Assembly: GCF_022549785.1 (NCBI RefSeq)
Contig: NZ_JAKZGO010000001.1
Span: 518,101-582,100, forward strand
Reading direction: 5' to 3'
DNA: 64,000 nucleotides
Source: Belliella alkalica
GTDB taxonomy: Bacteria; Bacteroidota; Bacteroidia; Cytophagales; Cyclobacteriaceae
Part shown: positions 1 to 64,000 of the stretch, piece after piece
Layout: every line of letters begins with the position of its first letter
Numbering within the stretch: the stretch's first letter is position 1
The notes under the pieces: generated by a model
The model's input: only the letters and a program-made list of their open reading frames with translations
Told to the model about the DNA's origin: nothing
The model's database searches: none
Made by a program: the position numbers and the translations under genes

Positions 1-52
1 ATGATCATTTGTGTTAATTATGCATACTGCTGTTGATACGGATAATCATATC
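1..52 (+). repeat. Probable right end of a dispersed ~147-bp intergenic element
   Basis: The stretch ending at 51 reads TACGGATAATCATAT. It matches the conserved right end (GCGGATARTCATA-like) of the elements at 12240-12388, 19061-19207 and 43946-44092. If it belongs to the family, its left end lies outside the window. A 12-codon plus-strand reading frame from base 1 ends at 36 and could instead be the tail of an upstream gene. The two readings cannot be separated here. Confidence 0.35.
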
Positions 53-94
53 GGATATTTAGAAGTTTTGGGTTTAAAACAAATTAAGAAGCCT

Positions 95-131
95 AAAAAA
101 AAGAGGAGCTTATTGGTATCCTCTTTTTTTA
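95..131. terminator. Bidirectional intrinsic terminator
   Basis: An A-run followed by AAGAGGA (101-107) pairs with TCCTCTT (119-125), which is followed by a T-run. Both strands therefore give a hairpin plus a U-tract. It lies 22 bp beyond the stop of the minus-strand ABC exporter and would also stop any plus-strand gene coming from the left. Confidence 0.75.
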
Positions 132-152
132 TTTGAATATTGTAATTTATGA

Positions 153-1904
153 TCAAATCCTTGCTTGATAGGTATATAACTGATAGTATCTACCTTGCTT
201 TTCGATTAATTCGTCATGTTTCCCTTGCTCGACTATGTGCCCTTGCTCTATCACCAAAATCTGATCTGCCTGCCTTATGGTACTGAGTCTATGTGCAATT
301 ACAAAGGTGGTTCTCCCTTCCATCAATTCTTTCAAACTCGCCTGAATCAAAGATTCACTTTCAGTATCCAAATTTGATGTTGCTTCATCCAAAACTAAAA
401 CACGAGGATCAGCCAATATTGCCCTAGCGATCGCAATCCTTTGTCTCTGACCTCCCGAAAGTTTCACCCCTCTCTCACCGATCAGTGTATCCAAACCATC
501 TTCAAATCGATCCGTAAACTCGTCAACATGTGCTGCTTTGACTGCCTGAATCAATCGATCATTCGATGCATTTGGTCTTGGAAATAGAATGTTTTCCTTG
601 ATAGTTCCCTCAAAAAGAAAATCATCTTGTAGGACTACACCAAGCTGGGACCTATAGCTATCCAATGTAATCTTTTGCATGTCCACACCATCAACAGTGA
701 TCAAACCTGATTCCGGATTCAAAAAAGATGCCGCAAGACCAGCTATTGTAGTTTTTCCAGAACCTGAAGTACCGACCAAAGCTGTCACCGATCCAGCATG
801 TGCTTCAAAGGAGATACCATGCAACACATCTTTACCTTCTTCATAAGCAAATGAAACCTCCTTGAAACTGATATTTCCGATGATTTTTGGAAGAGCAATA
901 TTCCTTTCTCCTGATGCATTTTCCAATGGTGAATTCATAATTTCCTCAGTCCTATCTAGCCCTGCAAAGGCCTCTGTAAACTGACTACCAATATTACTCA
1001 TCTGCAAAATCGGCGCTATCATAAATCCCAAGTACAATGTAAATGCAAGAAAATCACCAAAAGTCATTTGCCCATCCATGATCATATACCCACCGATTCC
1101 CATGATCCCTGCAGAAGCTAGACCCAAAAGAAAAGTCGCTGATGAAGTCACTATACTAGTTGTGGTCAAACTCTGTTTTACATTCAAAAACAAGCGCTCA
1201 ACACCCATTTCAAAACTTTTGATTTCTTGTTCTTCTGCGTTGAATCCCTTGATCACTCTTATACCACCCAAAGTTTCGGTCAATCTACCTGTTACTTCTG
1301 CATTTATCTTTCCTCTTTCTCTAAAAATTGGTCGGATTTTACCAAAAGCTTTAAGAGAAATCAGTCCAAAAATAATCACAGGAACCAATACATAAAGTGT
1401 CATCAATGGACTGATGTAAATCAACAAGACCAAGGAAATCACTGCTGTCAATAATCCACCGATCATTTGCGCAAAACCTGTTCCCACCAAATTCCTAACA
1501 CCTTCCACATCAGTCATGATTCTTGACACCAATTCACCTGTTTTGGTATTGTCAAAAAACCTTATTGGAAGCTGGATAATATGTCTTTGAACTTTTGCCC
1601 TCAATTTTGAAATCAAATGCTGTGCTTCGACACTAAGGATTTGCGTCAAAGCATAGGATGTGACAGCTTGAATGGTAATTGCGATTGTGACACCTAGTAC
1701 AAGCCATTTGAGGGTGTCGATGTTATTAGATGGAATGACATCGTCAATAAGAATTTTACTCGCTCCAGGCAAAACCAAGCCTGAGAGTCTACTGATGATG
1801 ATAAGAAAAAGTCCAAAGAACAATTGCTTTCTCCTCGGCCAAATTATTGTTTTGAAAACATGGGACATAGTGACCCTGTTTTCACCTCTTTTTGATTTTG
1901 ACAT
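153..1904 (-). CDS. ABC exporter half-transporter (fused permease and ATPase)
   Basis: A 583-residue MsbA-type half-transporter that works as a dimer in the inner membrane. Residues about 20-310 form the six-helix ABC transmembrane domain. The ATPase follows, with Walker A GTSGSGKTT (about 378-386), the LSGGQRQR signature (about 482) and a Walker B ending in LVLDEATSNLD. The H-loop lies in VIAHRLSTI. The substrate cannot be read from sequence: lipids, peptides and drugs are all exported by this family. The ATG at 1902-1904 is the natural start. It lies 84 bp downstream of the phosphofructokinase gene on the same strand, so the two may be co-transcribed, and it ends at the terminator at 95-131. 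Confidence 0.9.
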   Translation of the reverse strand: MSKSKRGENRVTMSHVFKTIIWPRRKQLFFGLFLIIISRLSGLVLPGASKILIDDVIPSNNIDTLKWLVLGVTIAITIQAVTSYALTQILSVEAQHLISKLRAKVQRHIIQLPIRFFDNTKTGELVSRIMTDVEGVRNLVGTGFAQMIGGLLTAVISLVLLIYISPLMTLYVLVPVIIFGLISLKAFGKIRPIFRERGKINAEVTGRLTETLGGIRVIKGFNAEEQEIKSFEMGVERLFLNVKQSLTTTSIVTSSATFLLGLASAGIMGIGGYMIMDGQMTFGDFLAFTLYLGFMIAPILQMSNIGSQFTEAFAGLDRTEEIMNSPLENASGERNIALPKIIGNISFKEVSFAYEEGKDVLHGISFEAHAGSVTALVGTSGSGKTTIAGLAASFLNPESGLITVDGVDMQKITLDSYRSQLGVVLQDDFLFEGTIKENILFPRPNASNDRLIQAVKAAHVDEFTDRFEDGLDTLIGERGVKLSGGQRQRIAIARAILADPRVLVLDEATSNLDTESESLIQASLKELMEGRTTFVIAHRLSTIRQADQILVIEQGHIVEQGKHDELIEKQGRYYQLYTYQARI

Positions 1905-1988
1905 ATAAATTTTTACGAAATATTACTTTGAGTGAGATAGCCTGAATTTTTCACTCTAAATCAGGATCCTTGATTTGATCTTGATTTC

Positions 1989-3080
1989 TCAATCTCCAAA
2001 AGACATTCCCATTGCTTTTGCTCCTTGCACTAGAAAACCTTCTTTATCTACAAAATTATAATCCTTGACTGCTTCTTCAAGGCTGACAGAACAGTAATTG
2101 TTGTTCTTAAATGATACCATTTCACCAAATTTTTCATTTTGGACCAATTCGAAAGCCTTAACTCCAAACATGGTGGCCAAAACTCTATCATAGCCTACAG
2201 GTGTACCTCCTCTTTGGATATGCCCTAGGACGGTTTCTCTTATTTCTGGCTTACATCCCGCAGCTTTGAGTTCTGCGGAAAGTTGGAAAGCTACACCGCC
2301 CAATCTAAGGTGTTCTGACACCATCTCTCTCTCCGATCCGAATACTTTACCATCTTTTGCTTTTGCTCCTTCTGCAATCACTATATTGACAAAACCACGA
2401 CCTTTTTCATACCTACTATCTATTTTTTCTTTGACTTTTTCTATGTCGTAAGGAATTTCGGGAATAAGGCAGATCTCTGCTCCTCCTGCTATTGCCGTAT
2501 GAAGCGCTATCCAACCGGCGTCACGACCCATTACCTCCATGATCATTACACGATGGTGGCTTTCCGCTGTAGTAACTAATTTGTCAAAACTGTCAGTAGC
2601 TATTTGAACAGCTGTCTGAAAACCGAAAGTAGTATCGGTAGCTGATAAATCATTGTCAATCGTCTTGGGAACACCAATTATTGGGACACCCAAATCAAAT
2701 AGGGCTTTGGATATTTTTTGGGAACCATCGCCACCGATATTGATAACTGCATCAAAACCAAGTGACTTGATCTTCTTTGCTAATGTATCCGTTCTATCTT
2801 CAAAAACTATATTTCCATCTTCATCTTGCACTGGAAATTGAAGAGGGTTTCCTTTATTAGTCGTTTTCAAAATGGTACCACCTTTTACATGGATTCCTCC
2901 GACTTTTGATTTTGTCAACTTTACAATGTGGGTAGGCTCTGCCATTACACCATTAAATGCCTCAATACTTCCATAAATTTCCCATTCTTTGGTTTTTTTT
3001 GCAGCTTTAAAAATCCCTCTAATCACGGCATTCAATCCTGGGCAATCTCCTCCACCGGTACAAACTAGTAATTTTTTCAT
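1989..3080 (-). CDS. pfkA: 6-phosphofructokinase
   Basis: A 363-residue PfkA-family enzyme that phosphorylates fructose 6-phosphate to the 1,6-bisphosphate, the committed step of glycolysis. Visible motifs are GGDCPGLNAVIRG (10-22), GGDGS (116-120), PKTIDND (138-144) with the catalytic aspartate, and MGRDAGW (184-190). Position 119 is Gly, as in ATP-dependent enzymes (E. coli Gly104). Position 139 is Lys, where E. coli has Gly124, and that Lys is typical of pyrophosphate-using and related group III enzymes. ATP is the more likely donor, but the donor is not certain. It starts at ATG 3080, divergent from the M28 peptidase. Confidence 0.92.
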   Translation of the reverse strand: MKKLLVCTGGGDCPGLNAVIRGIFKAAKKTKEWEIYGSIEAFNGVMAEPTHIVKLTKSKVGGIHVKGGTILKTTNKGNPLQFPVQDEDGNIVFEDRTDTLAKKIKSLGFDAVINIGGDGSQKISKALFDLGVPIIGVPKTIDNDLSATDTTFGFQTAVQIATDSFDKLVTTAESHHRVMIMEVMGRDAGWIALHTAIAGGAEICLIPEIPYDIEKVKEKIDSRYEKGRGFVNIVIAEGAKAKDGKVFGSEREMVSEHLRLGGVAFQLSAELKAAGCKPEIRETVLGHIQRGGTPVGYDRVLATMFGVKAFELVQNEKFGEMVSFKNNNYCSVSLEEAVKDYNFVDKEGFLVQGAKAMGMSFGD

Positions 3081-3119
3081 CTTTTTAAATTTAATATCTT
3101 CCGATCAAACAATTATTTC

Positions 3120-3149
3120 TTTGTTATAAAGATAGCTTAGATATATTTG
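3120..3149 (+). promoter_or_regulatory. Bacteroidota-type promoter of the M28 peptidase gene
   Basis: TTTG at 3120-3123 (-33 element) and TATATTTG at 3142-3149 (-7 element, consensus TAnnTTTG) are separated by 18 bp, close to the spacing known for Bacteroidota. The -7 box overlaps an in-frame TTG at 3147. That rules out the longer reading frame and supports the ATG at 3174, giving a leader of about 20 nt. Confidence 0.7.
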
Positions 3150-3173
3150 TTTAATTACGATCAAAATAAATTT

Positions 3174-5279
3174 ATGATGAAGAAAAATTTACTTTTATTT
3201 AAAATCTGCCTTTTGATGGTCTTTTCTATCAACTTACAGGGACAACAATTAGACGGATTCCAAAAATCTTCCTCCGATAAGCAACTAGCAACGGAGAAGG
3301 AGTTTTTAGAAAAGGTTGACTTTTCGAAGTTCAAAAAGCACCTTACAGCCATCACATCAGATCCACATCCAGCAGGTTCAGAGGCAAATGAAAAGGTAAA
3401 AGAATATTTGGTCAAAACGATGCAGGCTGCTGGCTGGGATGTTCAAGTACATCCTTATGATGTATATCTTTCCAAGGAGCCTGGAGAATCGCTAGTAGAG
3501 ATAGTTAGGCCAATCAGAAAGCCATTGAACCAACAAGAATTTATTCTAGAGGATGATCCCTATTCTGCCCATCCAGATCTTTGGAAGGGGTGGAATGCAT
3601 TCTCAGGAAGTGGGGATGTGACAGCAGAAGTTGTTTACGCAAATTATGGTACAAAAGCTGACTTTGAAAAATTGAAATCCTTAGGGATTGACATCAAAGG
3701 AAAGATCGTACTTGCAAGATATGGAGGAAATTTCCGTGGATTCAAAGCCAAATTTGCAGAAGAAAATGGTGCAGCAGGATTATTGATATTTACTGACCCG
3801 GGAGATTCAGGCTATATGCGCGGTTTGACTTACCCAGATGGGATTTTCTATAACGAATCTTCTATTCAAAGAGGTTCATTGTTGACAGTGGACTGGACTG
3901 GGGATGCATTGACTCCTTTTGAGCCCGCTTTGCCTTTGGATGGAAAAAAGAAAGTAAAAAGACTGGAAGAAAGTGAAGTAGGTTTACATACAATTCCCGT
4001 TACCTCTCTTCCTTATGGATCTGTGAAGGAAATCATTGAGTTGATGCAAGGATCTCCTGTTCCAACTGGATGGCAAGGTGGGTTGCCATTCACCTACAGA
4101 CTGGAGGGTGGTAAAGATCTCAAGGTCCGACTAAAAGTAGATCAAAAAAGAGAATTCGTAAGGGCCAACAATGTCGTAGGAACTCTAAAAGGATCCGATA
4201 CACCAGATGAATGGGTCATACTTGGATGCCACTTTGATGCTTGGAGTTTCGGTTCAACAGACCCAAATAGTGGCACTGCCATGCTTTTGAGCTTGAGTGA
4301 AACTTTAGGCCAATTAGCCAAAGATGGAAAAAGTCCAAAAAGGTCAATTTTGATAGCGCATTGGGATGCTGAAGAGCATGGAGTAATTGGATCTACGGAA
4401 TGGGTGGAGCAGTTCAGAGATGAATTGGGAGCAAAGGCAGTTGCGTATATCAACTTAGATGCGGCAGTATCCGGTAGGAATTTTGGTGCTTCATCCTCTC
4501 CTACTTTGAAGAAAATCATCATGGAATCTGCCAAAGCTGTAGTATTTCCTGATTCAGCCAAGACTGTTTTTGAAGTATGGGCAAAAAGCCAACCTGAACC
4601 AACTATCGGCAATCTTGGTGGTGGCTCAGACCATATTGCCTTCTATATGCATGCGGGAATTCCATCTTTGAGCGGAGGTGCTAGCGGCCCGACTTTGTAC
4701 CACACCAATTATGACAACCTACATTTCTACGAAAAATTTGCAGACCCTACTTTCAAAATGGGAGGAGCAGTAGAGCAATTAGTAGGAATTATGAGTTTAA
4801 GATTAGCGAATGCCGAAATCATCCCCTATCACAACAGTCGATATGCACAAGATTTGGAGATACATTTTGGGAATGCAACAAAAAAGGTGAAAGCATATGA
4901 TAAAGATTTTGAAAGCTTCACCAAAGTAACAGAAGCCATCAGTGAATTGAAGATGAGTGCCAATAGTTTGGATGAAAAAATTGCAAATTCATTGGCAAAT
5001 GGAAGTTTTGAGAAGAAAAAATTGAAAGAAATAAACAAGGCTTTGATCAGCATGGAGAAAAGTTTTATTGATACCAAAGGTATGTATTTTGGTTCATGGT
5101 ATAGATCTCTTTATGCTGCAAATGATCCATTCAGTGGCTATGCATCTTGGATATTGCCAGGAATTGAATATGAAGTCGAACTTAAATCTTCTGATAGACT
5201 TCAAGAATGGGATGAGCGATACAGTGCTGCAATATTGGATTTGAAAAGGAAGATGGATGAATTGATTGGGAAATTGTAA
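3174..5279 (+). CDS. Secreted M28 family metallopeptidase, glutamate carboxypeptidase II-like
   Basis: A 701-residue exported zinc peptidase with a signal peptide (hydrophobic residues about 5-20). A PA domain (about 140-260) precedes the M28 catalytic domain. By family pattern the metal ligands are H353 (GCHFD), D363 (STDPNSG), E401 (DAEEHG), D429 (INLDAA) and H510 (LYHTNYD), with E400 as general base. The C-terminal 150 residues match the transferrin-receptor-like dimerisation domain, so the order is that of GCPII-type carboxypeptidases. The likely role is removing C-terminal residues from peptides in the periplasm or outside the cell. The start at ATG 3174 (another ATG follows at 3177) is set by the promoter at 3120-3149. 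Confidence 0.9.
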   Translation: MMKKNLLLFKICLLMVFSINLQGQQLDGFQKSSSDKQLATEKEFLEKVDFSKFKKHLTAITSDPHPAGSEANEKVKEYLVKTMQAAGWDVQVHPYDVYLSKEPGESLVEIVRPIRKPLNQQEFILEDDPYSAHPDLWKGWNAFSGSGDVTAEVVYANYGTKADFEKLKSLGIDIKGKIVLARYGGNFRGFKAKFAEENGAAGLLIFTDPGDSGYMRGLTYPDGIFYNESSIQRGSLLTVDWTGDALTPFEPALPLDGKKKVKRLEESEVGLHTIPVTSLPYGSVKEIIELMQGSPVPTGWQGGLPFTYRLEGGKDLKVRLKVDQKREFVRANNVVGTLKGSDTPDEWVILGCHFDAWSFGSTDPNSGTAMLLSLSETLGQLAKDGKSPKRSILIAHWDAEEHGVIGSTEWVEQFRDELGAKAVAYINLDAAVSGRNFGASSSPTLKKIIMESAKAVVFPDSAKTVFEVWAKSQPEPTIGNLGGGSDHIAFYMHAGIPSLSGGASGPTLYHTNYDNLHFYEKFADPTFKMGGAVEQLVGIMSLRLANAEIIPYHNSRYAQDLEIHFGNATKKVKAYDKDFESFTKVTEAISELKMSANSLDEKIANSLANGSFEKKKLKEINKALISMEKSFIDTKGMYFGSWYRSLYAANDPFSGYASWILPGIEYEVELKSSDRLQEWDERYSAAILDLKRKMDELIGKL

Positions 5280-5299
5280 CATCCCAAATTGTAAAATTA

Positions 5300-5341
5300 A
5301 AAAAAGACCGACTTCAATAAGCTTGGAGGTCGGTCTTTTTA
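5300..5341 (+). terminator. Intrinsic terminator after the M28 peptidase gene
   Basis: AAAAAGACCGAC (5301-5312) pairs with GTCGGTCTTTTT (5329-5340) around a short loop and ends in a T-run. The flanking A-run makes it usable in both directions. It lies 20 bp after the peptidase stop. The convergent gene at 5527 could use it in the other direction. Confidence 0.85.
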
Positions 5342-5526
5342 TTTTGTAGAATCTAGAGTCTTCGAAACCCATTTCTTTTGGCTGTCGACATATTTGAGCT
5401 TTACAAAATTGATTAAATAGCTATCTACATCTTGGTTTAATTGAAATACTCATTGCTAATGGAATCGATACTCTTGACAATAAACACATGCATTAACCTT
5501 TTTTCCAATTGACTGTAAATATTCAG

Positions 5527-8500
5527 CTATTTGATCTTCAACCTCTGTCCTGGGGTATGACTTTTGAACTCTGGTGCATAAACACTCTCAATTTTTGTAA
5601 TGCCGTTGGCAAAATTTCCTGCTTGGCTAGCCCGAACTTCATATTCAAAAACATAAATACCTTTCTTCAAGCTATCAAAATAGAAGTGGGTTGTTGCATC
5701 TTTATGACTTTCGTAATACCCTACTCCATTTTGGAACTTGTATCCAGATAGGACTTGTATAGGCTCCAATCCGGACGCCCTTTGATCTGATAGATGAACA
5801 AAGTCTATGTCTCTATCCAATTTCACCTCTATCCTAACTTTGACCAAATCACCTATTTTGATCGTATTTTCTTCAGAAATCCTCACGAATTGAATTCCAG
5901 TCGGTGTATTGATCTTGGTGAATAATTCCTTTGAAATTTCCACAACTCCATTTGACTTTGAAATTTGGTCTATATCTTCAAAATACTGCCAATAGAGCGC
6001 TCCCCAAAATACAGTTTCTCCGTTATTTACAATTGAAACATCTGCCATTTCCGTAGTGATGTCTTTTTGGTTCCAAGTTTTTTTCAAATAACCAGCATCC
6101 AAATATTTTGCGTTTGAATTTGATTCAAGGAAAATTTCCTCCCCAATTATAACTTCCCCTTCAAAATCTTTTCCAGACCAAGAGCTATAGTTATTGTAAA
6201 TAGCTGAAACAGCACTTACTGTAGATTTAGATGTTGGCCAATGATTTGTCTGTTTTTGTTTCAAGAGCCATTTGACTAAGTCATCAATGAATTTACCATT
6301 TTGTTCTTTGGAATGAACCTGCTCACCAAATTCCTTAAACAAGTCTATCATTTGGCCATGAATTTCTGTTGGAGAATTTGCCCAAGACATTGTTGTATTT
6401 TCTAGTTTCCAATAATTCCCCATCTCTTCTGAACTAATGCTATTTTCCAAAATAGATTCTAGGATTGACTTATATTCATTTTTATCAAAAGCCTCCAAAA
6501 TCCTAACTGCTTTGATCCTATCGGACATGTCCAAAGCTACCCAATTAGACTGTAATTGGATAGTATAGAAATTTATAACTTCAATTAATTTTTCTGAATC
6601 TATGGAAGTATCATTTACCAACAATGTATACATCACATCGAGTTCTCTGGATCCTAATTCATAACCTGAAAGATAGTTTGAAGCATTTCCACTACTTTTC
6701 AATTCTTGTTCCTTTTGGTGTTTGTCAAACTTTTTGATCAAATCTTCCTGCAAGAAACTCAACCCTTTTTCAATCATTTGATCCAATTCAACGGAAGAAA
6801 ATTCAACATTCATTCTTTTCAGTTTTCCGAATGATTGCAGAATATGGTTTGTCATTTGAAAATTAGAGTATTTGGAACCTTTGTACCAAACAAAACCTCC
6901 ATCTGACATTTGAAAGCTTTTCAGCTTTTGGAGGTCTTCGGCAATGGAGTTCTTCAACTTAATTGAATCCAAAAGTTGAACCAATCTTTTCATTTTGTTC
7001 TCGTCACTTTCTGCTTCTTTGAGCCAAGGAGTTTCCTCCAAAATAATAGATCTCAAATCTTTATTTTTGGCAAACTGATCTTCTGGAATGTTTCCATTTG
7101 CCCAATTTCCCAAAATTGATTTCAATTCTGGAATTGTACTGACTAGTTGTAGTCCTAGAGCGTTTACAAAAACTCTAGAAAGTAATTGCTCTGAATTTTC
7201 GTCTGACAGATCGTCAATGTAAGGTATTGTCTGCAATACATACCACAAAGGATTGGTAGTCAACTCAAAGGACAACTTGTGGTTTTTTATTGTTTCAGAA
7301 TTGGGATTTTTTAATTTGTCAAAGCTAAAACGCTTATTATCTCCTTGATTTGCCCATACCGGCATCGTCTCTGTAACAAGAATCTTTTTTTCTAAAACAG
7401 GCAAAATGGATTGCTCGCCATCAGAGAAATCCTCTGTCAGCGCCAAAACTTTATATTGCAATAGCTGTAGATCATCAGGAACTTCGATTTCCCAATCTAC
7501 AGTTATACTTTCGAATGGTTTTACCTCAAATTCAAAAACAGGAATTTTTTCTAATTCTATTTCATTTTGACCTGTCAGCTCATTTACAAAACTTAACTGA
7601 GCCTTTCCTTTTTGGTTTTTAGGACTCAGATTGCTGATCTTGGCAGCTAAAACCACCTTATCACCCTGTCTCAAAAACCTCGGAAAGTTAGGCGTAATCA
7701 TCAATTCTTTTTGTGTTACCACTTCTGCTTCACTGTAAGCAGTCCTTAGATTCTTACTATGTGAAAGGAGCATCAATTTCCAAGTTGTAAGTGACTCTGG
7801 GGCATCAAAGGAAAAACCAAACTCACCCTTTTTATTGGTCTCCAAATGCGGATAGAAGAAGGCCGTTTCCTTGAAATCAGACCTTATCTTCACTTGATTG
7901 ATTATCATTTTATCTGAAACAGATTGATCGAAATCAATAATTGATGGAGGTGGGACGTTGTAATCGACATTAACACCCATTGCCCTTGCTTCCAAGACTG
8001 GTGCATCATCTGAAACTTCACTCACTGACCCTGTTAGACTTGAAGCTCCTCTAATCGAAATACTCCTCTTTTCTTTTGAACCATAACCTGTCACAGTTAT
8101 TTGATCAAGCTCATTAATTTCTTCCACGAGCATGACATGGAGCTTATTATCCTTCCCTATCCTAATTATTTCAGATTTATAAAAAGGAAATCTTACCAAA
8201 ATTTCATTTTTTTCTTCTACTTGTATATAAAACTCACCTTGAGCGTTTGTGTTGACAGACCTATCGATGCCAATTACAGACACTACTGCAAACTCAAGTG
8301 GAAGGCCAAAAACATCAGTAACTAAGCCTTTCACAAAACCAGCAGGAATTTTAGAATCTGAAGTCCAGATAACTTTTGATTCCAAAAATTTCGCCTTCAG
8401 AGAAGAAAGGTAGCCTCTTCCAATAGCACTGTTTGGCACAAGACTAAACCCAAATTGATCAAATTGATTGATGGAGGGAAGCCTGTTTTCGTTCAAATAT

Positions 8501-11500
8501 GAATAAGTTGAACCGAGGAAACTATGGAAAGATGCTCCCAAAAAACTGTTTCCATTAGAAATATCACAACTAGGGTAATATGGTAAAGTCTTATTTGGGT
8601 CAAAGGCCCATCTATTTGGAAAATATGACAATTGATCAAGTGAAAGATCATACATTCCTACCAAAACTTCAGAGGCGAATTTATCTTTATTTTGGCCAAC
8701 TATTTTAAATGACCAGGTTTCTTTTGCTCCAGGTGACAGTAAATTTCTAAATGATTCGGTAACAATCTTGATTGGTTTCAATTGACCTTCTACTGGTACA
8801 CGCAAGTAATCAGAAACTGATTTGTTTCCATACGCATAAAAATAATGTATCACAAAACCTCCTTCATCTGATTGATCCACTGGGATTTTGATTTCTTTTA
8901 TTTCCTCTGAAAGATTGAAAGCTTGATCCATAACAATCTTTCCTCTTTTTTCCACCTGAAGGTAAACAGTAAGATCCTTTGCAGCAGAACCTAATCTTAG
9001 GTGTACTTTATCGTTTACTTGGTAACTTTTTTTATCTGTAAAAATTTGAAACAACTTATTATCAGATACTTTTGAATGATTGAAATCAATTAATTCGAAA
9101 TCTTTCTCAATAGTTATTTCTGTACCTAAACTATCAAAGGAAGTGATCTTTACAAAATAAGCTCCAGGCTCCCAATCTCGATAATCTTTGAAAACGACTT
9201 CTTTGGAGTTTGCAGTATTAAACTCCATAAATGCCACTTTCTTAGCATTGGTAGCATTTGCAATTGACTCATCAAATGCATAAGGTTCGATAGGAAACAA
9301 CTCTTCGAATTCATTAGCTGACCATCTTGGAAAATCAGGAACAACCATTTGGTTTGGGATGGCTGTAACACGGTTTGAATAGCTTTTTTTGAAAACCTCA
9401 ATTGTTCCTTTTGCTTTGGTTTCTTGTTGATTCAAATTCATCGCCGAAACCACAATTTTTTCTTCGGTGCTATTTCTTGTTATCTCATCTGAAACATTCG
9501 CCTCAAGAATCATCGAATGATAGCCTATATTTACTGATTTTTGGGAAGCCCTAGTTTCTCCATTTATATCAGTCACTTCTACTTCCACAACGTATTCAAA
9601 AACCGGCAAATCCTTTCTATCAAAGCTTTCATCTGGAATAGCATGAAATACTATTTCAAAATTACCTTCTAAATCGGTATTCGTTTTTCCATACACGATC
9701 TCTTGTCTTGTCCCAATGGGATAATATCTTGATCCTCTCCTAGCATCATACCGAGGATACATTTTTGTAGTTCTAAAAACTCTGTAAATGACTTCTCCAG
9801 AAGAAATGTAATTTCCTGAATATGCACGTACATAAACTTGTAATTTCACGGAGTCATTTAATTCAAATCTTTCTTTGATTTCGGCGAAAATAACCTCAAA
9901 TCTCGGACGCTTATACTCTTCTACATCGATTCGCTTGGTAGAATAATCAAAATAAACATCCTCATGGTCAAAAAACTTGCTCTCTACTTCATAATCTTCC
10001 TCCACTTCTATTTCATACTCACCTGTCAATCCTGATGTTGGGATTTCAAACTCACCTGAGAAACTACCATAATTGTTTGTTGAAATTTTAATTTCTTTGT
10101 TTGTAATACCATTAGGATCTATCAAAGAAACCACAAGTGATTCCCTTTTCACAATTTCACTTATCCCTGCTTTGTTTTTTACCAAAATCCCTTTGAAATA
10201 TATCTTTTGTCCCGGTCGGTAGATTTGCCTGTCCGTAAAAATGAAAGCTTTGACATTGATCTCGTCATCATCAATAACATTATTGTTTTTATACAAACTT
10301 AAATTTTCAAATCGGATACTATCATTTGCATTAATTAGATCAATCTTAAGACCATAAACATTTTCTAAGAAGTCAATTGAGACAATACCCTTTTCGTCTG
10401 AATAAAACTTTTTTCCAAAATTGATCCCTTTGGCATTTATATTCGAAGTGCTTAAGTTCACTTCCACATTTGAGATTGGCTTTCCTGTCGTTCTATCGAG
10501 AATTTTCAATATACTTTTACCTTCAAGATCCTGCTTGAAAAATGAAATATCTGAAACATCAAAAAATGAATATCCATGAATTACTTCATCAATTGGATGT
10601 AGTGAAAGCATTAAATAAGAACCGAAATCAAGGGCTGGAATCATCGTCTCCATCATTTTAAAAGTATGGTCTTTTGGGTTAACAAACCCTTCAGTCCATT
10701 GGTGAATTTCATTTAGCTGATTGATTATTTGATCTTTATCCTCTCTTTTGAAAGCTGATCTAAGAGCACTTTTGTTTGAGGGAGTCAACCTGAAAATTTT
10801 AAATGTCAAACTATCTAAGTTTTTATAATTGACAACTACTCTTGTGGGAGTCTGACTTGGAACTACTCCACTAAAATCAAGTTCTGAAAAAGGAGCTGAA
10901 ATTTTTTCTTTCAACTCAACCGCAAACTTCGCCCCTATGCTTTCAGGGAAAGTAAAAATAGCTTTGTCACATGACTCAATTGATTTAACATAATAATTCT
11001 CTAAGCCCAAATCATTCAATTTTTCATTCATTCTAGCATATTCATAATATGAATACGCTAGCTTATAGCGAAGAAATGACTCGATCTCTAATCCTTCAAA
11101 TTTATCAATCAACAAAAACAAAGCTCGGTTGTAATTGGGAAAAACCTCTAACCCTTCCGAACTATTTTCCACATAATCTAACCTATCGATTAGCCAATAC
11201 GCACTTGCCGTCTCTTGGCCTACATTGAAATAGAAATCAATTAAATCTTGATAAAGATTCAATGCAATTTCTTTATAGGATTGTTCATCTTCAGTTTGAT
11301 TTCTTTCAATCTTATAATTTAAAAAATGATTTTTTGAATTTATGGCGAAACTATCAAATGAACGACTACCGGGTTTTTCGTACTTCTTAAAAAAATCAAG
11401 TGCATTTTGACTCAAAATATCAAAAAGGCTTGGTTCAAAAAATGAAGATACAGATAACTCTTTATTTGAATCCAAGATAAAGAATTTCAAATCAGATTGG

Positions 11501-12015
11501 GGAATCTCCTTTAGTAAGTCCTTATTTTTAAGAGAATTTAAGTAAAGATCTGTGATGTAACCCATGAAACTAGCAGCATCCCAAATCCTGAAATCATTAC
11601 CCTTGTCTTCTCCTGAAATTTGCATTCTATTCAAATATTGCCAACGATATCTAGAAAAATATTCCTGTAGCAAATTGGCAAATACACTTTGCAATATATT
11701 TCTATAATAGCCATCAGCAAGATCTATTTCTTCTTCAAACCTTTTGAAAATTTTCAATTCTGCATCTTCTTCCAAAACCAATGTGAATTTGCTTTGATAG
11801 ATTAGAGATTTTACAATTTGATCCCGATTGTTTTCCTCTTTTGCCTGATGATAAATGGAATCAACAAGCAGCAATGCTGATTTAGGAAGGTCTTTTAGCT
11901 CAAAAATCTCTACTTGTTTCCACTTTTTTTCAAAGTCAAAATAAATGGATGCGTTGACATTATGGGAATATAGAATTAAAGAAATAAATAAGATTAGCCA
12001 ATAGATATTCCTCAT
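5527..12015 (-). CDS. Giant alpha-2-macroglobulin-like protein with a CarboxypepD_reg/plug-like insert
   Basis: A 2162-residue exported protein with a type I signal peptide (about 1-22) and no lipobox. A helical region with few recognisable motifs fills about 25-370. Macroglobulin-like strands follow, including TDRQIYRPGQKIYFKG near 600. A carboxypeptidase-regulatory-like segment lies at about 1225-1300 and leads into TGYGSKEKRSISIRG near 1308, which resembles the start of SusC plug domains. The A2M core (SDFKETAFFYPHLET to LTTWKLM) lies at about 1385-1470. The thioester motif CxEQ reads NSEQ with Asn1607 in place of cysteine, so covalent trapping is not expected. A helical thioester-like domain and a receptor-binding-like C-terminus follow. 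Its likely role is periplasmic or envelope-attached protease inhibition or an envelope scaffold. No pbpC neighbour is present, unlike E. coli yfhM. Confidence 0.8.
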   Translation of the reverse strand: MRNIYWLILFISLILYSHNVNASIYFDFEKKWKQVEIFELKDLPKSALLLVDSIYHQAKEENNRDQIVKSLIYQSKFTLVLEEDAELKIFKRFEEEIDLADGYYRNILQSVFANLLQEYFSRYRWQYLNRMQISGEDKGNDFRIWDAASFMGYITDLYLNSLKNKDLLKEIPQSDLKFFILDSNKELSVSSFFEPSLFDILSQNALDFFKKYEKPGSRSFDSFAINSKNHFLNYKIERNQTEDEQSYKEIALNLYQDLIDFYFNVGQETASAYWLIDRLDYVENSSEGLEVFPNYNRALFLLIDKFEGLEIESFLRYKLAYSYYEYARMNEKLNDLGLENYYVKSIESCDKAIFTFPESIGAKFAVELKEKISAPFSELDFSGVVPSQTPTRVVVNYKNLDSLTFKIFRLTPSNKSALRSAFKREDKDQIINQLNEIHQWTEGFVNPKDHTFKMMETMIPALDFGSYLMLSLHPIDEVIHGYSFFDVSDISFFKQDLEGKSILKILDRTTGKPISNVEVNLSTSNINAKGINFGKKFYSDEKGIVSIDFLENVYGLKIDLINANDSIRFENLSLYKNNNVIDDDEINVKAFIFTDRQIYRPGQKIYFKGILVKNKAGISEIVKRESLVVSLIDPNGITNKEIKISTNNYGSFSGEFEIPTSGLTGEYEIEVEEDYEVESKFFDHEDVYFDYSTKRIDVEEYKRPRFEVIFAEIKERFELNDSVKLQVYVRAYSGNYISSGEVIYRVFRTTKMYPRYDARRGSRYYPIGTRQEIVYGKTNTDLEGNFEIVFHAIPDESFDRKDLPVFEYVVEVEVTDINGETRASQKSVNIGYHSMILEANVSDEITRNSTEEKIVVSAMNLNQQETKAKGTIEVFKKSYSNRVTAIPNQMVVPDFPRWSANEFEELFPIEPYAFDESIANATNAKKVAFMEFNTANSKEVVFKDYRDWEPGAYFVKITSFDSLGTEITIEKDFELIDFNHSKVSDNKLFQIFTDKKSYQVNDKVHLRLGSAAKDLTVYLQVEKRGKIVMDQAFNLSEEIKEIKIPVDQSDEGGFVIHYFYAYGNKSVSDYLRVPVEGQLKPIKIVTESFRNLLSPGAKETWSFKIVGQNKDKFASEVLVGMYDLSLDQLSYFPNRWAFDPNKTLPYYPSCDISNGNSFLGASFHSFLGSTYSYLNENRLPSINQFDQFGFSLVPNSAIGRGYLSSLKAKFLESKVIWTSDSKIPAGFVKGLVTDVFGLPLEFAVVSVIGIDRSVNTNAQGEFYIQVEEKNEILVRFPFYKSEIIRIGKDNKLHVMLVEEINELDQITVTGYGSKEKRSISIRGASSLTGSVSEVSDDAPVLEARAMGVNVDYNVPPPSIIDFDQSVSDKMIINQVKIRSDFKETAFFYPHLETNKKGEFGFSFDAPESLTTWKLMLLSHSKNLRTAYSEAEVVTQKELMITPNFPRFLRQGDKVVLAAKISNLSPKNQKGKAQLSFVNELTGQNEIELEKIPVFEFEVKPFESITVDWEIEVPDDLQLLQYKVLALTEDFSDGEQSILPVLEKKILVTETMPVWANQGDNKRFSFDKLKNPNSETIKNHKLSFELTTNPLWYVLQTIPYIDDLSDENSEQLLSRVFVNALGLQLVSTIPELKSILGNWANGNIPEDQFAKNKDLRSIILEETPWLKEAESDENKMKRLVQLLDSIKLKNSIAEDLQKLKSFQMSDGGFVWYKGSKYSNFQMTNHILQSFGKLKRMNVEFSSVELDQMIEKGLSFLQEDLIKKFDKHQKEQELKSSGNASNYLSGYELGSRELDVMYTLLVNDTSIDSEKLIEVINFYTIQLQSNWVALDMSDRIKAVRILEAFDKNEYKSILESILENSISSEEMGNYWKLENTTMSWANSPTEIHGQMIDLFKEFGEQVHSKEQNGKFIDDLVKWLLKQKQTNHWPTSKSTVSAVSAIYNNYSSWSGKDFEGEVIIGEEIFLESNSNAKYLDAGYLKKTWNQKDITTEMADVSIVNNGETVFWGALYWQYFEDIDQISKSNGVVEISKELFTKINTPTGIQFVRISEENTIKIGDLVKVRIEVKLDRDIDFVHLSDQRASGLEPIQVLSGYKFQNGVGYYESHKDATTHFYFDSLKKGIYVFEYEVRASQAGNFANGITKIESVYAPEFKSHTPGQRLKIK

Positions 12016-12239
12016 AGTTGTTAGTTTAGGCGATGAATTAAACTTTACATTATCAATATAACTTAAATTTTACGGTAGTAACTTGTTTTTGATTGACTAG
12101 CTAAAAAATCTGACAAAAATTCGAATTTTTTTAAGACAATAACAATGATTGATTTGCTTAAAAAGCTAATTTTGAATAGCCTCAATACTTAATTCTCAAC
12201 TTAGCAAACATATTGTATTTGCTAAAAAAAAATAAATGA

Positions 12240-12388
12240 TTATCCACAATGACACAAGTAAGTGCATATTTCACTTATAATTAAGTGAATAATCCTCAAT
12301 TGTCCTTAGTCATCCGACAAAAGTTGATTGAAATGAACTTCAAGCAATACTATTAAATGGCTACCGGTGTAAAAGCGGATAATCATAA
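12240..12388 (+). repeat. Dispersed ~147-bp intergenic element, copy at 12.2 kb
   Basis: It begins TATCCACAATGACAC, a variant of TATCCGCAATGTTGCAC at 19062, and ends AAAAGCGGATAATCATAA. The length between these landmarks is 149 bp, against 147 for three other copies. An internal TCATCCGA (12311-12318) also occurs in the 19-kb copy. It fills most of the 448-bp gap before the alpha-2-macroglobulin gene (12016-12463). It has no plausible reading frame. Confidence 0.6.
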
Positions 12389-12455
12389 AAAAATATCCGC
12401 AATTCTATTTCGAAGAATCTTTTTAGAATTCTTTCGGTTTTTAGAATTGCGGATA
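12387..12455 (-). terminator. Long-stem terminator of the nitronate-monooxygenase-like gene
   Basis: TATCCGCAATTCTA at 12394-12407 is a perfect 14-bp inverted repeat of TAGAATTGCGGATA at 12442-12455. A second imperfect stem sits inside it (CGAAGAAT with AATTCTTTCG). Read on the minus strand, it lies 8 bp after the stop at 12464 and is followed by seven T (12393-12387). The outer arms share ATCCGCAAT with the left end of the dispersed elements, so the hairpin may have formed from two opposed element ends. Confidence 0.75.
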
Positions 12456-12463
12456 AAACTTTT

Positions 12464-14269
12464 TTAAGCAGGAATCAACAACTTTTCAAGCATCATTAGC
12501 TTTTCTTCAAATTGCTCTTTCATCTTTACAATCTTTTCTTCTGTATCTACTGGAACCTCTTCCAAAAGCCTTTTGTAGTAAGACACTCCTTGTTCAAGGT
12601 TTGATTTGAACTTGTTAACGTAGCTTTCGAACTTGGAAGGTTGTTCCAAAAGGTAATTAGCCATTTCTTCTTTGAGGTAATCTATGTATAGTTGAAGTTC
12701 TTTGACAAAAACATGTGGACGTTCCATATCTCGCATGATTGAAATTTTACCATAGATGTGCCCCACCATTTCCTTTAGGCTAAACACACCAGAGAAGTAT
12801 GCCAAATTAGGCCCAGGGCAAATAGTAACTGCTTCAAGGTTTCTGGCAGGTGCTTCTCCATTTGTAAGCAAAACCGGAGCTCCCAATCCTTCACAAAGAC
12901 AGTCTTTTTCAAGAATTTTTGCTGTATTCTTCTCAAAGTCTAAAGCATCTGCAAACTTTGCTTTCATTTCCTTCATTTTCAGATTTAAGTATTGCCTCGA
13001 AGCTGTGCAAATTGGTTTTTCGGTAAATTCGGTATTGAATGAAAGGAATTTTTTGTAGCAAGGACTACCAGGCCTGTCCTTTTCTATCCTTTGTCTTCTT
13101 TGATCTTCGGAACTGCTCGTTCTTAGATTATTGAATCGAACTCCCAACGGGGATGCATGGCTGAGATAATAATCGGATTTCTTAGCATATATCAACTTTT
13201 CCAATGTTTCTTGATCTACATTCGTTGCTTCAGGTACCATTAGAAAAGGACTCCCCCATCCTGTTCCGTCGAGCTTATAGTGATTTCTCAAGAACTCATC
13301 CTCGTCGGCTGTACCAATTCCTCCCTGCACAGTAATCAAGACTTTTTCATCAGAGAGTAAAAGATGTTTTCCTTTTGCTAGTAGCGTTTGATTGCAAGCT
13401 TCCCACAAGGTTTGGTTCAGCGTTTCTCTGTTCGATTTGAATTCCTCCAAAATCGGTCCTAGCAGAATCCCATCAGTCGCAAAGGCATGACCTCCACAGT
13501 TGAGCCCTGATTCAATCCTGAATTCAGACACCCAAAGTCCTTTCTTGGCAAGAAACCTTCCTTGAATGAGGGCAGATCTGTAGTCACTCACTTTTAGAAT
13601 GATCCGCTTTGTGATGTTTCCTTTGGAATCTGGAAAAAAATCCTTGAAATTTTCCATGTAGCTGAACAAAGCAGGATTCAATCCTGCCGAAAAAATCACA
13701 GATGAAATCAACCTACTATTTGCAAATCCTCGAAGTGCAGACAAAGCATCCGAATCCTCTCGAGGCAATTCGTCTCCGTTTGCATCATAATTGAGCTTAT
13801 CGACTTTTGTCATTATATTGACATCAATCTTTCCAGCTTTGATAAATTTCCTCAATTGGTTTTCTACCAAAATCCTGGAATCCCCATTCATGTAAAGCAT
13901 TGATTTGTAGATCTCTGATGCTGGATGGGAATCAGAAAGAAGCTCAAAATAAGTATCTATCTCATTTCCTTTTCCAAACTCCTGTGATTTAAGATTTTCT
14001 AAATCTGCATCTACTTGTTCTGAAAGAAAATTAAGATAGGCTGTTATCCTTTTTGCTCTACTATCGGGTACTTTATCTTCAATTGGAAGATATGGCACTT
14101 TATTATGGCGGCTCTTGATTCGTCGCATATTTTCCAAAAGCGTGTCATCCATAATGGACACTACCGATGAAATACCATACTTTGCTACTTTTAGGGGTGT
14201 TTCCAAAGTGTAGCCAAGACCCATTACAGGTATATGAAAACTATGTGGCTTGATATCTAAGAAAGTCAT
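12464..14269 (-). CDS. Nitronate-monooxygenase-like TIM-barrel protein of unknown role
   Basis: A 601-residue cytosolic protein. Several segments follow the flavin-dependent nitronate monooxygenase/enoyl reductase barrel: HIPVMGLGYTLETPLKVAKYG near the start, NCGGHAF near 260, and QGGIGTADEDEFLRNHY with WGSPFLMVPEA near 330-360. It is about twice the usual family length. The C-terminal half holds several cysteines (SPCYKK, ICTAS, DCLCEG, ICPGP) that could bind a metal or Fe-S cluster; this is inference. A TTG at 14299 would add ten residues, but it overlaps a promoter box, so ATG 14269 is preferred. Reaction and substrate are unknown. Confidence 0.6.
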   Translation of the reverse strand: MTFLDIKPHSFHIPVMGLGYTLETPLKVAKYGISSVVSIMDDTLLENMRRIKSRHNKVPYLPIEDKVPDSRAKRITAYLNFLSEQVDADLENLKSQEFGKGNEIDTYFELLSDSHPASEIYKSMLYMNGDSRILVENQLRKFIKAGKIDVNIMTKVDKLNYDANGDELPREDSDALSALRGFANSRLISSVIFSAGLNPALFSYMENFKDFFPDSKGNITKRIILKVSDYRSALIQGRFLAKKGLWVSEFRIESGLNCGGHAFATDGILLGPILEEFKSNRETLNQTLWEACNQTLLAKGKHLLLSDEKVLITVQGGIGTADEDEFLRNHYKLDGTGWGSPFLMVPEATNVDQETLEKLIYAKKSDYYLSHASPLGVRFNNLRTSSSEDQRRQRIEKDRPGSPCYKKFLSFNTEFTEKPICTASRQYLNLKMKEMKAKFADALDFEKNTAKILEKDCLCEGLGAPVLLTNGEAPARNLEAVTICPGPNLAYFSGVFSLKEMVGHIYGKISIMRDMERPHVFVKELQLYIDYLKEEMANYLLEQPSKFESYVNKFKSNLEQGVSYYKRLLEEVPVDTEEKIVKMKEQFEEKLMMLEKLLIPA

Positions 14270-14296
14270 TTTCGATTTTATTTCAGTAATAAGTTT

Positions 14297-14304
14297 CAAA
14301 AATA
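14297..14304 (-). promoter_or_regulatory. -7 promoter box before the nitronate-monooxygenase-like gene
   Basis: On the minus strand this reads TATTTTTG, matching TAnnTTTG, 28 nt before ATG 14269. A TTTG lies 15 bp further upstream (minus strand of 14320-14323), a short spacing. The box covers the alternative TTG at 14299, which argues for the shorter protein. Confidence 0.5.
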
Positions 14305-14370
14305 CTGCTATAAAACCGCCAAAAAACTAATATCTATCAAGCCATTTCCTGATAAAAATCAGGAAAAGTG

Positions 14371-15534
14371 CTATTCTTCTCTTTTGCCTTTGTACAATTC
14401 ATATTTAAGAAGTCTGCAATCGATAGTACCGTTGTAGAACTCCATCTTTCTTGAAGGCCTTAGTCCTACCCTCTTTGCAAGATCCAAATTTCCAGTAAAT
14501 ACAAAACCTGTGTAACCTGCACATTTTTGCTTCATAAAATCACCCAGTCTTTTATAGGTAGCTTCGAGTTCATCTTCTTCACCCAGTCGCTCTCCATATT
14601 CTGGATTGACCATCATGATACCCGCTTCACTATCTGGAATCGTAGTATCTTCAAAATCACAGACTTCATAAGAAATCAGATCCTCAACTCCAGCTGTTGC
14701 TGCGTTTTCTTTGGTAAATAGCACAGCCTGTTCTGCTATATCAGATGCAAAAACTTGAATATCTCCAATTGGTGTTATCTTTTCTTCTAAATCGGCCTTC
14801 ATCTTGTGATAGATGGCTTCATCATATCCAATGATATGCATAAATGAATAATGGTCTCTATAAAGACCTGGGAATCTATTAGTAGCAATTAAAGCAGCTT
14901 CTATTGCCAACGTACCAGAACCACACATTGGGTTGATAAATGGACTTTTTCTATCCCAACCACTTGCATAAATTGTGGCTGCTGCCAAAGCTTCCAGCAT
15001 TGGAGCTTTCCCTGGGATTTTCCTATAGCCATGCTTCGCAATAGTCTCACCAGAAGTGTTGACATAAAGTGTCGCTTGGGTTTCTTTCCAAAATAATTGA
15101 AAAACTGCCCCTTCGTAAGCAGAGCCAGTATCAGGTCTTACTCCTGTATTTTCCCTAAATCTATCTACGATCGCATCTTTTATCCTGACATTCACAAAAA
15201 GCGGATTGTCAACGCTATCATTTTCTACATGAGAATTTACTGAAAAATAAGTATCCTTAGTAATGTATTCTTCCCATGGAAGTGTCTTAACTCTTCTATA
15301 TATATCATCTGCATGGTGCAGATAAAATGATTTGATCTCAAAAAGAACGTGACTAGCTACCCTCAAATGCATATTTAGATACATACATTCGTTCAAAGAA
15401 GCATACAATTCTATGTAAGTTCTAAATACATTTTTTGGCTTAAATCCAAGATCTATAAGCTCTTTCTCTACGAATGGTGAAAACCTATCTTTAAAAGTAA
15501 TGACTACTTTGCCTTTTTGCGTGAAATCTAACAT
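14371..15534 (-). CDS. THUMP-domain rRNA guanine-N2 methyltransferase (RlmL-type)
   Basis: A 387-residue protein with an N-terminal ferredoxin-like/THUMP region (about 1-150) and a C-terminal Rossmann methyltransferase. It corresponds to the N-terminal module of E. coli RlmL, which makes m2G2445 in 23S rRNA using S-adenosylmethionine. INPMCGSGTLAIEAAL is the SAM-binding loop. The catalytic motif reads NPEYGERLG, where gamma-proteobacterial enzymes have NPPYGERL. ATG 15534 is preferred over a TTG at 15582 because a TACTTTTG box lies 5 nt before it; the TTG version would also overlap the DUF4249 stop. It reads in the same direction as the DUF4249/TonB-receptor genes but probably has its own promoter. 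Confidence 0.85.
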   Translation of the reverse strand: MLDFTQKGKVVITFKDRFSPFVEKELIDLGFKPKNVFRTYIELYASLNECMYLNMHLRVASHVLFEIKSFYLHHADDIYRRVKTLPWEEYITKDTYFSVNSHVENDSVDNPLFVNVRIKDAIVDRFRENTGVRPDTGSAYEGAVFQLFWKETQATLYVNTSGETIAKHGYRKIPGKAPMLEALAAATIYASGWDRKSPFINPMCGSGTLAIEAALIATNRFPGLYRDHYSFMHIIGYDEAIYHKMKADLEEKITPIGDIQVFASDIAEQAVLFTKENAATAGVEDLISYEVCDFEDTTIPDSEAGIMMVNPEYGERLGEEDELEATYKRLGDFMKQKCAGYTGFVFTGNLDLAKRVGLRPSRKMEFYNGTIDCRLLKYELYKGKREE

Positions 15535-15538
15535 ACCG

Positions 15539-15546
15539 CAAAAGTA
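15539..15546 (-). promoter_or_regulatory. -7 promoter box placed for a near-leaderless mRNA
   Basis: The minus strand reads TACTTTTG, matching TAnnTTTG, with its final G only 5 nt before ATG 15534. Transcription from it would start at or next to the start codon. No clear TTTG at -33 was found, so the call is moderate. Confidence 0.45.
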
Positions 15547-15578
15547 AGAAATATGAACGACACCCTGATTCTTTTTTA

Positions 15579-16415
15579 TCAATCAGAATCATCTTCTGTA
15601 ATATTTATAGTAGCACTGATAAAAGGACTAACCATAAAATAACCCAAAACTTCTCCAACTCCATCTACAGGTTTAATATTGGAAATAGGGTTTTGGGGTG
15701 GTGGACTAAATAGACCACCGTCATTAAATAACAAACTTACCAATTGTGATAAATAGTTGTAAGCATCGTCATTGAGACGATATAATTCAAGTCTAACCCT
15801 ATCACCTTCTTGGAATGGAAATCCACCAAGCTCAAAACCTCTCTCTAAAATACTGGTGCCAAAAGTATCATCAAAAAGCAAATAATCGGATCTTCTGTTT
15901 AGCAATGTATCATTTCTAATGATTTTCAATCTATAATTATTTTCTTCTACAAAGGGGATTTTGCCATACAAGGTAACATAATATCCAGCCTCTCTAAAAA
16001 CACGATCTTCATTGTATTTGAAAGTCAAAGAATCTAAAGTTGGGGGCGGGAGCATTTTACCTATGGAAATATATTCTTTATCATCGATAATTACATGCAA
16101 TTCATAACTCTCACCTACAGTACCCAACCTATTATTGAAAGGAAGATAGCTTTGTATTTGTTCATTGAAGACGAATGATACCCTTTGCCCATTTCGTTGA
16201 TTAATAATGAATACTTCAGCATCATTGATTACTTGATTCTGCTCTTCAGAATAGTAATTTTTTGAATAACTAACATGAACCTGATTCAATCCGTTGCTAT
16301 TTGTCCATATACCTTCTATCACGGGGATCTGACTTGTCTGACGTAAGTCTAAAACCACCTCTTCTTGACAAGAAAAGAAAGTCAAAGTAATCAATAAGAA
16401 GTAAATATATTTCAT
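15579..16415 (-). CDS. DUF4249 lipoprotein paired with a TonB-dependent receptor
   Basis: A 278-residue protein with a lipoprotein signal (hydrophobic residues 4-14, lipobox FFSC with Cys16). The body follows the DUF4249 pattern: an early PVIEGIWTN segment, beta-rich repeats, and a closing strand. It starts one base after the upstream receptor gene ends, so the two are surely co-transcribed. DUF4249 proteins are usually encoded next to CarboxypepD_reg TonB receptors in Bacteroidota. The function is undefined; a surface or periplasmic accessory to uptake is likely. Confidence 0.85.
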   Translation of the reverse strand: MKYIYFLLITLTFFSCQEEVVLDLRQTSQIPVIEGIWTNSNGLNQVHVSYSKNYYSEEQNQVINDAEVFIINQRNGQRVSFVFNEQIQSYLPFNNRLGTVGESYELHVIIDDKEYISIGKMLPPPTLDSLTFKYNEDRVFREAGYYVTLYGKIPFVEENNYRLKIIRNDTLLNRRSDYLLFDDTFGTSILERGFELGGFPFQEGDRVRLELYRLNDDAYNYLSQLVSLLFNDGGLFSPPPQNPISNIKPVDGVGEVLGYFMVSPFISATINITEDDSD

Positions 16416-16416
16416 A

Positions 16417-18816
16417 TCAGAAATTAAAGTTATAAGTAACTGAAGGTAGGAAAGTAAACAGATAAGTCATTACTACTCCAGGCCTTCTCGACTCAATTAC
16501 ATCTGTCTGGGTCGGTGTGAAATTAATCTGATCATTATAGATCTCTGTAAATTGGTAAGCAAATGGATTTTTCCTTCCATACAAATTGTAAACACTGAAA
16601 TTCCAGCTTCCTTTCCATTTTCTTCCCTTATCTACATTTTTCCAGGTGACGGAGGCATCCATTCTGTGATAATCAGGAAATCGGTCATCATTTCTTACAC
16701 CACTGTACAATGGAAGCCTTTGATTATCGACTTCATAGGATCCCACAGGGAAAGTTACAGCCTGTCCTGTAGTATATACAAAAGTCAACCCTGCAGACCA
16801 TCTTTTGTTGAATTCATGATTCAGTACCAATGTCAAATCATGCGGTCTATCAAATCGTGGATTGTACCATTGATCGAAACTAATCCCATCAATCTGCCTC
16901 CATGTTCTCGAATAGGTATAACTTAACCAACCTGTAGTTCTACCTGTATTTTTCCTAAGCAAAAATTCGGTTCCATAAGCATATCCATTTCCAGTTAGGA
17001 TTTCAGATTCTACATTGTCCGTAAATAGGATATTCGCTCCTTGTCTCAAGTCAATGATATTTTTTATGTCTTTATAATAAACCTCGCCAGAAACTTCCCA
17101 TTTGTTCCCCTCCAGATTTTTGAATACCCCTACCGAAACTTGGTCTCCCCTGATCGGTGGAACATAAGTACCAGCCAATATCCATCTATCTATCGGAAGA
17201 CCAGCCGAACTGCTTGAAGCTACCTGGAGATATTGGAAGTTTCTGTTGTAGGAAGCTTTGATAGACAGGTCATCTTGTATCAAGTACCTGAATGAAAGTC
17301 TTGGTTCCAAACCATTGAATCCTTTGATCCTTTGGAATGGTCTGAATACCAAAGAATCTGTGATTTCTGCATCAGGTGAAGGTTCACCTTCTGCATAAAT
17401 GTAATCTACTCCCCTTCCATGAAGTTGAAAAATAGCCCACCTAAGTCCTGCATCTACACGAAGTCTATCTGTAACATCTGTAGCAGCTCCAATGAAAACA
17501 TTGTTTTGCATTCCATTTCTTGGATTGGTAGCAATAGGTTCTATAGCACTTCCTGGAGCTGGATCCAAGCTTATAGGTGCAAAGTTATACAATTGGGAAT
17601 GCACACCCCAATTGATCAGTGTGTTTTCAGTTACATTAAAATTCCACTCCGCTTTCACCCCTGATTCAGAGAGCCGATTCCCCCATTTGAAGCCATTGTC
17701 TGGATCATCAAAATTAACATTGTATTGATAAGCACTATGATATGCATTCAGGTCAAAAAATAACCTTTCGGAAATATTGCGATTCCAAGTGATAGACGTA
17801 ACCCAGTTGTTCCATCCAAGTCCAAACTGAGATGAAAGCCCAAGAAAGTCAGATCCATAATATGATGATACCGACAATTTGTCTTTCTCTCCGAGTTTGA
17901 AAGTAAACTTTCCACTCAAATCATAGAAGTATAGATCATTGCTATTGATTTCTGGATTAGAAGAAAGGCGTAGAAACATATCTGCATAAGTTCTTCTACC
18001 AGATACAACAAAACTGGAATTTTCTGAAAACAAAGGTCCATCGACTGTCAGTCTAGAACTTATGGTACCGATCCCTCCTTCACCTCTCACCTTTTCATAA
18101 TTTCCTTCTTTTAGGGAGATATCTATCACACTGGAGATCCTTCCACCAAAATTTGAAGGAATGTTTCCTTTATAAAATTCAACACCACTTAATGCATCTG
18201 GGTTGAAAACTGAGAAAAAACCAAAGAAATGGGAAGGATTGTAAACCGGCGCCCCATCTATTTGGATCAAATTCTGATCTGCAGAACCCCCTCTCACAAA
18301 CAATCCAGTAGTGCCTTCACCAGCAGTCTGTACTCCAGGCAATAATTGCAAACTCCTCAACAAATCCACTTCTCCAAAAAGGGCTGGGATGTTTTTGATC
18401 GTTTCTATCGCAACGACTGATTTGCCCATATCCAAACTCTTTACATTTTCATCAGGTCTCCTATCTCTGATGATCACCTCTTCCAATGCCATTTGGGATT
18501 CTTGAAGGAAAAATCGCAATGGTTTATTATGATCTTTTTGATTTATGACCCTTATGGATTCTTCAAAACCTATGTAGGAAACGATCAGCTTAGAAGGCAA
18601 TTCTATTCTTGGAATTCTGAAGTTTCCATCCAAATCAGTGACAACACCTTTTTGTGGTTGGTTTTCCCAATAAACATTGGCTCCGGGCAAGGGATTGTTA
18701 GTGGCAACTTCAAAGACTTGTCCTTCTAAGAATGAATCTTCCTGAGCCAATACAGCCTGAGGATTTGCCAAAAAGAACAAAGGATAAGTAATGAATAGAA
18801 TCAAGAAAAAACGCAT
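16417..18816 (-). CDS. TonB-dependent outer-membrane receptor with CarboxypepD_reg domain
   Basis: A 799-residue outer-membrane transporter. A signal peptide (1 to about 25, ending VLAQ) precedes a carboxypeptidase-regulatory-like domain (about 28-110, FEVATNNPLPGANVYWE). The plug domain (about 115-230) contains LLPGVQTAGEGTTGLFVRGG, and the rest is a beta barrel ending in aromatic residues (NFNF). Substrate import would be powered by a TonB-ExbB-ExbD complex such as the one at 51.9-54.0 kb. A TTG at 18834 gives a longer frame, but the signal peptide begins cleanly at ATG 18816. The substrate is not evident. Confidence 0.88.
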   Translation of the reverse strand: MRFFLILFITYPLFFLANPQAVLAQEDSFLEGQVFEVATNNPLPGANVYWENQPQKGVVTDLDGNFRIPRIELPSKLIVSYIGFEESIRVINQKDHNKPLRFFLQESQMALEEVIIRDRRPDENVKSLDMGKSVVAIETIKNIPALFGEVDLLRSLQLLPGVQTAGEGTTGLFVRGGSADQNLIQIDGAPVYNPSHFFGFFSVFNPDALSGVEFYKGNIPSNFGGRISSVIDISLKEGNYEKVRGEGGIGTISSRLTVDGPLFSENSSFVVSGRRTYADMFLRLSSNPEINSNDLYFYDLSGKFTFKLGEKDKLSVSSYYGSDFLGLSSQFGLGWNNWVTSITWNRNISERLFFDLNAYHSAYQYNVNFDDPDNGFKWGNRLSESGVKAEWNFNVTENTLINWGVHSQLYNFAPISLDPAPGSAIEPIATNPRNGMQNNVFIGAATDVTDRLRVDAGLRWAIFQLHGRGVDYIYAEGEPSPDAEITDSLVFRPFQRIKGFNGLEPRLSFRYLIQDDLSIKASYNRNFQYLQVASSSSAGLPIDRWILAGTYVPPIRGDQVSVGVFKNLEGNKWEVSGEVYYKDIKNIIDLRQGANILFTDNVESEILTGNGYAYGTEFLLRKNTGRTTGWLSYTYSRTWRQIDGISFDQWYNPRFDRPHDLTLVLNHEFNKRWSAGLTFVYTTGQAVTFPVGSYEVDNQRLPLYSGVRNDDRFPDYHRMDASVTWKNVDKGRKWKGSWNFSVYNLYGRKNPFAYQFTEIYNDQINFTPTQTDVIESRRPGVVMTYLFTFLPSVTYNFNF

Positions 18817-19060
18817 AAAGTGATTTGCTTTCAAAGGATAACGACATTTTGGCCATTATAGATTGCGAATATCTGAAAAAAATATGAACATGGATAAAAT
18901 AAAGAGTGCCTACTGCAAATTAGACCTTGCAATTTTCTAAAATCTAGAGTGCATTAATTAGCATTTTTACGGTAAAAGTCAAGAAGATCATGTTACCATA
19001 ACCAAAAGATAACCTTTGTACTTAAAATCATCCGCATGATTTAATGATAAATTAATATAA

Positions 19061-19207
19061 GTATCCGCAATGTTGCACATTGGATAAAAAGTAACTTGGT
19101 AAGTTGCAGATACTATTCATTATCAACAGTTTACAGTCAAAAGAACCACAAATCGATCATCCGAAAATGTATTGTTTGGCTACATGAATGAAAGCGGATA
19201 GTCATAT
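19061..19207 (+). repeat. Dispersed 147-bp intergenic element, copy at 19.1 kb
   Basis: It begins GTATCCGCAATGTTGCAC and ends AAAGCGGATAGTCATAT, exactly 147 bp, the same length as the 43.9-kb and 30.8-kb copies. Shared internal blocks with the 43.9-kb copy include ATTCATT near base 55 and AACCA..AATCG.TCAT near base 85. TATCCGC at the left and GCGGATA at the right are inverted complements and could close a long stem. It lies between the TonB receptor start and the DUF4349 stop, both on the minus strand. Confidence 0.7.
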
Positions 19208-19217
19208 AAATAAATAT

Positions 19218-19397
19218 AAATCCACTTTCTTACATCAGCCAAACAAAATGACATATTTTGAATCAATTGATACACTGATAACTTTTCTACTAGTAACCCT
19301 TGTGTGCTACGCTTAGGAGGGGCACAGGCGTGGTGTAAATAACGGTAAACCCATGAGCCAGTCTTATAACTTCAGATTTTATTGCGGAAAATCATAT
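19218..19397 (+). repeat. Possible diverged element copy containing a GC-rich block
   Basis: It starts AAATCCACTTTCTTACAT and ends TTGCGGAAAATCATAT, similar to the ends of the neighbouring element but 180 bp long. It includes a GC-rich stretch (about 19300-19355) that stands out from the AT-rich surroundings and can form a hairpin (CCTTGTGTGC with GGCACAGG, one bulge). With the copy before it, it accounts for most of the 616-bp gap between 18817 and 19432. Membership of the family is uncertain. Confidence 0.35.
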
Positions 19398-19432
19398 AAA
19401 TTAATCTTGTCTAGAAGCTGCAGATATAATTT

Positions 19433-20290
19433 CTAATTTTTGACTTTTCTTATTCTTTTCCAAAAGAAAAAACCAACTAAAGCTAATAAAACAAATGGCC
19501 ATAACTTAAATAGGAAGACAATGAAATTTTGAAGGAGAACAAGCCCGTCCATTATGGCAGTTCTAATTGACGGTAAGAATTTCCCACCATTTTGATCAAA
19601 GTTTTTGGCTGGCAGGTTCTCATAAAATCTAATGTTGATGGTACTGAACCTAATTTGTTGTTTAAGCAACTTGAAACGTGACTCAAACATGTCTATTTCA
19701 GAGCGAAGATCGTTCATACTTCTCTCTATTTCTAGCATATCTTTGATATTTACAGCTTTGAGTAACAATTCTCTATACCTTACCTCTAGAAGCTTCTTGT
19801 TTTCAATCTTAGCATCAAGGTCACTATACCTAGATGTTACATCTTCTATATTTGAATATACGTTATCGACCTTCAGCCCAATCTTCGTCAATTGATTGTA
19901 TATCGTATCGTAAGCATCCAAAGGCACTCTAACAATAATCGTTACAGTTTTTTGACGATGGTTATTTACTAAGTTCTCCGACTCGATGTAAGCATTATAT
20001 TTGGGGAGGATTTTCCTGATTTTATCAAAATCATTATCTATATCTTCAGATTCAAATTCAATCCCTCCTGTCTTGATAAATTTCCTCAACTCTATATCAC
20101 TTGAATATGCTTCTCCATCAGTCTGTGGAGCAACTTGTTCTGTAATTGGAATGTCTAAAAGCTCTTCAAAATCACTTGTGTCATTACCAGAATAAGAGAA
20201 AGCATCATTATCCTTATTTCCACAGGAAAAAAAAAGGATAATCAAAAAACAGTGGAAAGTCGTAATTGCTACACTTCTAAAATGGGTCAT
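19433..20290 (-). CDS. DUF4349 lipoprotein
   Basis: A 285-residue exported lipoprotein: hydrophobic signal, lipobox LFFSC with Cys23. The DUF4349 body covers about 65-240: IELRKFIKTGGIEFES, then IIVRVPLDAYDTI, a coiled coil with DLDAKIENKKLLEVRYRELL, and QIRFSTINIRFYE. A transmembrane helix near the C-terminus (about 255-278) is followed by a basic tail. The domain order is standard for the family. No function is established; an envelope role is likely. It is divergent from the oxidoreductase at 20366 with a 75-bp gap. Confidence 0.88.
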   Translation of the reverse strand: MTHFRSVAITTFHCFLIILFFSCGNKDNDAFSYSGNDTSDFEELLDIPITEQVAPQTDGEAYSSDIELRKFIKTGGIEFESEDIDNDFDKIRKILPKYNAYIESENLVNNHRQKTVTIIVRVPLDAYDTIYNQLTKIGLKVDNVYSNIEDVTSRYSDLDAKIENKKLLEVRYRELLLKAVNIKDMLEIERSMNDLRSEIDMFESRFKLLKQQIRFSTINIRFYENLPAKNFDQNGGKFLPSIRTAIMDGLVLLQNFIVFLFKLWPFVLLALVGFFFWKRIRKVKN

Positions 20291-20365
20291 TTTGGTTGAG
20301 AATTTAAATACAAATAAATATATTGATTTTTTAAATCAAAAAAAGCAAAGTATAAACTAAAAAAT

Positions 20366-21436
20366 ATGGACAAGATAAAAATACTGATCGTTGGATGTGG
20401 AAATATGGGTGCTTCTCACGCAAAAGCCTATCACCAAATGGAAGAGTTTGAGATCTGTGGTCTTGTCGCTCGAGGCAATAGCAAAGAAATCTTAAACAAA
20501 GATTTGGGTAATAGTTACCAATTGTTTGACAATTTTGAGCAAGCCTTAGAGAAAACCGATCCTGACGCTGTATGTATATCTACCTATCCTGACACCCATG
20601 AATCTATGGCTATCAAAGCCCTTGAAAATGGCTGTCACGTTTTCATAGAAAAACCTTTGGCAGATACTGTTATCGGATCAGAGAGAATCGTAGAAGCAGC
20701 AAAAAAAGCCAACAAAAAAGTGGTGGTAGGCTATATATTAAGACATCATCCATCCTGGGAGCGATTTATCCTTGAAGCCCAAAACCTCGGCAAGCCACTC
20801 GTAATGCGTATGAATCTCAATCAACAATCTCAAGGATACATGTGGGATGTGCACAAGAATTTGATGCAAAGCCTCAGCCCAATAGTAGATTGTGGAGTTC
20901 ACTATATAGATGTGATGTGTCAGATGACAAGAAGCAAACCTACTGCTGTATCTGCGATTGGTGCTAGACTATCTGATGAGATCCCTACTGACAATTATAA
21001 CTATGGTCAGCTCCAAATCCGTTTTGAAGATGGTTCTGTAGGATGGTATGAAGCTGGCTGGGGGCCTATGGTATCAGACAATGCCTTTTTTATAAAAGAT
21101 GTTTTTGGACCAAAAGGGTCAGTATCAATTGTAGCTGATAGTGCTTCTGGAAAAGGAAAATCCGACAATATTGATTCACACACACAAACAGAAAAAATCA
21201 AAATACATAAAGCTGATCTTGACAAAGAAAACAAATTTATTTTTGAAGATGAATGGGTAGAGATGAAGGATGAACCAAGTCACCAGGAACTTTGTAACAG
21301 GGAGCAAGTTTTTTTCCTCAAAAGCATTCAAAACAATATTGATTTGACTGATCATCTAGAAGATGCAATCAACAGCCTAAAAATCGCTTTTGCTTGTGAT
21401 GAATCTGTAAAATCAGGAAAAATGATCAATTTATAA
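20366..21436 (+). CDS. Gfo/Idh/MocA family NAD(P)-dependent oxidoreductase
   Basis: A 356-residue cytosolic enzyme. Residues 4-120 form the Rossmann domain with GCGNMG (10-15). EKPLA (95-99) supplies the conserved lysine (K96), and DCGVHYID (175-182) holds the conserved His179 of the substrate domain. These enzymes oxidise or reduce sugars, inositols or sugar-nucleotide derivatives. The substrate cannot be read here and no sugar-pathway neighbours are present. It starts at ATG 20366 and stands alone between divergent DUF4349 and a 485-bp gap. Confidence 0.88.
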   Translation: MDKIKILIVGCGNMGASHAKAYHQMEEFEICGLVARGNSKEILNKDLGNSYQLFDNFEQALEKTDPDAVCISTYPDTHESMAIKALENGCHVFIEKPLADTVIGSERIVEAAKKANKKVVVGYILRHHPSWERFILEAQNLGKPLVMRMNLNQQSQGYMWDVHKNLMQSLSPIVDCGVHYIDVMCQMTRSKPTAVSAIGARLSDEIPTDNYNYGQLQIRFEDGSVGWYEAGWGPMVSDNAFFIKDVFGPKGSVSIVADSASGKGKSDNIDSHTQTEKIKIHKADLDKENKFIFEDEWVEMKDEPSHQELCNREQVFFLKSIQNNIDLTDHLEDAINSLKIAFACDESVKSGKMINL

Positions 21437-21921
21437 CTTTACAAATATCTTTCATTCAACCATCTACAATTACAATGAGTAAGCACAATAGGACATTAGA
21501 ATACATGTAATATTTGATAATTTCTATGTCTGAATCTAAATCATCAAAAACATGTTTGTCATCGTTTGACATATTCCCGTAGGAAAAGAGAGTTCGTAAA
21601 GATCTTCTTCTAGACTCTTTTTGAGGATTAATAGCTATTGATGGTGTGATGATTTCAGATATAAAGTCAATTTTAAGATATTACTGAATTTTGATTTGTA
21701 AAGGTTGACTAAGATTCTCAAAATATGTAAAAATCAGTCTAAATCATGATTTTTTCTTCAAATACCAGAATAATTTACCCAAAAAAATTTCACTTATCAA
21801 ATATTAATTATGATATTGATAAATCAAGTTATGTAATAGTTCACCAGACTATTGAAATAAACTGATATCAATCTCTCACCTAAGACAGTTCTTACCAAAA
21901 TTACCTTTAAGATTTTCGTAT
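21437..21921. other. Non-coding gap before the signalling block
   Basis: A 485-bp AT-rich stretch. I found no convincing reading frame, terminator, TAnnTTTG box or copy of the dispersed element in it. It presumably carries the promoter of the kinase at 21922. Confidence 0.5.
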
Positions 21922-24450
21922 ATGAGTAAAAATGATACTCGGTTTGAGTCCATTTTTGAGATTTTGCCAGTTCCAGCTTGGGAAGAGGATTTTTCTGAGC
22001 TAAAGTCATATCTGATCCAAATTGGCCTATTTGGAAAAGAGGAGGATATGATTAGAGAATTTTTCAAAAACAACAAATCTGAATTAACAAATTGTACATC
22101 GAAAGTCAAGATTATAAATATCAACAATGCTTGTCTGAAGTTACATAATGCTAGTTCCAAAAAGGAATTGATCGATAACTTTCCAAGTATTTTTACAGAG
22201 GAGTCTATTGATACAGTTTTAGAACAAATCATCTGCATTTGCCAAGAAAAGTTGTCATTTGAATTGACCACAAAAACAAGAACACTAACAGATGAAATAA
22301 AAGACATTCAATTTAAATGGTGTGTTGTCCCAGGATTTGAAAAATGCTTGAGTAGCATCATCATTACCACAATTGATGTTACAAACCATGTAAATACCAG
22401 CAGGAAAATACATGAAAATGAAAAAAAACTCCTAGAAGCGCAGAGTATTGCAAAGATTGGAAATTGGGAAATTGATTTACTAACTAGAGATTTGGTTTGT
22501 TCCAATGAAATTTATAGAATCTGGGAGGATAAAAACAAAGAGATTGGCTCAAATTCAATTAATTTTTTGGGCTCCTTATTCCCAGAATTCATTGAAAGCC
22601 TGGAAAGCAATCCCGACGATTTGATGAAACTTAAATTACCATTGGATACTGTGAGGAGGTTGAAATTAAAAGGTGGTATTTATAAATGGGTTCACATTAT
22701 TTCCAATATCGAAAAAGATAATGAAGAAAAACCTGTAAAGTTTACAGGCACGGTACAAGATATTACTCAAGATGAAAATCTAAAACAATCTTTGAGAGAT
22801 TTGATCAAAAAGTATCATTATGTCACAAAGGCTACTTTTGATGCAGTTTGGGATTTGGATTTAAAAAACAATAATATTAGTTGGGGAGAGGGATATCATA
22901 ATATCTTTGGATATAAGCTTTCTGAATTGAATAGTAGCCGAGAAAAATGGATCAAACTAATCCATCCTGTTGACAGATTGCGAGTATCATCTAGCTTAGA
23001 ACAAGCCACATTAGGTTCTCAAGACAATTGGCAAGAAGAGTACAGGTTTATGAAAGCTGATGGTCAATATGTCATTGTATCCGATCGTGGATTAATAATT
23101 AGAGATCAAAAGAACAAACCAACTCGAATAGTCGGTGCTATGCAAAACATTACATCGAGAAAAAATTCAGAGCTTTCGATCTTAAGGAAAACAAACTATC
23201 TAGAAAACATATCAAGGATTGTAGAATCACTACTCATAGACGAAGATTGGGAAAATGTATTAAAAAACTGTTTGGGTGAAATTGGAAAAACCGTAAATGT
23301 AGATCGGGTGTATTTTTTAAAAAACAAAAAAGATCAAACAACAGGTTACTTGATTGCAAGACAGATTTATGAATGGTGCAGAGAGGGGATTTCTTCTCAA
23401 ATTGACAACCAAAATTATCAAGAAATACCACTAGAATTGTATCAAGATTTTTTACAAAAAGCCTTGAAAAAAACTCCATATTCTGCCATCACCTCCCAAA
23501 CATCAGGTCACACATATAAAATCCTGTCCGAGCAGGGAATTAAATCGATTCTCAAAATCCCAATATATTTCAAAGACACATTTTATGGATCTATAGGGTT
23601 TGATGATTGTACTACTGAGAGAATTTGGTCAGAAGAAGAAATTTCATTTTTACAAACAATAACCTCAAATTTTGGAGTAGCAATCGAGAAAGCTGCTTTT
23701 AAGGATTCTTTGAGAAAAGTAAATTCTGAATTAAATGATAGTAATAAGAATCTAGCACTTTCCAATTCCGAATTGGAACAGTTCGCATATGTGGCTTCAC
23801 ATGACTTACAAGAACCACTGCGAATGATCACGAGTTTTCTGTCACTAATTGAAAGAAAGTACCATGACAAACTAGATGAAAAAGGTAAGTCCTATATCCA
23901 TTTTGCTAAAGATGGGGCAAAACGAATGCGCTTCATTATACTGGATCTTTTGGAATTTTCCAGAGTAGGAAAAGTCGGTAAGATAGAAAATCACCTTTTC
24001 AATTCTAATGAAGCCGTATCAGAAGTAGAAAAACTCTTGAAAACTCAAATTGTAAATAGTGAGGCCAAGATTATAAAAAACAGGCTCCCTCAGATTGTTT
24101 CTAAAGAATCTGCATTTCAGCAATTGATCCAAAATCTATTATCGAATGCAATAAAATACCAAAAACCTAATATTCAACCTATTATCCATATAGATTGTGA
24201 AGATCATAAGCACGAGTGGCTATTTTCAGTAAGAGATAATGGTCTTGGAATAGCGCCCGAATATCATGATAAAATATTTGTCATTTTCCAAAGACTTCAT
24301 GATGAAAACGAGTATTCGGGTTCTGGTATTGGTCTCGCTATATGCAAAAAAATAGTAGATTACCTAGGAGGAAAAATCTGGGTACAATCAGATATAGATA
24401 AAGGAAGCACTTTCTATTTCACTATCCCAAAAAGCAATTATGTACAATAA
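21922..24450 (+). CDS. Cytosolic PAS/GAF histidine kinase
   Basis: An 842-residue kinase with no membrane segment. By pattern it holds an N-terminal PAS-like region (about 1-155), PAS (about 165-285), PAS with PAC tail (about 295-410), GAF (about 430-590), a HisKA domain and a HATPase. The phosphoacceptor is H627 in VASHDLQEPLRM. The ATPase shows NLLSNAIKYQ, DNGLGIAPE and GSGIGLAICKKI. The H-box and following sequence are of the type seen in bacteriophytochromes and in kinases partnered with Rcp1-like receivers. No chromophore cysteine context or bound ligand is evident. It is the first gene of the signalling block and likely phosphorylates one of the receivers at 30.1-32.9 kb. Confidence 0.88.
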   Translation: MSKNDTRFESIFEILPVPAWEEDFSELKSYLIQIGLFGKEEDMIREFFKNNKSELTNCTSKVKIININNACLKLHNASSKKELIDNFPSIFTEESIDTVLEQIICICQEKLSFELTTKTRTLTDEIKDIQFKWCVVPGFEKCLSSIIITTIDVTNHVNTSRKIHENEKKLLEAQSIAKIGNWEIDLLTRDLVCSNEIYRIWEDKNKEIGSNSINFLGSLFPEFIESLESNPDDLMKLKLPLDTVRRLKLKGGIYKWVHIISNIEKDNEEKPVKFTGTVQDITQDENLKQSLRDLIKKYHYVTKATFDAVWDLDLKNNNISWGEGYHNIFGYKLSELNSSREKWIKLIHPVDRLRVSSSLEQATLGSQDNWQEEYRFMKADGQYVIVSDRGLIIRDQKNKPTRIVGAMQNITSRKNSELSILRKTNYLENISRIVESLLIDEDWENVLKNCLGEIGKTVNVDRVYFLKNKKDQTTGYLIARQIYEWCREGISSQIDNQNYQEIPLELYQDFLQKALKKTPYSAITSQTSGHTYKILSEQGIKSILKIPIYFKDTFYGSIGFDDCTTERIWSEEEISFLQTITSNFGVAIEKAAFKDSLRKVNSELNDSNKNLALSNSELEQFAYVASHDLQEPLRMITSFLSLIERKYHDKLDEKGKSYIHFAKDGAKRMRFIILDLLEFSRVGKVGKIENHLFNSNEAVSEVEKLLKTQIVNSEAKIIKNRLPQIVSKESAFQQLIQNLLSNAIKYQKPNIQPIIHIDCEDHKHEWLFSVRDNGLGIAPEYHDKIFVIFQRLHDENEYSGSGIGLAICKKIVDYLGGKIWVQSDIDKGSTFYFTIPKSNYVQ

Positions 24451-24499
24451 TCATATCTATATCACAGAATCAAATATCAATTATAAAATAAGGATAAAT

Positions 24500-24667
24500 G
24501 TATACGGAATGAATCAGTAATATTTAAAGAGACCTCTCTTTGATTCATTACGATCCAGTAGAGGCGGATAAGTTATTAATTTGGTATTAGGTATTGTTAG
24601 ATATTGATCTAATACAAACATTAATACTAGAATTAAAATCTACTGGCAAAGTAGCATATAATCATAT
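24500..24667 (+). repeat. Dispersed intergenic element, copy at 24.5 kb
   Basis: It runs from GTATACGGAATG to ATAATCATAT. It aligns along its whole length with the minus-strand copy at 30801-30947, sharing TTTGATTCATT, CGATCCA, AGAGGC, AAGTTATTAATT, GATATTGATCTAA, CAAACATTAATA and AATCTACTGG in order. It carries about 20 extra bases after AAGTTATTAATT, giving 168 bp. It lies in the leader region of the CHASE kinase and ends 37 bp before its ATG. Confidence 0.65.
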
Positions 24668-24704
24668 AAGGATAAATCCAGAGAATAAAAATAACCGAAA
24701 ACAA

Positions 24705-26693
24705 ATGAGTATAAGTAAAGATAATCTATTCTTAAAATATCCGATTGTTTCCGGCATAATGGTTTTCTTACTGATCACAGGATTGCAATATTTTACAGTC
24801 AAAGATTATGATCTAAAACTCGATAAAGAAAGTCAATTTGTAAATGCACAGCTTAACTTAATAGAAAAAAAGATCTCTGATGCGCTAAGCAATAGTTTAT
24901 CCACAACAAGAGTTCTAGAATACATTGAAAACACCTATGGAATTGACGGGGATTTTGAAACAATAGCATCAGAATTGATAAAAGAAAACAGATTTATAGA
25001 TGCAATTCAACTTGTCGAAGGAGGAACAATTAAGTATGTATATCCTCTTGAGGGAAACCAAGCAGTAATTGGCTACAATATACTTGACAATCCAGAAACT
25101 AGAGATGAAGCTTTGTTGGCAATTCAAAAAAAACAATTGTACTTTGCTGGCTCTTTGGCACTTAAACAAGGAGGTATTGGTATAGTTGGCAGAAACCCAA
25201 TTTTCAAAAATGGTGAGTTTTGGGGATTCTCCGCTGTCATAATTAAGTTTGATGCTATTTTAGAAATCGCCGACATCAATCTTGATGTAGAAAGTCCATT
25301 TTATGTCCAAATATCCAAAATAGACCCAAAAAGCGATAGAGAAGTATTCTTCTTACCTCAACCAGACAAGTCCTACACAGGTTTCAAAAACGAGGTGATT
25401 TTAAAAGAAGGTGATTGGCGATTGTGTGTACAACTAAAGGAATCAAAAGCATTAAAAGAAGTCCTTCCATTTTTCATCTTAAGAATTTTACTATCTGCAT
25501 TTTTGGGATATGTGGCATACTATCTAACCAAGTTACCATCCATACTGCAATACACTTTAGATTCCAGAACACGCGAATTAAAAGAAAGTAATACAAGATT
25601 TGAACTTGTGTCTAAAGCCACTACAGATGCTATTTGGGATTTAGATATCAAAACAGGGCAGGTATATAGATCAGAAAATTTCACAAATTTGTTTGGATAT
25701 CCAATCGACAAGAGTTCTTCAAATTTCAATTTTTGGAAAGAACACATACATCCGGAAGACAGGGATAAGGTACAAGAAGATTATATAGCAATAAAAAATA
25801 GTACAAACGAATTTTGGGAATCTGCTTTCAGGTTCAAAAAGAAAAATGGAGAGTATGCATATGTGTTGGATAAGGCGATTTTAATCCGTGATAAAACAGG
25901 TGAACCTATACGGATGATTGGCGCCACAAAAGACATTACAACAGCTAAGAAGTCAGAACATGATTTGATACAGTTAAGTTTACAGCTTGCCGATCGAGCT
26001 AAAAAACTTGAAGTTTCCAATACAGAACTTGAGCAATTTGCCTATTGTGCTTCTCATGATTTACAAGAACCATTGAGAATGATTACTGGCTTTCTGAATC
26101 AGCTTCATAAAAAGTATAATGATGCATTAGACGAGAAGGCAAATTTATATATTTTCTACGCCATCGATGGCGCAAAACGAATGCGACAAATCATACTTAA
26201 CCTATTGGATTATTCGAAAGTAGGGAATTATGATGAAAAAATTGAGGATGTAGCGATAGATCAAGTTTTAAGAAATATTTTAGTCCTTTTTAAAAGAGTA
26301 ATTAAAGAAAAAAAAGGAAACGTCAGTTGGTCTGAAATGCCAATAATCAGAATGGAAAAAACTCCCATCAATCAAATTTTTCAAAACCTGATAAGCAATG
26401 CACTGAAATATAGTAAACCTGAAGTAAACCCTGAAGTAAAAATTGAATACATTGAAGATCCTACAAATTGGATATTTTCTATTTCGGACAACGGAATTGG
26501 AATAGAATCGGATCACTTAGAAAAAATATTTATCCTTTTCCAAAAGCTCCACTCCAATGATCTCTATGAAGGGTCAGGTATGGGATTGACTATATGCAAA
26601 AAAATCATAGAAAAATATAATGGTAAGATTTGGGTAGTATCTGAATATGGCGAAGGAAGTACTTTTTATTTTTCAATACCTAAAAGAAAATAA
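24705..26693 (+). CDS. CHASE-domain membrane histidine kinase with one PAS
   Basis: A 662-residue inner-membrane kinase. TM1 lies at about 9-30 and TM2 at about 253-275, enclosing a periplasmic CHASE sensor (about 45-245, with TIKYVYPLEGNQAVIGYN and GIGIVGRNPIF). A cytosolic PAS/PAC (about 295-410), HisKA with H451 in CASHDLQEPLRM, and a HATPase (NLISNALKYS, DNGIGIES) follow. CHASE domains bind small extracellular ligands; the ligand here is unknown. A TTG at 24594 would add 37 residues, but that stretch is part of the dispersed element, so ATG 24705 is preferred. Its stop is 12 bp before the next kinase, which suggests co-transcription. Confidence 0.88.
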   Translation: MSISKDNLFLKYPIVSGIMVFLLITGLQYFTVKDYDLKLDKESQFVNAQLNLIEKKISDALSNSLSTTRVLEYIENTYGIDGDFETIASELIKENRFIDAIQLVEGGTIKYVYPLEGNQAVIGYNILDNPETRDEALLAIQKKQLYFAGSLALKQGGIGIVGRNPIFKNGEFWGFSAVIIKFDAILEIADINLDVESPFYVQISKIDPKSDREVFFLPQPDKSYTGFKNEVILKEGDWRLCVQLKESKALKEVLPFFILRILLSAFLGYVAYYLTKLPSILQYTLDSRTRELKESNTRFELVSKATTDAIWDLDIKTGQVYRSENFTNLFGYPIDKSSSNFNFWKEHIHPEDRDKVQEDYIAIKNSTNEFWESAFRFKKKNGEYAYVLDKAILIRDKTGEPIRMIGATKDITTAKKSEHDLIQLSLQLADRAKKLEVSNTELEQFAYCASHDLQEPLRMITGFLNQLHKKYNDALDEKANLYIFYAIDGAKRMRQIILNLLDYSKVGNYDEKIEDVAIDQVLRNILVLFKRVIKEKKGNVSWSEMPIIRMEKTPINQIFQNLISNALKYSKPEVNPEVKIEYIEDPTNWIFSISDNGIGIESDHLEKIFILFQKLHSNDLYEGSGMGLTICKKIIEKYNGKIWVVSEYGEGSTFYFSIPKRK

Positions 26694-26705
26694 ACCAACA
26701 TTAAG

Positions 26706-29700
26706 ATGAATGATCACATAATACTAAAAAAAATATTTGATGCATCACCTCTTCCTTCACTCCTCATAAGGGCAAATGACCCATTTTTTACTTTGGTAGA
26801 TGCGAATGAATCATACTACAAAATTTCCAATAGTACTCAAGAGGACTTGATTGGTAAAGGCCTATTTGAAGCATTTCCTCAAAATCCTAACGAAAACTCT
26901 GGCGCTACAGTAAAACTCCTTGATGCTATCAAGACTGTAATGGTTACCAAAGAAACTTACAATGCACCTATTCAAAAATATGATATTCCCATCAGAGGAA
27001 CAGATCAGTTTGAAGTTAGATATTGGGACCCGGTGTTCATACCAATTTTAAATGAAAAAAAAGAAGTAAGCCATATATTACATACAACAGAAAATGTTTC
27101 CATCGCAGTACAAGCCGAAAAAGCACTGAGTTTGTCAAACAAAAAACTTAATGACTTGATATCCTCAATTGATGGCATATTTTGGGAAGCTGAAATCAAT
27201 CCTTTAAAGTTCACATTTGTAAGCCCTCAATCATATGAAATTCTTGGCTTTCACCCTAAGGAATGGGAAACTAGCGGTTTTTGGGAATCTAGAATTCATC
27301 CATTCGATCAAGAGTTTACTATCAACTATTGTGAAAATCAAGTACAACAAGGCAAAAACCATTTCTTTGAATACAGGTTTTTAGCAAAAAATGGTAATAC
27401 AGTATGGCTAAATGATGTTGTCAGCGTCATTTTGGAAAATGGCAAGCCAATCCTCCTAAGAGGTATTATGACTGATATAACTGATAAAAAAAAATCAGAA
27501 CTAGAGAGAGACAAAAGCAGGTCTAAGCTTGAAAACATCATGGATCGGTCTTTGGATGTGATTTGTACGTTGGATGAAAATAGACTTTTTCAAGAAGTGA
27601 GTTCTGCTACACTAAAACTCTGGGGATATTTACCATCTGAAATGGTAGGTAAGCCACTGCTAGATTATGTATTAGAAGAAGATATTTCTAAAATAAATGA
27701 TGCAATCAGAAAAATAAGAAACGGAAAAAGTAGAACTAATCTTGAAATTAGAATCATCAAAAAAAATGGTTCAATGGCACCAACCATTTGGTCTATAAAA
27801 TGGGATATTAGAGACAAAATTTTCTATTGCTGTGCCAAAGATGGGTCTGAAAAGAAGAAAACAGAGCTCAACAATGAATTGAGAATAGCAATCAATTCCA
27901 TATTTTCAGAAGACCTTAAGCTCGAAATTATAATTCAAAAGGCATTAAAATTATTTTTACAATACAGCAATCTTGATTATGCAGAAGCTTGGCTTCAAAG
28001 TATTGACTCTGACAATATAATTCTCACCGCCTTCGAAGGTCCAGAGCATATTCAACCAAAAAAAGAAATCAGAATTAATGGAGGTGAAAGCGGCTTGATG
28101 TCAGAATTGTGTAAAAGTAAAGAACCAATTTTGATAAAAGATCTAAAAACCCATTCCAAAATTGTAAGAAATGACTTTATAATTAAGCATGATGTTAGAA
28201 GTACAATCGCCTACCCTATTAATTACAATGGTCAATTTATCGCTGGGATAGTCCTTTGCAGTATAGCAAGACATGTTGATTTCGAAACAACACCTATACT
28301 AGATTTCGATTTTTTGGCACAAATAGGTTCTATGATCAAAAGAAAGAGAGCTGAAAATGAGTTAAACTTATTTTTTGAGTTGTCCCCAGACCTTCTTTGC
28401 ATTGCAGGTTTTGATGGATATTTTAAGAAAATCAACAAATCATTTTGTAAAACATTGGGCTATACTCAAGAAGAGTTACTCAATGAAAACCTCTTCAAAT
28501 TCACACATCCAGATGATAAAGCTAAAACAGAGGATATATTAAAATTGTTGGATGATGGCGAACCTATCCCATATTTTGAAAATAGGTATGTAACAAAATC
28601 AGGGCACTATGTCTGGTTAGCATGGACTTCAACACCAATAATCGAAGAAAAATTAATCTTTGCTATAGGTAAGGATATCACAGAAAAAAAACAGCAAGAG
28701 GAAGCCATCAAAATCTCAAACAAGAAAGTGTCTGATACTTTGGAAAGTATACAAGATGGCTTTTATGCTATTGATAACGATTCAATAATCACATATTGGA
28801 ACAATGAAGCTGAAAAATTATTGGGAAAAAAGCGAGAAGATGTTTTGGGAAAAAACTTATGGGAAATCTTCCCTGAAGCAGTTAACCTCAAATTTTACCC
28901 CAACTATTCTAAAGCAAAAGCTAAAAACATACCTGTAAGGTTTGAAGAATATTTTCCACCTTTAAAATCTTGGTATGAGATTACTGCATTCCCATCCGAA
29001 GAAGGTGTTTCTGTGCATTTTAAAAATGTAACTGATAGAAAAAATTCCGAAATCAAAATGATTGAATTGAACGATTCACTAGCCAAAAAAGCGAATGAAT
29101 TAGCAGAATCTAACGCTGAACTTGAACAATTTGCTTTCATTGCTTCGCATGATATGCAAGAACCGCTAAGGATGGTGACGAGTTTTCTTAATAAACTTGA
29201 AAACAAATATGCAAATGCACTTGATGCTAAAGGCTTACAATACCTACATTATGCTACTGATGGCGCCATAAGGATGAGGCAGATTATTCTAGATCTTTTG
29301 GAGTTTTCAAGAATTGGCAAAATCAACCATTCTATTGAAATAGTAGACCTTAATGAACTGATGAATGATATCAAACATATGAATCAAGATGTCATAGAAA
29401 AAACAAAAGCAGCGATAACATGGGATAAGCTACCCGCAGTAAAGTTCGGAAAAGGACCACTCTATCAGATTTTTCAAAATATAATTTCCAATGCCATCAA
29501 ATATCAAAAAGCAGGCAATCTGCCCAAAGTTCATGTAACTTATGAAGATTGTTCAAACTATTGGATAATTTCAATAAAAGATAATGGAATAGGCATCGAA
29601 AAAGAATATCACGAAAAAATATTTGAGATATTCAAACGCTTACATCAAAAAGAAGAGTATTCGGGGACAGGGATTGGTTTGGCTATTTGTAAAAAAATAA

Positions 29701-29786
29701 TAGAAAGATCGGGAGGAATTATTTATGTAGAAAGTGAAATAAACTTTGGTAGTAATTTTAAGTTCACAATAAAAAAAGAACTTTAA
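26706..29786 (+). CDS. Multi-PAS/GAF histidine kinase
   Basis: A 1026-residue soluble kinase. In order by pattern: PAS (1-135), PAS/PAC (about 145-270), PAS (about 280-380), GAF (about 390-555), PAS/PAC (about 560-680), PAS (about 680-785), HisKA with H815 in IASHDMQEPLRM, and HATPase (NIISNAIKYQ, DNGIGIEKE, GTGIGLAICKKI). Its kinase core resembles those of the two preceding kinases closely enough to suggest local duplication. It probably lies in one transcript with the CHASE kinase upstream. The signal sensed is unknown. Confidence 0.88.
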   Translation: MNDHIILKKIFDASPLPSLLIRANDPFFTLVDANESYYKISNSTQEDLIGKGLFEAFPQNPNENSGATVKLLDAIKTVMVTKETYNAPIQKYDIPIRGTDQFEVRYWDPVFIPILNEKKEVSHILHTTENVSIAVQAEKALSLSNKKLNDLISSIDGIFWEAEINPLKFTFVSPQSYEILGFHPKEWETSGFWESRIHPFDQEFTINYCENQVQQGKNHFFEYRFLAKNGNTVWLNDVVSVILENGKPILLRGIMTDITDKKKSELERDKSRSKLENIMDRSLDVICTLDENRLFQEVSSATLKLWGYLPSEMVGKPLLDYVLEEDISKINDAIRKIRNGKSRTNLEIRIIKKNGSMAPTIWSIKWDIRDKIFYCCAKDGSEKKKTELNNELRIAINSIFSEDLKLEIIIQKALKLFLQYSNLDYAEAWLQSIDSDNIILTAFEGPEHIQPKKEIRINGGESGLMSELCKSKEPILIKDLKTHSKIVRNDFIIKHDVRSTIAYPINYNGQFIAGIVLCSIARHVDFETTPILDFDFLAQIGSMIKRKRAENELNLFFELSPDLLCIAGFDGYFKKINKSFCKTLGYTQEELLNENLFKFTHPDDKAKTEDILKLLDDGEPIPYFENRYVTKSGHYVWLAWTSTPIIEEKLIFAIGKDITEKKQQEEAIKISNKKVSDTLESIQDGFYAIDNDSIITYWNNEAEKLLGKKREDVLGKNLWEIFPEAVNLKFYPNYSKAKAKNIPVRFEEYFPPLKSWYEITAFPSEEGVSVHFKNVTDRKNSEIKMIELNDSLAKKANELAESNAELEQFAFIASHDMQEPLRMVTSFLNKLENKYANALDAKGLQYLHYATDGAIRMRQIILDLLEFSRIGKINHSIEIVDLNELMNDIKHMNQDVIEKTKAAITWDKLPAVKFGKGPLYQIFQNIISNAIKYQKAGNLPKVHVTYEDCSNYWIISIKDNGIGIEKEYHEKIFEIFKRLHQKEEYSGTGIGLAICKKIIERSGGIIYVESEINFGSNFKFTIKKEL

Positions 29787-30131
29787 CATATCTTATTCAA
29801 CTCTTAAAATCCATCATTTAATTATATCATCGTATTATAACTTATAGTATTAATGTGGAAATCATTAAGTAATTCTATTAAGATAATCATAAATTTTTTT
29901 TGGGTTTTCTAAAAAAAATATAAATTCAAAATCATATTGTATAGTTAGAAAAATTTCGAAAAACTTTTACATGTAAAATATAAGAAAGACTAGAATTTTT
30001 TATAGAAATTAAAATTGTAATAAAGGCAAAATTATCTATTCGATAAATAAAGATTTTTAGTATATTAGAACTAAAGTAATTGAAAATTCTATTTAGTAAT
30101 CTTGGATTTCTTTATTGTTTCAAATTTTACT
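29787..30131. other. Very AT-rich non-coding gap
   Basis: A 345-bp stretch, noticeably richer in A and T than its neighbours. A weak match to the right end of the dispersed element (AAGATAATCATAA, near 29880) is present without a convincing left end. A TAATCTTG at 30097-30104 is one base off TAnnTTTG and sits 28 nt before the next ATG. Nothing else stands out. Confidence 0.4.
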
Positions 30132-30566
30132 ATGCAAAATATACATATACTATTAGTAGAAGATAATGATGGGGATGTAGTCTTGACTATGGAAGCTCTA
30201 GAGGAAGCCAAAATCAAAAACTCTATAAGCATAGTCAAAAATGGAGAGAAGGCAATTCAATATATCGAAAGAATAGGTGATTTTCAAAATGTAATTTATC
30301 CAGATTTAATTATATTAGACATAAACCTACCAAAATTAAGTGGTCATGAAGTCGTAAAACACCTGAAAAGTAGCGAAAAACATAAAGAGGTACCTATCAT
30401 TATACTTACCACATCTTCATCCCCAAACGACATTGATAAATCAAATAAAAATCAGGTGAATTGTTTTATAACTAAACCAGTCACTACAGATGATTTTATA
30501 CAAATGGTGAATAAATTAAAAGACTTTTGGATAAATATCTTATCTCAAGAAAAATTGGAAAATTGA
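30132..30566 (+). CDS. Single-domain response regulator, Rcp1-like
   Basis: A 144-residue receiver with no output domain. HILLVEDNDGD holds the acidic pocket, D63 in LIILDINLPK is the phosphorylation site, the switch Thr follows in IILTTSSSP, and the conserved lysine lies in CFITKPV. The LLVEDNxGD opening is typical of Rcp1-type receivers that pair with phytochrome-like kinases. ATG 30132 is chosen over a TTG at 30102 because the receiver fold begins directly after it. The likely role is as a phosphate shuttle or protein-protein output for the kinases upstream. Confidence 0.9.
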   Translation: MQNIHILLVEDNDGDVVLTMEALEEAKIKNSISIVKNGEKAIQYIERIGDFQNVIYPDLIILDINLPKLSGHEVVKHLKSSEKHKEVPIIILTTSSSPNDIDKSNKNQVNCFITKPVTTDDFIQMVNKLKDFWINILSQEKLEN

Positions 30567-30800
30567 TTTATGAACAATTAAAATAGAAAATGATTTATTA
30601 TATGTGTAGCAAGCATAATATCGCTAATAAAACCAATAAGTAAGTTTGAATCAAACCCAATGATAATCGAAACTAAACCCGTCATTGGTGAAAAATAGAT
30701 TTTCAAATAACTCACAATGATTACAGCAATTGAGACACATCATCTACTATCAATCATATGAATTGATCTTACGGGAAAAATTTCGAAAAACAATACTTAA

Positions 30801-30947
30801 ATATGGTTATGCGCAACTTTTCCAGTAGATTAAAATATAATATTAATGTTTGCTTTAGATCAATATCAATTAATAACTTGTCAGCCTCTGTTGGATCGAA
30901 ATGAATCAAAAGAACACTCACCTTAAATTACTGGTATCATTCCATAC
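30801..30947 (-). repeat. Dispersed 147-bp intergenic element, inverted copy at 30.8 kb
   Basis: On the minus strand it runs from GTATGGAATG (30947) to CATAACCATAT (30801), exactly 147 bp. It is the closest relative of the copy at 24500-24667, in the opposite orientation 6.3 kb away. It occupies a third of the 434-bp gap 30567-31000, in which I see nothing else. Confidence 0.65.
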
Positions 30948-31000
30948 TTACATAATTTCTTATAAATAGATGTTAAAGTACAAGAGTATTTATCATCTTT

Positions 31001-31450
31001 ATGAATTACTTAAATATGAAAAAAATTCAAATCCTTTTAGTAGAAGACAATGAAGGCGACATTCTACTCATTAGAGAGGCATTAGAAGATGGTAAAATCC
31101 TCCATGATCTCAAAGTGGTAAAAGATGGGCATGAAGCAATTATGTATCTCAACAAGGATCAGAAATATGGTGTTGAAATAATGAAACCTGATATAATTCT
31201 ACTCGATATCAATCTACCAAAAAAAAATGGACACGAGGTTTTGAAACACATCAAAACCTCAGAAGAATTGAAGCAGATTCCAGTAATTATGCTAACTACA
31301 TCTTCTACACCTAAGGATGTATTGGACGCGTATAAAGAGCATGCTAACTGTTACATAACAAAACCGGTGGAAGGAATGGAATTTTTAAAAGTCATTACTC
31401 AGATTGAAGATTTTTGGTTTTCTCTTGTCAAACTACCAACTAAGAATTAG
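31001..31450 (+). CDS. Single-domain response regulator, Rcp1-like
   Basis: A 149-residue receiver. QILLVEDNEGDILLI, D69 in IILLDINLPKKNG, LTTSSTP and CYITKPV give a complete phosphoacceptor site. It is clearly related to the receiver at 30132, and the two are probably duplicates. A second ATG at 31016 could be the true start (144 residues). It ends 6 bp before the receiver-PAS protein, suggesting an operon of three genes (31001-32874). Confidence 0.9.
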   Translation: MNYLNMKKIQILLVEDNEGDILLIREALEDGKILHDLKVVKDGHEAIMYLNKDQKYGVEIMKPDIILLDINLPKKNGHEVLKHIKTSEELKQIPVIMLTTSSTPKDVLDAYKEHANCYITKPVEGMEFLKVITQIEDFWFSLVKLPTKN

Positions 31451-31456
31451 CTATTT

Positions 31457-32470
31457 ATGACTGATACTGAAAGTTCGAAAAAAATTCTAATAATTGAAGA
31501 CAATATTGGAGATTTTGTTCTCATATCAGAGTACCTGGAAGAGGTATTTGAAAAATTGATAATTGATCAAGCAAAAACATTCAAAGATTTTCTCAGCAAA
31601 GTTTCAAATGAATATGATATCATTTTATTAGATCTAAGCTTGCCAGACAAAGATGGTGAGAACTTGGTAAATGAAGTACTAAAATTTGCAGAAAATATTC
31701 CCGTAATCGTACTTACAGGGTATTCTGACAAAGTTTTTGCAATAAAATCAATAAGCTTAGGCACTGCTGATTATCTATTGAAAGACGAAATCAAACCCGA
31801 TATCCTTCAAAAAAGCATAATATATGCTATTGAAAGAAAGAAAGTTTTCAACCAATTAGAAGATTCAGAAAAAAGATATAGGGAACTTTTCCATTTAAGC
31901 CCGCTCCCAATGTATGTTTTTGACAAGACCAGCTTTAAATTTTTAGATGTAAACAGAACCGCCATTTCACATTATGGTTACTCAAAAGAAGATTTTTTAG
32001 ATATGACAGTATTTGACATCAGACCCGAAAATGAAAAAGCTAGAGCACTGGATATAATATCAAGAACCAATGAGGGTCCAGAGATGAAAAATCCAGGCAC
32101 TTTCAAACATATCAAAAAAAATGGGGAATTGATAGATGTGGAAATCAGCTACAATGAAATTGAATTCAAAGGTAGAAAAGCCTTGTTGGTGCTAGCTAAT
32201 GATGTCACTTTAAAGTATCAATACATTGATGCGATTGAAACACAAAATACAAAATTGAAAGAAATTGCATGGATTCAGTCACATGTAGTAAGGGCTCCCC
32301 TAGCACGACTAATGGGATTGGTAAACTTAATTAGCTTAGAAGGTGAAGATCCTGGATTTAGCAAAGAAGATATTATCAAACATATTGCAAACTCTACTCA
32401 GGAGTTAGATATGATCATCAGAAACATCACAAATAAAACAGAACAAATTAATATTGACGATATACAATGA
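31457..32470 (+). CDS. Receiver-PAS protein with a HisKA-like domain but no ATPase
   Basis: A 337-residue protein. The receiver (about 8-125) has D59 in IILLDLSLPDKDG. A PAS domain (about 135-255, LFHLSPLPMYVFD) follows, then a helical segment with SHVVRAPLARLMGLVNL holding H276, which looks like a HisKA phosphoacceptor. The protein ends 61 residues later, so no HATPase is present. It could pass phosphate between receivers, like Spo0B or HPt proteins, or be phosphorylated in trans; this is inference. Its stop overlaps the next start (ATGA at 32467). Confidence 0.85.
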   Translation: MTDTESSKKILIIEDNIGDFVLISEYLEEVFEKLIIDQAKTFKDFLSKVSNEYDIILLDLSLPDKDGENLVNEVLKFAENIPVIVLTGYSDKVFAIKSISLGTADYLLKDEIKPDILQKSIIYAIERKKVFNQLEDSEKRYRELFHLSPLPMYVFDKTSFKFLDVNRTAISHYGYSKEDFLDMTVFDIRPENEKARALDIISRTNEGPEMKNPGTFKHIKKNGELIDVEISYNEIEFKGRKALLVLANDVTLKYQYIDAIETQNTKLKEIAWIQSHVVRAPLARLMGLVNLISLEGEDPGFSKEDIIKHIANSTQELDMIIRNITNKTEQINIDDIQ

Positions 32471-32874
32471 AATACGACATTCTAATTGTAGATGACGAGG
32501 AAATCATCATAAAGCTTGTCAAACACCTTGTTATTAAAAGTGGACTACATTCAAATCCAAAAGGCTTTATTGGCGGAATTGATGCCTTAGAATATTTAAA
32601 TGCACTAAATAATTCCAATACTACACAGATCATATTATTAGACATAAACATGCCTAATTTTGACGGATGGGATTTTTTGGGGATTTTGGAAAAATCACAA
32701 ATAAATGTGCCTATCCATGTGATTATCATAACATCCTCAATAAATAAATCCGACAAAGAAAAAGCCAGTTTATTCAAAATGGTATCAAGTTACATCGAAA
32801 AACCTGTAAGCATGCAGAACATGGAACAAATCAAAGAATTGAAATTTCTCAAATCATTGTCTGAAAATTATTGA
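32467..32874 (+). CDS. Single-domain response regulator
   Basis: A 135-residue receiver. DILIVDDEEIII, D59 in IILLDINMPNFDGWDFL, ITSSINKSD and YIEKPVS form the site. It is translationally coupled by a 4-bp overlap to the receiver-PAS-HisKA protein and is therefore its most likely partner. It lacks an output domain. It belongs to the group that often receives phosphate from HisKA proteins with the HxVRxPL motif (family knowledge). Confidence 0.88.
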   Translation: MKYDILIVDDEEIIIKLVKHLVIKSGLHSNPKGFIGGIDALEYLNALNNSNTTQIILLDINMPNFDGWDFLGILEKSQINVPIHVIIITSSINKSDKEKASLFKMVSSYIEKPVSMQNMEQIKELKFLKSLSENY

Positions 32875-32998
32875 TTCCAGAAATCATCTGACACATCAAG
32901 ACTTATAAATACCTTCGAGTATTTGACAAAAATCACCAAACTCCTGTCAAATCCTAATTCCATAAAACATCTCAGTTGGGCAAACGCTACATCATAAA

Positions 32999-35900
32999 TT
33001 AATCTATATGTTTTTTTGATAACAAAATCCTTCCTGACTCTCTTTTGACTTTACCATTACTAATTGCCATATCAATTACATACCTTAAAAGAACTTCAAT
33101 TTGTTTTCCAACTTTTGCAAAACCAAAAGTTCTTGACAAATAGCGTAGCAACTCCTCTTCTTCTATACTTAAGTTATGTATTACTACTTCTTCCAGCGCT
33201 ACCAAAATCTCTTCCGGCGCGATATCTTCCATGTTGCGTTTTCCAGATTCTGAAATACGATAGTGAGTCAACCCTTCCTTCTGCCTTGAATTCCAATAAA
33301 AAGGCTGATGATGCATGACTTTATTGATACTTAATTCATTGATAATACTTTCTAAGTGGTTGTCTAACTTTGAACTTGATCTTCCAATATTCCATACCTG
33401 CAATATCTTTTTGAATAAATATGCTTTACTGATCGGAGATTCAACCTCTACAGTTTCCAATACTTGTTTCTTGATTTTGTCCCTGTAGGTATCATCATAG
33501 ATTGTTTCAATATTAGCGAATGACATAGGTGTAATCTTGTGAGATACATAAGGAGTTCGTAATAAATTTTCTTCAATAATGATTTCCTCTGAATAATCCT
33601 CTTCATCAATAGACAAAGACCTATCTATATTTATTTCATTGGATTCTTTACTTTGAAAATCATTCTCTGTTGGAATATTTCCCTTGTATTTTTGTAAAAT
33701 TTCGACTTTTTCAATAATTCCATCAACCAGTTTTGATGAATTTTCATACCAGTCCATGGTCCATAGTCTGTGAATATTCCATCCTAATGATTTTAGCATG
33801 GAAGGCATCACCATTTCACGGTCATTGGTGGTTTGAGCATTCAAATAATGATGTCCATCCAAAACTATTCCCAATATATATTCTTGAGGTTTCTCAGGAT
33901 GAACAATCGCTATATCAACTTTAAAATTTGAAGTACCTACATTACATTTTACGCTAAGACCTTTAGCTATCAATTTTTTGCTTATGGCTTTTGACAAATG
34001 TTTTTTGGATTGATTGCTCAAGATATCTTCAGGCCTAATCATCAAATGACCCTTTTCTGCAAAATTCAAAAAAGCTTTAAGCCCTGCAACTCCCTCTGAT
34101 GAAGTTCTTGATAAATCAATTTGGTCAGATTTTAGTGTCGCAAAAACAAGCATCTCATTACGAGCCCTAGTGATAGCGACATTTAATCTTCTCCATCCAC
34201 CATTTCTATTTAGGGGACCAAAATTCATACTCAATTTACCGTCTTTATCAGGCGCATATCCTATAGAAAACAAGATTATATCCCTTTCGTCTCCTTGGAC
34301 ATTTTCAAGATTTTTGACAAACAAAGGTTCTGAACTTTCATTCGCATATTCTTCTAATTTGATATCTGACATAAATAATTCCTGTAGTCTATCTTCTACC
34401 AAATTTTGCTGGGTTTGGCTAAATGTGACTACACCAATACTTAATTTTCTCCTTAAGGGGTCATTATAATGTGATCGCAAATAGTCAATTATTGCATCGG
34501 CTTCATTTACATTTGTCCGTGTCTTTCCTTTATCATAAAAACCCTTTACATGCTGAAACTGGACTTTTCGGTTTAAATCATCGGCAGAAGGGAATGTGAG
34601 CAACTTATTTTCATAAAAATTAACATTACTAAATGCAATCAAACTTTCATGTTTACTACGATAGTGCCTCAAAAGGTACTTTGAAGGAACAGATAAAGAC
34701 AAACAATCATCCAATATACTTTCCAAATCTTCCACATCCATGTTCTCTTCATCTAATTTTATCGTATTGAAAAATGAAGTTGGAGGCATCTGCTTAGGAT
34801 CTCCTACAATAATCGCCTGCTTAGCGCGCGCCAATGCACTAATCGCCTCGCAAGTAGGCAATTGGGATGCTTCATCAAATATTACTAAGTCAAAATGATT
34901 CAAGTCAACATCAAAATATTGAGCAACTGAAATTGGACTCATAAGCATACATGGAGCTAGTCTCGGCAATAGGTTGGGAACTTGATCAAAAAGTTTACGA
35001 ATACTCATTCCTCTTCCACGGTTTTTGATAGCTCGCTGTAGTATCCCTATTTCAGAACTTTGCATGGCCTCTATTGAAGTGCTTGGAAGGTTCGAGGCCA
35101 ACTTGGATCTTAGTTCTGATATTGTTAAATTCCTGAAATCAATAGCAATCTTCTTATATTGCTCAATCTTACTTTCAAATAAATTCACATTGAATAAGCT
35201 CAAGGTTTCACTTTTTGAAATTACCTGCTCAGCAATAGATCGGTGTACCGTATAATGGAAATATGCATGCAAGCTATCATGATCACAGGATTTATTATAA
35301 TAGGCATCAATCAACCATTGCAAATGCATTGATTTTCCCTGATTAGATACTTGAACAAAATTCATCCATGTCTTTAATTCAGGCAAATGTTTCTGTATTT
35401 CAGCTAACTGACCCTTAGCTTGATCGATCCAGTCTAATTCATCTTCAAAGGTTATCCCAACCAAAGCCTCAAAATCATCTTCTGCTTTTTCAAACTTTTC
35501 AGATTGGTGCAAAAAATCTTTACACAACTTTGAATTTGGAAAAAACACTTCTCCTGTATATTGATATTCCAAATTATTGAAAACATGCATCCATTGGCTT
35601 AGCGCATGTGCTCCCCAATGTCGCATATGCTGTGCTAAGTTTCTAAATGAATGTGCCCTTCCCTTTATTTGGTCTATATCAGTCTGATCCTCTTTGAATA
35701 GATTTTTTAATGATTTGGTCACTTCCAAAAATCTATTTTGCTGTAATATCCTTTGTACTTCTTTGAGCTGACGGTTTTCAGAAAACAGCTTCTCAATTTC
35801 CAAATCACTTTTTATTACTGTATTTTTATGTATTGCAACTTGTTTCTTTATCCTATTTTTTTGCAACCATTGTCCAAGCAACCAACGCTGTTTTGCTTGT

Positions 35901-38845
35901 TTCCATTCTAACTCTATGCTCGTCAAGTCTAAGTCTAAAACACTTCTATTGTATTCACTAAGGATACTCAATTGTGCTTTTTGAAAATGCAAGTAATGAT
36001 TAATCCATTCTTCAAAGCAATCAAAATTATCCTTGTTGGCTAAAAAACGGCATAATTCCAATGGCATATCTGGCAAACTTCCAACAACTTCTACTACTTG
36101 TCTAAATTGCAAGAAATCCTTTTTTGAATTCACAGAAAATGGGAACTTAATAGCATCCACCACTGCGTCCTGTTTCTTATTTAGATCTGACATTATCTCT
36201 ATCAAAAACTGACTTTGAGATAAAATAGACTCATTAATTGACGGGGAATATTGAGTTATTCTTAGATCTTCCAGTGGATTCTCACTGGGATGAACAACTA
36301 TCTTTGCCAAAGACTGGAACTGGGGCAACCAATCTGTCCATTCTTGCCATTGCTTAAAATTTAATTTTTCTAGAATCAGCTGTGGAATCAAATTCCTTCC
36401 AAAACTATATTCCTCAAAATCCTGTAATGCAGTAATACTTTCATACAAACTCCAGCCAATAGGTTGAATTTCGTGAAGTACATCGACATATTTGCTTATA
36501 GCCTGCTTGGCAGTATCAAGTCTTTCTGATTCTTGAATATAATCAGCAGATTTAGCTAATCTGTTTGATTCCAAAGATTTGGATAACTGCTCCAAAACGT
36601 CTGATTTCCTTGATCTATTGGAATGCAACTCCAAAGAAAATGCCCCCAAACCTATCTGCTCTAGCCTCTTGTGAACTACATCAAGTGCTGCCTTTTTTGC
36701 CGCTACAAACAACACTCTTTTTCCATTAAACAAAGCATCTGCAATAATATTGGTAATGGTCTGAGATTTGCCTGTACCAGGAGGTCCGTGCAGTATAAAA
36801 CTATGCCCTCTGCTTGCTGTCAATACTGCTTCCATTTGGGATACATCTGCAGGAATCGGTAATGCAATGGACTTGGACTCGATGCCGTCGATATTTACTC
36901 CTTCAATACCTTCCTTATCACTACTAAAAACTAACTTTCCCTCTACTAAACTCCTGACTATTTCACTTTTCAGAATATCATCTGAATGCGAAACTATGTC
37001 CTTCCATAGAATAAGTTTGTTGAATGAAAAATTCCCCAATACCAATTGCTCCTCTACGTCCCAGCCTTTCATCTGCATCACAGATCTTCTCAATAACCCC
37101 ATGACTTTGGCTACATCAACCCCTTTATCATCATATGGCAACTGCTCCAACGCCCCTAAATTCAATTCATATTCTTGGCGAAGAAATTCTACCAAGGTAA
37201 TGTTGATCATAGTCTCTTCCTCTCGACTTTTGAGTGTAAACTTACTATTGATAGATCTTCGCTGTAGCTCTACTGGCACTAATAAAATAGGAGAAAAACG
37301 TGGTTGATCAGGCGTTTTTCGGTCATACCACTTTAGCAACCCTACAGCTAAATACAAAGTACTTGAACCATTTTCTTCAATAGATTGCTTTGCGTTTTTA
37401 TGAATATAGGTCAGAATGTTATCAAGGTCTTGCTGATGATAATGCGTCAACAAGCGATTAGATTTCAGTTCTTCACTAGCCAATTGAAAAAGAGGAGAAG
37501 AACTATGCAATGGTGGAGAAAAATAATTGTATTTGCGCTGCACTTCCGCTTGCTGATTTGGCATAATGGAAAAGGTCTTACCTTCTGACAATGTATCTTC
37601 GAAATGACTGATATCTACATCTACCAATTGCAGCATATTCCGTGTCATCCGCAAGTTGAGCAGATTATTTCGAAGAGATAAATCCAGAAGATTTCTCTCC
37701 CATATTTTTTGTTTGGTTTTACCAGTATTGTCTTCTAGCAAGTCATCCTTGTAGATAGTCCCAATATCAAATTTTTTATCAGACTTGCTGTAAGCATCTT
37801 TTATCAATTCCCCTTGGTCTAATATCACCTCACCCGATTCATTGATCAAAGGCAAAGGACGAATGAAGGCAGTTCTCGCTCTCTTAATATCTACTGACAA
37901 TTGAAAATCTTCTTTTTGAATCAATTGTGATTCTCCTGAAGCCAATGCGTCACTAAACTTCATAGCTGTACCCAGACAGACACTTGTAGCTTCAAAAGCA
38001 ACTATTTCACGAATACCCTTCGAAAGACGTTTGGTGATGGCCGATTTATCATCATTAATGATCTCAGGAAATTTATCATCATGAAGCCAGCATCCTACGA
38101 AGGCATGCCCCTCTACTAAAATCAAAATCGGATTAAGATTTACTGCTTCCAAACAAGCCGCAAAGAGTAAAGTCAAATCAATACAATTTCCAAATTTTTC
38201 TTTCTGAATAGTACTCAGAAGCCTCAATCTTTGTCCCCTCTCTTCATAGCTTGGGGGCAAAGCACTATAGGCAATTTCTTCACTTTGTATAGCTGAATAT
38301 ATAGCAGAGATTATCTGCAATACGCGCTCAACATCTTGTGACTGATATCCTTCAAATGCAGTTATCAAACCCTGCTTTTCCAATATTGCAATTGCTTTTC
38401 TTTTGATCTGATAGACAAATGGATGGTTGGGTGTCACATATGATGCAATCAACTCAGGGAGTACTTGGAATCCACCAAAAAATTCAATTGGGTGAATTTC
38501 TACAGCAAAAGTGTCAACTTGAGAGAGGATGTCATTTTCCAAAACCTCTATTGTGATTACCGATTTTTCTGTTTCTGACAACTTGGAAAGGAAATCTCTG
38601 TTGATACTCAATGTTTCCAATGGAATACCTAAGTCACTTTCAGCAGGAATGTAAGGAACAGAAAATTCAAAAGGTTTGATAAATTCAAGATCTGCTGATA
38701 TCCTAATTACTATGCTGCCCGAGTCTATATCAGAAGTATTTTCTATTATCAAATTTCTGATTAGTTTTTTATTATTCAAATACATGGAAATGTTCAGAAA
38801 AGGAAGCACTTCTTTGTGTATTACAAAATTATTTTGCCCATTCAT
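32999..38845 (-). CDS. DUF4011-helicase-Vsr-like nuclease-DUF3320 protein, candidate anti-phage defence
   Basis: A 1948-residue multidomain protein. The N-terminal part holds a transglutaminase-like core (GNCIDLTLL near 219, then GHAFVGCWL). DUF4011 follows near 375-500. The split SF1 helicase has Walker A GPPGTGKS (about 688-695), Walker B FDLVIFDEASQLP (about 1322), QGDERDIILFS and LNVAITRARNEM (about 1515-1565). A Vsr/MTES_1575-like nuclease (about 1630-1715) reads VDIAIVHPEKP, GIVLDGHHY and GWNIHRLWTMDW. DUF3320-like and C-terminal helical segments end the protein. This order matches the single-protein defence system called Hhe (recalled family knowledge). It probably acts by unwinding and cutting foreign DNA. 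It lies downstream of the orphan Cas6 on the same strand with a 242-bp gap. Confidence 0.82.
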   Translation of the reverse strand: MNGQNNFVIHKEVLPFLNISMYLNNKKLIRNLIIENTSDIDSGSIVIRISADLEFIKPFEFSVPYIPAESDLGIPLETLSINRDFLSKLSETEKSVITIEVLENDILSQVDTFAVEIHPIEFFGGFQVLPELIASYVTPNHPFVYQIKRKAIAILEKQGLITAFEGYQSQDVERVLQIISAIYSAIQSEEIAYSALPPSYEERGQRLRLLSTIQKEKFGNCIDLTLLFAACLEAVNLNPILILVEGHAFVGCWLHDDKFPEIINDDKSAITKRLSKGIREIVAFEATSVCLGTAMKFSDALASGESQLIQKEDFQLSVDIKRARTAFIRPLPLINESGEVILDQGELIKDAYSKSDKKFDIGTIYKDDLLEDNTGKTKQKIWERNLLDLSLRNNLLNLRMTRNMLQLVDVDISHFEDTLSEGKTFSIMPNQQAEVQRKYNYFSPPLHSSSPLFQLASEELKSNRLLTHYHQQDLDNILTYIHKNAKQSIEENGSSTLYLAVGLLKWYDRKTPDQPRFSPILLVPVELQRRSINSKFTLKSREEETMINITLVEFLRQEYELNLGALEQLPYDDKGVDVAKVMGLLRRSVMQMKGWDVEEQLVLGNFSFNKLILWKDIVSHSDDILKSEIVRSLVEGKLVFSSDKEGIEGVNIDGIESKSIALPIPADVSQMEAVLTASRGHSFILHGPPGTGKSQTITNIIADALFNGKRVLFVAAKKAALDVVHKRLEQIGLGAFSLELHSNRSRKSDVLEQLSKSLESNRLAKSADYIQESERLDTAKQAISKYVDVLHEIQPIGWSLYESITALQDFEEYSFGRNLIPQLILEKLNFKQWQEWTDWLPQFQSLAKIVVHPSENPLEDLRITQYSPSINESILSQSQFLIEIMSDLNKKQDAVVDAIKFPFSVNSKKDFLQFRQVVEVVGSLPDMPLELCRFLANKDNFDCFEEWINHYLHFQKAQLSILSEYNRSVLDLDLTSIELEWKQAKQRWLLGQWLQKNRIKKQVAIHKNTVIKSDLEIEKLFSENRQLKEVQRILQQNRFLEVTKSLKNLFKEDQTDIDQIKGRAHSFRNLAQHMRHWGAHALSQWMHVFNNLEYQYTGEVFFPNSKLCKDFLHQSEKFEKAEDDFEALVGITFEDELDWIDQAKGQLAEIQKHLPELKTWMNFVQVSNQGKSMHLQWLIDAYYNKSCDHDSLHAYFHYTVHRSIAEQVISKSETLSLFNVNLFESKIEQYKKIAIDFRNLTISELRSKLASNLPSTSIEAMQSSEIGILQRAIKNRGRGMSIRKLFDQVPNLLPRLAPCMLMSPISVAQYFDVDLNHFDLVIFDEASQLPTCEAISALARAKQAIIVGDPKQMPPTSFFNTIKLDEENMDVEDLESILDDCLSLSVPSKYLLRHYRSKHESLIAFSNVNFYENKLLTFPSADDLNRKVQFQHVKGFYDKGKTRTNVNEADAIIDYLRSHYNDPLRRKLSIGVVTFSQTQQNLVEDRLQELFMSDIKLEEYANESSEPLFVKNLENVQGDERDIILFSIGYAPDKDGKLSMNFGPLNRNGGWRRLNVAITRARNEMLVFATLKSDQIDLSRTSSEGVAGLKAFLNFAEKGHLMIRPEDILSNQSKKHLSKAISKKLIAKGLSVKCNVGTSNFKVDIAIVHPEKPQEYILGIVLDGHHYLNAQTTNDREMVMPSMLKSLGWNIHRLWTMDWYENSSKLVDGIIEKVEILQKYKGNIPTENDFQSKESNEINIDRSLSIDEEDYSEEIIIEENLLRTPYVSHKITPMSFANIETIYDDTYRDKIKKQVLETVEVESPISKAYLFKKILQVWNIGRSSSKLDNHLESIINELSINKVMHHQPFYWNSRQKEGLTHYRISESGKRNMEDIAPEEILVALEEVVIHNLSIEEEELLRYLSRTFGFAKVGKQIEVLLRYVIDMAISNGKVKRESGRILLSKKHID

Positions 38846-39087
38846 ATGATGAAAATTTGTCTTTCAATTGTTCCCAATTAACTGAGATAGATAATGAAAT
38901 AAGAGAATGCTGCTTGAATATTTGAATACCAATTACCCCAAGCTAGATTTCATATAAAGTGAAAAATTCCAACAAATAGATTGTCTGAATAAAATCAACC
39001 TCCTAAACTAATCTTATCTAACTAATAAAAAAACAGTAACTTAAAGAAAATAAAAAACCGAATAAAAATGACAATAAAAATTTGACT

Positions 39088-39876
39088 TTAACTGAGGTTT
39101 TTTACGGAAACACAACCAAACCCTAGAGAATTTTGAGTACCAAACCCACCATAATATCCTAATTCTTGTAATAATGGTGAAGCTATAAGTTTAAAATCAT
39201 ACTGATAAGCTGTAAGTTTGATAGGATCCGTTTCAAAATCATTGAATACAACTCCACGCTTTTGAATTTCAGAAATTGGTTCAAAAACAATTTCAGGACA
39301 ATAATCTTCTAATTTTTGAAGCTTTTTGAGCTCAGGGAAAAAGCTCGAAAATTTTTTCAATAATTGATTTTTAAATAAACCCGCATATTTGATATCATTA
39401 GGGGAAACATAATCCATTTCACCTTTATCGGTTTTATTTACCAAAAATACTGGTGTGACTGCTTTATAAATCATTTCATCTTTAAAATCTACTTTGGGTA
39501 TTTCCTCTAAATCATGAATACTATATTCCACAATCTCATTAGAGCTTACAAAGTTGATTCTTTGTCCCTTTAGTAAATCTACAATGTAATCACATGTACT
39601 GGAATCAACTAAAATCCTCATATCTAAGCTAGCATTTTCACCTATATGCGTAAAAAGCTCACTTTCGATATCCTCGAGAAAAAAATCAAAATCCAAATTT
39701 GAAAAAGTAAAAGGATAGAAGCGCTTCGAACAAGCTTGATCCCCATAAATACTCTGCATAGAAGATTTATCAGCTTGTTCAAGTATATTTTCCAAGGCGG
39801 CAGACAACTGATACTGATAACTTCGAGAAATTTTGTTATTCGAACTACCTCTTTTTAGTTTAATTAAAAATTGCAT
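39088..39876 (-). CDS. cas6: Orphan Cas6-family protein, probable non-canonical active site
   Basis: A 262-residue protein. The C-terminal YYGGFGTQNSLGFGCV (241-256) is the glycine-rich loop of Cas6, which recognises or cleaves CRISPR repeat RNA. The N-terminus also follows the family: MQFLIKLKR, YQYQLSAALENIL, then KRFYPFTFSNL (51-61). Where active Cas6 proteins often carry histidine in an LH..GY segment before this, the sequence is SIYGDQACS with Tyr44. The only histidines are H77 and H121, so metal-free cleavage by the usual mechanism is doubtful. No other cas gene or repeat array is in the window. It might serve an array elsewhere, or bind RNA for the helicase protein. Confidence 0.72.
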   Translation of the reverse strand: MQFLIKLKRGSSNNKISRSYQYQLSAALENILEQADKSSMQSIYGDQACSKRFYPFTFSNLDFDFFLEDIESELFTHIGENASLDMRILVDSSTCDYIVDLLKGQRINFVSSNEIVEYSIHDLEEIPKVDFKDEMIYKAVTPVFLVNKTDKGEMDYVSPNDIKYAGLFKNQLLKKFSSFFPELKKLQKLEDYCPEIVFEPISEIQKRGVVFNDFETDPIKLTAYQYDFKLIASPLLQELGYYGGFGTQNSLGFGCVSVKNLS

Positions 39877-40108
39877 AATTCACTTTTTAAATGAGAATGC
39901 AACTTAGGTACAAATATGCTGATATAAAATACCAACTACAGGGTATTTTTTACATTAGAAAGAAGATTTTTAATATAATAATCCACTTTTGTAAGTATAG
40001 ATTAGATTATGGACATTCTGAATTATGACAGTAATAATTTTGAAGCTCACTACCACCATTTTATGACAATTACCATATTGACAATGCTCAAACCTGAATT
40101 TTGTTTAA

Positions 40109-40116
40109 TATCTTTG
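40109..40116 (+). promoter_or_regulatory. -7 promoter box before the TetR gene
   Basis: TATCTTTG matches TAnnTTTG and lies 29 nt before ATG 40146, close to the spacing seen for the M28 peptidase and the TPR gene at 60674. No well-spaced TTTG was found upstream. Confidence 0.45.
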
Positions 40117-40145
40117 AACTCAATTCAAAAGAAACTCTTTAAATC

Positions 40146-40847
40146 ATGGGTGCACAAGAAAGAACGCAAAAAGAAAAGTTAATACTTGAATCTGCAATAA
40201 GACTTTTTAAAGAAAAAGGGTATCATGCGACCAAAATGGATGATGTTGCCAAAGGTGCCAAAATATCCAAAGGGCTCACTTATTTTTACTATAAAAACAA
40301 AGAAGATCTATATATGGCTGTCACTAGAAAAGCTTTCGAAGGACTAAAGGATGTATTTCGAGATGTATTTCGTTCAAAAGGTAAAAACGGGATGCAAATG
40401 CTGATTGATTTGGTTCAAAAATATTTGGACTATAGTCTCGAAAACAGAATGTACTATGATGCCATTCTCAATTTCTTGGGTGTATTAAGTCTATACAATG
40501 ATGAACATACGAGAGAAAAAATCGATCCTAAAATCCTTGAAAGTGTTCACTTCCAAAAATTGCTAGATATCCATCATGATTGCGGAAAATTTGGAATTCA
40601 AATGGTTTCCCAAGGCATTAAGGACGGAAGTATAAGGCCCGAATTACAACCTGAAATTACATTTTACACCATTTGGAGCATGCTTATAGGATATGAAAGA
40701 CTAAGTGGACCTGTAAATTATGAAAACAAAGAAATAAAAATCCACATTGACAATTGGAAACCTGGGTTCATTAGGTTGATGCAAGATATGCTTAAGGGAA
40801 CTATCCAAGCAACAAAACCAAACATCGTTCAGGGTAGCTTATTTTAG
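40146..40847 (+). CDS. TetR/AcrR family transcriptional regulator
   Basis: A 233-residue repressor-type regulator. The TetR helix-turn-helix spans about 12-66 (LILESAIRLFKEKGYHATKMDDVAKGAKISKG, then LTYFYYKNKEDLY). The rest is the helical ligand-binding and dimer domain, which gives no ligand clue. It is followed after 28 bp by the GNAT gene and may control it. AT-rich palindromes at 41421 and 45432, before the S9 peptidase and the SDR gene, are possible operators for this or another regulator, but the link is speculative. Confidence 0.9.
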   Translation: MGAQERTQKEKLILESAIRLFKEKGYHATKMDDVAKGAKISKGLTYFYYKNKEDLYMAVTRKAFEGLKDVFRDVFRSKGKNGMQMLIDLVQKYLDYSLENRMYYDAILNFLGVLSLYNDEHTREKIDPKILESVHFQKLLDIHHDCGKFGIQMVSQGIKDGSIRPELQPEITFYTIWSMLIGYERLSGPVNYENKEIKIHIDNWKPGFIRLMQDMLKGTIQATKPNIVQGSLF

Positions 40848-40875
40848 AAACAATTAACAAACAGATTACAAACTA

Positions 40876-41322
40876 TTGGAAAATCATAATTTTAAGATAA
40901 TCCCTTACTCAAGTGACTTGAGAGGACAATTGATTGATGTTTGGGAAAAATCTGTACTGGCCACACATACATTTTTAAAACGATCAGATTTTGAATCAAT
41001 TAAGATATTGGTTCAGACGATGGACTTTGGTGAACTTGATGTTTTTTGTTTAACCGAAGAAGAAGAAATGCTAGGTTTTATTGGAATTTATGACTTCAAA
41101 ATTGAAATGCTATTTTTGTCACCCGATTACATTGGCAAAAACTTAGGAAGGATGCTGCTTGAATATGCATTGACTGAATTGAAAGCTAATAAAGTAGATG
41201 TCAACGAACAAAATATTCATGCAGTGGGATTTTATCAGAAATTTGGATTTGTCGAGTATGAAAGATCTGAACTGGATGATCAAGGGAATCCTTTTCCAAT
41301 TTTGAGAATGGAAAAGAAGTGA
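40876..41322 (+). CDS. GNAT family N-acetyltransferase
   Basis: A 148-residue acyl-CoA-dependent acetyltransferase. LSPDYIGKNLGRMLLEYAL (about 77-95) is the acetyl-CoA-binding motif A, and VDVNEQNIHAVGFYQKFGF is motif B. No ATG is available near the start of the fold, so TTG 40876 is taken as the start; the residues it adds (MENHNFKIIPYSS) fit the family N-terminus. The substrate is unknown. It is probably transcribed with the TetR gene. Confidence 0.85.
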   Translation: MENHNFKIIPYSSDLRGQLIDVWEKSVLATHTFLKRSDFESIKILVQTMDFGELDVFCLTEEEEMLGFIGIYDFKIEMLFLSPDYIGKNLGRMLLEYALTELKANKVDVNEQNIHAVGFYQKFGFVEYERSELDDQGNPFPILRMEKK

Positions 41323-41420
41323 TGATTGAAGCTGAATTCATTCAATTTCACATATCCTTGCTCAAGGAAAAAATAGGCTATTTTAAGTTTTACATAAGTG
41401 GTTCTATCCTAGTGGGATGA

Positions 41421-41446
41421 TTTAATATTTTTACGTAAATATTAAA
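41421..41446 (+). promoter_or_regulatory. Perfect palindrome just before the S9 peptidase gene
   Basis: TTTAATATTT (41421-41430) and AAATATTAAA (41437-41446) are perfect 10-bp inverted arms around TTACGT. The site ends 8 bp before ATG 41455. It includes TATTTTTA, one base off the -7 consensus, 22 nt before the start. It could be an operator overlapping the promoter. Chance is possible in such AT-rich DNA. Confidence 0.4.
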
Positions 41447-41454
41447 TACACTTT

Positions 41455-43935
41455 ATGAAGAAAATATACGCTTTTCTCGTGTTTTTCATTTCTATAGGAA
41501 TTGCAGAAGCACAAGAATCACCCACAAAAGGAAATTATGAACTCGCATCAAAATTTTCTCCAGAAAAAGTCAGAAAGATGGTATTCACAACTGATGTGGA
41601 TCCACATTGGTTAAAAAAATCCGATCGGTTTTGGTACACCTACGAAACTTCTAATGGCAAAAATTGGTATATCGTAGACCCAGCTGCTAAGACCAAAAGG
41701 GAATTTTTTGACAAAGATAAATTAGCAGCTGAGCTAACAAAAATTGTTAAAGACCCATTTGATGGACAACACCTGAACATTACGAGCTTAAAGTTTCTGG
41801 AAGACGAAAACACTATTCAATTCAAAATCAAAAGCACCCAAGATGTATTAAAGAAGGATTGGGATGAAATCAAAGAGAAAAACAAGAGTGCCAAGGATTC
41901 TCTTGAGAAAAAGACTTTTGTATTCAGATACAATTTGCAAAATCAGCAGTTGATTGAGGTCGAAGATCCTGAAGAAGATGCTAAGCGACTGGCTTGGGCA
42001 AATATTTCTCCAGATTCTTCCAAAGTTGTGTTTGCCAAACATGACAACCTTTTTTGGATGGACAAGGAAAATTTCCTGAAGGCAGTAAAAGATGAAAAAG
42101 ACAGCACCATCGTAGAGAATCAACTGACAGAAGATGGAGAAAAAGACTTTTCTTATGGAGGTGGTCGTGGAGAAGACAATGTAGATGAAGAAAAGAATAA
42201 AGACAAAAGAAAACGCGCAGGTGTAATTTGGTCTGAAAATAGCAAACAGTTTATTTTTACAAGATCAGATGTAAGAAAAGTGAAAGATCTATGGGTAATT
42301 CAGAACACAAAAGACCCAAGACCTACTTTGGAAACCTATAAGTATGCCATGCCAGGTGAGAAAGAACAGCCTATCACAGATCTGATGCATTACTCTTTTG
42401 ATTCCAAGGAAATGTCCAAGCTAGATGTGAACACCTTTAAGGATCAAACGATTGGGTTGTATACAGCATCCAGACTCAAGGTCAGTAGAGATGATGACTT
42501 TACGCCAATCACATGGTTGGGGGACGAAAACAGCTTTTATTTCTCTATAACTTCCCGAGATCTCAAGAAGATAGATATTGTCCGTTGGAATATTTCTGAA
42601 GGGTCAAAAACCGTCGTAATTGAAGAAAGAAGCAACACATATATTGACATCAACAAACCAGAGCTTATTAATAATGGAAATGAAATAATCCATTGGTCAG
42701 AAAGAGACGGTTGGGGACATTACTATCTTTATGATAAAAATGGAAACCTAAAGAGACAGCTTACATCAGGCCCTTTTCATTCTGACAGGATTGCTACTAT
42801 AGATGAAAAAGGTAGGTTTCTATACTTTATAGCCAACGGAAAAGAAACAGGTGAAGATCCTTATTACGAGCATCTTTACAAAGTCAGCTTAAACGGTGGA
42901 GCTATTACTTTATTGAATCCTGGTGATTTCAATCACAGCCCCTCAACCAATGACAAAGGGAATTACTTTGTGAATAACTATTCAAGAGTAAATACAATTC
43001 CTGCCTCATCGCTGCATGACAATACCGGAAAGAAAATCATGGATTTGGAAGAAGCAGATTTGTCCAATCTTTTTGCTGCAGGATATAAATTTCCTGAAAC
43101 ATTCAAATTCAAAGCTGATGATGGAATCACAGACTTGTATGGTGTGATGTACAAGCCTTTTGACTTCGATTCTACAAAGATCTATCCAATCATAGAGTAT
43201 GTATATCCAGGACCTCAAACCGAAGCAGTGAACAAATCTTTTAGCAGAGGTTTTGACAGAACAGACCGCTTGGCACAACTTGGCTTTGTGGTAGTGACCA
43301 TAGGCAACAGAGGCGGTCATCCTGGAAGGTCAAAATGGTATCATAACTATGGCTATGGAAATCTTAGGGATTACGGTTTGGCAGACAAAAAAGCAGCAGT
43401 AGAACAATTGGCAGATCGTCATCCATATATCGATAGGAATAGAGTTGGAATCCACGGACATTCTGGAGGTGGATTTATGTCCACTGCAGCCATGTTAGTC
43501 TATCCAGATTTCTTCAAAGTAGCGGTTTCTTCAGCAGGAAATCATGAAAATAATATTTACAACAGATGGTGGTCTGAGAAGCATCATGGTGTTCAGGAAT
43601 TGATTTCTCCAAAAGGTGATACATCATTCGTTTATAAAGTTGAAAAAAATCCAGATTTGGCAAAAAACCTAAAAGGCAAACTTCTATTGGTCACGGGAGA
43701 TGTTGACAACAACGTACATCCTGCAAACACTATCAGAATGGCCAATGCATTGATTAAAGCCAACAAGCGTTTTGATTTTATCATCTTACCAGGTCAGAGA
43801 CATGGATTTGGTGATATGACAGAGTACTTCTTCTGGAGAATGGGAGATTATTTTGTTCAACACTTATTGGGAGATAACACCCCTCCTCCTACTGATATGC
43901 TCGAGGTTCAGCGGGAAAAGGCCTTGACGAAGTAA
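41455..43935 (+). CDS. Secreted S9 family prolyl oligopeptidase (dipeptidyl peptidase IV-like)
   Basis: An 826-residue exported serine peptidase with a signal peptide (about 1-20, ending AEAQ). A beta-propeller region (about 45-560) precedes the alpha/beta hydrolase domain. The catalytic triad by motif is S670 (GHSGGG), D751 (DNNVH) and H783 (QRHGFGD). The DPP-IV-type N-terminal domain suggests release of dipeptides from peptides in the periplasm or outside. A charged low-complexity insert near 225-255 (GRGEDNVDEEKNKDKRKR) sits in the propeller. It is a single gene, followed by a dispersed element and a terminator. Confidence 0.92.
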   Translation: MKKIYAFLVFFISIGIAEAQESPTKGNYELASKFSPEKVRKMVFTTDVDPHWLKKSDRFWYTYETSNGKNWYIVDPAAKTKREFFDKDKLAAELTKIVKDPFDGQHLNITSLKFLEDENTIQFKIKSTQDVLKKDWDEIKEKNKSAKDSLEKKTFVFRYNLQNQQLIEVEDPEEDAKRLAWANISPDSSKVVFAKHDNLFWMDKENFLKAVKDEKDSTIVENQLTEDGEKDFSYGGGRGEDNVDEEKNKDKRKRAGVIWSENSKQFIFTRSDVRKVKDLWVIQNTKDPRPTLETYKYAMPGEKEQPITDLMHYSFDSKEMSKLDVNTFKDQTIGLYTASRLKVSRDDDFTPITWLGDENSFYFSITSRDLKKIDIVRWNISEGSKTVVIEERSNTYIDINKPELINNGNEIIHWSERDGWGHYYLYDKNGNLKRQLTSGPFHSDRIATIDEKGRFLYFIANGKETGEDPYYEHLYKVSLNGGAITLLNPGDFNHSPSTNDKGNYFVNNYSRVNTIPASSLHDNTGKKIMDLEEADLSNLFAAGYKFPETFKFKADDGITDLYGVMYKPFDFDSTKIYPIIEYVYPGPQTEAVNKSFSRGFDRTDRLAQLGFVVVTIGNRGGHPGRSKWYHNYGYGNLRDYGLADKKAAVEQLADRHPYIDRNRVGIHGHSGGGFMSTAAMLVYPDFFKVAVSSAGNHENNIYNRWWSEKHHGVQELISPKGDTSFVYKVEKNPDLAKNLKGKLLLVTGDVDNNVHPANTIRMANALIKANKRFDFIILPGQRHGFGDMTEYFFWRMGDYFVQHLLGDNTPPPTDMLEVQREKALTK

Positions 43936-43945
43936 AATATTATGA

Positions 43946-44092
43946 GCATCCGCAATTTTGCACCTTCATTATAAATAAGTACTCTAATTTGTGAACATTC
44001 ATTTACCGACAACTGCCCAAATTGTCTACAAACCATGAATCGTTCATTTAGAATCTATTACTTATCTATTACAAGAAAGCGGAAAGTCATAC
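43946..44092 (+). repeat. Dispersed 147-bp intergenic element, copy at 43.9 kb
   Basis: It begins GCATCCGCAATTTTGCAC and ends AAAGCGGAAAGTCATAC, exactly 147 bp. The first 18 bases match the 19.1-kb copy at all but three positions and the last 17 at all but two. The internal AACCATGAATCGTTCAT block also aligns with AACCACAAATCGATCAT there. It begins 10 bp after the S9 peptidase stop. Confidence 0.7.
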
Positions 44093-44121
44093 AGAAGCAC
44101 CACAATTAAATGATCTAAAAC

Positions 44122-44158
44122 AAAAAATCCCAGCCATTTTGGTTGGGATTTTTTTTAT
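44122..44158. terminator. Bidirectional intrinsic terminator
   Basis: AAAAAATCCCAGCC and GGTTGGGATTTTTT form a stem of about 14 bp with one G-U pair and a 4-nt loop, followed by further T. It can end the plus-strand S9 peptidase transcript and the convergent minus-strand gene at 44329. Confidence 0.85.
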
Positions 44159-44182
44159 TCATTTTGCAGATTAGAAGTGTAT

Positions 44183-44332
44183 AAATGCGATTCAAAATCC
44201 ATAATTTACCACTTCCACCAATCCACTCAATAACCTAATCAACTCAATAACTATTCTCTAGAGTTTAGGAGGGTTTGAGGATTAAAATGGGATTCAAAAT
44301 CCATAATTTACCACTTCCACCAATCCACTCAA
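44183..44332. repeat. 48-bp direct repeat, two copies with 102-bp period
   Basis: The segments 44183-44230 and 44285-44332 are identical except for one base (C44188 versus G44290). The second copy covers the stop codon of the minus-strand dehydrogenase (44329-44331). The first is therefore probably a duplicated 3' end of that gene. The 54 bp between them contain further short CTCAATAAC-like echoes. Confidence 0.9.
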
Positions 44333-45297
44333 CTAACCAAAATTATCTTTCCATTTCTACCAGCCTTTTCATATTCTACCAAAGCTTCCTGGAATTGATC
44401 AAGTGGATAGGTTGCTTGAACATCTACTTTTACTTTTTCAGAAAGTAGATAAGTAAATATGGTTTTGAATGCTTTTTCCCTAGCTGTTCTATCCAAACTT
44501 TCTATCCAAGTCGTTAACCAAAACCCTTCTACTTTAAGATTTTTGAATATTAACAAACCTGAGTTTAGTGGGATATTTTCGAGGCTCAATAGCCCAAAAA
44601 CCATCATGGTACCATTTGCCCTCAAACTAGCAAGTGCCCTTGCTCCAAGGACTCCCCCAACGGCATCAAATACGACATGAATTCCTCCATCTATTTTTTC
44701 AGCGATTACTTTTTGAAGTTTTTCTTTTTCAGTATTGATCACAAGCTTTGCTCCCAAACCTTCCAAAAGGCTTTTTTGCTTATCATTTCTGATGGTACAA
44801 GCCACATTGATACCTTTCTGACTCGCCATCTGAATTGCGAGTTTGCCAAATGCCGATGCTCCAGCAGTGATCAACAACCAATCTCCAGACCCCAAACCAC
44901 TTTTTTCAATCATTCCATAAGCTGTCAGCGGGTTGACAAAGGCTTGACAGGCTATCTCATCAGACATACCTTCGGGCACTGGTATCAGTAAATGGGCCGG
45001 TACAACTACATACTCTTTCCATGTTCCAATAGCTGTAAAAATCACTTTGGTACCTTTTTTAAAAGTACTTTTTTCATCTTCTTCTTCGACTACACCAGTT
45101 GCTTCAAATCCTGCTGAGCTTGGAAAATTAGGTGTAATTCCATACATTCCCCTAATGAACATAATATCAGAAGGATTGATATTTCTTGCTTTTACCTTGA
45201 TCAAGACTTCATTTGGTTTTGACTTTGGCATTGGTGCTTCTTCCAGCTTCAAAACATCAGCAGGTTGTCCTGTTTTGTGAAATACTACTTGTTTCAT
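44329..45297 (-). CDS. Quinone-oxidoreductase-like zinc-free medium-chain dehydrogenase
   Basis: A 322-residue MDR-family enzyme. Residues 1-120 form the GroES-like domain (KARNINPSDIMFIRG, SAGFEATGVV) and about 125-290 the NADPH-binding domain (LITAGASAFGKLAIQMA). The catalytic zinc ligands of alcohol dehydrogenases are absent, as in quinone oxidoreductase, crotonyl-CoA reductase or MECR-type enoyl reductases. The FPSSAGFEATG segment and the long C-terminal domain leave its substrate open. It is a single gene, convergent with the S9 peptidase. Confidence 0.85.
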   Translation of the reverse strand: MKQVVFHKTGQPADVLKLEEAPMPKSKPNEVLIKVKARNINPSDIMFIRGMYGITPNFPSSAGFEATGVVEEEDEKSTFKKGTKVIFTAIGTWKEYVVVPAHLLIPVPEGMSDEIACQAFVNPLTAYGMIEKSGLGSGDWLLITAGASAFGKLAIQMASQKGINVACTIRNDKQKSLLEGLGAKLVINTEKEKLQKVIAEKIDGGIHVVFDAVGGVLGARALASLRANGTMMVFGLLSLENIPLNSGLLIFKNLKVEGFWLTTWIESLDRTAREKAFKTIFTYLLSEKVKVDVQATYPLDQFQEALVEYEKAGRNGKIILVS

Positions 45298-45431
45298 ATC
45301 AAATAAGGTTTATTGAATTAAAGAGAAAATCATAGAAACCCAAAGTACAAATATTACTTGGTAGGCCTCACTTTTTTGATATAAAATTTAGTATTTAAGG
45401 TGCTTTTGATTAAATTGAAAATGTATATTTC

Positions 45432-45458
45432 AAATATTTAATTGTATATTAAATATTT
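45432..45458. promoter_or_regulatory. Perfect AT-rich palindrome upstream of the SDR operon
   Basis: AAATATTTAAT (45432-45442) and ATTAAATATTT (45448-45458) are perfect 11-bp inverted arms around TGTAT. The site lies 100 bp before the SDR start and between divergent genes. Its arms share the AATATT/TTTAA theme of the palindrome at 41421. It may be an operator; AT-richness weakens the case. Confidence 0.4.
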
Positions 45459-45557
45459 TTCCGTCATTTAATATAACCTTTGGAAACTTATTAAAGTAAA
45501 ATTATAAAAATGAAATACCACAAATTAATTAACTCTAAAATTTAAAAATTTCGAAAA

Positions 45558-46325
45558 ATGGATTTATCAAACGTTTTTTCATTGGACAATAAGGTGGCAT
45601 TGATTACAGGAGCCAGCAAAGGTATTGGATATAGTATAGCGGAAGTTTTTGCCGCTGCAGGTGCAAAGGTTGTCATATCTAGTAGAAAGCAAGACAGTTT
45701 GGATGAATTAGCAAATAAGTTGAAAGCCAAAGGATATGAAGTATGCGGAATTTCCTGTAATGTTGGAAACATTGAGGAACTAAGGAGTTTGGTTGACAAA
45801 ACAGTTGAAAAGTATGGTACAATAGATATTTTGGTGAACAATGCCGCTGCTAATCCTGTTTTCGGACCAATTCATGAAACAAGTACAGAAGCTTTTGATA
45901 AGATTATGAATGTAAATGTGAAAGCCCCTTTTGAATTGATGAAACTATGTTTTCCATTTTTAAGAAAATCCTCCTCCCCTTCAGTAATCAACATCAGTTC
46001 AATTGGAGGGATTTCTCCTGAAGCAGGTTTAGGAATATACTCTGCGAGCAAAGCAGCATTGATCTCGATGTCCAAAGGGTTTGCAAAAGAATGGGGAGAC
46101 CATAAAATCCGCGTCAATGTAATTTGTCCGGGCTTGATCAAAACCAAATTCTCGGAAGCACTTTGGAGCAATGAAAAAATCATGGAAGGTATGATGAAAA
46201 TGCTACCAATCAAAAGAATCGGTAACCCAGAGGAGATTGGTGTAATGGCTCTCTTCTTAGCAGGAAACAGTGCCTCTTACACTACAGGTGCAGTATTAAC
46301 AGCCGATGGCGGATTTACGATTTGA
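45558..46325 (+). CDS. Short-chain dehydrogenase/reductase
   Basis: A 255-residue classical SDR. The NAD(P) motif is TGASKGIG (17-24), NNAAA lies at 94-98, and the catalytic set is N120, S147 or S148, Y161 and K165 (YSASK). The C-terminus DGGFTI is typical. Similarity in pattern is to 3-oxoacyl-ACP/CoA reductases and mammalian DHRS4-like enzymes. It is followed after 5 bp by a 3-hydroxyacyl-CoA dehydrogenase, which suggests a role in acyl-CoA oxidation or a related hydroxyacid pathway. Confidence 0.9.
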   Translation: MDLSNVFSLDNKVALITGASKGIGYSIAEVFAAAGAKVVISSRKQDSLDELANKLKAKGYEVCGISCNVGNIEELRSLVDKTVEKYGTIDILVNNAAANPVFGPIHETSTEAFDKIMNVNVKAPFELMKLCFPFLRKSSSPSVINISSIGGISPEAGLGIYSASKAALISMSKGFAKEWGDHKIRVNVICPGLIKTKFSEALWSNEKIMEGMMKMLPIKRIGNPEEIGVMALFLAGNSASYTTGAVLTADGGFTI

Positions 46326-46330
46326 AGAAT

Positions 46331-47209
46331 ATGAAAATAGTAAAAGTATGTATTCTCGGAGCTGGCACTTTGGGGAGTAGAGTAGCACTTCAGGCTGCGC
46401 TGTCAGGCTATCAAGTGAGCGTTTATGATATCAAACAAGAGGCATTGGATTCATCTGTGAAGGTAATGCAAAAAATCTTGAGACAGCTCATAAAACTAAA
46501 TCAAATTCAGGATCAATCAGCACTTGAAATTGTTCATAAAATAACTTTCACTTTAGACCCTTTGGAAGCTGTATATGATGCAGATATCATCAATGAAAGT
46601 GTTCTGGAAGATATAGATACAAAAGAAAAAGTATGGAAACTCTTCGGGAGTTTAGCGCCTGAAAAAACATTATTTACCACAAATACCTCTTACCTTTTAC
46701 CTTCTTTATTTGCGGAAATTTCTGGACGTCCCGAAAAATTCTGTGCTTTTCATTTTCATGATGTTTTTTACAGCAAAATAGTTGATATTATGCCACATCC
46801 CGGCACTGATCCCAAAATGATTCCTATGTTAGAGGATTTCGGGAAATCATTGCACCAAGTCCCTGTTTTGGTCAAAAAAGAAAACCCAGGATACATTTTC
46901 AATTCCATGCTAATGGCATTTATTGGTGCAGCAGGGAGATTACTGACCAGTGAAGTAGCTAGCATAGAAGATATTGACAAATCATGGATGGTCAATTTCA
47001 ATATGCCAATGGGGCCTTTTGGGATATTGGATAATGTCGGTTTAGACACTGCATGGCATGTTACACGAAAGATGCCAGATCGATCCTCTCAGGCTTTTGC
47101 AGGCCTTTTGAAGCAATACATAGACAAAGGGAAATTGGGAGAAAAGTCTGGGGAAGGTTTTTATAAATACCCGAATCCTGCATTTCGTGAAATTAATTTT
47201 ATTAGATAA
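46331..47209 (+). CDS. 3-hydroxyacyl-CoA dehydrogenase family protein
   Basis: A 292-residue enzyme of the size of stand-alone 3-hydroxybutyryl-CoA dehydrogenases. GAGTLGSRVAL (10-20) is the NAD-binding loop. AFHFHDVFYSKIVDIMPHPGT covers the catalytic histidine region, usually HFFNP, and here diverged. NPGYIFNSMLMAF and MPMGPFGILDNVGLD mark the C-terminal helical domain. The unusual FHFHD segment means substrate and reaction may differ from the classical enzyme. A TTG at 46322 overlaps the SDR stop, so ATG 46331 is preferred. It is co-transcribed with the SDR gene. Confidence 0.85.
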   Translation: MKIVKVCILGAGTLGSRVALQAALSGYQVSVYDIKQEALDSSVKVMQKILRQLIKLNQIQDQSALEIVHKITFTLDPLEAVYDADIINESVLEDIDTKEKVWKLFGSLAPEKTLFTTNTSYLLPSLFAEISGRPEKFCAFHFHDVFYSKIVDIMPHPGTDPKMIPMLEDFGKSLHQVPVLVKKENPGYIFNSMLMAFIGAAGRLLTSEVASIEDIDKSWMVNFNMPMGPFGILDNVGLDTAWHVTRKMPDRSSQAFAGLLKQYIDKGKLGEKSGEGFYKYPNPAFREINFIR

Positions 47210-47267
47210 ATCCAATTATCAAAAATTATACGTAATTAGCTCCGATTATCACCCCAAAGCCACAAAA

Positions 47268-49679
47268 ATGAAGCTAAAGTTACCTAATGCCTTTTTGATA
47301 TTGATCCTATTTTTATCTTCCTTTAGTCTAAAAACCCAAGCTCAAAAAGTTTTTGATGACGATAATTTTTTGAAACCGGTCTCTGTGTTTGAATTTTCTG
47401 AAATCACTAATGTAGGTGATGAAGCTTATTCTATAGAAGATATCATCAAATCCTCACCAAAACTAGACTTTGAAAAAATTGAAGGTAAAAACACAAATCT
47501 TGGCTTTACAAAAGATAATTATTGGTTGAAATTTTCAATCAAAAACAGCTCTAATTCTAATCTGAGTCTATTTTTTGAAACAGGAAGACCAATTACAGAT
47601 ATTGTAGAACTATATCAACTAGCTGAAAACAATCAGATTTCTTTTCAAAGAAGTGGTGATTTGGTTCCGTTCATTGAACGACCTTTAAATCATAGAAAAA
47701 TAATATTCCCCATTGATCTTCCTGCCAATTCCACCCAACAATTCTACATACAATATCAAAGTGATGGAGAAGTTATCAACTTACCTTTAAACTTTCACAG
47801 TTCAAATTCTCTAATTTTACAGTCATATTTAGACCAATTTATCTTTGGAATATTCTACGGAATTTTATTTTTGGCAGGAGCAATTTATCTTTTTTTCTAT
47901 TTTGGCATAAAAGAGAAAAGTTTCCTTCTTTATTCTGCATATGTGCTATCGATTGCACTCCTTCATTTTTCTTTAGATGGATACTTTATTCAATACATTG
48001 CACCCAATGCAGGCTGGATTTCAAGAAATAGCATATTGCTTGCTGCAGCTCTATCTACTTTGGCTTTTGGTAGGTATACTCAAGTCTATATGAATGTAAA
48101 ATCCTTCAATTTAAGTATTCACAAAGCATATAATGTATTACACCTAATTACATTCTTATTAATATTTGCAGTCATTGCATTTGATGAAATAAAGCATTTG
48201 TACTACCCTATTGTCAATATTCTTGGGATCATCTTATTGATTTTGATTGTAATAGCATTGTCAAATTCTTATATCAAAAAATCCGCGCCTGATGTATTTT
48301 TTAGCTTAGGTATTTTGGCGTTTTTTATAGGGTTTGTGTTTTTCATTCTGAATAATTTTAGTTTGGTTCCAAATTCGTTTTTCACAGAAAATTCTTCAAA
48401 ACTTGGAACTGGATTTGAAATGATTTTCCTTTCACTTTCAATGGCAAATAGAATTAGAAAGTTAAAATCAGAAAAAGAAGAAATGCAAAGCACAGCTCTT
48501 GTGCGCTCACAAGAATCAAATGATATCAAATCATTTTTCCTATCAAATATCAGCCATGAACTACGAACTCCTTTAAACGCTGTAATCGGATTATCTAAAT
48601 CAATTCAAGCATATACAAATGATGAAAAGATAACCAATGATTTGGAGGTTATTCAGTATTCATCACTTGGCTTGTTATCAGCCATTGATGACATTCTTGA
48701 TTATTCAAAAATTGAAAAAAGAGAACTTAAATTGGAAGAAAAACAATTTGAATTACCGAAACTGATTCAAGAACTAAGAGTGTCAACAGAGAATCAAGCA
48801 AAAGGAAAGAACTTAAACTTTATTTATGAAGAAATCAATCAAGTGCCAAAACTGGTCCTTGGAGATAAAAATAGGTTGAGACAGATTCTTGCTAATCTAC
48901 TAAACAACGCTGTAAAATTCACAAATTTGGGTGAGGTCAAACTTAGCATAAAATCAGAAATTTTAAATAACAAAAAGTTTATGCTCAGCATCAATGTTTC
49001 AGACACTGGTGTGGGAATTAATACAAACAAGCTGGACAGAATATTTGAATCATTTATTCAAGAACAAATCGACGATAAACGGAAGTTTGGAGGTTTTGGA
49101 TTGGGATTGTGTATCGTAAAAGCACTAGTAGAATTGAACAAAGGGCAAATCGAAATATCCAGTAGGCCAGGATTAGGAACTGAAGTTCAAGTCAAAATAG
49201 AAGTGAAATTGCCGCAGATAAATTCATATGAAATAGACAAGCTTACACATCAAAGCGGCACTTATGACCTTGGAGGAAAAATTATCTTGATTGTGGAAGA
49301 TAACCCAGTCAATCAACTTGTAATGAAGTCTATCTTAAAAAAATGGGCGAATACTAAATTCATCATTGCAAATCATGGATTAGAAGCTGTAGAAATACTA
49401 AATAAAGAAAAAATCGATTTGATCCTTATGGATTTGCAGATGCCTGAAATGGATGGATATGAAGCAACTACAGCGATCAGAAACGGTGTATGTGGAGAAG
49501 ATAATAAGAACATCCCAATTATAGCTGTCACTGCCGATGCAACCGAAAAAGCCAAAAATCGAGTAATTGAAGTAGGAATGGATGATTATTTGACCAAGCC
49601 AATAGATTCTGAAGATCTTTATAGTAAAATCAAAAAATGCTTTTACTTGCAAAATGTTGATTTGTCAGATGTCATATGA
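47268..49679 (+). CDS. 7TMR-DISM hybrid histidine kinase with C-terminal receiver
   Basis: An 803-residue inner-membrane hybrid kinase. A signal-like helix (about 5-25) precedes a periplasmic 7TMR-DISM extracellular domain (about 35-175, NYWLKFSIKNSSN), then seven transmembrane helices (about 188-385). HisKA has H430 in SNISHELRTPLN. The HATPase shows NLLNNAVKFT, DTGVGI and GFGLGLCIV. The receiver (about 675-800) has D722 in LILMDLQMPEMDG. DISM sensors often bind carbohydrates (family knowledge). ATG 47268 begins the signal helix and is preferred to an upstream ATG at 47187, which overlaps the preceding gene. The gene abuts the RES remnant directly. Confidence 0.88.
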   Translation: MKLKLPNAFLILILFLSSFSLKTQAQKVFDDDNFLKPVSVFEFSEITNVGDEAYSIEDIIKSSPKLDFEKIEGKNTNLGFTKDNYWLKFSIKNSSNSNLSLFFETGRPITDIVELYQLAENNQISFQRSGDLVPFIERPLNHRKIIFPIDLPANSTQQFYIQYQSDGEVINLPLNFHSSNSLILQSYLDQFIFGIFYGILFLAGAIYLFFYFGIKEKSFLLYSAYVLSIALLHFSLDGYFIQYIAPNAGWISRNSILLAAALSTLAFGRYTQVYMNVKSFNLSIHKAYNVLHLITFLLIFAVIAFDEIKHLYYPIVNILGIILLILIVIALSNSYIKKSAPDVFFSLGILAFFIGFVFFILNNFSLVPNSFFTENSSKLGTGFEMIFLSLSMANRIRKLKSEKEEMQSTALVRSQESNDIKSFFLSNISHELRTPLNAVIGLSKSIQAYTNDEKITNDLEVIQYSSLGLLSAIDDILDYSKIEKRELKLEEKQFELPKLIQELRVSTENQAKGKNLNFIYEEINQVPKLVLGDKNRLRQILANLLNNAVKFTNLGEVKLSIKSEILNNKKFMLSINVSDTGVGINTNKLDRIFESFIQEQIDDKRKFGGFGLGLCIVKALVELNKGQIEISSRPGLGTEVQVKIEVKLPQINSYEIDKLTHQSGTYDLGGKIILIVEDNPVNQLVMKSILKKWANTKFIIANHGLEAVEILNKEKIDLILMDLQMPEMDGYEATTAIRNGVCGEDNKNIPIIAVTADATEKAKNRVIEVGMDDYLTKPIDSEDLYSKIKKCFYLQNVDLSDVI

Positions 49680-49973
49680 TTGCAAAGGTACTCCTCAAAT
49701 GAATTTATTGACATTGGAAATTCCGGATCAGCATGTTCAAATCTTCCACTTCATGAACTTCCCGAAAATTGGTTCAAGTACCCCTACCCCAAATCATTGG
49801 CTAAAATCGCTGAAAAGTATTTTCGAGAAGAAAACTATATAGCACTGAGGGTACACAGTGCTATCATACATTCAAATTACAATTTCTTGATCAATCCAAA
49901 CTCCAAGTATTTCAAGAAGGTGAAATTGCTATCAGCCGAGCCATTCATATTCGATCCAAGAGCATACCGTTGA
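49680..49973 (+). pseudogene. Truncated, frameshifted RES-domain toxin remnant
   Basis: The frame from about 49745 to the stop at 49973 encodes LPLHELPENWFKYPYPKS, LRVHSAIIHSNYNFLINP and PFIFDPRAYR, the C-terminal half of RES-domain toxins (NAD-degrading, usually partnered by Xre/MbcA antitoxins). The matching preceding strand, LLTLEIPD, is found in another frame (from 49699), so a frameshift lies near 49730-49745. The N-terminal half with the arginine and GGRWN region is absent. No antitoxin gene is adjacent. It begins right at the hybrid kinase stop, suggesting a deletion joint there. Confidence 0.65.
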
Positions 49974-49974
49974 A

Positions 49975-50634
49975 TTATCTAAATCTGAATTTCAAATATT
50001 TAATCTTCTCCCCTTTTTCGCTAAAGATCCCTTCATAGCGAGTTTTGATGCCATGATGTTCATCTTTGAATTCGGATTGGTAAAAATCATGGGTATGGGC
50101 TAATATTTCACAATCATCCCGATCTGATACCACTTCCAAGGTATAGTCAAACAAGCCTGTATTGTCGGTTTTAAAATTTACAATTCCTCCATTTTTGATC
50201 AGTGGCTTATACATATCCAAATACCTAGGACTTGTTAGCCTTCTTTTTTCATCTCCATCTCGAGGAAATGGATCAGGAAATGTAATCCAAAGCTCAGAGA
50301 TTTCCCCCTCTTCAAAAAAATCTTCCAGCAATTGAATCTGGGTTCTAAGGAATGAAACATTTTCCAAACCTTCAGCAATTGCGATTTTACTCCCTTTCCA
50401 AATTCTGGATCCTTTGATGTCAACACCAATAAAATTCTGTTCAGGATATTTTCTAGCTAATCCTACAGTAAACTCTCCCCTTCCACATGCTAGCTCGACT
50501 ACCAGAGGTTGTGAGTTCTCAAATTGAAGCTTATTCCAATTCCCTTTTACACTTTTAAAAATCTCCTTACCATCTTGGACAACATTTCTGTTCTCTTCGT
50601 TCTCCTTAAATCTTTGTAGCTTGTTCCTACCCAT
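49975..50634 (-). CDS. trmB: tRNA (guanine-N7)-methyltransferase
   Basis: A 219-residue TrmB enzyme that makes m7G46 in tRNA variable loops using S-adenosylmethionine. VELACGRGEFTVGLA is the SAM loop and FIGVDIKGSRIWKGS follows. WITFPDPFPRDGDEKRRLTSP is the catalytic and tRNA-binding segment, where many bacteria have PDPWPKKRHxKRR. It is the last gene of the minus-strand run from holA. It starts 2 bp after the folC stop and ends one base from the RES remnant. Confidence 0.93.
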   Translation of the reverse strand: MGRNKLQRFKENEENRNVVQDGKEIFKSVKGNWNKLQFENSQPLVVELACGRGEFTVGLARKYPEQNFIGVDIKGSRIWKGSKIAIAEGLENVSFLRTQIQLLEDFFEEGEISELWITFPDPFPRDGDEKRRLTSPRYLDMYKPLIKNGGIVNFKTDNTGLFDYTLEVVSDRDDCEILAHTHDFYQSEFKDEHHGIKTRYEGIFSEKGEKIKYLKFRFR

Positions 50635-50636
50635 CT

Positions 50637-51929
50637 TTATAACTCATTAATTTCAGCGACCACAAAGGTACTACCTCCAACAAATATTAAATCATCTTTT
50701 CCTGCCTTTTTCTTAGCCAAAGAAATAGCATCATTCACATCTTCCACTACCTCTCCATTCAGACCTTCTGAAATAGCGCTGCTAAAAAGGTCACTAGCTT
50801 TCATAGCCCTTGGAATATTTGCTTGTACAAAATAGTAATATGCATGCTTAGGAAGCACGGACAATACTTTTGAAACATCTTTGTCATTGACCATTCCGAT
50901 GACCATAAACAACTTGTTGTATTTAACTTGATTGATCTGATCAACGATGTACTTTACACCTTCTTCATTGTGTCCTGTGTCACAAATGACTTTTGGCTCA
51001 TCGGAAATTGTCTGCCATCTCCCTTTTAGTTCGGTGTTTTTGACAATGTGTGAAATTCCTCTTTCAATATCCGAAAAGTGGATATGGTACCCTTTTGCAA
51101 TAAGCACATCGATGGTTTTCAAAATGCCACCAAGGTTTTTTTGCTGGTAATTCCCCATCAAATCAATATTCAACCTAAAGGTATCAGAATCTTTTCCCAC
51201 TCGATAAACCGTTTCCTGCGAATCTGGGGTAACTCCGATTTTTTCTATACAGTAGGTGTCTTCAGCAAAGTATATTTCAGAATTATTTTCCTTGGCTTTA
51301 ATTTCGAATACCGCAGTTGTTTCCGATTGCCTCTGACTGATGACTACAGGAACATTCTTTTTGATGATTCCGGCTTTTTCTCCCGCTATAGCCTCTAGCG
51401 TATTACCCAAAAACTGAACATGGTCAAAGCCTATATTTGTAATTACAGAGACTTCTGGAACTATCACATTTGTACTATCAAATCTCCCTCCCATACCAAC
51501 TTCAATTACTGCGATATCCACCTCTTCTTTAGCAAAATGCCAAAAAGCCATGCCCACAGTCATTTCAAAAAAACTTGGCTTCAATTCATCTAAAAAGGGC
51601 TTATTTTGATTTATAAAATCTACGACCAATCCTTCAGAAATGTCTTTTCCGTTGATTTTTATTCTTTCAGTAAATGATTTGAGATGTGGAGAGGTGTACA
51701 ATCCTACTTTATACCCTGCTTCCATCAAAATCGAGCAAAGGGAATGAGATGTACTCCCTTTCCCATTGGTACCAGCCACATGGATACTCTTGAATTTGGA
51801 TTCAGGATTACCGAGGTGATTACAAAGGGAAATAGTATTGCTAAGGTCTTTTTTGAATGCTGCTGCCCCAATTCTTTGGAACATTGGTAGTGCATTGAAC
51901 ATGTAGTCCAATGTTTGCGAATAATTCAT
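50637..51929 (-). CDS. folC: Bifunctional folylpolyglutamate/dihydrofolate synthase
   Basis: A 430-residue Mur-ligase-type enzyme that adds glutamate to dihydropteroate and to folates. The P-loop GTNGKGST lies at 53-60, followed by YTSPHLKSFTERI. FEMTVGMAFWHFA and EVGMGGRFDSTN carry conserved acidic residues. CDTGHNEEGV marks the C-terminal domain. ATG 51929 is preferred to the TTG two codons upstream. It follows tonB by 8 bp in the same transcript. Confidence 0.93.
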   Translation of the reverse strand: MNYSQTLDYMFNALPMFQRIGAAAFKKDLSNTISLCNHLGNPESKFKSIHVAGTNGKGSTSHSLCSILMEAGYKVGLYTSPHLKSFTERIKINGKDISEGLVVDFINQNKPFLDELKPSFFEMTVGMAFWHFAKEEVDIAVIEVGMGGRFDSTNVIVPEVSVITNIGFDHVQFLGNTLEAIAGEKAGIIKKNVPVVISQRQSETTAVFEIKAKENNSEIYFAEDTYCIEKIGVTPDSQETVYRVGKDSDTFRLNIDLMGNYQQKNLGGILKTIDVLIAKGYHIHFSDIERGISHIVKNTELKGRWQTISDEPKVICDTGHNEEGVKYIVDQINQVKYNKLFMVIGMVNDKDVSKVLSVLPKHAYYYFVQANIPRAMKASDLFSSAISEGLNGEVVEDVNDAISLAKKKAGKDDLIFVGGSTFVVAEINEL

Positions 51930-51937
51930 GCCCAAAA

Positions 51938-52891
51938 TTAATCTACTTTGATGATAAAAGTAATTTTCCCAGAAGAATAATCAGCAGTTCTATTACCACT
52001 CTGACGTTTGAAGGAAACTTGATTTACGACTGTTCTGTAATATGCCAATACCTCATTTGAAACATTATACTCTAATGGGATTGCTTGAACGATTTTCCCT
52101 GAATCATCTACTGTGATCTTAAAAACTATCCTTCCATTTCTGGAAGATACATTGTCACGAATATTTGGTTTTGATGCAAAATCCCATCCAGCAAGGTCTA
52201 AGTTGTATCCCGCACCTGGTCCAGCTACACCTGGTCCTGTACCAGAACCCATCAAAGACCGACCATCTACAGTACCAGTAGGTTTACCTTCATCACCAGC
52301 CTTTTCCGAAGAACCTTGGGCACTTCCTGTTGCTGCTTGAGTTCCTGTTCCTGAAGTACCTCCAGCACCCATCAAAGCCCTTTGATCAACTTTTGGTTGC
52401 TCCACAGCTTTTGGGGTAGTTTTTTCTGCCTCTGCTTTTGCTGGTTGGGTTACTGAAGTAGCTTCTTTTTTGACAGGAGTTGATTCTTTGGTGACGGGAG
52501 TAGTTTTCTCAGCACCTTTTAGAGGACTTGCAGTTTTTGATTTAGCTTCAAGTGTCGATTTCGAAGGTGTAGATGGCTTAGCAGCTTGAGAAGGCTGTGC
52601 AACTGGTGTAGCACGTTCTGTTGGAGTTGTAGATACTTCTCCCGGCGCAGGTGGTGTTGTCACTTCAGATTTGACATCATTAGGCTGAGAGAGGGTTTGA
52701 GTATTTCCACTTCCAAAGTCAGAAAAACCCAGATTCAACTCCAAACCATATTGAGGCAAAGGTGGTATAGGTTGTCTCCAAACTACCATAAAATAAATGA
52801 ATAGCAATACCAGCACGTTTACAACGATGGTAATGATCCAAGCTTTGCGCTTGCTATCTGCTTCTTCTTTATTTTCTTCCCAAACTTGCAT
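51938..52891 (-). CDS. tonB: TonB-like energy transducer
   Basis: A 317-residue envelope protein: cytosolic basic N-terminus, transmembrane helix (about 17-38), then a Pro/Thr/Ala/Lys-rich periplasmic spacer and a C-terminal TonB-like domain (about 225-317, GRIVFKITVDDSGKIV). Two short motifs in the spacer repeat: VDQRALMGAG and VDGRSLMGSG. The neighbouring exbD and exbB make a complete proton-driven transducer. A TolA-like role is possible because the group sits with a SPOR protein. It starts 2 bp after exbD ends. Confidence 0.85.
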   Translation of the reverse strand: MQVWEENKEEADSKRKAWIITIVVNVLVLLFIYFMVVWRQPIPPLPQYGLELNLGFSDFGSGNTQTLSQPNDVKSEVTTPPAPGEVSTTPTERATPVAQPSQAAKPSTPSKSTLEAKSKTASPLKGAEKTTPVTKESTPVKKEATSVTQPAKAEAEKTTPKAVEQPKVDQRALMGAGGTSGTGTQAATGSAQGSSEKAGDEGKPTGTVDGRSLMGSGTGPGVAGPGAGYNLDLAGWDFASKPNIRDNVSSRNGRIVFKITVDDSGKIVQAIPLEYNVSNEVLAYYRTVVNQVSFKRQSGNRTADYSSGKITFIIKVD

Positions 52892-52893
52892 TT

Positions 52894-53286
52894 CTATTTG
52901 TATGGTTTAGTGGCTATGGAAACATTCGCTTCTAGGCCGGCAGCAATCCCTCCTATTTCTACCAAATATTCTACGGGTACTTCCTTATCTATATGTAGAA
53001 CGACCTGACCTTTCTTTTCTTTCAATAAATTAGTCAATTCGCCTTTGATAGCTTCTCTATCTACTACTTTATCATTAACGGAAAACCGAAGGTCTTTGGT
53101 TATGGTAACGGTAACTTCCTGCATTACAATATCCGAAGCTTCACTGGAAGGCAGATTTACAGGCAAACCTGATGGTGTAATAAACGATGAAGTCAACATA
53201 AAGAAAATCAATAACAAGAATATAATGTCTGTCATTGAAGACATGCTAAATGCTGATTCTACCTTGTGTTTGGATTGTAGTGCCAT
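52894..53286 (-). CDS. exbD: ExbD/TolR family biopolymer transporter
   Basis: A 130-residue protein with one N-terminal transmembrane helix (about 19-37, MTDIIFLLLIFFML). It contains D20, the conserved proton-path aspartate (E. coli ExbD D25), and a periplasmic domain. With the ExbB-type protein upstream (2-bp gap) it forms the proton channel that energises the TonB-like protein downstream. Confidence 0.92.
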   Translation of the reverse strand: MALQSKHKVESAFSMSSMTDIIFLLLIFFMLTSSFITPSGLPVNLPSSEASDIVMQEVTVTITKDLRFSVNDKVVDREAIKGELTNLLKEKKGQVVLHIDKEVPVEYLVEIGGIAAGLEANVSIATKPYK

Positions 53287-53288
53287 CC

Positions 53289-53981
53289 TTATTTATCTTG
53301 TAAAATATCCATAAACTCAATGGACGTGTATTCCATGTTGTGAACTAGCTTTGATACTCGGGAAACAAGGAAATTGTAGCCCAAATAGGCGATGATTCCT
53401 ACAACCAATCCTGCTGCAGTGGTAATCATCGCTTCGTAGATACCTGTAGAAAGTAATTTTGGGGATACCATTCCTTCTTCTTGCGCTACCCCAATAAATG
53501 CTCTAATCATACCTGCAACAGTTCCCAAGAACCCAATCATAGGTGCTGCTCCTGAAACAGTTGCTAGAAGGTTGAGGTTTTTCTCAAGTTTGTAAATTTC
53601 GATTTTCCCTACATTCTCTATAGCCACTTCAATGTTTTTCAAAGGACTACCGATTCTTTCCAAACCTTTTGCAATCATATTTGCAACAGGGCTAGTTTCG
53701 CCTTGGCAAAGAATCTTAGCTTTTTCAACTTGTCCACCTTGGACTAGGATTTTGATTTGATCCATCAGATGTTTTGGGGATTTCTCAGCTTTCCTGAGCG
53801 TAATGATCCGCTCGACAAAGATGAAAATAGCCAAAACAAACAAAGCATAAAGCGGAATCATCATGTAGCCGCCTTTGATCAATAAATCTAGAAGACCAAT
53901 GTCTCCATTTCCGGCATCCATAATTGCCAGACTATCTACCATCATGTTGTTGTCAGTAGAAAGTGTTTGTAGTAGAATCAT
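53289..53981 (-). CDS. exbB: MotA/TolQ/ExbB family proton channel subunit
   Basis: A 230-residue inner-membrane protein with three helices at about 37-58, 140-165 and 180-205. The second and third carry the family pattern SGAAPMIGFLGTVAGMI and AMITTAAGLVVGIIAYL. It couples the proton gradient to TonB through ExbD. It starts 1 bp after the SPOR gene ends. No TonB-box partner is co-transcribed except the barrel protein at 54828. Confidence 0.92.
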   Translation of the reverse strand: MILLQTLSTDNNMMVDSLAIMDAGNGDIGLLDLLIKGGYMMIPLYALFVLAIFIFVERIITLRKAEKSPKHLMDQIKILVQGGQVEKAKILCQGETSPVANMIAKGLERIGSPLKNIEVAIENVGKIEIYKLEKNLNLLATVSGAAPMIGFLGTVAGMIRAFIGVAQEEGMVSPKLLSTGIYEAMITTAAGLVVGIIAYLGYNFLVSRVSKLVHNMEYTSIEFMDILQDK

Positions 53982-53982
53982 A

Positions 53983-54735
53983 TTAATATTTCAAAATCCA
54001 AATTGCATCTCCAAATTCACCTTTTGCTTTTTCCCAAGCTTCAGTGGCCGTTTCTATATTGTCAAACTTACCAACGGCAATACGGTAATTTTTGATATCT
54101 CCATAAGGAAAAATGATCCATGTATCATGACCTTTCTCCAAATATTGCTGAACTTCTTGTCTTGCATATCTCTCAGCGACCACACTTCCCACTACAATAA
54201 AATATCTTGGACTTGCTTCCCTACTATTGATTATTGTCAATTCAGGTTCTGTAGTTGCTGCGATTATTTCTTCTTCTTCAACTTCAGCAGTCTCTTCTTC
54301 TACATTATCCTCTGTATCTATTTCTGCTGTAACTAAGCTTGAAACTTCTTCTGGCTCTTGGTTTGCTTCTATTGATTCAGAAACTTTACCTTGATCTGAA
54401 TTTGGGACGTAGTACAAGAAATAAGCCATACTTCCCAAAACTACCAACATCAGCAAAACTAAACCAATTACCATCGGGGTCGTAGATTTTTTCTTCTCAA
54501 CGATCTTATGTTCGTTGATTTGTTTTTTCGCTTCAGGCTTTTGTTCAATAATTGTACTTTCAATTACTTTTGTTGGTATCTGTTGACTTTCAACCTCTTC
54601 TATTGATTCTATTTGTTGTTCTTGCCCAACTATTTCATCAATATTTTCACTTAAGTCATTGAGAGGCACTAATTCCACAAAAGGAAAACCATAGTCCTTA
54701 TCCTGATCATCTATGTTGTTTTTATTTTCCTTCAT
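53983..54735 (-). CDS. SPOR-domain inner-membrane protein
   Basis: A 250-residue bitopic protein. The cytosolic N-terminus (about 1-85) is acidic, a transmembrane helix follows (about 88-108), then a Glu-rich linker (about 115-165) and a C-terminal SPOR domain (about 173-250, RYFIVVGSVVAERYARQEVQQYL). SPOR domains bind denuded peptidoglycan at division sites. The tight link to exbB-exbD-tonB suggests the transducer acts near the septum or cell wall, as Tol-Pal does; this is inference. Confidence 0.85.
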   Translation of the reverse strand: MKENKNNIDDQDKDYGFPFVELVPLNDLSENIDEIVGQEQQIESIEEVESQQIPTKVIESTIIEQKPEAKKQINEHKIVEKKKSTTPMVIGLVLLMLVVLGSMAYFLYYVPNSDQGKVSESIEANQEPEEVSSLVTAEIDTEDNVEEETAEVEEEEIIAATTEPELTIINSREASPRYFIVVGSVVAERYARQEVQQYLEKGHDTWIIFPYGDIKNYRIAVGKFDNIETATEAWEKAKGEFGDAIWILKY

Positions 54736-54827
54736 TGTCTGTCAATTCTTTTCCTAATTCAATCTACGAAACTAAGACAAATGGATCAATTCACAAATTA
54801 TCGAATCCAAGGATTGTCTTAATGCAC

Positions 54828-56492
54828 TTAAAACTTAACTGTCAAGCCACCAATTCCTTGGATTCCTCTTACCGGGTAATTCAAGAATCTTTGATTTGAT
54901 TGATTGAGCAAGTTATTGCCTACTGCAAATACTGATATTTGATTGTTGATTTTATAGTCAAGTTTAAGGTTCAAGTCAAAGATCATAGGCAATGTTTCGC
55001 TCACATCCAAAGTAGGTTTATAAGCAACTATTCCCCCCATTGCATTAACATTGGCATTGATCAGGAATTTTTCGGTTGGTTTGAATGTGTTTCCCAGACT
55101 TAACTCCCACTCCGGTCTGTGAAATGCTGCATCTAGGTCATTGAGTGTATATTGATAGTAATTGACAGAGCCAGTCAATTTGTACCAATCCTGATATTCC
55201 CAACCAACGCTAGCTGTATAATTTATTACTCTCGTATCAGAATCATATACCATATTGAATCTCAAACTGTCGCTTGGAGAAGTAGTGAAAAAATGCATGT
55301 TTGCATACTTGCCTACATTCACCCCCGCTTCATATGTTAGTTCACCATTGATTGTCCCCTTTACTCCAGCACTTGCGACAAAATTCTGAATGGTATTCAG
55401 CAACTCGGCACTAGGCCCTAAAAAGGGATTTTCCATTACAAAATCATAATAGGTTTTTCTAATCACATCACCTTCAACTCCGGCATAAACACCAAAGGCT
55501 TCATCTAACATGTAGCTTCCTGAAATTGCCGGAAATATGTGGAAATCTGATTTTTTATTAGTCGTAATGTCATTTTCAAATACAATATTTGCACCTGCCA
55601 AAACACTCAAGCCCTGTCTTCTGTATTCCACATAAGGTTTGATCTTGAAATAATTTCTGTTGATATCTCCATAAAATTCATCTGAAGGAGTAGTCAATGA
55701 TAAATTTGCATCAACAGCCGTTCTGAGGTTTTCATTATACCAAAAATCCGCTCTCCCATTGATTCCAATTTCATTTTCAACAGCCATGAAACTATCATTA
55801 AAAAGCCTCACGTTTAGATTTGCATCATAATTCAAATCTGACATCTTTTCCAAATTCGAAATTCCTGCCTTTATTTTGAATGTATTGAAAATATTTTGGG
55901 TAGTAACAAATTCCTGCAAATTCACATTTTCTGGATCATATCCATAGAAATTGTACAAATCCCTATTGTAATCTACGTGGCCGTACAACTCAAAGTAATC
56001 TTTGAACAATGTCCCATCTACACCTACAGATGTATGGTTTTCTGCAGAGTTCCTTCCACCTATTGGACCTGTATAAAAACCTTCATGCTTAACTTTTGCA
56101 CCTATATTAAAATCTCCATCTTCCCATAGATTATATCTCGCTTCTACAATTGGGGAAGAATAGTTTCCATAACCAACTCTTACAAAACCTGGGAACAACT
56201 CTTCATTGCTTCTCGGAAATTGCTTGAGGGAAGCTTCTGGTGCTATCTCTAAAGGCGGTAAATTCAGAAAAAATGGTTTGACCAAATAGTTGAAATTTGC
56301 TGTGCTTTTAGGAGTTGGCAATACAGGAATTCTTTCGAAATTCCTCGGCTGAACAGGCACTGTCAAAACCCTATCCTTTCTTATCACAAATTCTTGATCC
56401 TGAACCTCACCTCTTTGCTGTGCAAAGCTTGGCAGAGTCAATCCGAAGAAAAATACAATAAGTATATATCTGAAAATCAAATTCTTATTCAT
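54828..56492 (-). CDS. Outer-membrane beta-barrel protein, TonB-receptor-like without plug
   Basis: A 554-residue exported protein with a signal peptide (about 1-25, SFAQ). An N-terminal extension of about 80 residues has no plug-domain motifs. Repeated amphipathic strands follow (for example FVRVGYGNYSSPIVEARYNLW, WYKLTGSVNYYQYTL) and end at LTVKF, the aromatic terminus typical of outer-membrane barrels. It resembles the barrel half of TonB-dependent receptors. It sits 92 bp upstream of the SPOR gene and 26 bp downstream of the TPR gene, so it is probably part of that envelope operon. The function is unknown. Confidence 0.75.
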   Translation of the reverse strand: MNKNLIFRYILIVFFFGLTLPSFAQQRGEVQDQEFVIRKDRVLTVPVQPRNFERIPVLPTPKSTANFNYLVKPFFLNLPPLEIAPEASLKQFPRSNEELFPGFVRVGYGNYSSPIVEARYNLWEDGDFNIGAKVKHEGFYTGPIGGRNSAENHTSVGVDGTLFKDYFELYGHVDYNRDLYNFYGYDPENVNLQEFVTTQNIFNTFKIKAGISNLEKMSDLNYDANLNVRLFNDSFMAVENEIGINGRADFWYNENLRTAVDANLSLTTPSDEFYGDINRNYFKIKPYVEYRRQGLSVLAGANIVFENDITTNKKSDFHIFPAISGSYMLDEAFGVYAGVEGDVIRKTYYDFVMENPFLGPSAELLNTIQNFVASAGVKGTINGELTYEAGVNVGKYANMHFFTTSPSDSLRFNMVYDSDTRVINYTASVGWEYQDWYKLTGSVNYYQYTLNDLDAAFHRPEWELSLGNTFKPTEKFLINANVNAMGGIVAYKPTLDVSETLPMIFDLNLKLDYKINNQISVFAVGNNLLNQSNQRFLNYPVRGIQGIGGLTVKF

Positions 56493-56518
56493 AACTATTT
56501 AAATATAATTCTCGGATT

Positions 56519-59506
56519 TTATTTGATTTTAGCTAATTTTTCTTGAGCCATTTTTTTGATTCCTTCGTCTTGGGCCTGCTCTACTACTGATTCCAAGGTA
56601 GCTTTCGCTTGGAAATCTTCACCCAAAGCAAGGTAGTTATCCGAAAGAAGGATAAAGCATTTGCCATACCAATAAGCATGAGCAGAAAATGGTGCTGAGA
56701 AATCGAAAATTGCATCGTTAGATTGATTGTAATTTTTCTTCTTATTGTAGCTTTCTGCAAGAAGGTATAGACCTTCAGCGCCATGAACCGTTTTGTATTC
56801 ATTAATTAATGTCATCAAAGCATCCTCAGCGGCGTTCACATTACCTGTTTGGAAAAAAGCTTTAGCTTTTAGCAACATTGCAGAGGGGATTGCATCTGCC
56901 ATTACATTTCCCAAATTGATAATTCTGTCAGCATAAAAAACAGCTGAATCATATTTATTGGTGTAATAATGCGCATCCATCAACCCTTTGAAAGCTTCGT
57001 ACTCTTCCAGTTTGTTTCTCGCACTTTTTGAAGATTCACGCAAGTATGGAAGCGCCTTCTCATAATTTTTATTCTCTACTTCTATTGCTGCAATTCTTTG
57101 AACCGCCCTAAGCCTTTGCGGAGATTCTTTCAAATTATCTAGTTGATAGAAAAACTTCAATGCTTCAGTTTTATTACCAAGTTTTGAATGAGCGTCACCA
57201 ATAAAATAGGTCGCTTCTGCCCTGTTGGCTGATTGCGGATAGTTTTTCAAATATTCTTCAAAAGCTCGTATGGCCTGTTGGTTTGAATTTGAGAAGAATA
57301 GATTTTTCGCTGCCTCAAATTCTACATTTTGTAAGCTTTTATTATCTGGATTAGCATTTCTGTATCTAGACAGATAGTTGGAGAATTCCCCTGATCTGTT
57401 TTGCAAAGCCAAAGCTTCTTGAAGACCTACCAAAGCAGATTCTGAATTGGAAGAGTTTGGATGGTTTTCTAGGATTTTCTTATAATCATTGATCGTCTCT
57501 TCATACTGCTGTAGGGAATAACTGGCGATAGCCCTACCTTCCAAAGCAAATGGAATAAATTGGCTATTGGGCCTTGACGTGATTAATCTGCTAAAACCAC
57601 TTTTTGCTTCAGCATACCTTGTCATCTCCATATTTATTTGAGCCTTTTGGAAGATTGCATCTTCCAAATATAAGCTTGATGGAAAGTTATCAATCACCCG
57701 ATTCAGTTGATTGATGGCTTCTTGATTATTGTTTTGAAAATTATAAACTACTCCTGATCTAAAATGCGCATAATCAGTGTAATTATTACCTTCCCTTACA
57801 GCACGTTGGAAAGTATTCAGAGCGTCAGCAAACTTCTTCTGAACGTAATACGTGTCTCCCAATCTTATAATAGCATCATCATAATTTTCTTTATCTTCTG
57901 CTCTCTGAAGCTTGTCTGTATAAAGCTTAAATTGTGATTCTGCCTTTACATATTGCTGGGAGTTAAAATATGCATAGCCCAATCCATAATGTGATTTAAT
58001 CAAATATGGGTCATTTGATCGAGGTCTTTGGGCTTGTAGTCTTTCATATGACTTTATTGCTTCTGGAAGATTTTCTCTTGCTGCATAATTCTCTGCTTTC
58101 CAGAAAAGCGCCTGATTTACCAAATCCTTATCAACAGGTGTATTTATAGCCTTGTCAAAATACGCTGTTGCTAAATCATTTCTTTTGTCTCGATAATATA
58201 CAATCCCTTGATAAAAAGAAACTTTCTGGTAAGCTGCATTGATCCGTGTTGATTTGCTAGGCATTCTTTCAATTTGCTCAATAGCACGCAAATAATTGCT
58301 AGTATTGATCAATGCATCGGCCAAAAGGTCCTCTGCTTCTTTAGCATATTGCCCTCTTGGATAAATCTCCAAATATGTATCAAGCCCGGTAACTGCTTCT
58401 TGAAAACTTCCCCTTTCGAGGTTTACCTTGGCATAATTGATCAACGCTTCTTCCTTTATGTTGGGATCTGCATCACTTTTGTAGGCGGCATTGAAACTTG
58501 TAGAAGCAAATTGGGGATTATTCAATTTCAGATAAGAATGTCCGAGATAGTAGCTAGAAACCTGTCCAATCTTATCATTTTCGACTGCCGAAACTTTGAA
58601 ATAATCTGTGGCACGCTGATAATTTTGTATTTCATATTGTGCAACACCAGCTTTGTAGATTTGTGGTCTTTCTAGAGTACCTTTTCTTGTATTTACAAAT
58701 TCATCATATTGCTGACCCGCTTTTTGGAAATTTCTTTTTTCGAAATAGGCCTCCGCCAAATAAAGATGGATTTCTTCTTTTCTGTCAAGATTTTTCCTAT
58801 TTGCTAAAACCGGCTCGGCATAAGAAATCAAATCATCATACAATCCTTGTCTGTAGTAAACCCCTGACAACATATATGGCACTTTTGAAGTGTAAAAGTT
58901 CGACTTTTCTGCTTCTTTAAAATTTGCGATTGCATCATTATAACGTTTATTTTCCATGTGGATAAATCCCGCATAGTAACTAGCGTCAGGTGTATATTCT
59001 GTTCTTTCTCTTTTTACAAGATTGAAATTGACCAAGGCATTGTTGTAATCCTCTAACTGAAACTGTGCATAGCCCATTTTGAAAAGGACTTCGGCCCTTT
59101 GTTCAGGCCAAATATTATCAACATCTACTTTTTGGTAAGCAGGAATAGCCTCTCTATAGTTTCTTCCTTCAAAAAAATAATTACCTAAAATATGAGCAGC
59201 TTCATTGATCTTTGGATGGTCAGGATGCTTTCTGATAAAATTATAAGCCAGATCTGATGCACCAGGATTATCAATTTTCAATGCAGAAATAGCAAGGTGG
59301 AAGTCCACAAAGACCTCGTCATTTTTTGAGAGATTTTTATTTTTGAGTTCTTCGAATTCATATTTGGATGCACTAAAAAGTTGCTTATCAAATAACTCAA
59401 AATTATCGTCTAAAATTTTCTGTGATCCTGTTTGGTACAAGCCCGACTGAGCAAAAGATAGCTGAACGGTGATGGCCATCCAAAGCAATGCGAGAGTTTT
59501 CTTCAT
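56519..59506 (-). CDS. Large periplasmic tetratricopeptide-repeat protein
   Basis: A 995-residue protein with a signal peptide (about 1-19, LSFAQ). Almost the whole chain is TPR-like helical repeats, such as NYNNALVNFNLVKRERTEYTPDASYYAG and ADALNTFQRAVREGNNYTDYAHFRSG. The pattern recalls BamD/YbgF/CpoB-like and gliding-associated TPR proteins, which assemble envelope complexes. It is encoded between holA (16-bp gap) and the barrel protein (26-bp gap), so it probably works with the barrel, SPOR and TonB proteins. No catalytic motif is visible. Confidence 0.85.
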   Translation of the reverse strand: MKKTLALLWMAITVQLSFAQSGLYQTGSQKILDDNFELFDKQLFSASKYEFEELKNKNLSKNDEVFVDFHLAISALKIDNPGASDLAYNFIRKHPDHPKINEAAHILGNYFFEGRNYREAIPAYQKVDVDNIWPEQRAEVLFKMGYAQFQLEDYNNALVNFNLVKRERTEYTPDASYYAGFIHMENKRYNDAIANFKEAEKSNFYTSKVPYMLSGVYYRQGLYDDLISYAEPVLANRKNLDRKEEIHLYLAEAYFEKRNFQKAGQQYDEFVNTRKGTLERPQIYKAGVAQYEIQNYQRATDYFKVSAVENDKIGQVSSYYLGHSYLKLNNPQFASTSFNAAYKSDADPNIKEEALINYAKVNLERGSFQEAVTGLDTYLEIYPRGQYAKEAEDLLADALINTSNYLRAIEQIERMPSKSTRINAAYQKVSFYQGIVYYRDKRNDLATAYFDKAINTPVDKDLVNQALFWKAENYAARENLPEAIKSYERLQAQRPRSNDPYLIKSHYGLGYAYFNSQQYVKAESQFKLYTDKLQRAEDKENYDDAIIRLGDTYYVQKKFADALNTFQRAVREGNNYTDYAHFRSGVVYNFQNNNQEAINQLNRVIDNFPSSLYLEDAIFQKAQINMEMTRYAEAKSGFSRLITSRPNSQFIPFALEGRAIASYSLQQYEETINDYKKILENHPNSSNSESALVGLQEALALQNRSGEFSNYLSRYRNANPDNKSLQNVEFEAAKNLFFSNSNQQAIRAFEEYLKNYPQSANRAEATYFIGDAHSKLGNKTEALKFFYQLDNLKESPQRLRAVQRIAAIEVENKNYEKALPYLRESSKSARNKLEEYEAFKGLMDAHYYTNKYDSAVFYADRIINLGNVMADAIPSAMLLKAKAFFQTGNVNAAEDALMTLINEYKTVHGAEGLYLLAESYNKKKNYNQSNDAIFDFSAPFSAHAYWYGKCFILLSDNYLALGEDFQAKATLESVVEQAQDEGIKKMAQEKLAKIK

Positions 59507-59522
59507 AATGTCAATATGCTGG

Positions 59523-60545
59523 TTAATGCATAATTTTGAATATCAATTCTTTAAGGATTTGGGACTCATCCATCCCGTTGGCATCTACGCCTTTCGATCG
59601 AAGATCTGCCTCTTTAATGTATTCGAAGGCATCAATAACCTTGCCCAAATGATAATTTTTGGCAGCTATGGTGTATTCTTTTACGAAGTAAGGATTCACT
59701 CCTAATTTTCTAGCCAAATCAGCATCAGACGCACCTTTCATATCATGGGTAATTGCAATTTTACTGAAGTAGTTGTACATCAAAGCTATCATCGGGATTA
59801 ATGGGTGACCTTTGGGGTTTTGTCCAAAATAATGAACGATTTTATTAGCTTTTATTATATCCTTTACTCCTATTGCTTTGGTGAGCTCAAAATTGTTGAA
59901 ATCCTTGTTGATACCTACATACTTGTGGACATGGCTGGAATCAATCTGTGTTTTCTCAGTAAAGTTAATCAGCATTTTGCCGATTTCATTGGTCATCACC
60001 TCAAGGTTGTTTCCGATACTTTCTGCTAGCAAAGTCGCTGTTTTATTATCAATTTTGTGCCCTTTTAAAGTGATATAGTTTTCAACCCAAGCTGCCAATT
60101 TATATTCAGGTACTTTTTCTGATTTGACAAGAATTGCCTTTTTATCCAATTCCTTGGACAAAGCTTTTCTACCATCCAAAACTTTATACTTATGTGCAAA
60201 TACCAAAATAGTACTTGGAAGTGGATTTTGAATGTAATTCAAAAGTAGGGTATCCGTATCTTCTTTTCCTAAATTCGGAATGTTTTGAGCCTCTTTGACA
60301 ATTACAACTTGACGATCAGCCATCATTGGAAATCGTCTTGCATTCCCAATTACAGAACTCATTTGGGAGTCTTTACCATACATGACTGTTTGGTTGAAAC
60401 CCTTTTCATGCTCTGGGATAGCGTTTTTTTCTATAAAATCTGTGATTTCATCAATGTAAAAAGGCTCTTCACCTTGCAAAAAATAAATGGGGGCATATTT
60501 ACCTGCTTTCAGGTCTTTGATTACGTCTTCTGGTTTACTTGGCAT
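59523..60545 (-). CDS. holA: DNA polymerase III subunit delta
   Basis: A 340-residue HolA protein, the clamp-loader subunit that opens the beta sliding clamp. PIYFLQGEEPFYIDEITDFIE near the start, STILVFAHKYKVLDGRKALSKEL and AESIGNNLEVMTNEIGKML follow the family. It is the first gene of the minus-strand run ending at trmB, with a -7 box (TATCTTTG) 18 nt before its ATG. Confidence 0.92.
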   Translation of the reverse strand: MPSKPEDVIKDLKAGKYAPIYFLQGEEPFYIDEITDFIEKNAIPEHEKGFNQTVMYGKDSQMSSVIGNARRFPMMADRQVVIVKEAQNIPNLGKEDTDTLLLNYIQNPLPSTILVFAHKYKVLDGRKALSKELDKKAILVKSEKVPEYKLAAWVENYITLKGHKIDNKTATLLAESIGNNLEVMTNEIGKMLINFTEKTQIDSSHVHKYVGINKDFNNFELTKAIGVKDIIKANKIVHYFGQNPKGHPLIPMIALMYNYFSKIAITHDMKGASDADLARKLGVNPYFVKEYTIAAKNYHLGKVIDAFEYIKEADLRSKGVDANGMDESQILKELIFKIMH

Positions 60546-60562
60546 AGCTAAAGTTTACAGTT

Positions 60563-60570
60563 CAAAGATA
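60563..60570 (-). promoter_or_regulatory. -7 promoter box for the holA-trmB run
   Basis: The minus strand reads TATCTTTG, matching TAnnTTTG, with its G 18 nt before ATG 60545. A properly spaced TTTG at -33 was not found. It faces away from the box at 60639, giving a divergent promoter pair. Confidence 0.5.
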
Positions 60571-60638
60571 GAAAGTTTTCATCTTTTCTAAAGCCTAATT
60601 TTAATCCAAAAGTATATAAATCTAAACTTTCTAGGGCA

Positions 60639-60646
60639 TATTTTTG
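60639..60646 (+). promoter_or_regulatory. -7 promoter box for the TPR gene
   Basis: TATTTTTG matches TAnnTTTG and ends 27 nt before the GTG start at 60674, the same spacing as for other genes in this window. No clear TTTG lies 17-20 bp upstream. Confidence 0.45.
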
Positions 60647-60673
60647 TATTTGTATAGAACAAAATAAAATCAA

Positions 60674-61384
60674 GTGGCAAATTTTGAAATAGGAGTTGGA
60701 TACTTTAAGGAAGGAAAGTTTAAAGAAGCTTTGGATGCTGTAAACTCTTGCATTGAAGAAGATGTAAATAATACAGAGTATTACTTTTTCCGAGCTAGGG
60801 TTCATTCTCGAATGGGAAATTTTAGCTTGGCACTAGAGGACTTCGACTATCTGATACAATTCGAACCTTATAATGCGAGCTATATTAGTGACCGTGCGGT
60901 AGTTTTACATCTATTGAAAAGAAATGAAGAAGCAGCAACGGAATTTGACAGAGCTTTGAATTTGGAGCCGGGAAATCCGTATCGATATTCAAGCAGGGCT
61001 TACTTCAGAGATAGGATTGGGGATTTTCAAGGTGCTTTAGATGATTATGATAAAGCGATAGAAATGGATCCGGAGGACGCAGTAGCTTACAACAACCGTG
61101 GATTGGTAGAGGAGAAAATGGGCTACATCTCACGATCAAAGAAAAGCTTCGAAAAAGCAGATGATTTGGTAGGTTACAAACCAAAAAATCTAAGTGAGGA
61201 AAAACCAAAGTCTGATACAGAAAAAACCAAATCGACATTTTCCATGCCGAAGCAGGAAAATGCCGATAAATCTATATCATTTGAAAAGTATATGAACATA
61301 TTCAAGAAAGTCTTCACAGACAAATCAACTTGGAGTGAGTTTGTAGACTTTATTGGGTCTGGGTTTAAGAATAAAAATTCTTAA
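60674..61384 (+). CDS. Cytosolic tetratricopeptide-repeat protein
   Basis: A 236-residue protein with a GTG start and no signal peptide. About four TPR units cover residues 1-155 (for example NPYRYSSRAYFRDRIGDFQGALDDYDKAIEMDPEDAVAYNNRGLVEEKMG). A Lys/Glu/Ser-rich linker (about 170-200) and a C-terminal helical tail follow. It is probably an adaptor; partners are unknown. Its TAA overlaps the TAA of the convergent universal stress gene within CTTAAG at 61380-61385, so no spacer separates the two genes. Confidence 0.82.
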   Translation: MANFEIGVGYFKEGKFKEALDAVNSCIEEDVNNTEYYFFRARVHSRMGNFSLALEDFDYLIQFEPYNASYISDRAVVLHLLKRNEEAATEFDRALNLEPGNPYRYSSRAYFRDRIGDFQGALDDYDKAIEMDPEDAVAYNNRGLVEEKMGYISRSKKSFEKADDLVGYKPKNLSEEKPKSDTEKTKSTFSMPKQENADKSISFEKYMNIFKKVFTDKSTWSEFVDFIGSGFKNKNS

Positions 61385-62223
61385 GGATTCTTGATAACAA
61401 AAAGTGGCTTATTGATAAAATAAGACATTTTTTTAGATAAATTTTGCGCAAAGAGTTGGTCAAACCAACTCTTTTTTGTGCTAAGCGTAATTAGCATGTC
61501 ACCTTTTGCTGTGATCAAGTAATTCTCTAGGCCAAGCCCAGGCAAGTCTCTATAAGATTTAAGTACAAAAGCTACCTTTTCACTCTTTATAAAAGGCGTA
61601 ATTTCACTTATCATTGATTGGTGCATCAACTTGTCAATGATTCCTGATTTAGAACTCACATGGACAAGATCTATTTCTGACTCAAAAAAACCAGCAAGCT
61701 CAACAACCTTCTGAATTGCAAGTTTGTCTTCTTCATGATAATCAGTAGCATATACAAATTTTCGTGGTGCTTTAAAAAAGACTTTCCTAGGGATCAGCAT
61801 CACATCTATATTTGCTTTTTCAATCAAAGTCGATGACCTTGTTCCAACGAATTTCTTTTTGAAATCATTGACACCTTCTGTGCCCATTACGATCAAATCT
61901 ACTTTATTATCATCGGCAAACTCCAAAATAGTATCAACTATTTCTCCCTCTTTTATTTCAAAAGAGCAAGATTTAAGCCCTTTTGGGATACTTTCTTCAC
62001 TTACGGCATGGACCAAATTACGCAGCTTTTTTTGGATAAAACCATATGGATCAGCCGCTCCGACTTCTTTGGAGGCTAATTTGTGATAATCCTCCATATT
62101 TGGAACATGTAAAATAATAAGACTAGCCCCATATTTTTCTCCTAATTTTGCAGCATACTCGATTGCATTTAGCGAACATTCAGAAAAATCTACTGGGCAT
62201 ACGATTTTAAAATTATTATGCAT
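61381..62223 (-). CDS. Universal stress protein with tandem Usp domains
   Basis: A 280-residue protein with two Usp folds. The first spans about 1-147, with IVCPVDFSECSLNAIEYA and DLIVMGTEGVNDFKKKFVGTRSSTLIEKA, where G-2x-G-9x-G(S/T)-like ATP-binding residues are partly kept. The second (about 150-280) has lost most of them. Tandem Usp proteins of this length are common in Bacteroidota. It starts 10 bp after the 2-hydroxyacid dehydrogenase gene and is probably co-transcribed with it. Confidence 0.88.
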   Translation of the reverse strand: MHNNFKIVCPVDFSECSLNAIEYAAKLGEKYGASLIILHVPNMEDYHKLASKEVGAADPYGFIQKKLRNLVHAVSEESIPKGLKSCSFEIKEGEIVDTILEFADDNKVDLIVMGTEGVNDFKKKFVGTRSSTLIEKANIDVMLIPRKVFFKAPRKFVYATDYHEEDKLAIQKVVELAGFFESEIDLVHVSSKSGIIDKLMHQSMISEITPFIKSEKVAFVLKSYRDLPGLGLENYLITAKGDMLITLSTKKSWFDQLFAQNLSKKMSYFINKPLFVIKNP

Positions 62224-62233
62224 TTTTTATTCT

Positions 62234-63154
62234 TTAATAGCCTTTCCTTCTATCGATGGAATTTTTTAAAAATTGATTATTCAATAAACGGTTATAATTT
62301 TCAACAATTTGAGGAGCTGCAGCATCCGGATTTGTCACACTGGCTATGTGAGGCGTAACAGTTATTTTCTCTTCAACCCAAAAAGGATGGTCGGTTGGAA
62401 GTGGTTCTGTTCTAAAAACATCTATCAAAGCTCCAGAGATTTGACCTTCTCTTATTGCTTCCAAAAGATCCTCTTCCACCAAATGTTTACCCCGTGCTAC
62501 ATTTATAATGTATGTTCCTGTACTGCATTTTCTAAAAAAGTCCTTGTTTAGAAAATCCTCAGTTTCGTTGGTCAAAGGTAGCAAACAAATAATTAAGTTC
62601 ACTTTTTTGAGTAGTAATTCTAATTCGTCGCCGTAATAATAAGGAAAATCCAAACCGCTTTTTGCAGAATTCCCATATCCTGAAACTTTAATATTGAGTG
62701 ATTTGAGTTTTCTGATCACATCACCGCCTAACTCTCCTACCCCAAGAACTCCTACGTGCACATCTATTTCAGGGTTTGTCATATCCCAATTTTTGTTGGC
62801 TTGCTGTTGGCTATACCTTGTGATTTGTCTATGAAAATTGAGAACTCCCATTACGCAATAGTTCGTCATTGAAAAAGTAAGTTTATCATCGACTATTCTA
62901 GTGATTGGCAAATTGGGATCAATGGTTTCATCAGACAAAATATGATCAACACCAGCTCCCATAGAGCATATAAGTTTCAAATTACTGAATTCCTTCAAAA
63001 TTCCTTTTGGATGCTGCCACAATAAAACAACTTCAACATCGTCTTTTCGTGTGATGTTTGGATAAATTTGAATATCAATGCTATCATCGATTTCCTTGAT
63101 TTTCTGAACCCAAACACTTGGATTTCTATTCGGTGAAATAATTGCTATCCCCAT
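62234..63154 (-). CDS. D-2-hydroxyacid dehydrogenase, glyoxylate/hydroxypyruvate reductase A-like
   Basis: A 306-residue NAD(P)-dependent enzyme. GVLGVGELGGDVIRKL is the dinucleotide loop. The catalytic set is the arginine of NVARGKHLVEEDLLEA, the glutamate of FRTEPLP and the histidine of VTPHIASVT. The early CSMGAGVDH segment is like GhrA. It reduces glyoxylate, hydroxypyruvate or a related 2-ketoacid. It leads a two-gene transcript with the universal stress protein. Confidence 0.88.
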   Translation of the reverse strand: MGIAIISPNRNPSVWVQKIKEIDDSIDIQIYPNITRKDDVEVVLLWQHPKGILKEFSNLKLICSMGAGVDHILSDETIDPNLPITRIVDDKLTFSMTNYCVMGVLNFHRQITRYSQQQANKNWDMTNPEIDVHVGVLGVGELGGDVIRKLKSLNIKVSGYGNSAKSGLDFPYYYGDELELLLKKVNLIICLLPLTNETEDFLNKDFFRKCSTGTYIINVARGKHLVEEDLLEAIREGQISGALIDVFRTEPLPTDHPFWVEEKITVTPHIASVTNPDAAAPQIVENYNRLLNNQFLKNSIDRRKGY

Positions 63155-63356
63155 GAAAACTAAAGCGTTTTAATATTTAAAGTTAAAATGTCGAATTTTT
63201 AATATTCGATCGTTTGTTGCATAGCTAAAGAATCCCCAAATTTATAATCGGAATTTAGATATGACAAAGTAATAAGTCAAAAGTTAGAACTTAATATTGC
63301 TCTTCATTACAAGTATCTTAAAAGCAAATATAATTTTAATAAATAAACATACAAAA

Positions 63357-64000
63357 ATGAATCTAAAACAAAGCTTATTGTTAATTATTTTGGTTTTGAG
63401 CGGATCCTTAGTTTTGGAGGCACAGCAAATTGAAATGCCTCAAGCAAGCCCTGCCTCAAGCATCTCTCAGAAAATCGGATTGAGTGATGTCAAAATCGAA
63501 TACAGCCGACCAAGCACTAAAGGCAGGAAAATCTTCGGAGAGTTAGTTCCTTATGGTGAGGTTTGGAGAACTGGCGCCAATGCTGCCACTATTATTTCTT
63601 TCTCCACTGATGTCAAAATTGAAGGAAAAAATGTACCAGAAGGATCCTATGCACTTTATTCCATACCCAACAAAAATGAATGGACCATAATTCTTTCTAA
63701 AAACACAAAACTCTGGGGAGCTGTAGGCTATAGCGCTGCTGATGACCTTGTACGTTTTAAAGTCAAATCAGGCAAGTCAAAGTCTAAATATGAAACTATG
63801 GAAATTGGTTTTATTGACATGACAGATACAGGGGCTTCTGTGTCTATCAAGTGGGAAAATGCAAGCGTCAAGTTTAGGATAGAAACTGAAGTAGATGGCA
63901 TCGTGATGAATCAAATCAAGGAATTGGTGATAGATCAAGAGCCTACCAATCCTGGTTTGTATTATCAAGCTGCCAATTATTATTTCACTACCAACAAAGA
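63357..64000 (+). CDS. DUF2911 protein, cut by the right window edge
   Basis: The first 214 codons of an exported protein starting at ATG 63357. A signal peptide (about 1-23, LEAQQ) precedes the DUF2911 domain: KIEYSRPSTKGRKIFGELVPYGEVWRTGANAATIISFSTDVKIEG, then ALYSIPNKNEWTIILSKN and a strand-rich remainder. The frame stays open to base 64000. A TPR-like tail often follows in this family, consistent with TNPGLYYQAANYY at the edge. The function is unknown. The plus-strand gene begins 202 bp after the divergent dehydrogenase start. Confidence 0.88.
   Translation, partial: MNLKQSLLLIILVLSGSLVLEAQQIEMPQASPASSISQKIGLSDVKIEYSRPSTKGRKIFGELVPYGEVWRTGANAATIISFSTDVKIEGKNVPEGSYALYSIPNKNEWTIILSKNTKLWGAVGYSAADDLVRFKVKSGKSKSKYETMEIGFIDMTDTGASVSIKWENASVKFRIETEVDGIVMNQIKELVIDQEPTNPGLYYQAANYYFTTNK

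Follow-up and report, generated by a model that had tools for sequence, protein, structure and literature searches.

The gene under study is an intact open reading frame on the minus strand, at positions 39,088-39,876 of a 64,000-nucleotide stretch of Belliella alkalica DNA (hereafter, the window). Its stop codon occupies 39,088-39,090 and its product is 262 residues long. From family models, the predicted fold and occurrence in all eight Belliella genomes examined, it is described here as a putative cas6-like pseudoenzyme gene. A palindrome, AAAATACC-N8-GGTATTT (39,926-39,949), lies 50 bp upstream of the start codon and is probably a promoter operator. Between palindrome and gene, the box TAAGTTGC (39,899-39,906, minus strand) resembles the Bacteroidetes -7 promoter element; similar boxes precede the other Belliella copies, and the gene is presumably transcribed. 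The next gene on the same strand, at 32,999-38,845 and separated by a gap of approximately 240 bp, encodes a 1948-residue DUF4011 helicase with an MTES_1575 nuclease domain. It matches the PADLOC models PDC-S37 (E 0) and Hhe (E 9.1e-146) and is a candidate defence gene. Elsewhere in the window, two copies of a 48-nt direct repeat (44,183-44,230 and 44,285-44,332; 98% identical, 102 bp apart) lie just past and at the end of an open reading frame at 44,329-45,297 (minus strand).

The Pfam model Cas_Cas6_C matches the window protein with an E-value of 1.4e-17 (65.1 bits against a cut-off of 23 bits), and the PADLOC Cas6b model does so at 1.8e-35, whereas its score with the NCBIfam equivalog for Cas6 endoribonucleases, 53.8 bits, falls below the 58.65 cut-off. 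With 36 input sequences, AF2 gives a model with a mean pLDDT of 85.1 (71.1 when eight sequences were used). In a Foldseek comparison of this model with the PDB, Cas6 structures fill the ten best matches, including 5yi6 (E 1.7e-15), 3qjj (5.4e-14), 3ufc (9.2e-14; a Cas6-related structure from P. furiosus) and PfCas6, 3i4h (6.1e-12). The protein has the Cas6 C-terminal domain with its glycine-rich loop. The loop region (residues 236-256; 39,109-39,171, minus strand) is the best-kept part of the protein, with 16 of 21 positions invariant across the eight Belliella copies, which share a total of 75 invariant columns. Family models, the predicted fold and the tree described below all make the window protein a true Cas6 homolog. 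A reading made earlier from the sequence alone had called it Cas6 from its C-terminus, and that call is upheld by each of these lines; structure prediction, which the same reading had proposed, places the protein in the Cas6 fold and not in an unrelated one.

The sequence-only reading had also seen no cas gene or array in the 64 kb. Four array methods (a repeat search, a tandem-repeat search, Rfam and a script) find no CRISPR array in the window, and genome-wide searches for Cas1, Cas9, RAMP and Cas3_HD give no match inside it.

The catalytic residues were mapped by a profile alignment of 27 triad-bearing relatives to PfCas6, in which, by our own count, the numbering of the 3pkm chain is offset by 5. 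The PfCas6 triad comprises Tyr31, His46 and Lys52; Y31A and H46A mutants have no detectable activity, and K52A lowers activity 40-fold (PMC3652601, in part). The invariant Tyr29 and His44 of the relatives align on PfCas6 Tyr31 and His46, and a Lys or Arg two residues before an FTFS-like motif aligns on Lys52. Residues were counted over 36 of the 41 cas6-like loci, representing eight Belliella copies and 28 relatives; the five loci omitted are L066 (a C-terminal piece), L067 (which keeps LH), L068 (LQ for LH), and L069 and L070 (gapped where the histidine would be). At codon 29 (39,790-39,792, minus strand), where all 28 relatives have Tyr, the window protein has Glu, and the Belliella copies have Glu in seven cases and Asp in one. 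Codon 44 (39,745-39,747), His in 28 of 28 relatives, is Tyr in the window and Tyr, Tyr, Leu, Leu, Leu, Leu, Val and Ser across the genus. At codon 54 (39,715-39,717) the window's Tyr belongs to a Belliella series of Tyr, Phe, five Ile and Phe, against Lys or Arg in all 28 relatives. No triad residue is therefore retained in any of the eight Belliella copies, while all three are present in the 28 relatives examined. Cas6-like proteins farther out in the family also lack the triad. The sequence-only reading, which had noted Tyr in place of the usual histidine, was right on this point, since Tyr44 falls in the His46 column, and the other two positions are replaced as well. While the window protein belongs to the Cas6 family, it lacks the Tyr-His-Lys triad of a Cas6 endoribonuclease and should not be filed as one; by its sequence, it probably does not cleave RNA.

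The changes extend beyond the triad. Gly102 and the Gly112-Asp113 pair of the relatives are both gone in all eight Belliella copies. Lys214, invariant in the relatives, is lost in seven of the eight (the G108 copy retains it), and another conserved lysine is replaced by Glu in seven, with Lys206 retained in the window copy. The predicted pI of the Belliella copies is 4.76-5.81, against 6.40-9.64 for the relatives. In the two Belliella genomes that also encode a triad-bearing Cas6, the orphan is the more acidic of the two (G143, 5.81 against 7.02; G166, 4.99 against 6.77), so general acidity of the proteome is not the cause. The acidic shift and the loss of conserved lysines, in seven of eight copies at each of two positions, argue against the usual mode of repeat binding.

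A missing triad does not prove inactivity, because Sulfolobus Cas6 cleaves without the histidine or tyrosine. The Sulfolobus paralogs dispense with a general acid or base and act through positively charged residues (PMC3652601 and PMC3727216, each in part), and they provide the precedent for a nuclease with an alternative active site acting on another RNA. Candidate residues exist: Lys132, Lys169, Lys174, Lys229, Arg87 and His77 are invariant in the eight Belliella copies. His77, however, is also present in 19 of the 28 triad-bearing relatives and is not a new catalytic residue, and His121 occurs in one of eight Belliella copies (the window's own) and one of 28 relatives. SsoCas6 (Sso1437), like the window protein, has no catalytic histidine and does not conserve Tyr31; unlike it, SsoCas6 is active and keeps the equivalent of Lys52 together with a basic network (PMC3652601, in part), where all eight Belliella copies have Tyr, Phe or Ile on an acidic protein. 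Type III RAMPs, moreover, were not detected in six of the eight genomes, although partners of type I are possible. An alternative-site nuclease is therefore improbable, and the earlier idea of a stand-alone processor using another catalytic site finds little support, since the Belliella copies have gained no conserved histidine and have also lost the catalytic lysine.

Within the family Cyclobacteriaceae, 70 of 295 sampled genomes contain some match at E ≤ 0.001, and the gene is present in eight of eight Belliella genomes: B. alkalica (G000, the window genome), B. calami (G108), B. pelovolcani (G040), B. aquatica (G205), B. filtrata (G166), B. kenyensis (G143), B. buryatensis (G187) and an eighth genome (G218). 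Six of these have Cas1, five Cas9 (RuvC_III), five the repeat of the Cas9 array and two type III RAMPs, which gave no match in the window genome. The gene is thus not confined to genomes with Cas9: G166 retains it without Cas9, and G040 and G205 do so without detected Cas1, Cas9, Cas9-array repeat or type III RAMPs. No class 1 effector, nor an array belonging to one, lies within approximately 9 kb of the gene at the eight Belliella loci and, the Cas9 module excepted, homologs of genes in the cas clusters of other loci are likewise absent from that range. Searches for Cas3_HD (a match in G166, none in G143) and DevR (no match in G143, G166 or G224) were insensitive, missing genomes that contain cas6-led clusters, and are not counted as negatives for type I effectors. 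Carriage of the gene on mobile elements was considered and rejected: neither the 72,556 plasmid records nor the 50,697 phage records searched contain a match, and of 95 candidate stretches in viral_contigs not one was confirmed. In G205, which has no Cas1 match, a solo 83-residue Cas2-like protein is encoded at L154 1,968-2,216 (plus strand), with the palindrome before its gene.

In an IQ-TREE phylogeny of the same 36 sequences, the Belliella copies form one clade (support 100/100) on a stem of 1.12 changes per column, and their neighbor is the Cas6 of Rhodonellum (support 90/78). The open frames are full-length (259-262 residues) in all eight species; the TAA flagged in two match rows is simply the normal stop codon, which falls close to where the match ends. 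Sequence comparison shows the Belliella gene to be under purifying selection. The dN/dS ratio is 0.041 for G187-G040 and 0.065 for G218-G205, with dS near or past saturation in these two closest pairs and saturated or not computable in most others, and about 0.1 for the window copy and G108. Both closest pairs set a Cas9-bearing genome against one without detected Cas1 and Cas9. Their cas6-like proteins are 85% and 81% identical, compared with 85% and 80% for the F13 neighbor and 78% and 72% for F14. Private changes number 10 in CRISPR-less G040 and 5 in G187, 6 in CRISPR-less G205 and 10 in G218, and 10 in Cas9-less G166 and 21 in G143. There is no general acceleration where CRISPR is absent, although in the first of these pairs the CRISPR-less genome shows the larger number. 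A long stem followed by constraint is the pattern predicted by a change of function.

These data also bear on the possibility that the gene is a decaying, functionless relic of a lost type I system. The free variation of the histidine column (Tyr, Leu, Val, Ser) and the lack of cas-cluster homologs nearby are what a relic would leave. Full-length frames in every species, dN/dS ratios of the size reported, the constancy of the glycine-rich loop and a promoter palindrome retained in eight of eight genomes are not, and a relic is very improbable.

The palindrome lies 47-52 bp before the start codon in all eight Belliella genomes. Allowing up to two mismatches, it occurs within 600 bp upstream of 24 of the 41 cas6-like loci (22 with none or one), and 26 of the 37 sites in the 789 kb searched fall within such distance upstream of cas6-like loci. 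Since it also precedes cas6-led clusters of other genera, the orphan has retained a promoter feature of those clusters. It is not exclusive to them: each Belliella genome contains 27-54 strand-wise matches (about half as many places), compared with 0-2 for a reversed control, and several lie between convergent genes, which means that a promoter role does not hold for every copy. The further sites examined come from G000, G218 and, in part, G205, and the genes near sites were assigned by longest open reading frames, which may be wrong for short ones. DndC, HsdM, DruH-like and Abi-like genes also have the palindrome upstream (loci L031-L061 and loci of G000, G205 and G218). A defence regulon is unconvincing: PADLOC (E ≤ 0.001) matches 6 of 20 site-facing genes, scanned from 26, and 3 of 20 random genes drawn from 82 at the same loci. 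A WYL-type regulator binds inverted repeats before defence genes elsewhere (PMC9122601, in part). The idea that the palindrome acts as a protein-bound RNA hairpin was also set aside, since the arms do not vary in sequence and are placed ahead of the -7-like box, which suits a DNA operator better. RNA folds of five upstream stretches are mixed, with z-scores from -1.45 to -4.23.

The neighboring helicase suggests a two-gene defence system in which the cas6-like protein would act together with the DUF4011 helicase-nuclease. Their genes are same-strand neighbors in G000, G108 and G143, a helicase remnant lies beside the gene in G166, and in G000 the pair stays together though it lies away from the Cas9 locus. 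However, in G187, G040, G218 and G205 the cas6-like gene persists where a full-length helicase is missing, the best matches in these genomes being partial and 33-35% identical. Keeping the cas6-like gene does not depend on the helicase. Given this, and the width of the intergenic gap in the window, such a system is the least probable of the explanations considered.

CRISPR is present elsewhere in the window genome. The sequence-only reading had suggested a genome-wide search for arrays, and repeats are indeed found, at a Cas9 locus on the same contig, approximately 414 kb from the cas6-like gene. The locus (C1:135.6-143 kb; the orphan is at C1:557 kb) comprises Cas9, a Y1_Tnp-like gene, Cas1, Cas2 and 9-10 repeats. 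One of its flanks (F24, F30, F29) is as in other species and the other differs. The same reading had held that a complete CRISPR-Cas locus without its own Cas6 would make the protein an ordinary detached Cas6. A locus without Cas6 does exist, but it is of the Cas9 type with a candidate tracrRNA, and is expected to need none. Two side observations concern the module itself. Cas1 of L037 is 93-99% identical to that of L031, L032, L034 and L073 while neighboring genes are saturated at synonymous sites, and Cas9 of L037 is 52% identical to Cas9 of L073; the adaptation genes of the Belliella Cas9 loci look to have been exchanged recently, judging from these identities. A Y1-transposase-like gene lies between cas9 and cas1 in all five loci (L031, L032, L034, L037 and L073), the L031 copy matching its Pfam model under the cut-off (E 0.0034).

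In four of the five Cas9-bearing species (G108, G187, G218 and G143; four of the eight genomes), the Cas9 array ends beside the cas6-like gene, and repeat remnants reach to within approximately 150-165 bp of it in G218 and G143. The cas6-like gene may therefore have a role tied to CRISPR, and the protein could assist the Belliella type II system as a non-cleaving Cas6, binding pre-crRNA or the array transcript and influencing how crRNA matures or how stable it is. The usual neighbors on one side of the G000 Cas9 locus suggest that locus and orphan were probably once together, and the palindrome lies between Cas9 and its divergent neighbor in three of the five Cas9 genomes (G000, G108 and G218, not G187 or G143). 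An array remnant beside the window gene was looked for and rejected: alignment of three repeat variants found no array or anti-repeat remnant near it at the score used. Against an accessory role, the gene is similarly constrained in G040 and G205, where neither Cas1, Cas9 nor the repeat was detected, and it is also present in G166, which lacks Cas9. In G187 and G000 the sequence upstream of cas9 contains an anti-repeat, a tracrRNA candidate, so that ordinary tracrRNA-guided processing is expected. Finally, identity across the five species with Cas9 is 93-99% for Cas1 but 42-69% for the cas6-like protein, which indicates that the Cas9 module has a separate and more recent history. An accessory role is unlikely, though it deserves more weight than the other alternatives.

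The explanation we favor, and consider probable, is that the gene encodes a Cas6 pseudoenzyme, vertically inherited as a CRISPR-independent core gene, which most likely binds without cutting. The ancestor would have belonged to the Cas6 lineage that occurs in cas operons of Cyclobacteriaceae. Its catalytic site would have been lost on the stem of the sampled Belliella, after which the gene would have been retained by vertical inheritance, independently of CRISPR, with a promoter keeping the palindrome found before cas6-led operons of the family. A conserved inter-domain cleft and the glycine-rich loop may hold a ligand that is not cut, either an RNA or a protein partner bound on the now acidic surface. 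Because the acidic shift weakens the case for RNA, a protein partner is a serious alternative. The sequence-only reading had offered recruitment of an RNA-binding Cas6 to a new function; the new function gains support from the lost triad, the strong selection and the retention without detected CRISPR, and the RNA-binding half is the part that the acidic shift weakens. A function outside CRISPR thus seems likely. The fuller proposal, in which a Cas6 left CRISPR, shed both its basic charge and its catalytic site, and turned into a core gene of the genus whose product now serves as a regulatory or structural binder, is more tentative, and we regard it as possible but somewhat short of an even chance. 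All three residues are gone in all eight species, a clean loss that is followed by constraint, and a triad-bearing orphan is found in the nearest genus, so that a testable series runs from active orphan through dead orphan beside Cas9 to dead orphan without CRISPR. In the open-access literature consulted, no mention of a lone inactivated Cas6 as a core gene was found in the available parts of PMC3652601, PMC3727216, PMC12669027, PMC8730458 and PMC9122601.

Several of the closest comparisons are within the family. The Cas6 proteins of Cyclobacteriaceae cas clusters (L039-L065), including the second Cas6 of G143 and G166 (L060 and L061), are homologous to the window protein over its full length at 26-40% identity, and many share its promoter palindrome; unlike it, they keep the Tyr-His-Lys/Arg triad. 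Many are clustered with Cas1 (by Pfam, in G067, G143, G166, G220 and G224) and with arrays of 30-31-nt repeats. We presume these clusters to be of type I, given the PADLOC Cas6b match of the window protein, the Cas3_HD match in G166 and the usual make-up of such operons. The nearest outgroup, the Cas6 of Rhodonellum psychrophilum (G070, L038), is 44% identical to the window protein. It too is an orphan, with no array or cas-cluster homolog within approximately 9 kb and no Cas1 match in its genome, but it has all three triad residues and a pI of 6.96.

A second set of lone Cas6-like genes directly follows a GTPase gene that we take, from its sequence, to be ychF, at all 22 loci examined across Cyclobacteriaceae (L069 9,357-10,151, plus strand; L070 9,608-10,384, minus strand; and L168-L187). 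L069 and L070 are Cas6 by Pfam (E 2.4e-17 and 5e-19) and PADLOC and lack the histidine stretch, and the DNA fetched around them contains no array. The other 20 loci were chosen from weak family-search matches, mainly over the C-terminal two thirds; in all of them ychF is on the same strand, 58-316 bp upstream, and no CRISPR array lies in the 8-8.5 kb stretches fetched. The histidine column is gapped in 22 of 22, as the histidine is missing from the window protein, and Lys or Arg occupies the Tyr31 column, although at such distance column assignments are tentative. This lineage is separate and distant from the window protein (approximately 25% identical over the matched part) and differs from it in that column and in its fixed place behind ychF. 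Belliella is thus not alone in having lone Cas6-like proteins that lack the histidine. If the proposal for Belliella is correct, then, together with this family, recruitment of a lone Cas6 outside CRISPR would have happened more than once.

The closest precedent for function is PhCas6nc of Pyrococcus horikoshii (PH0350; 3qjj, 3qjl and 3qjp), described as an inactive homolog with a wrap-around mode of RNA binding (PMC3727216, in part), which shares the Cas6 fold with the window protein, as the Foldseek match to 3qjj indicates. The two are 15-16% identical, the window protein is bacterial and strongly acidic, and RNA binding is a feature of PhCas6nc. Unlike PhCas6nc, the window gene is present in every genome of its genus examined, also where Cas1, Cas9 and type III RAMPs go undetected. 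By analogy with PhCas6nc, binding without cleavage would be the most economical function for the Belliella protein.
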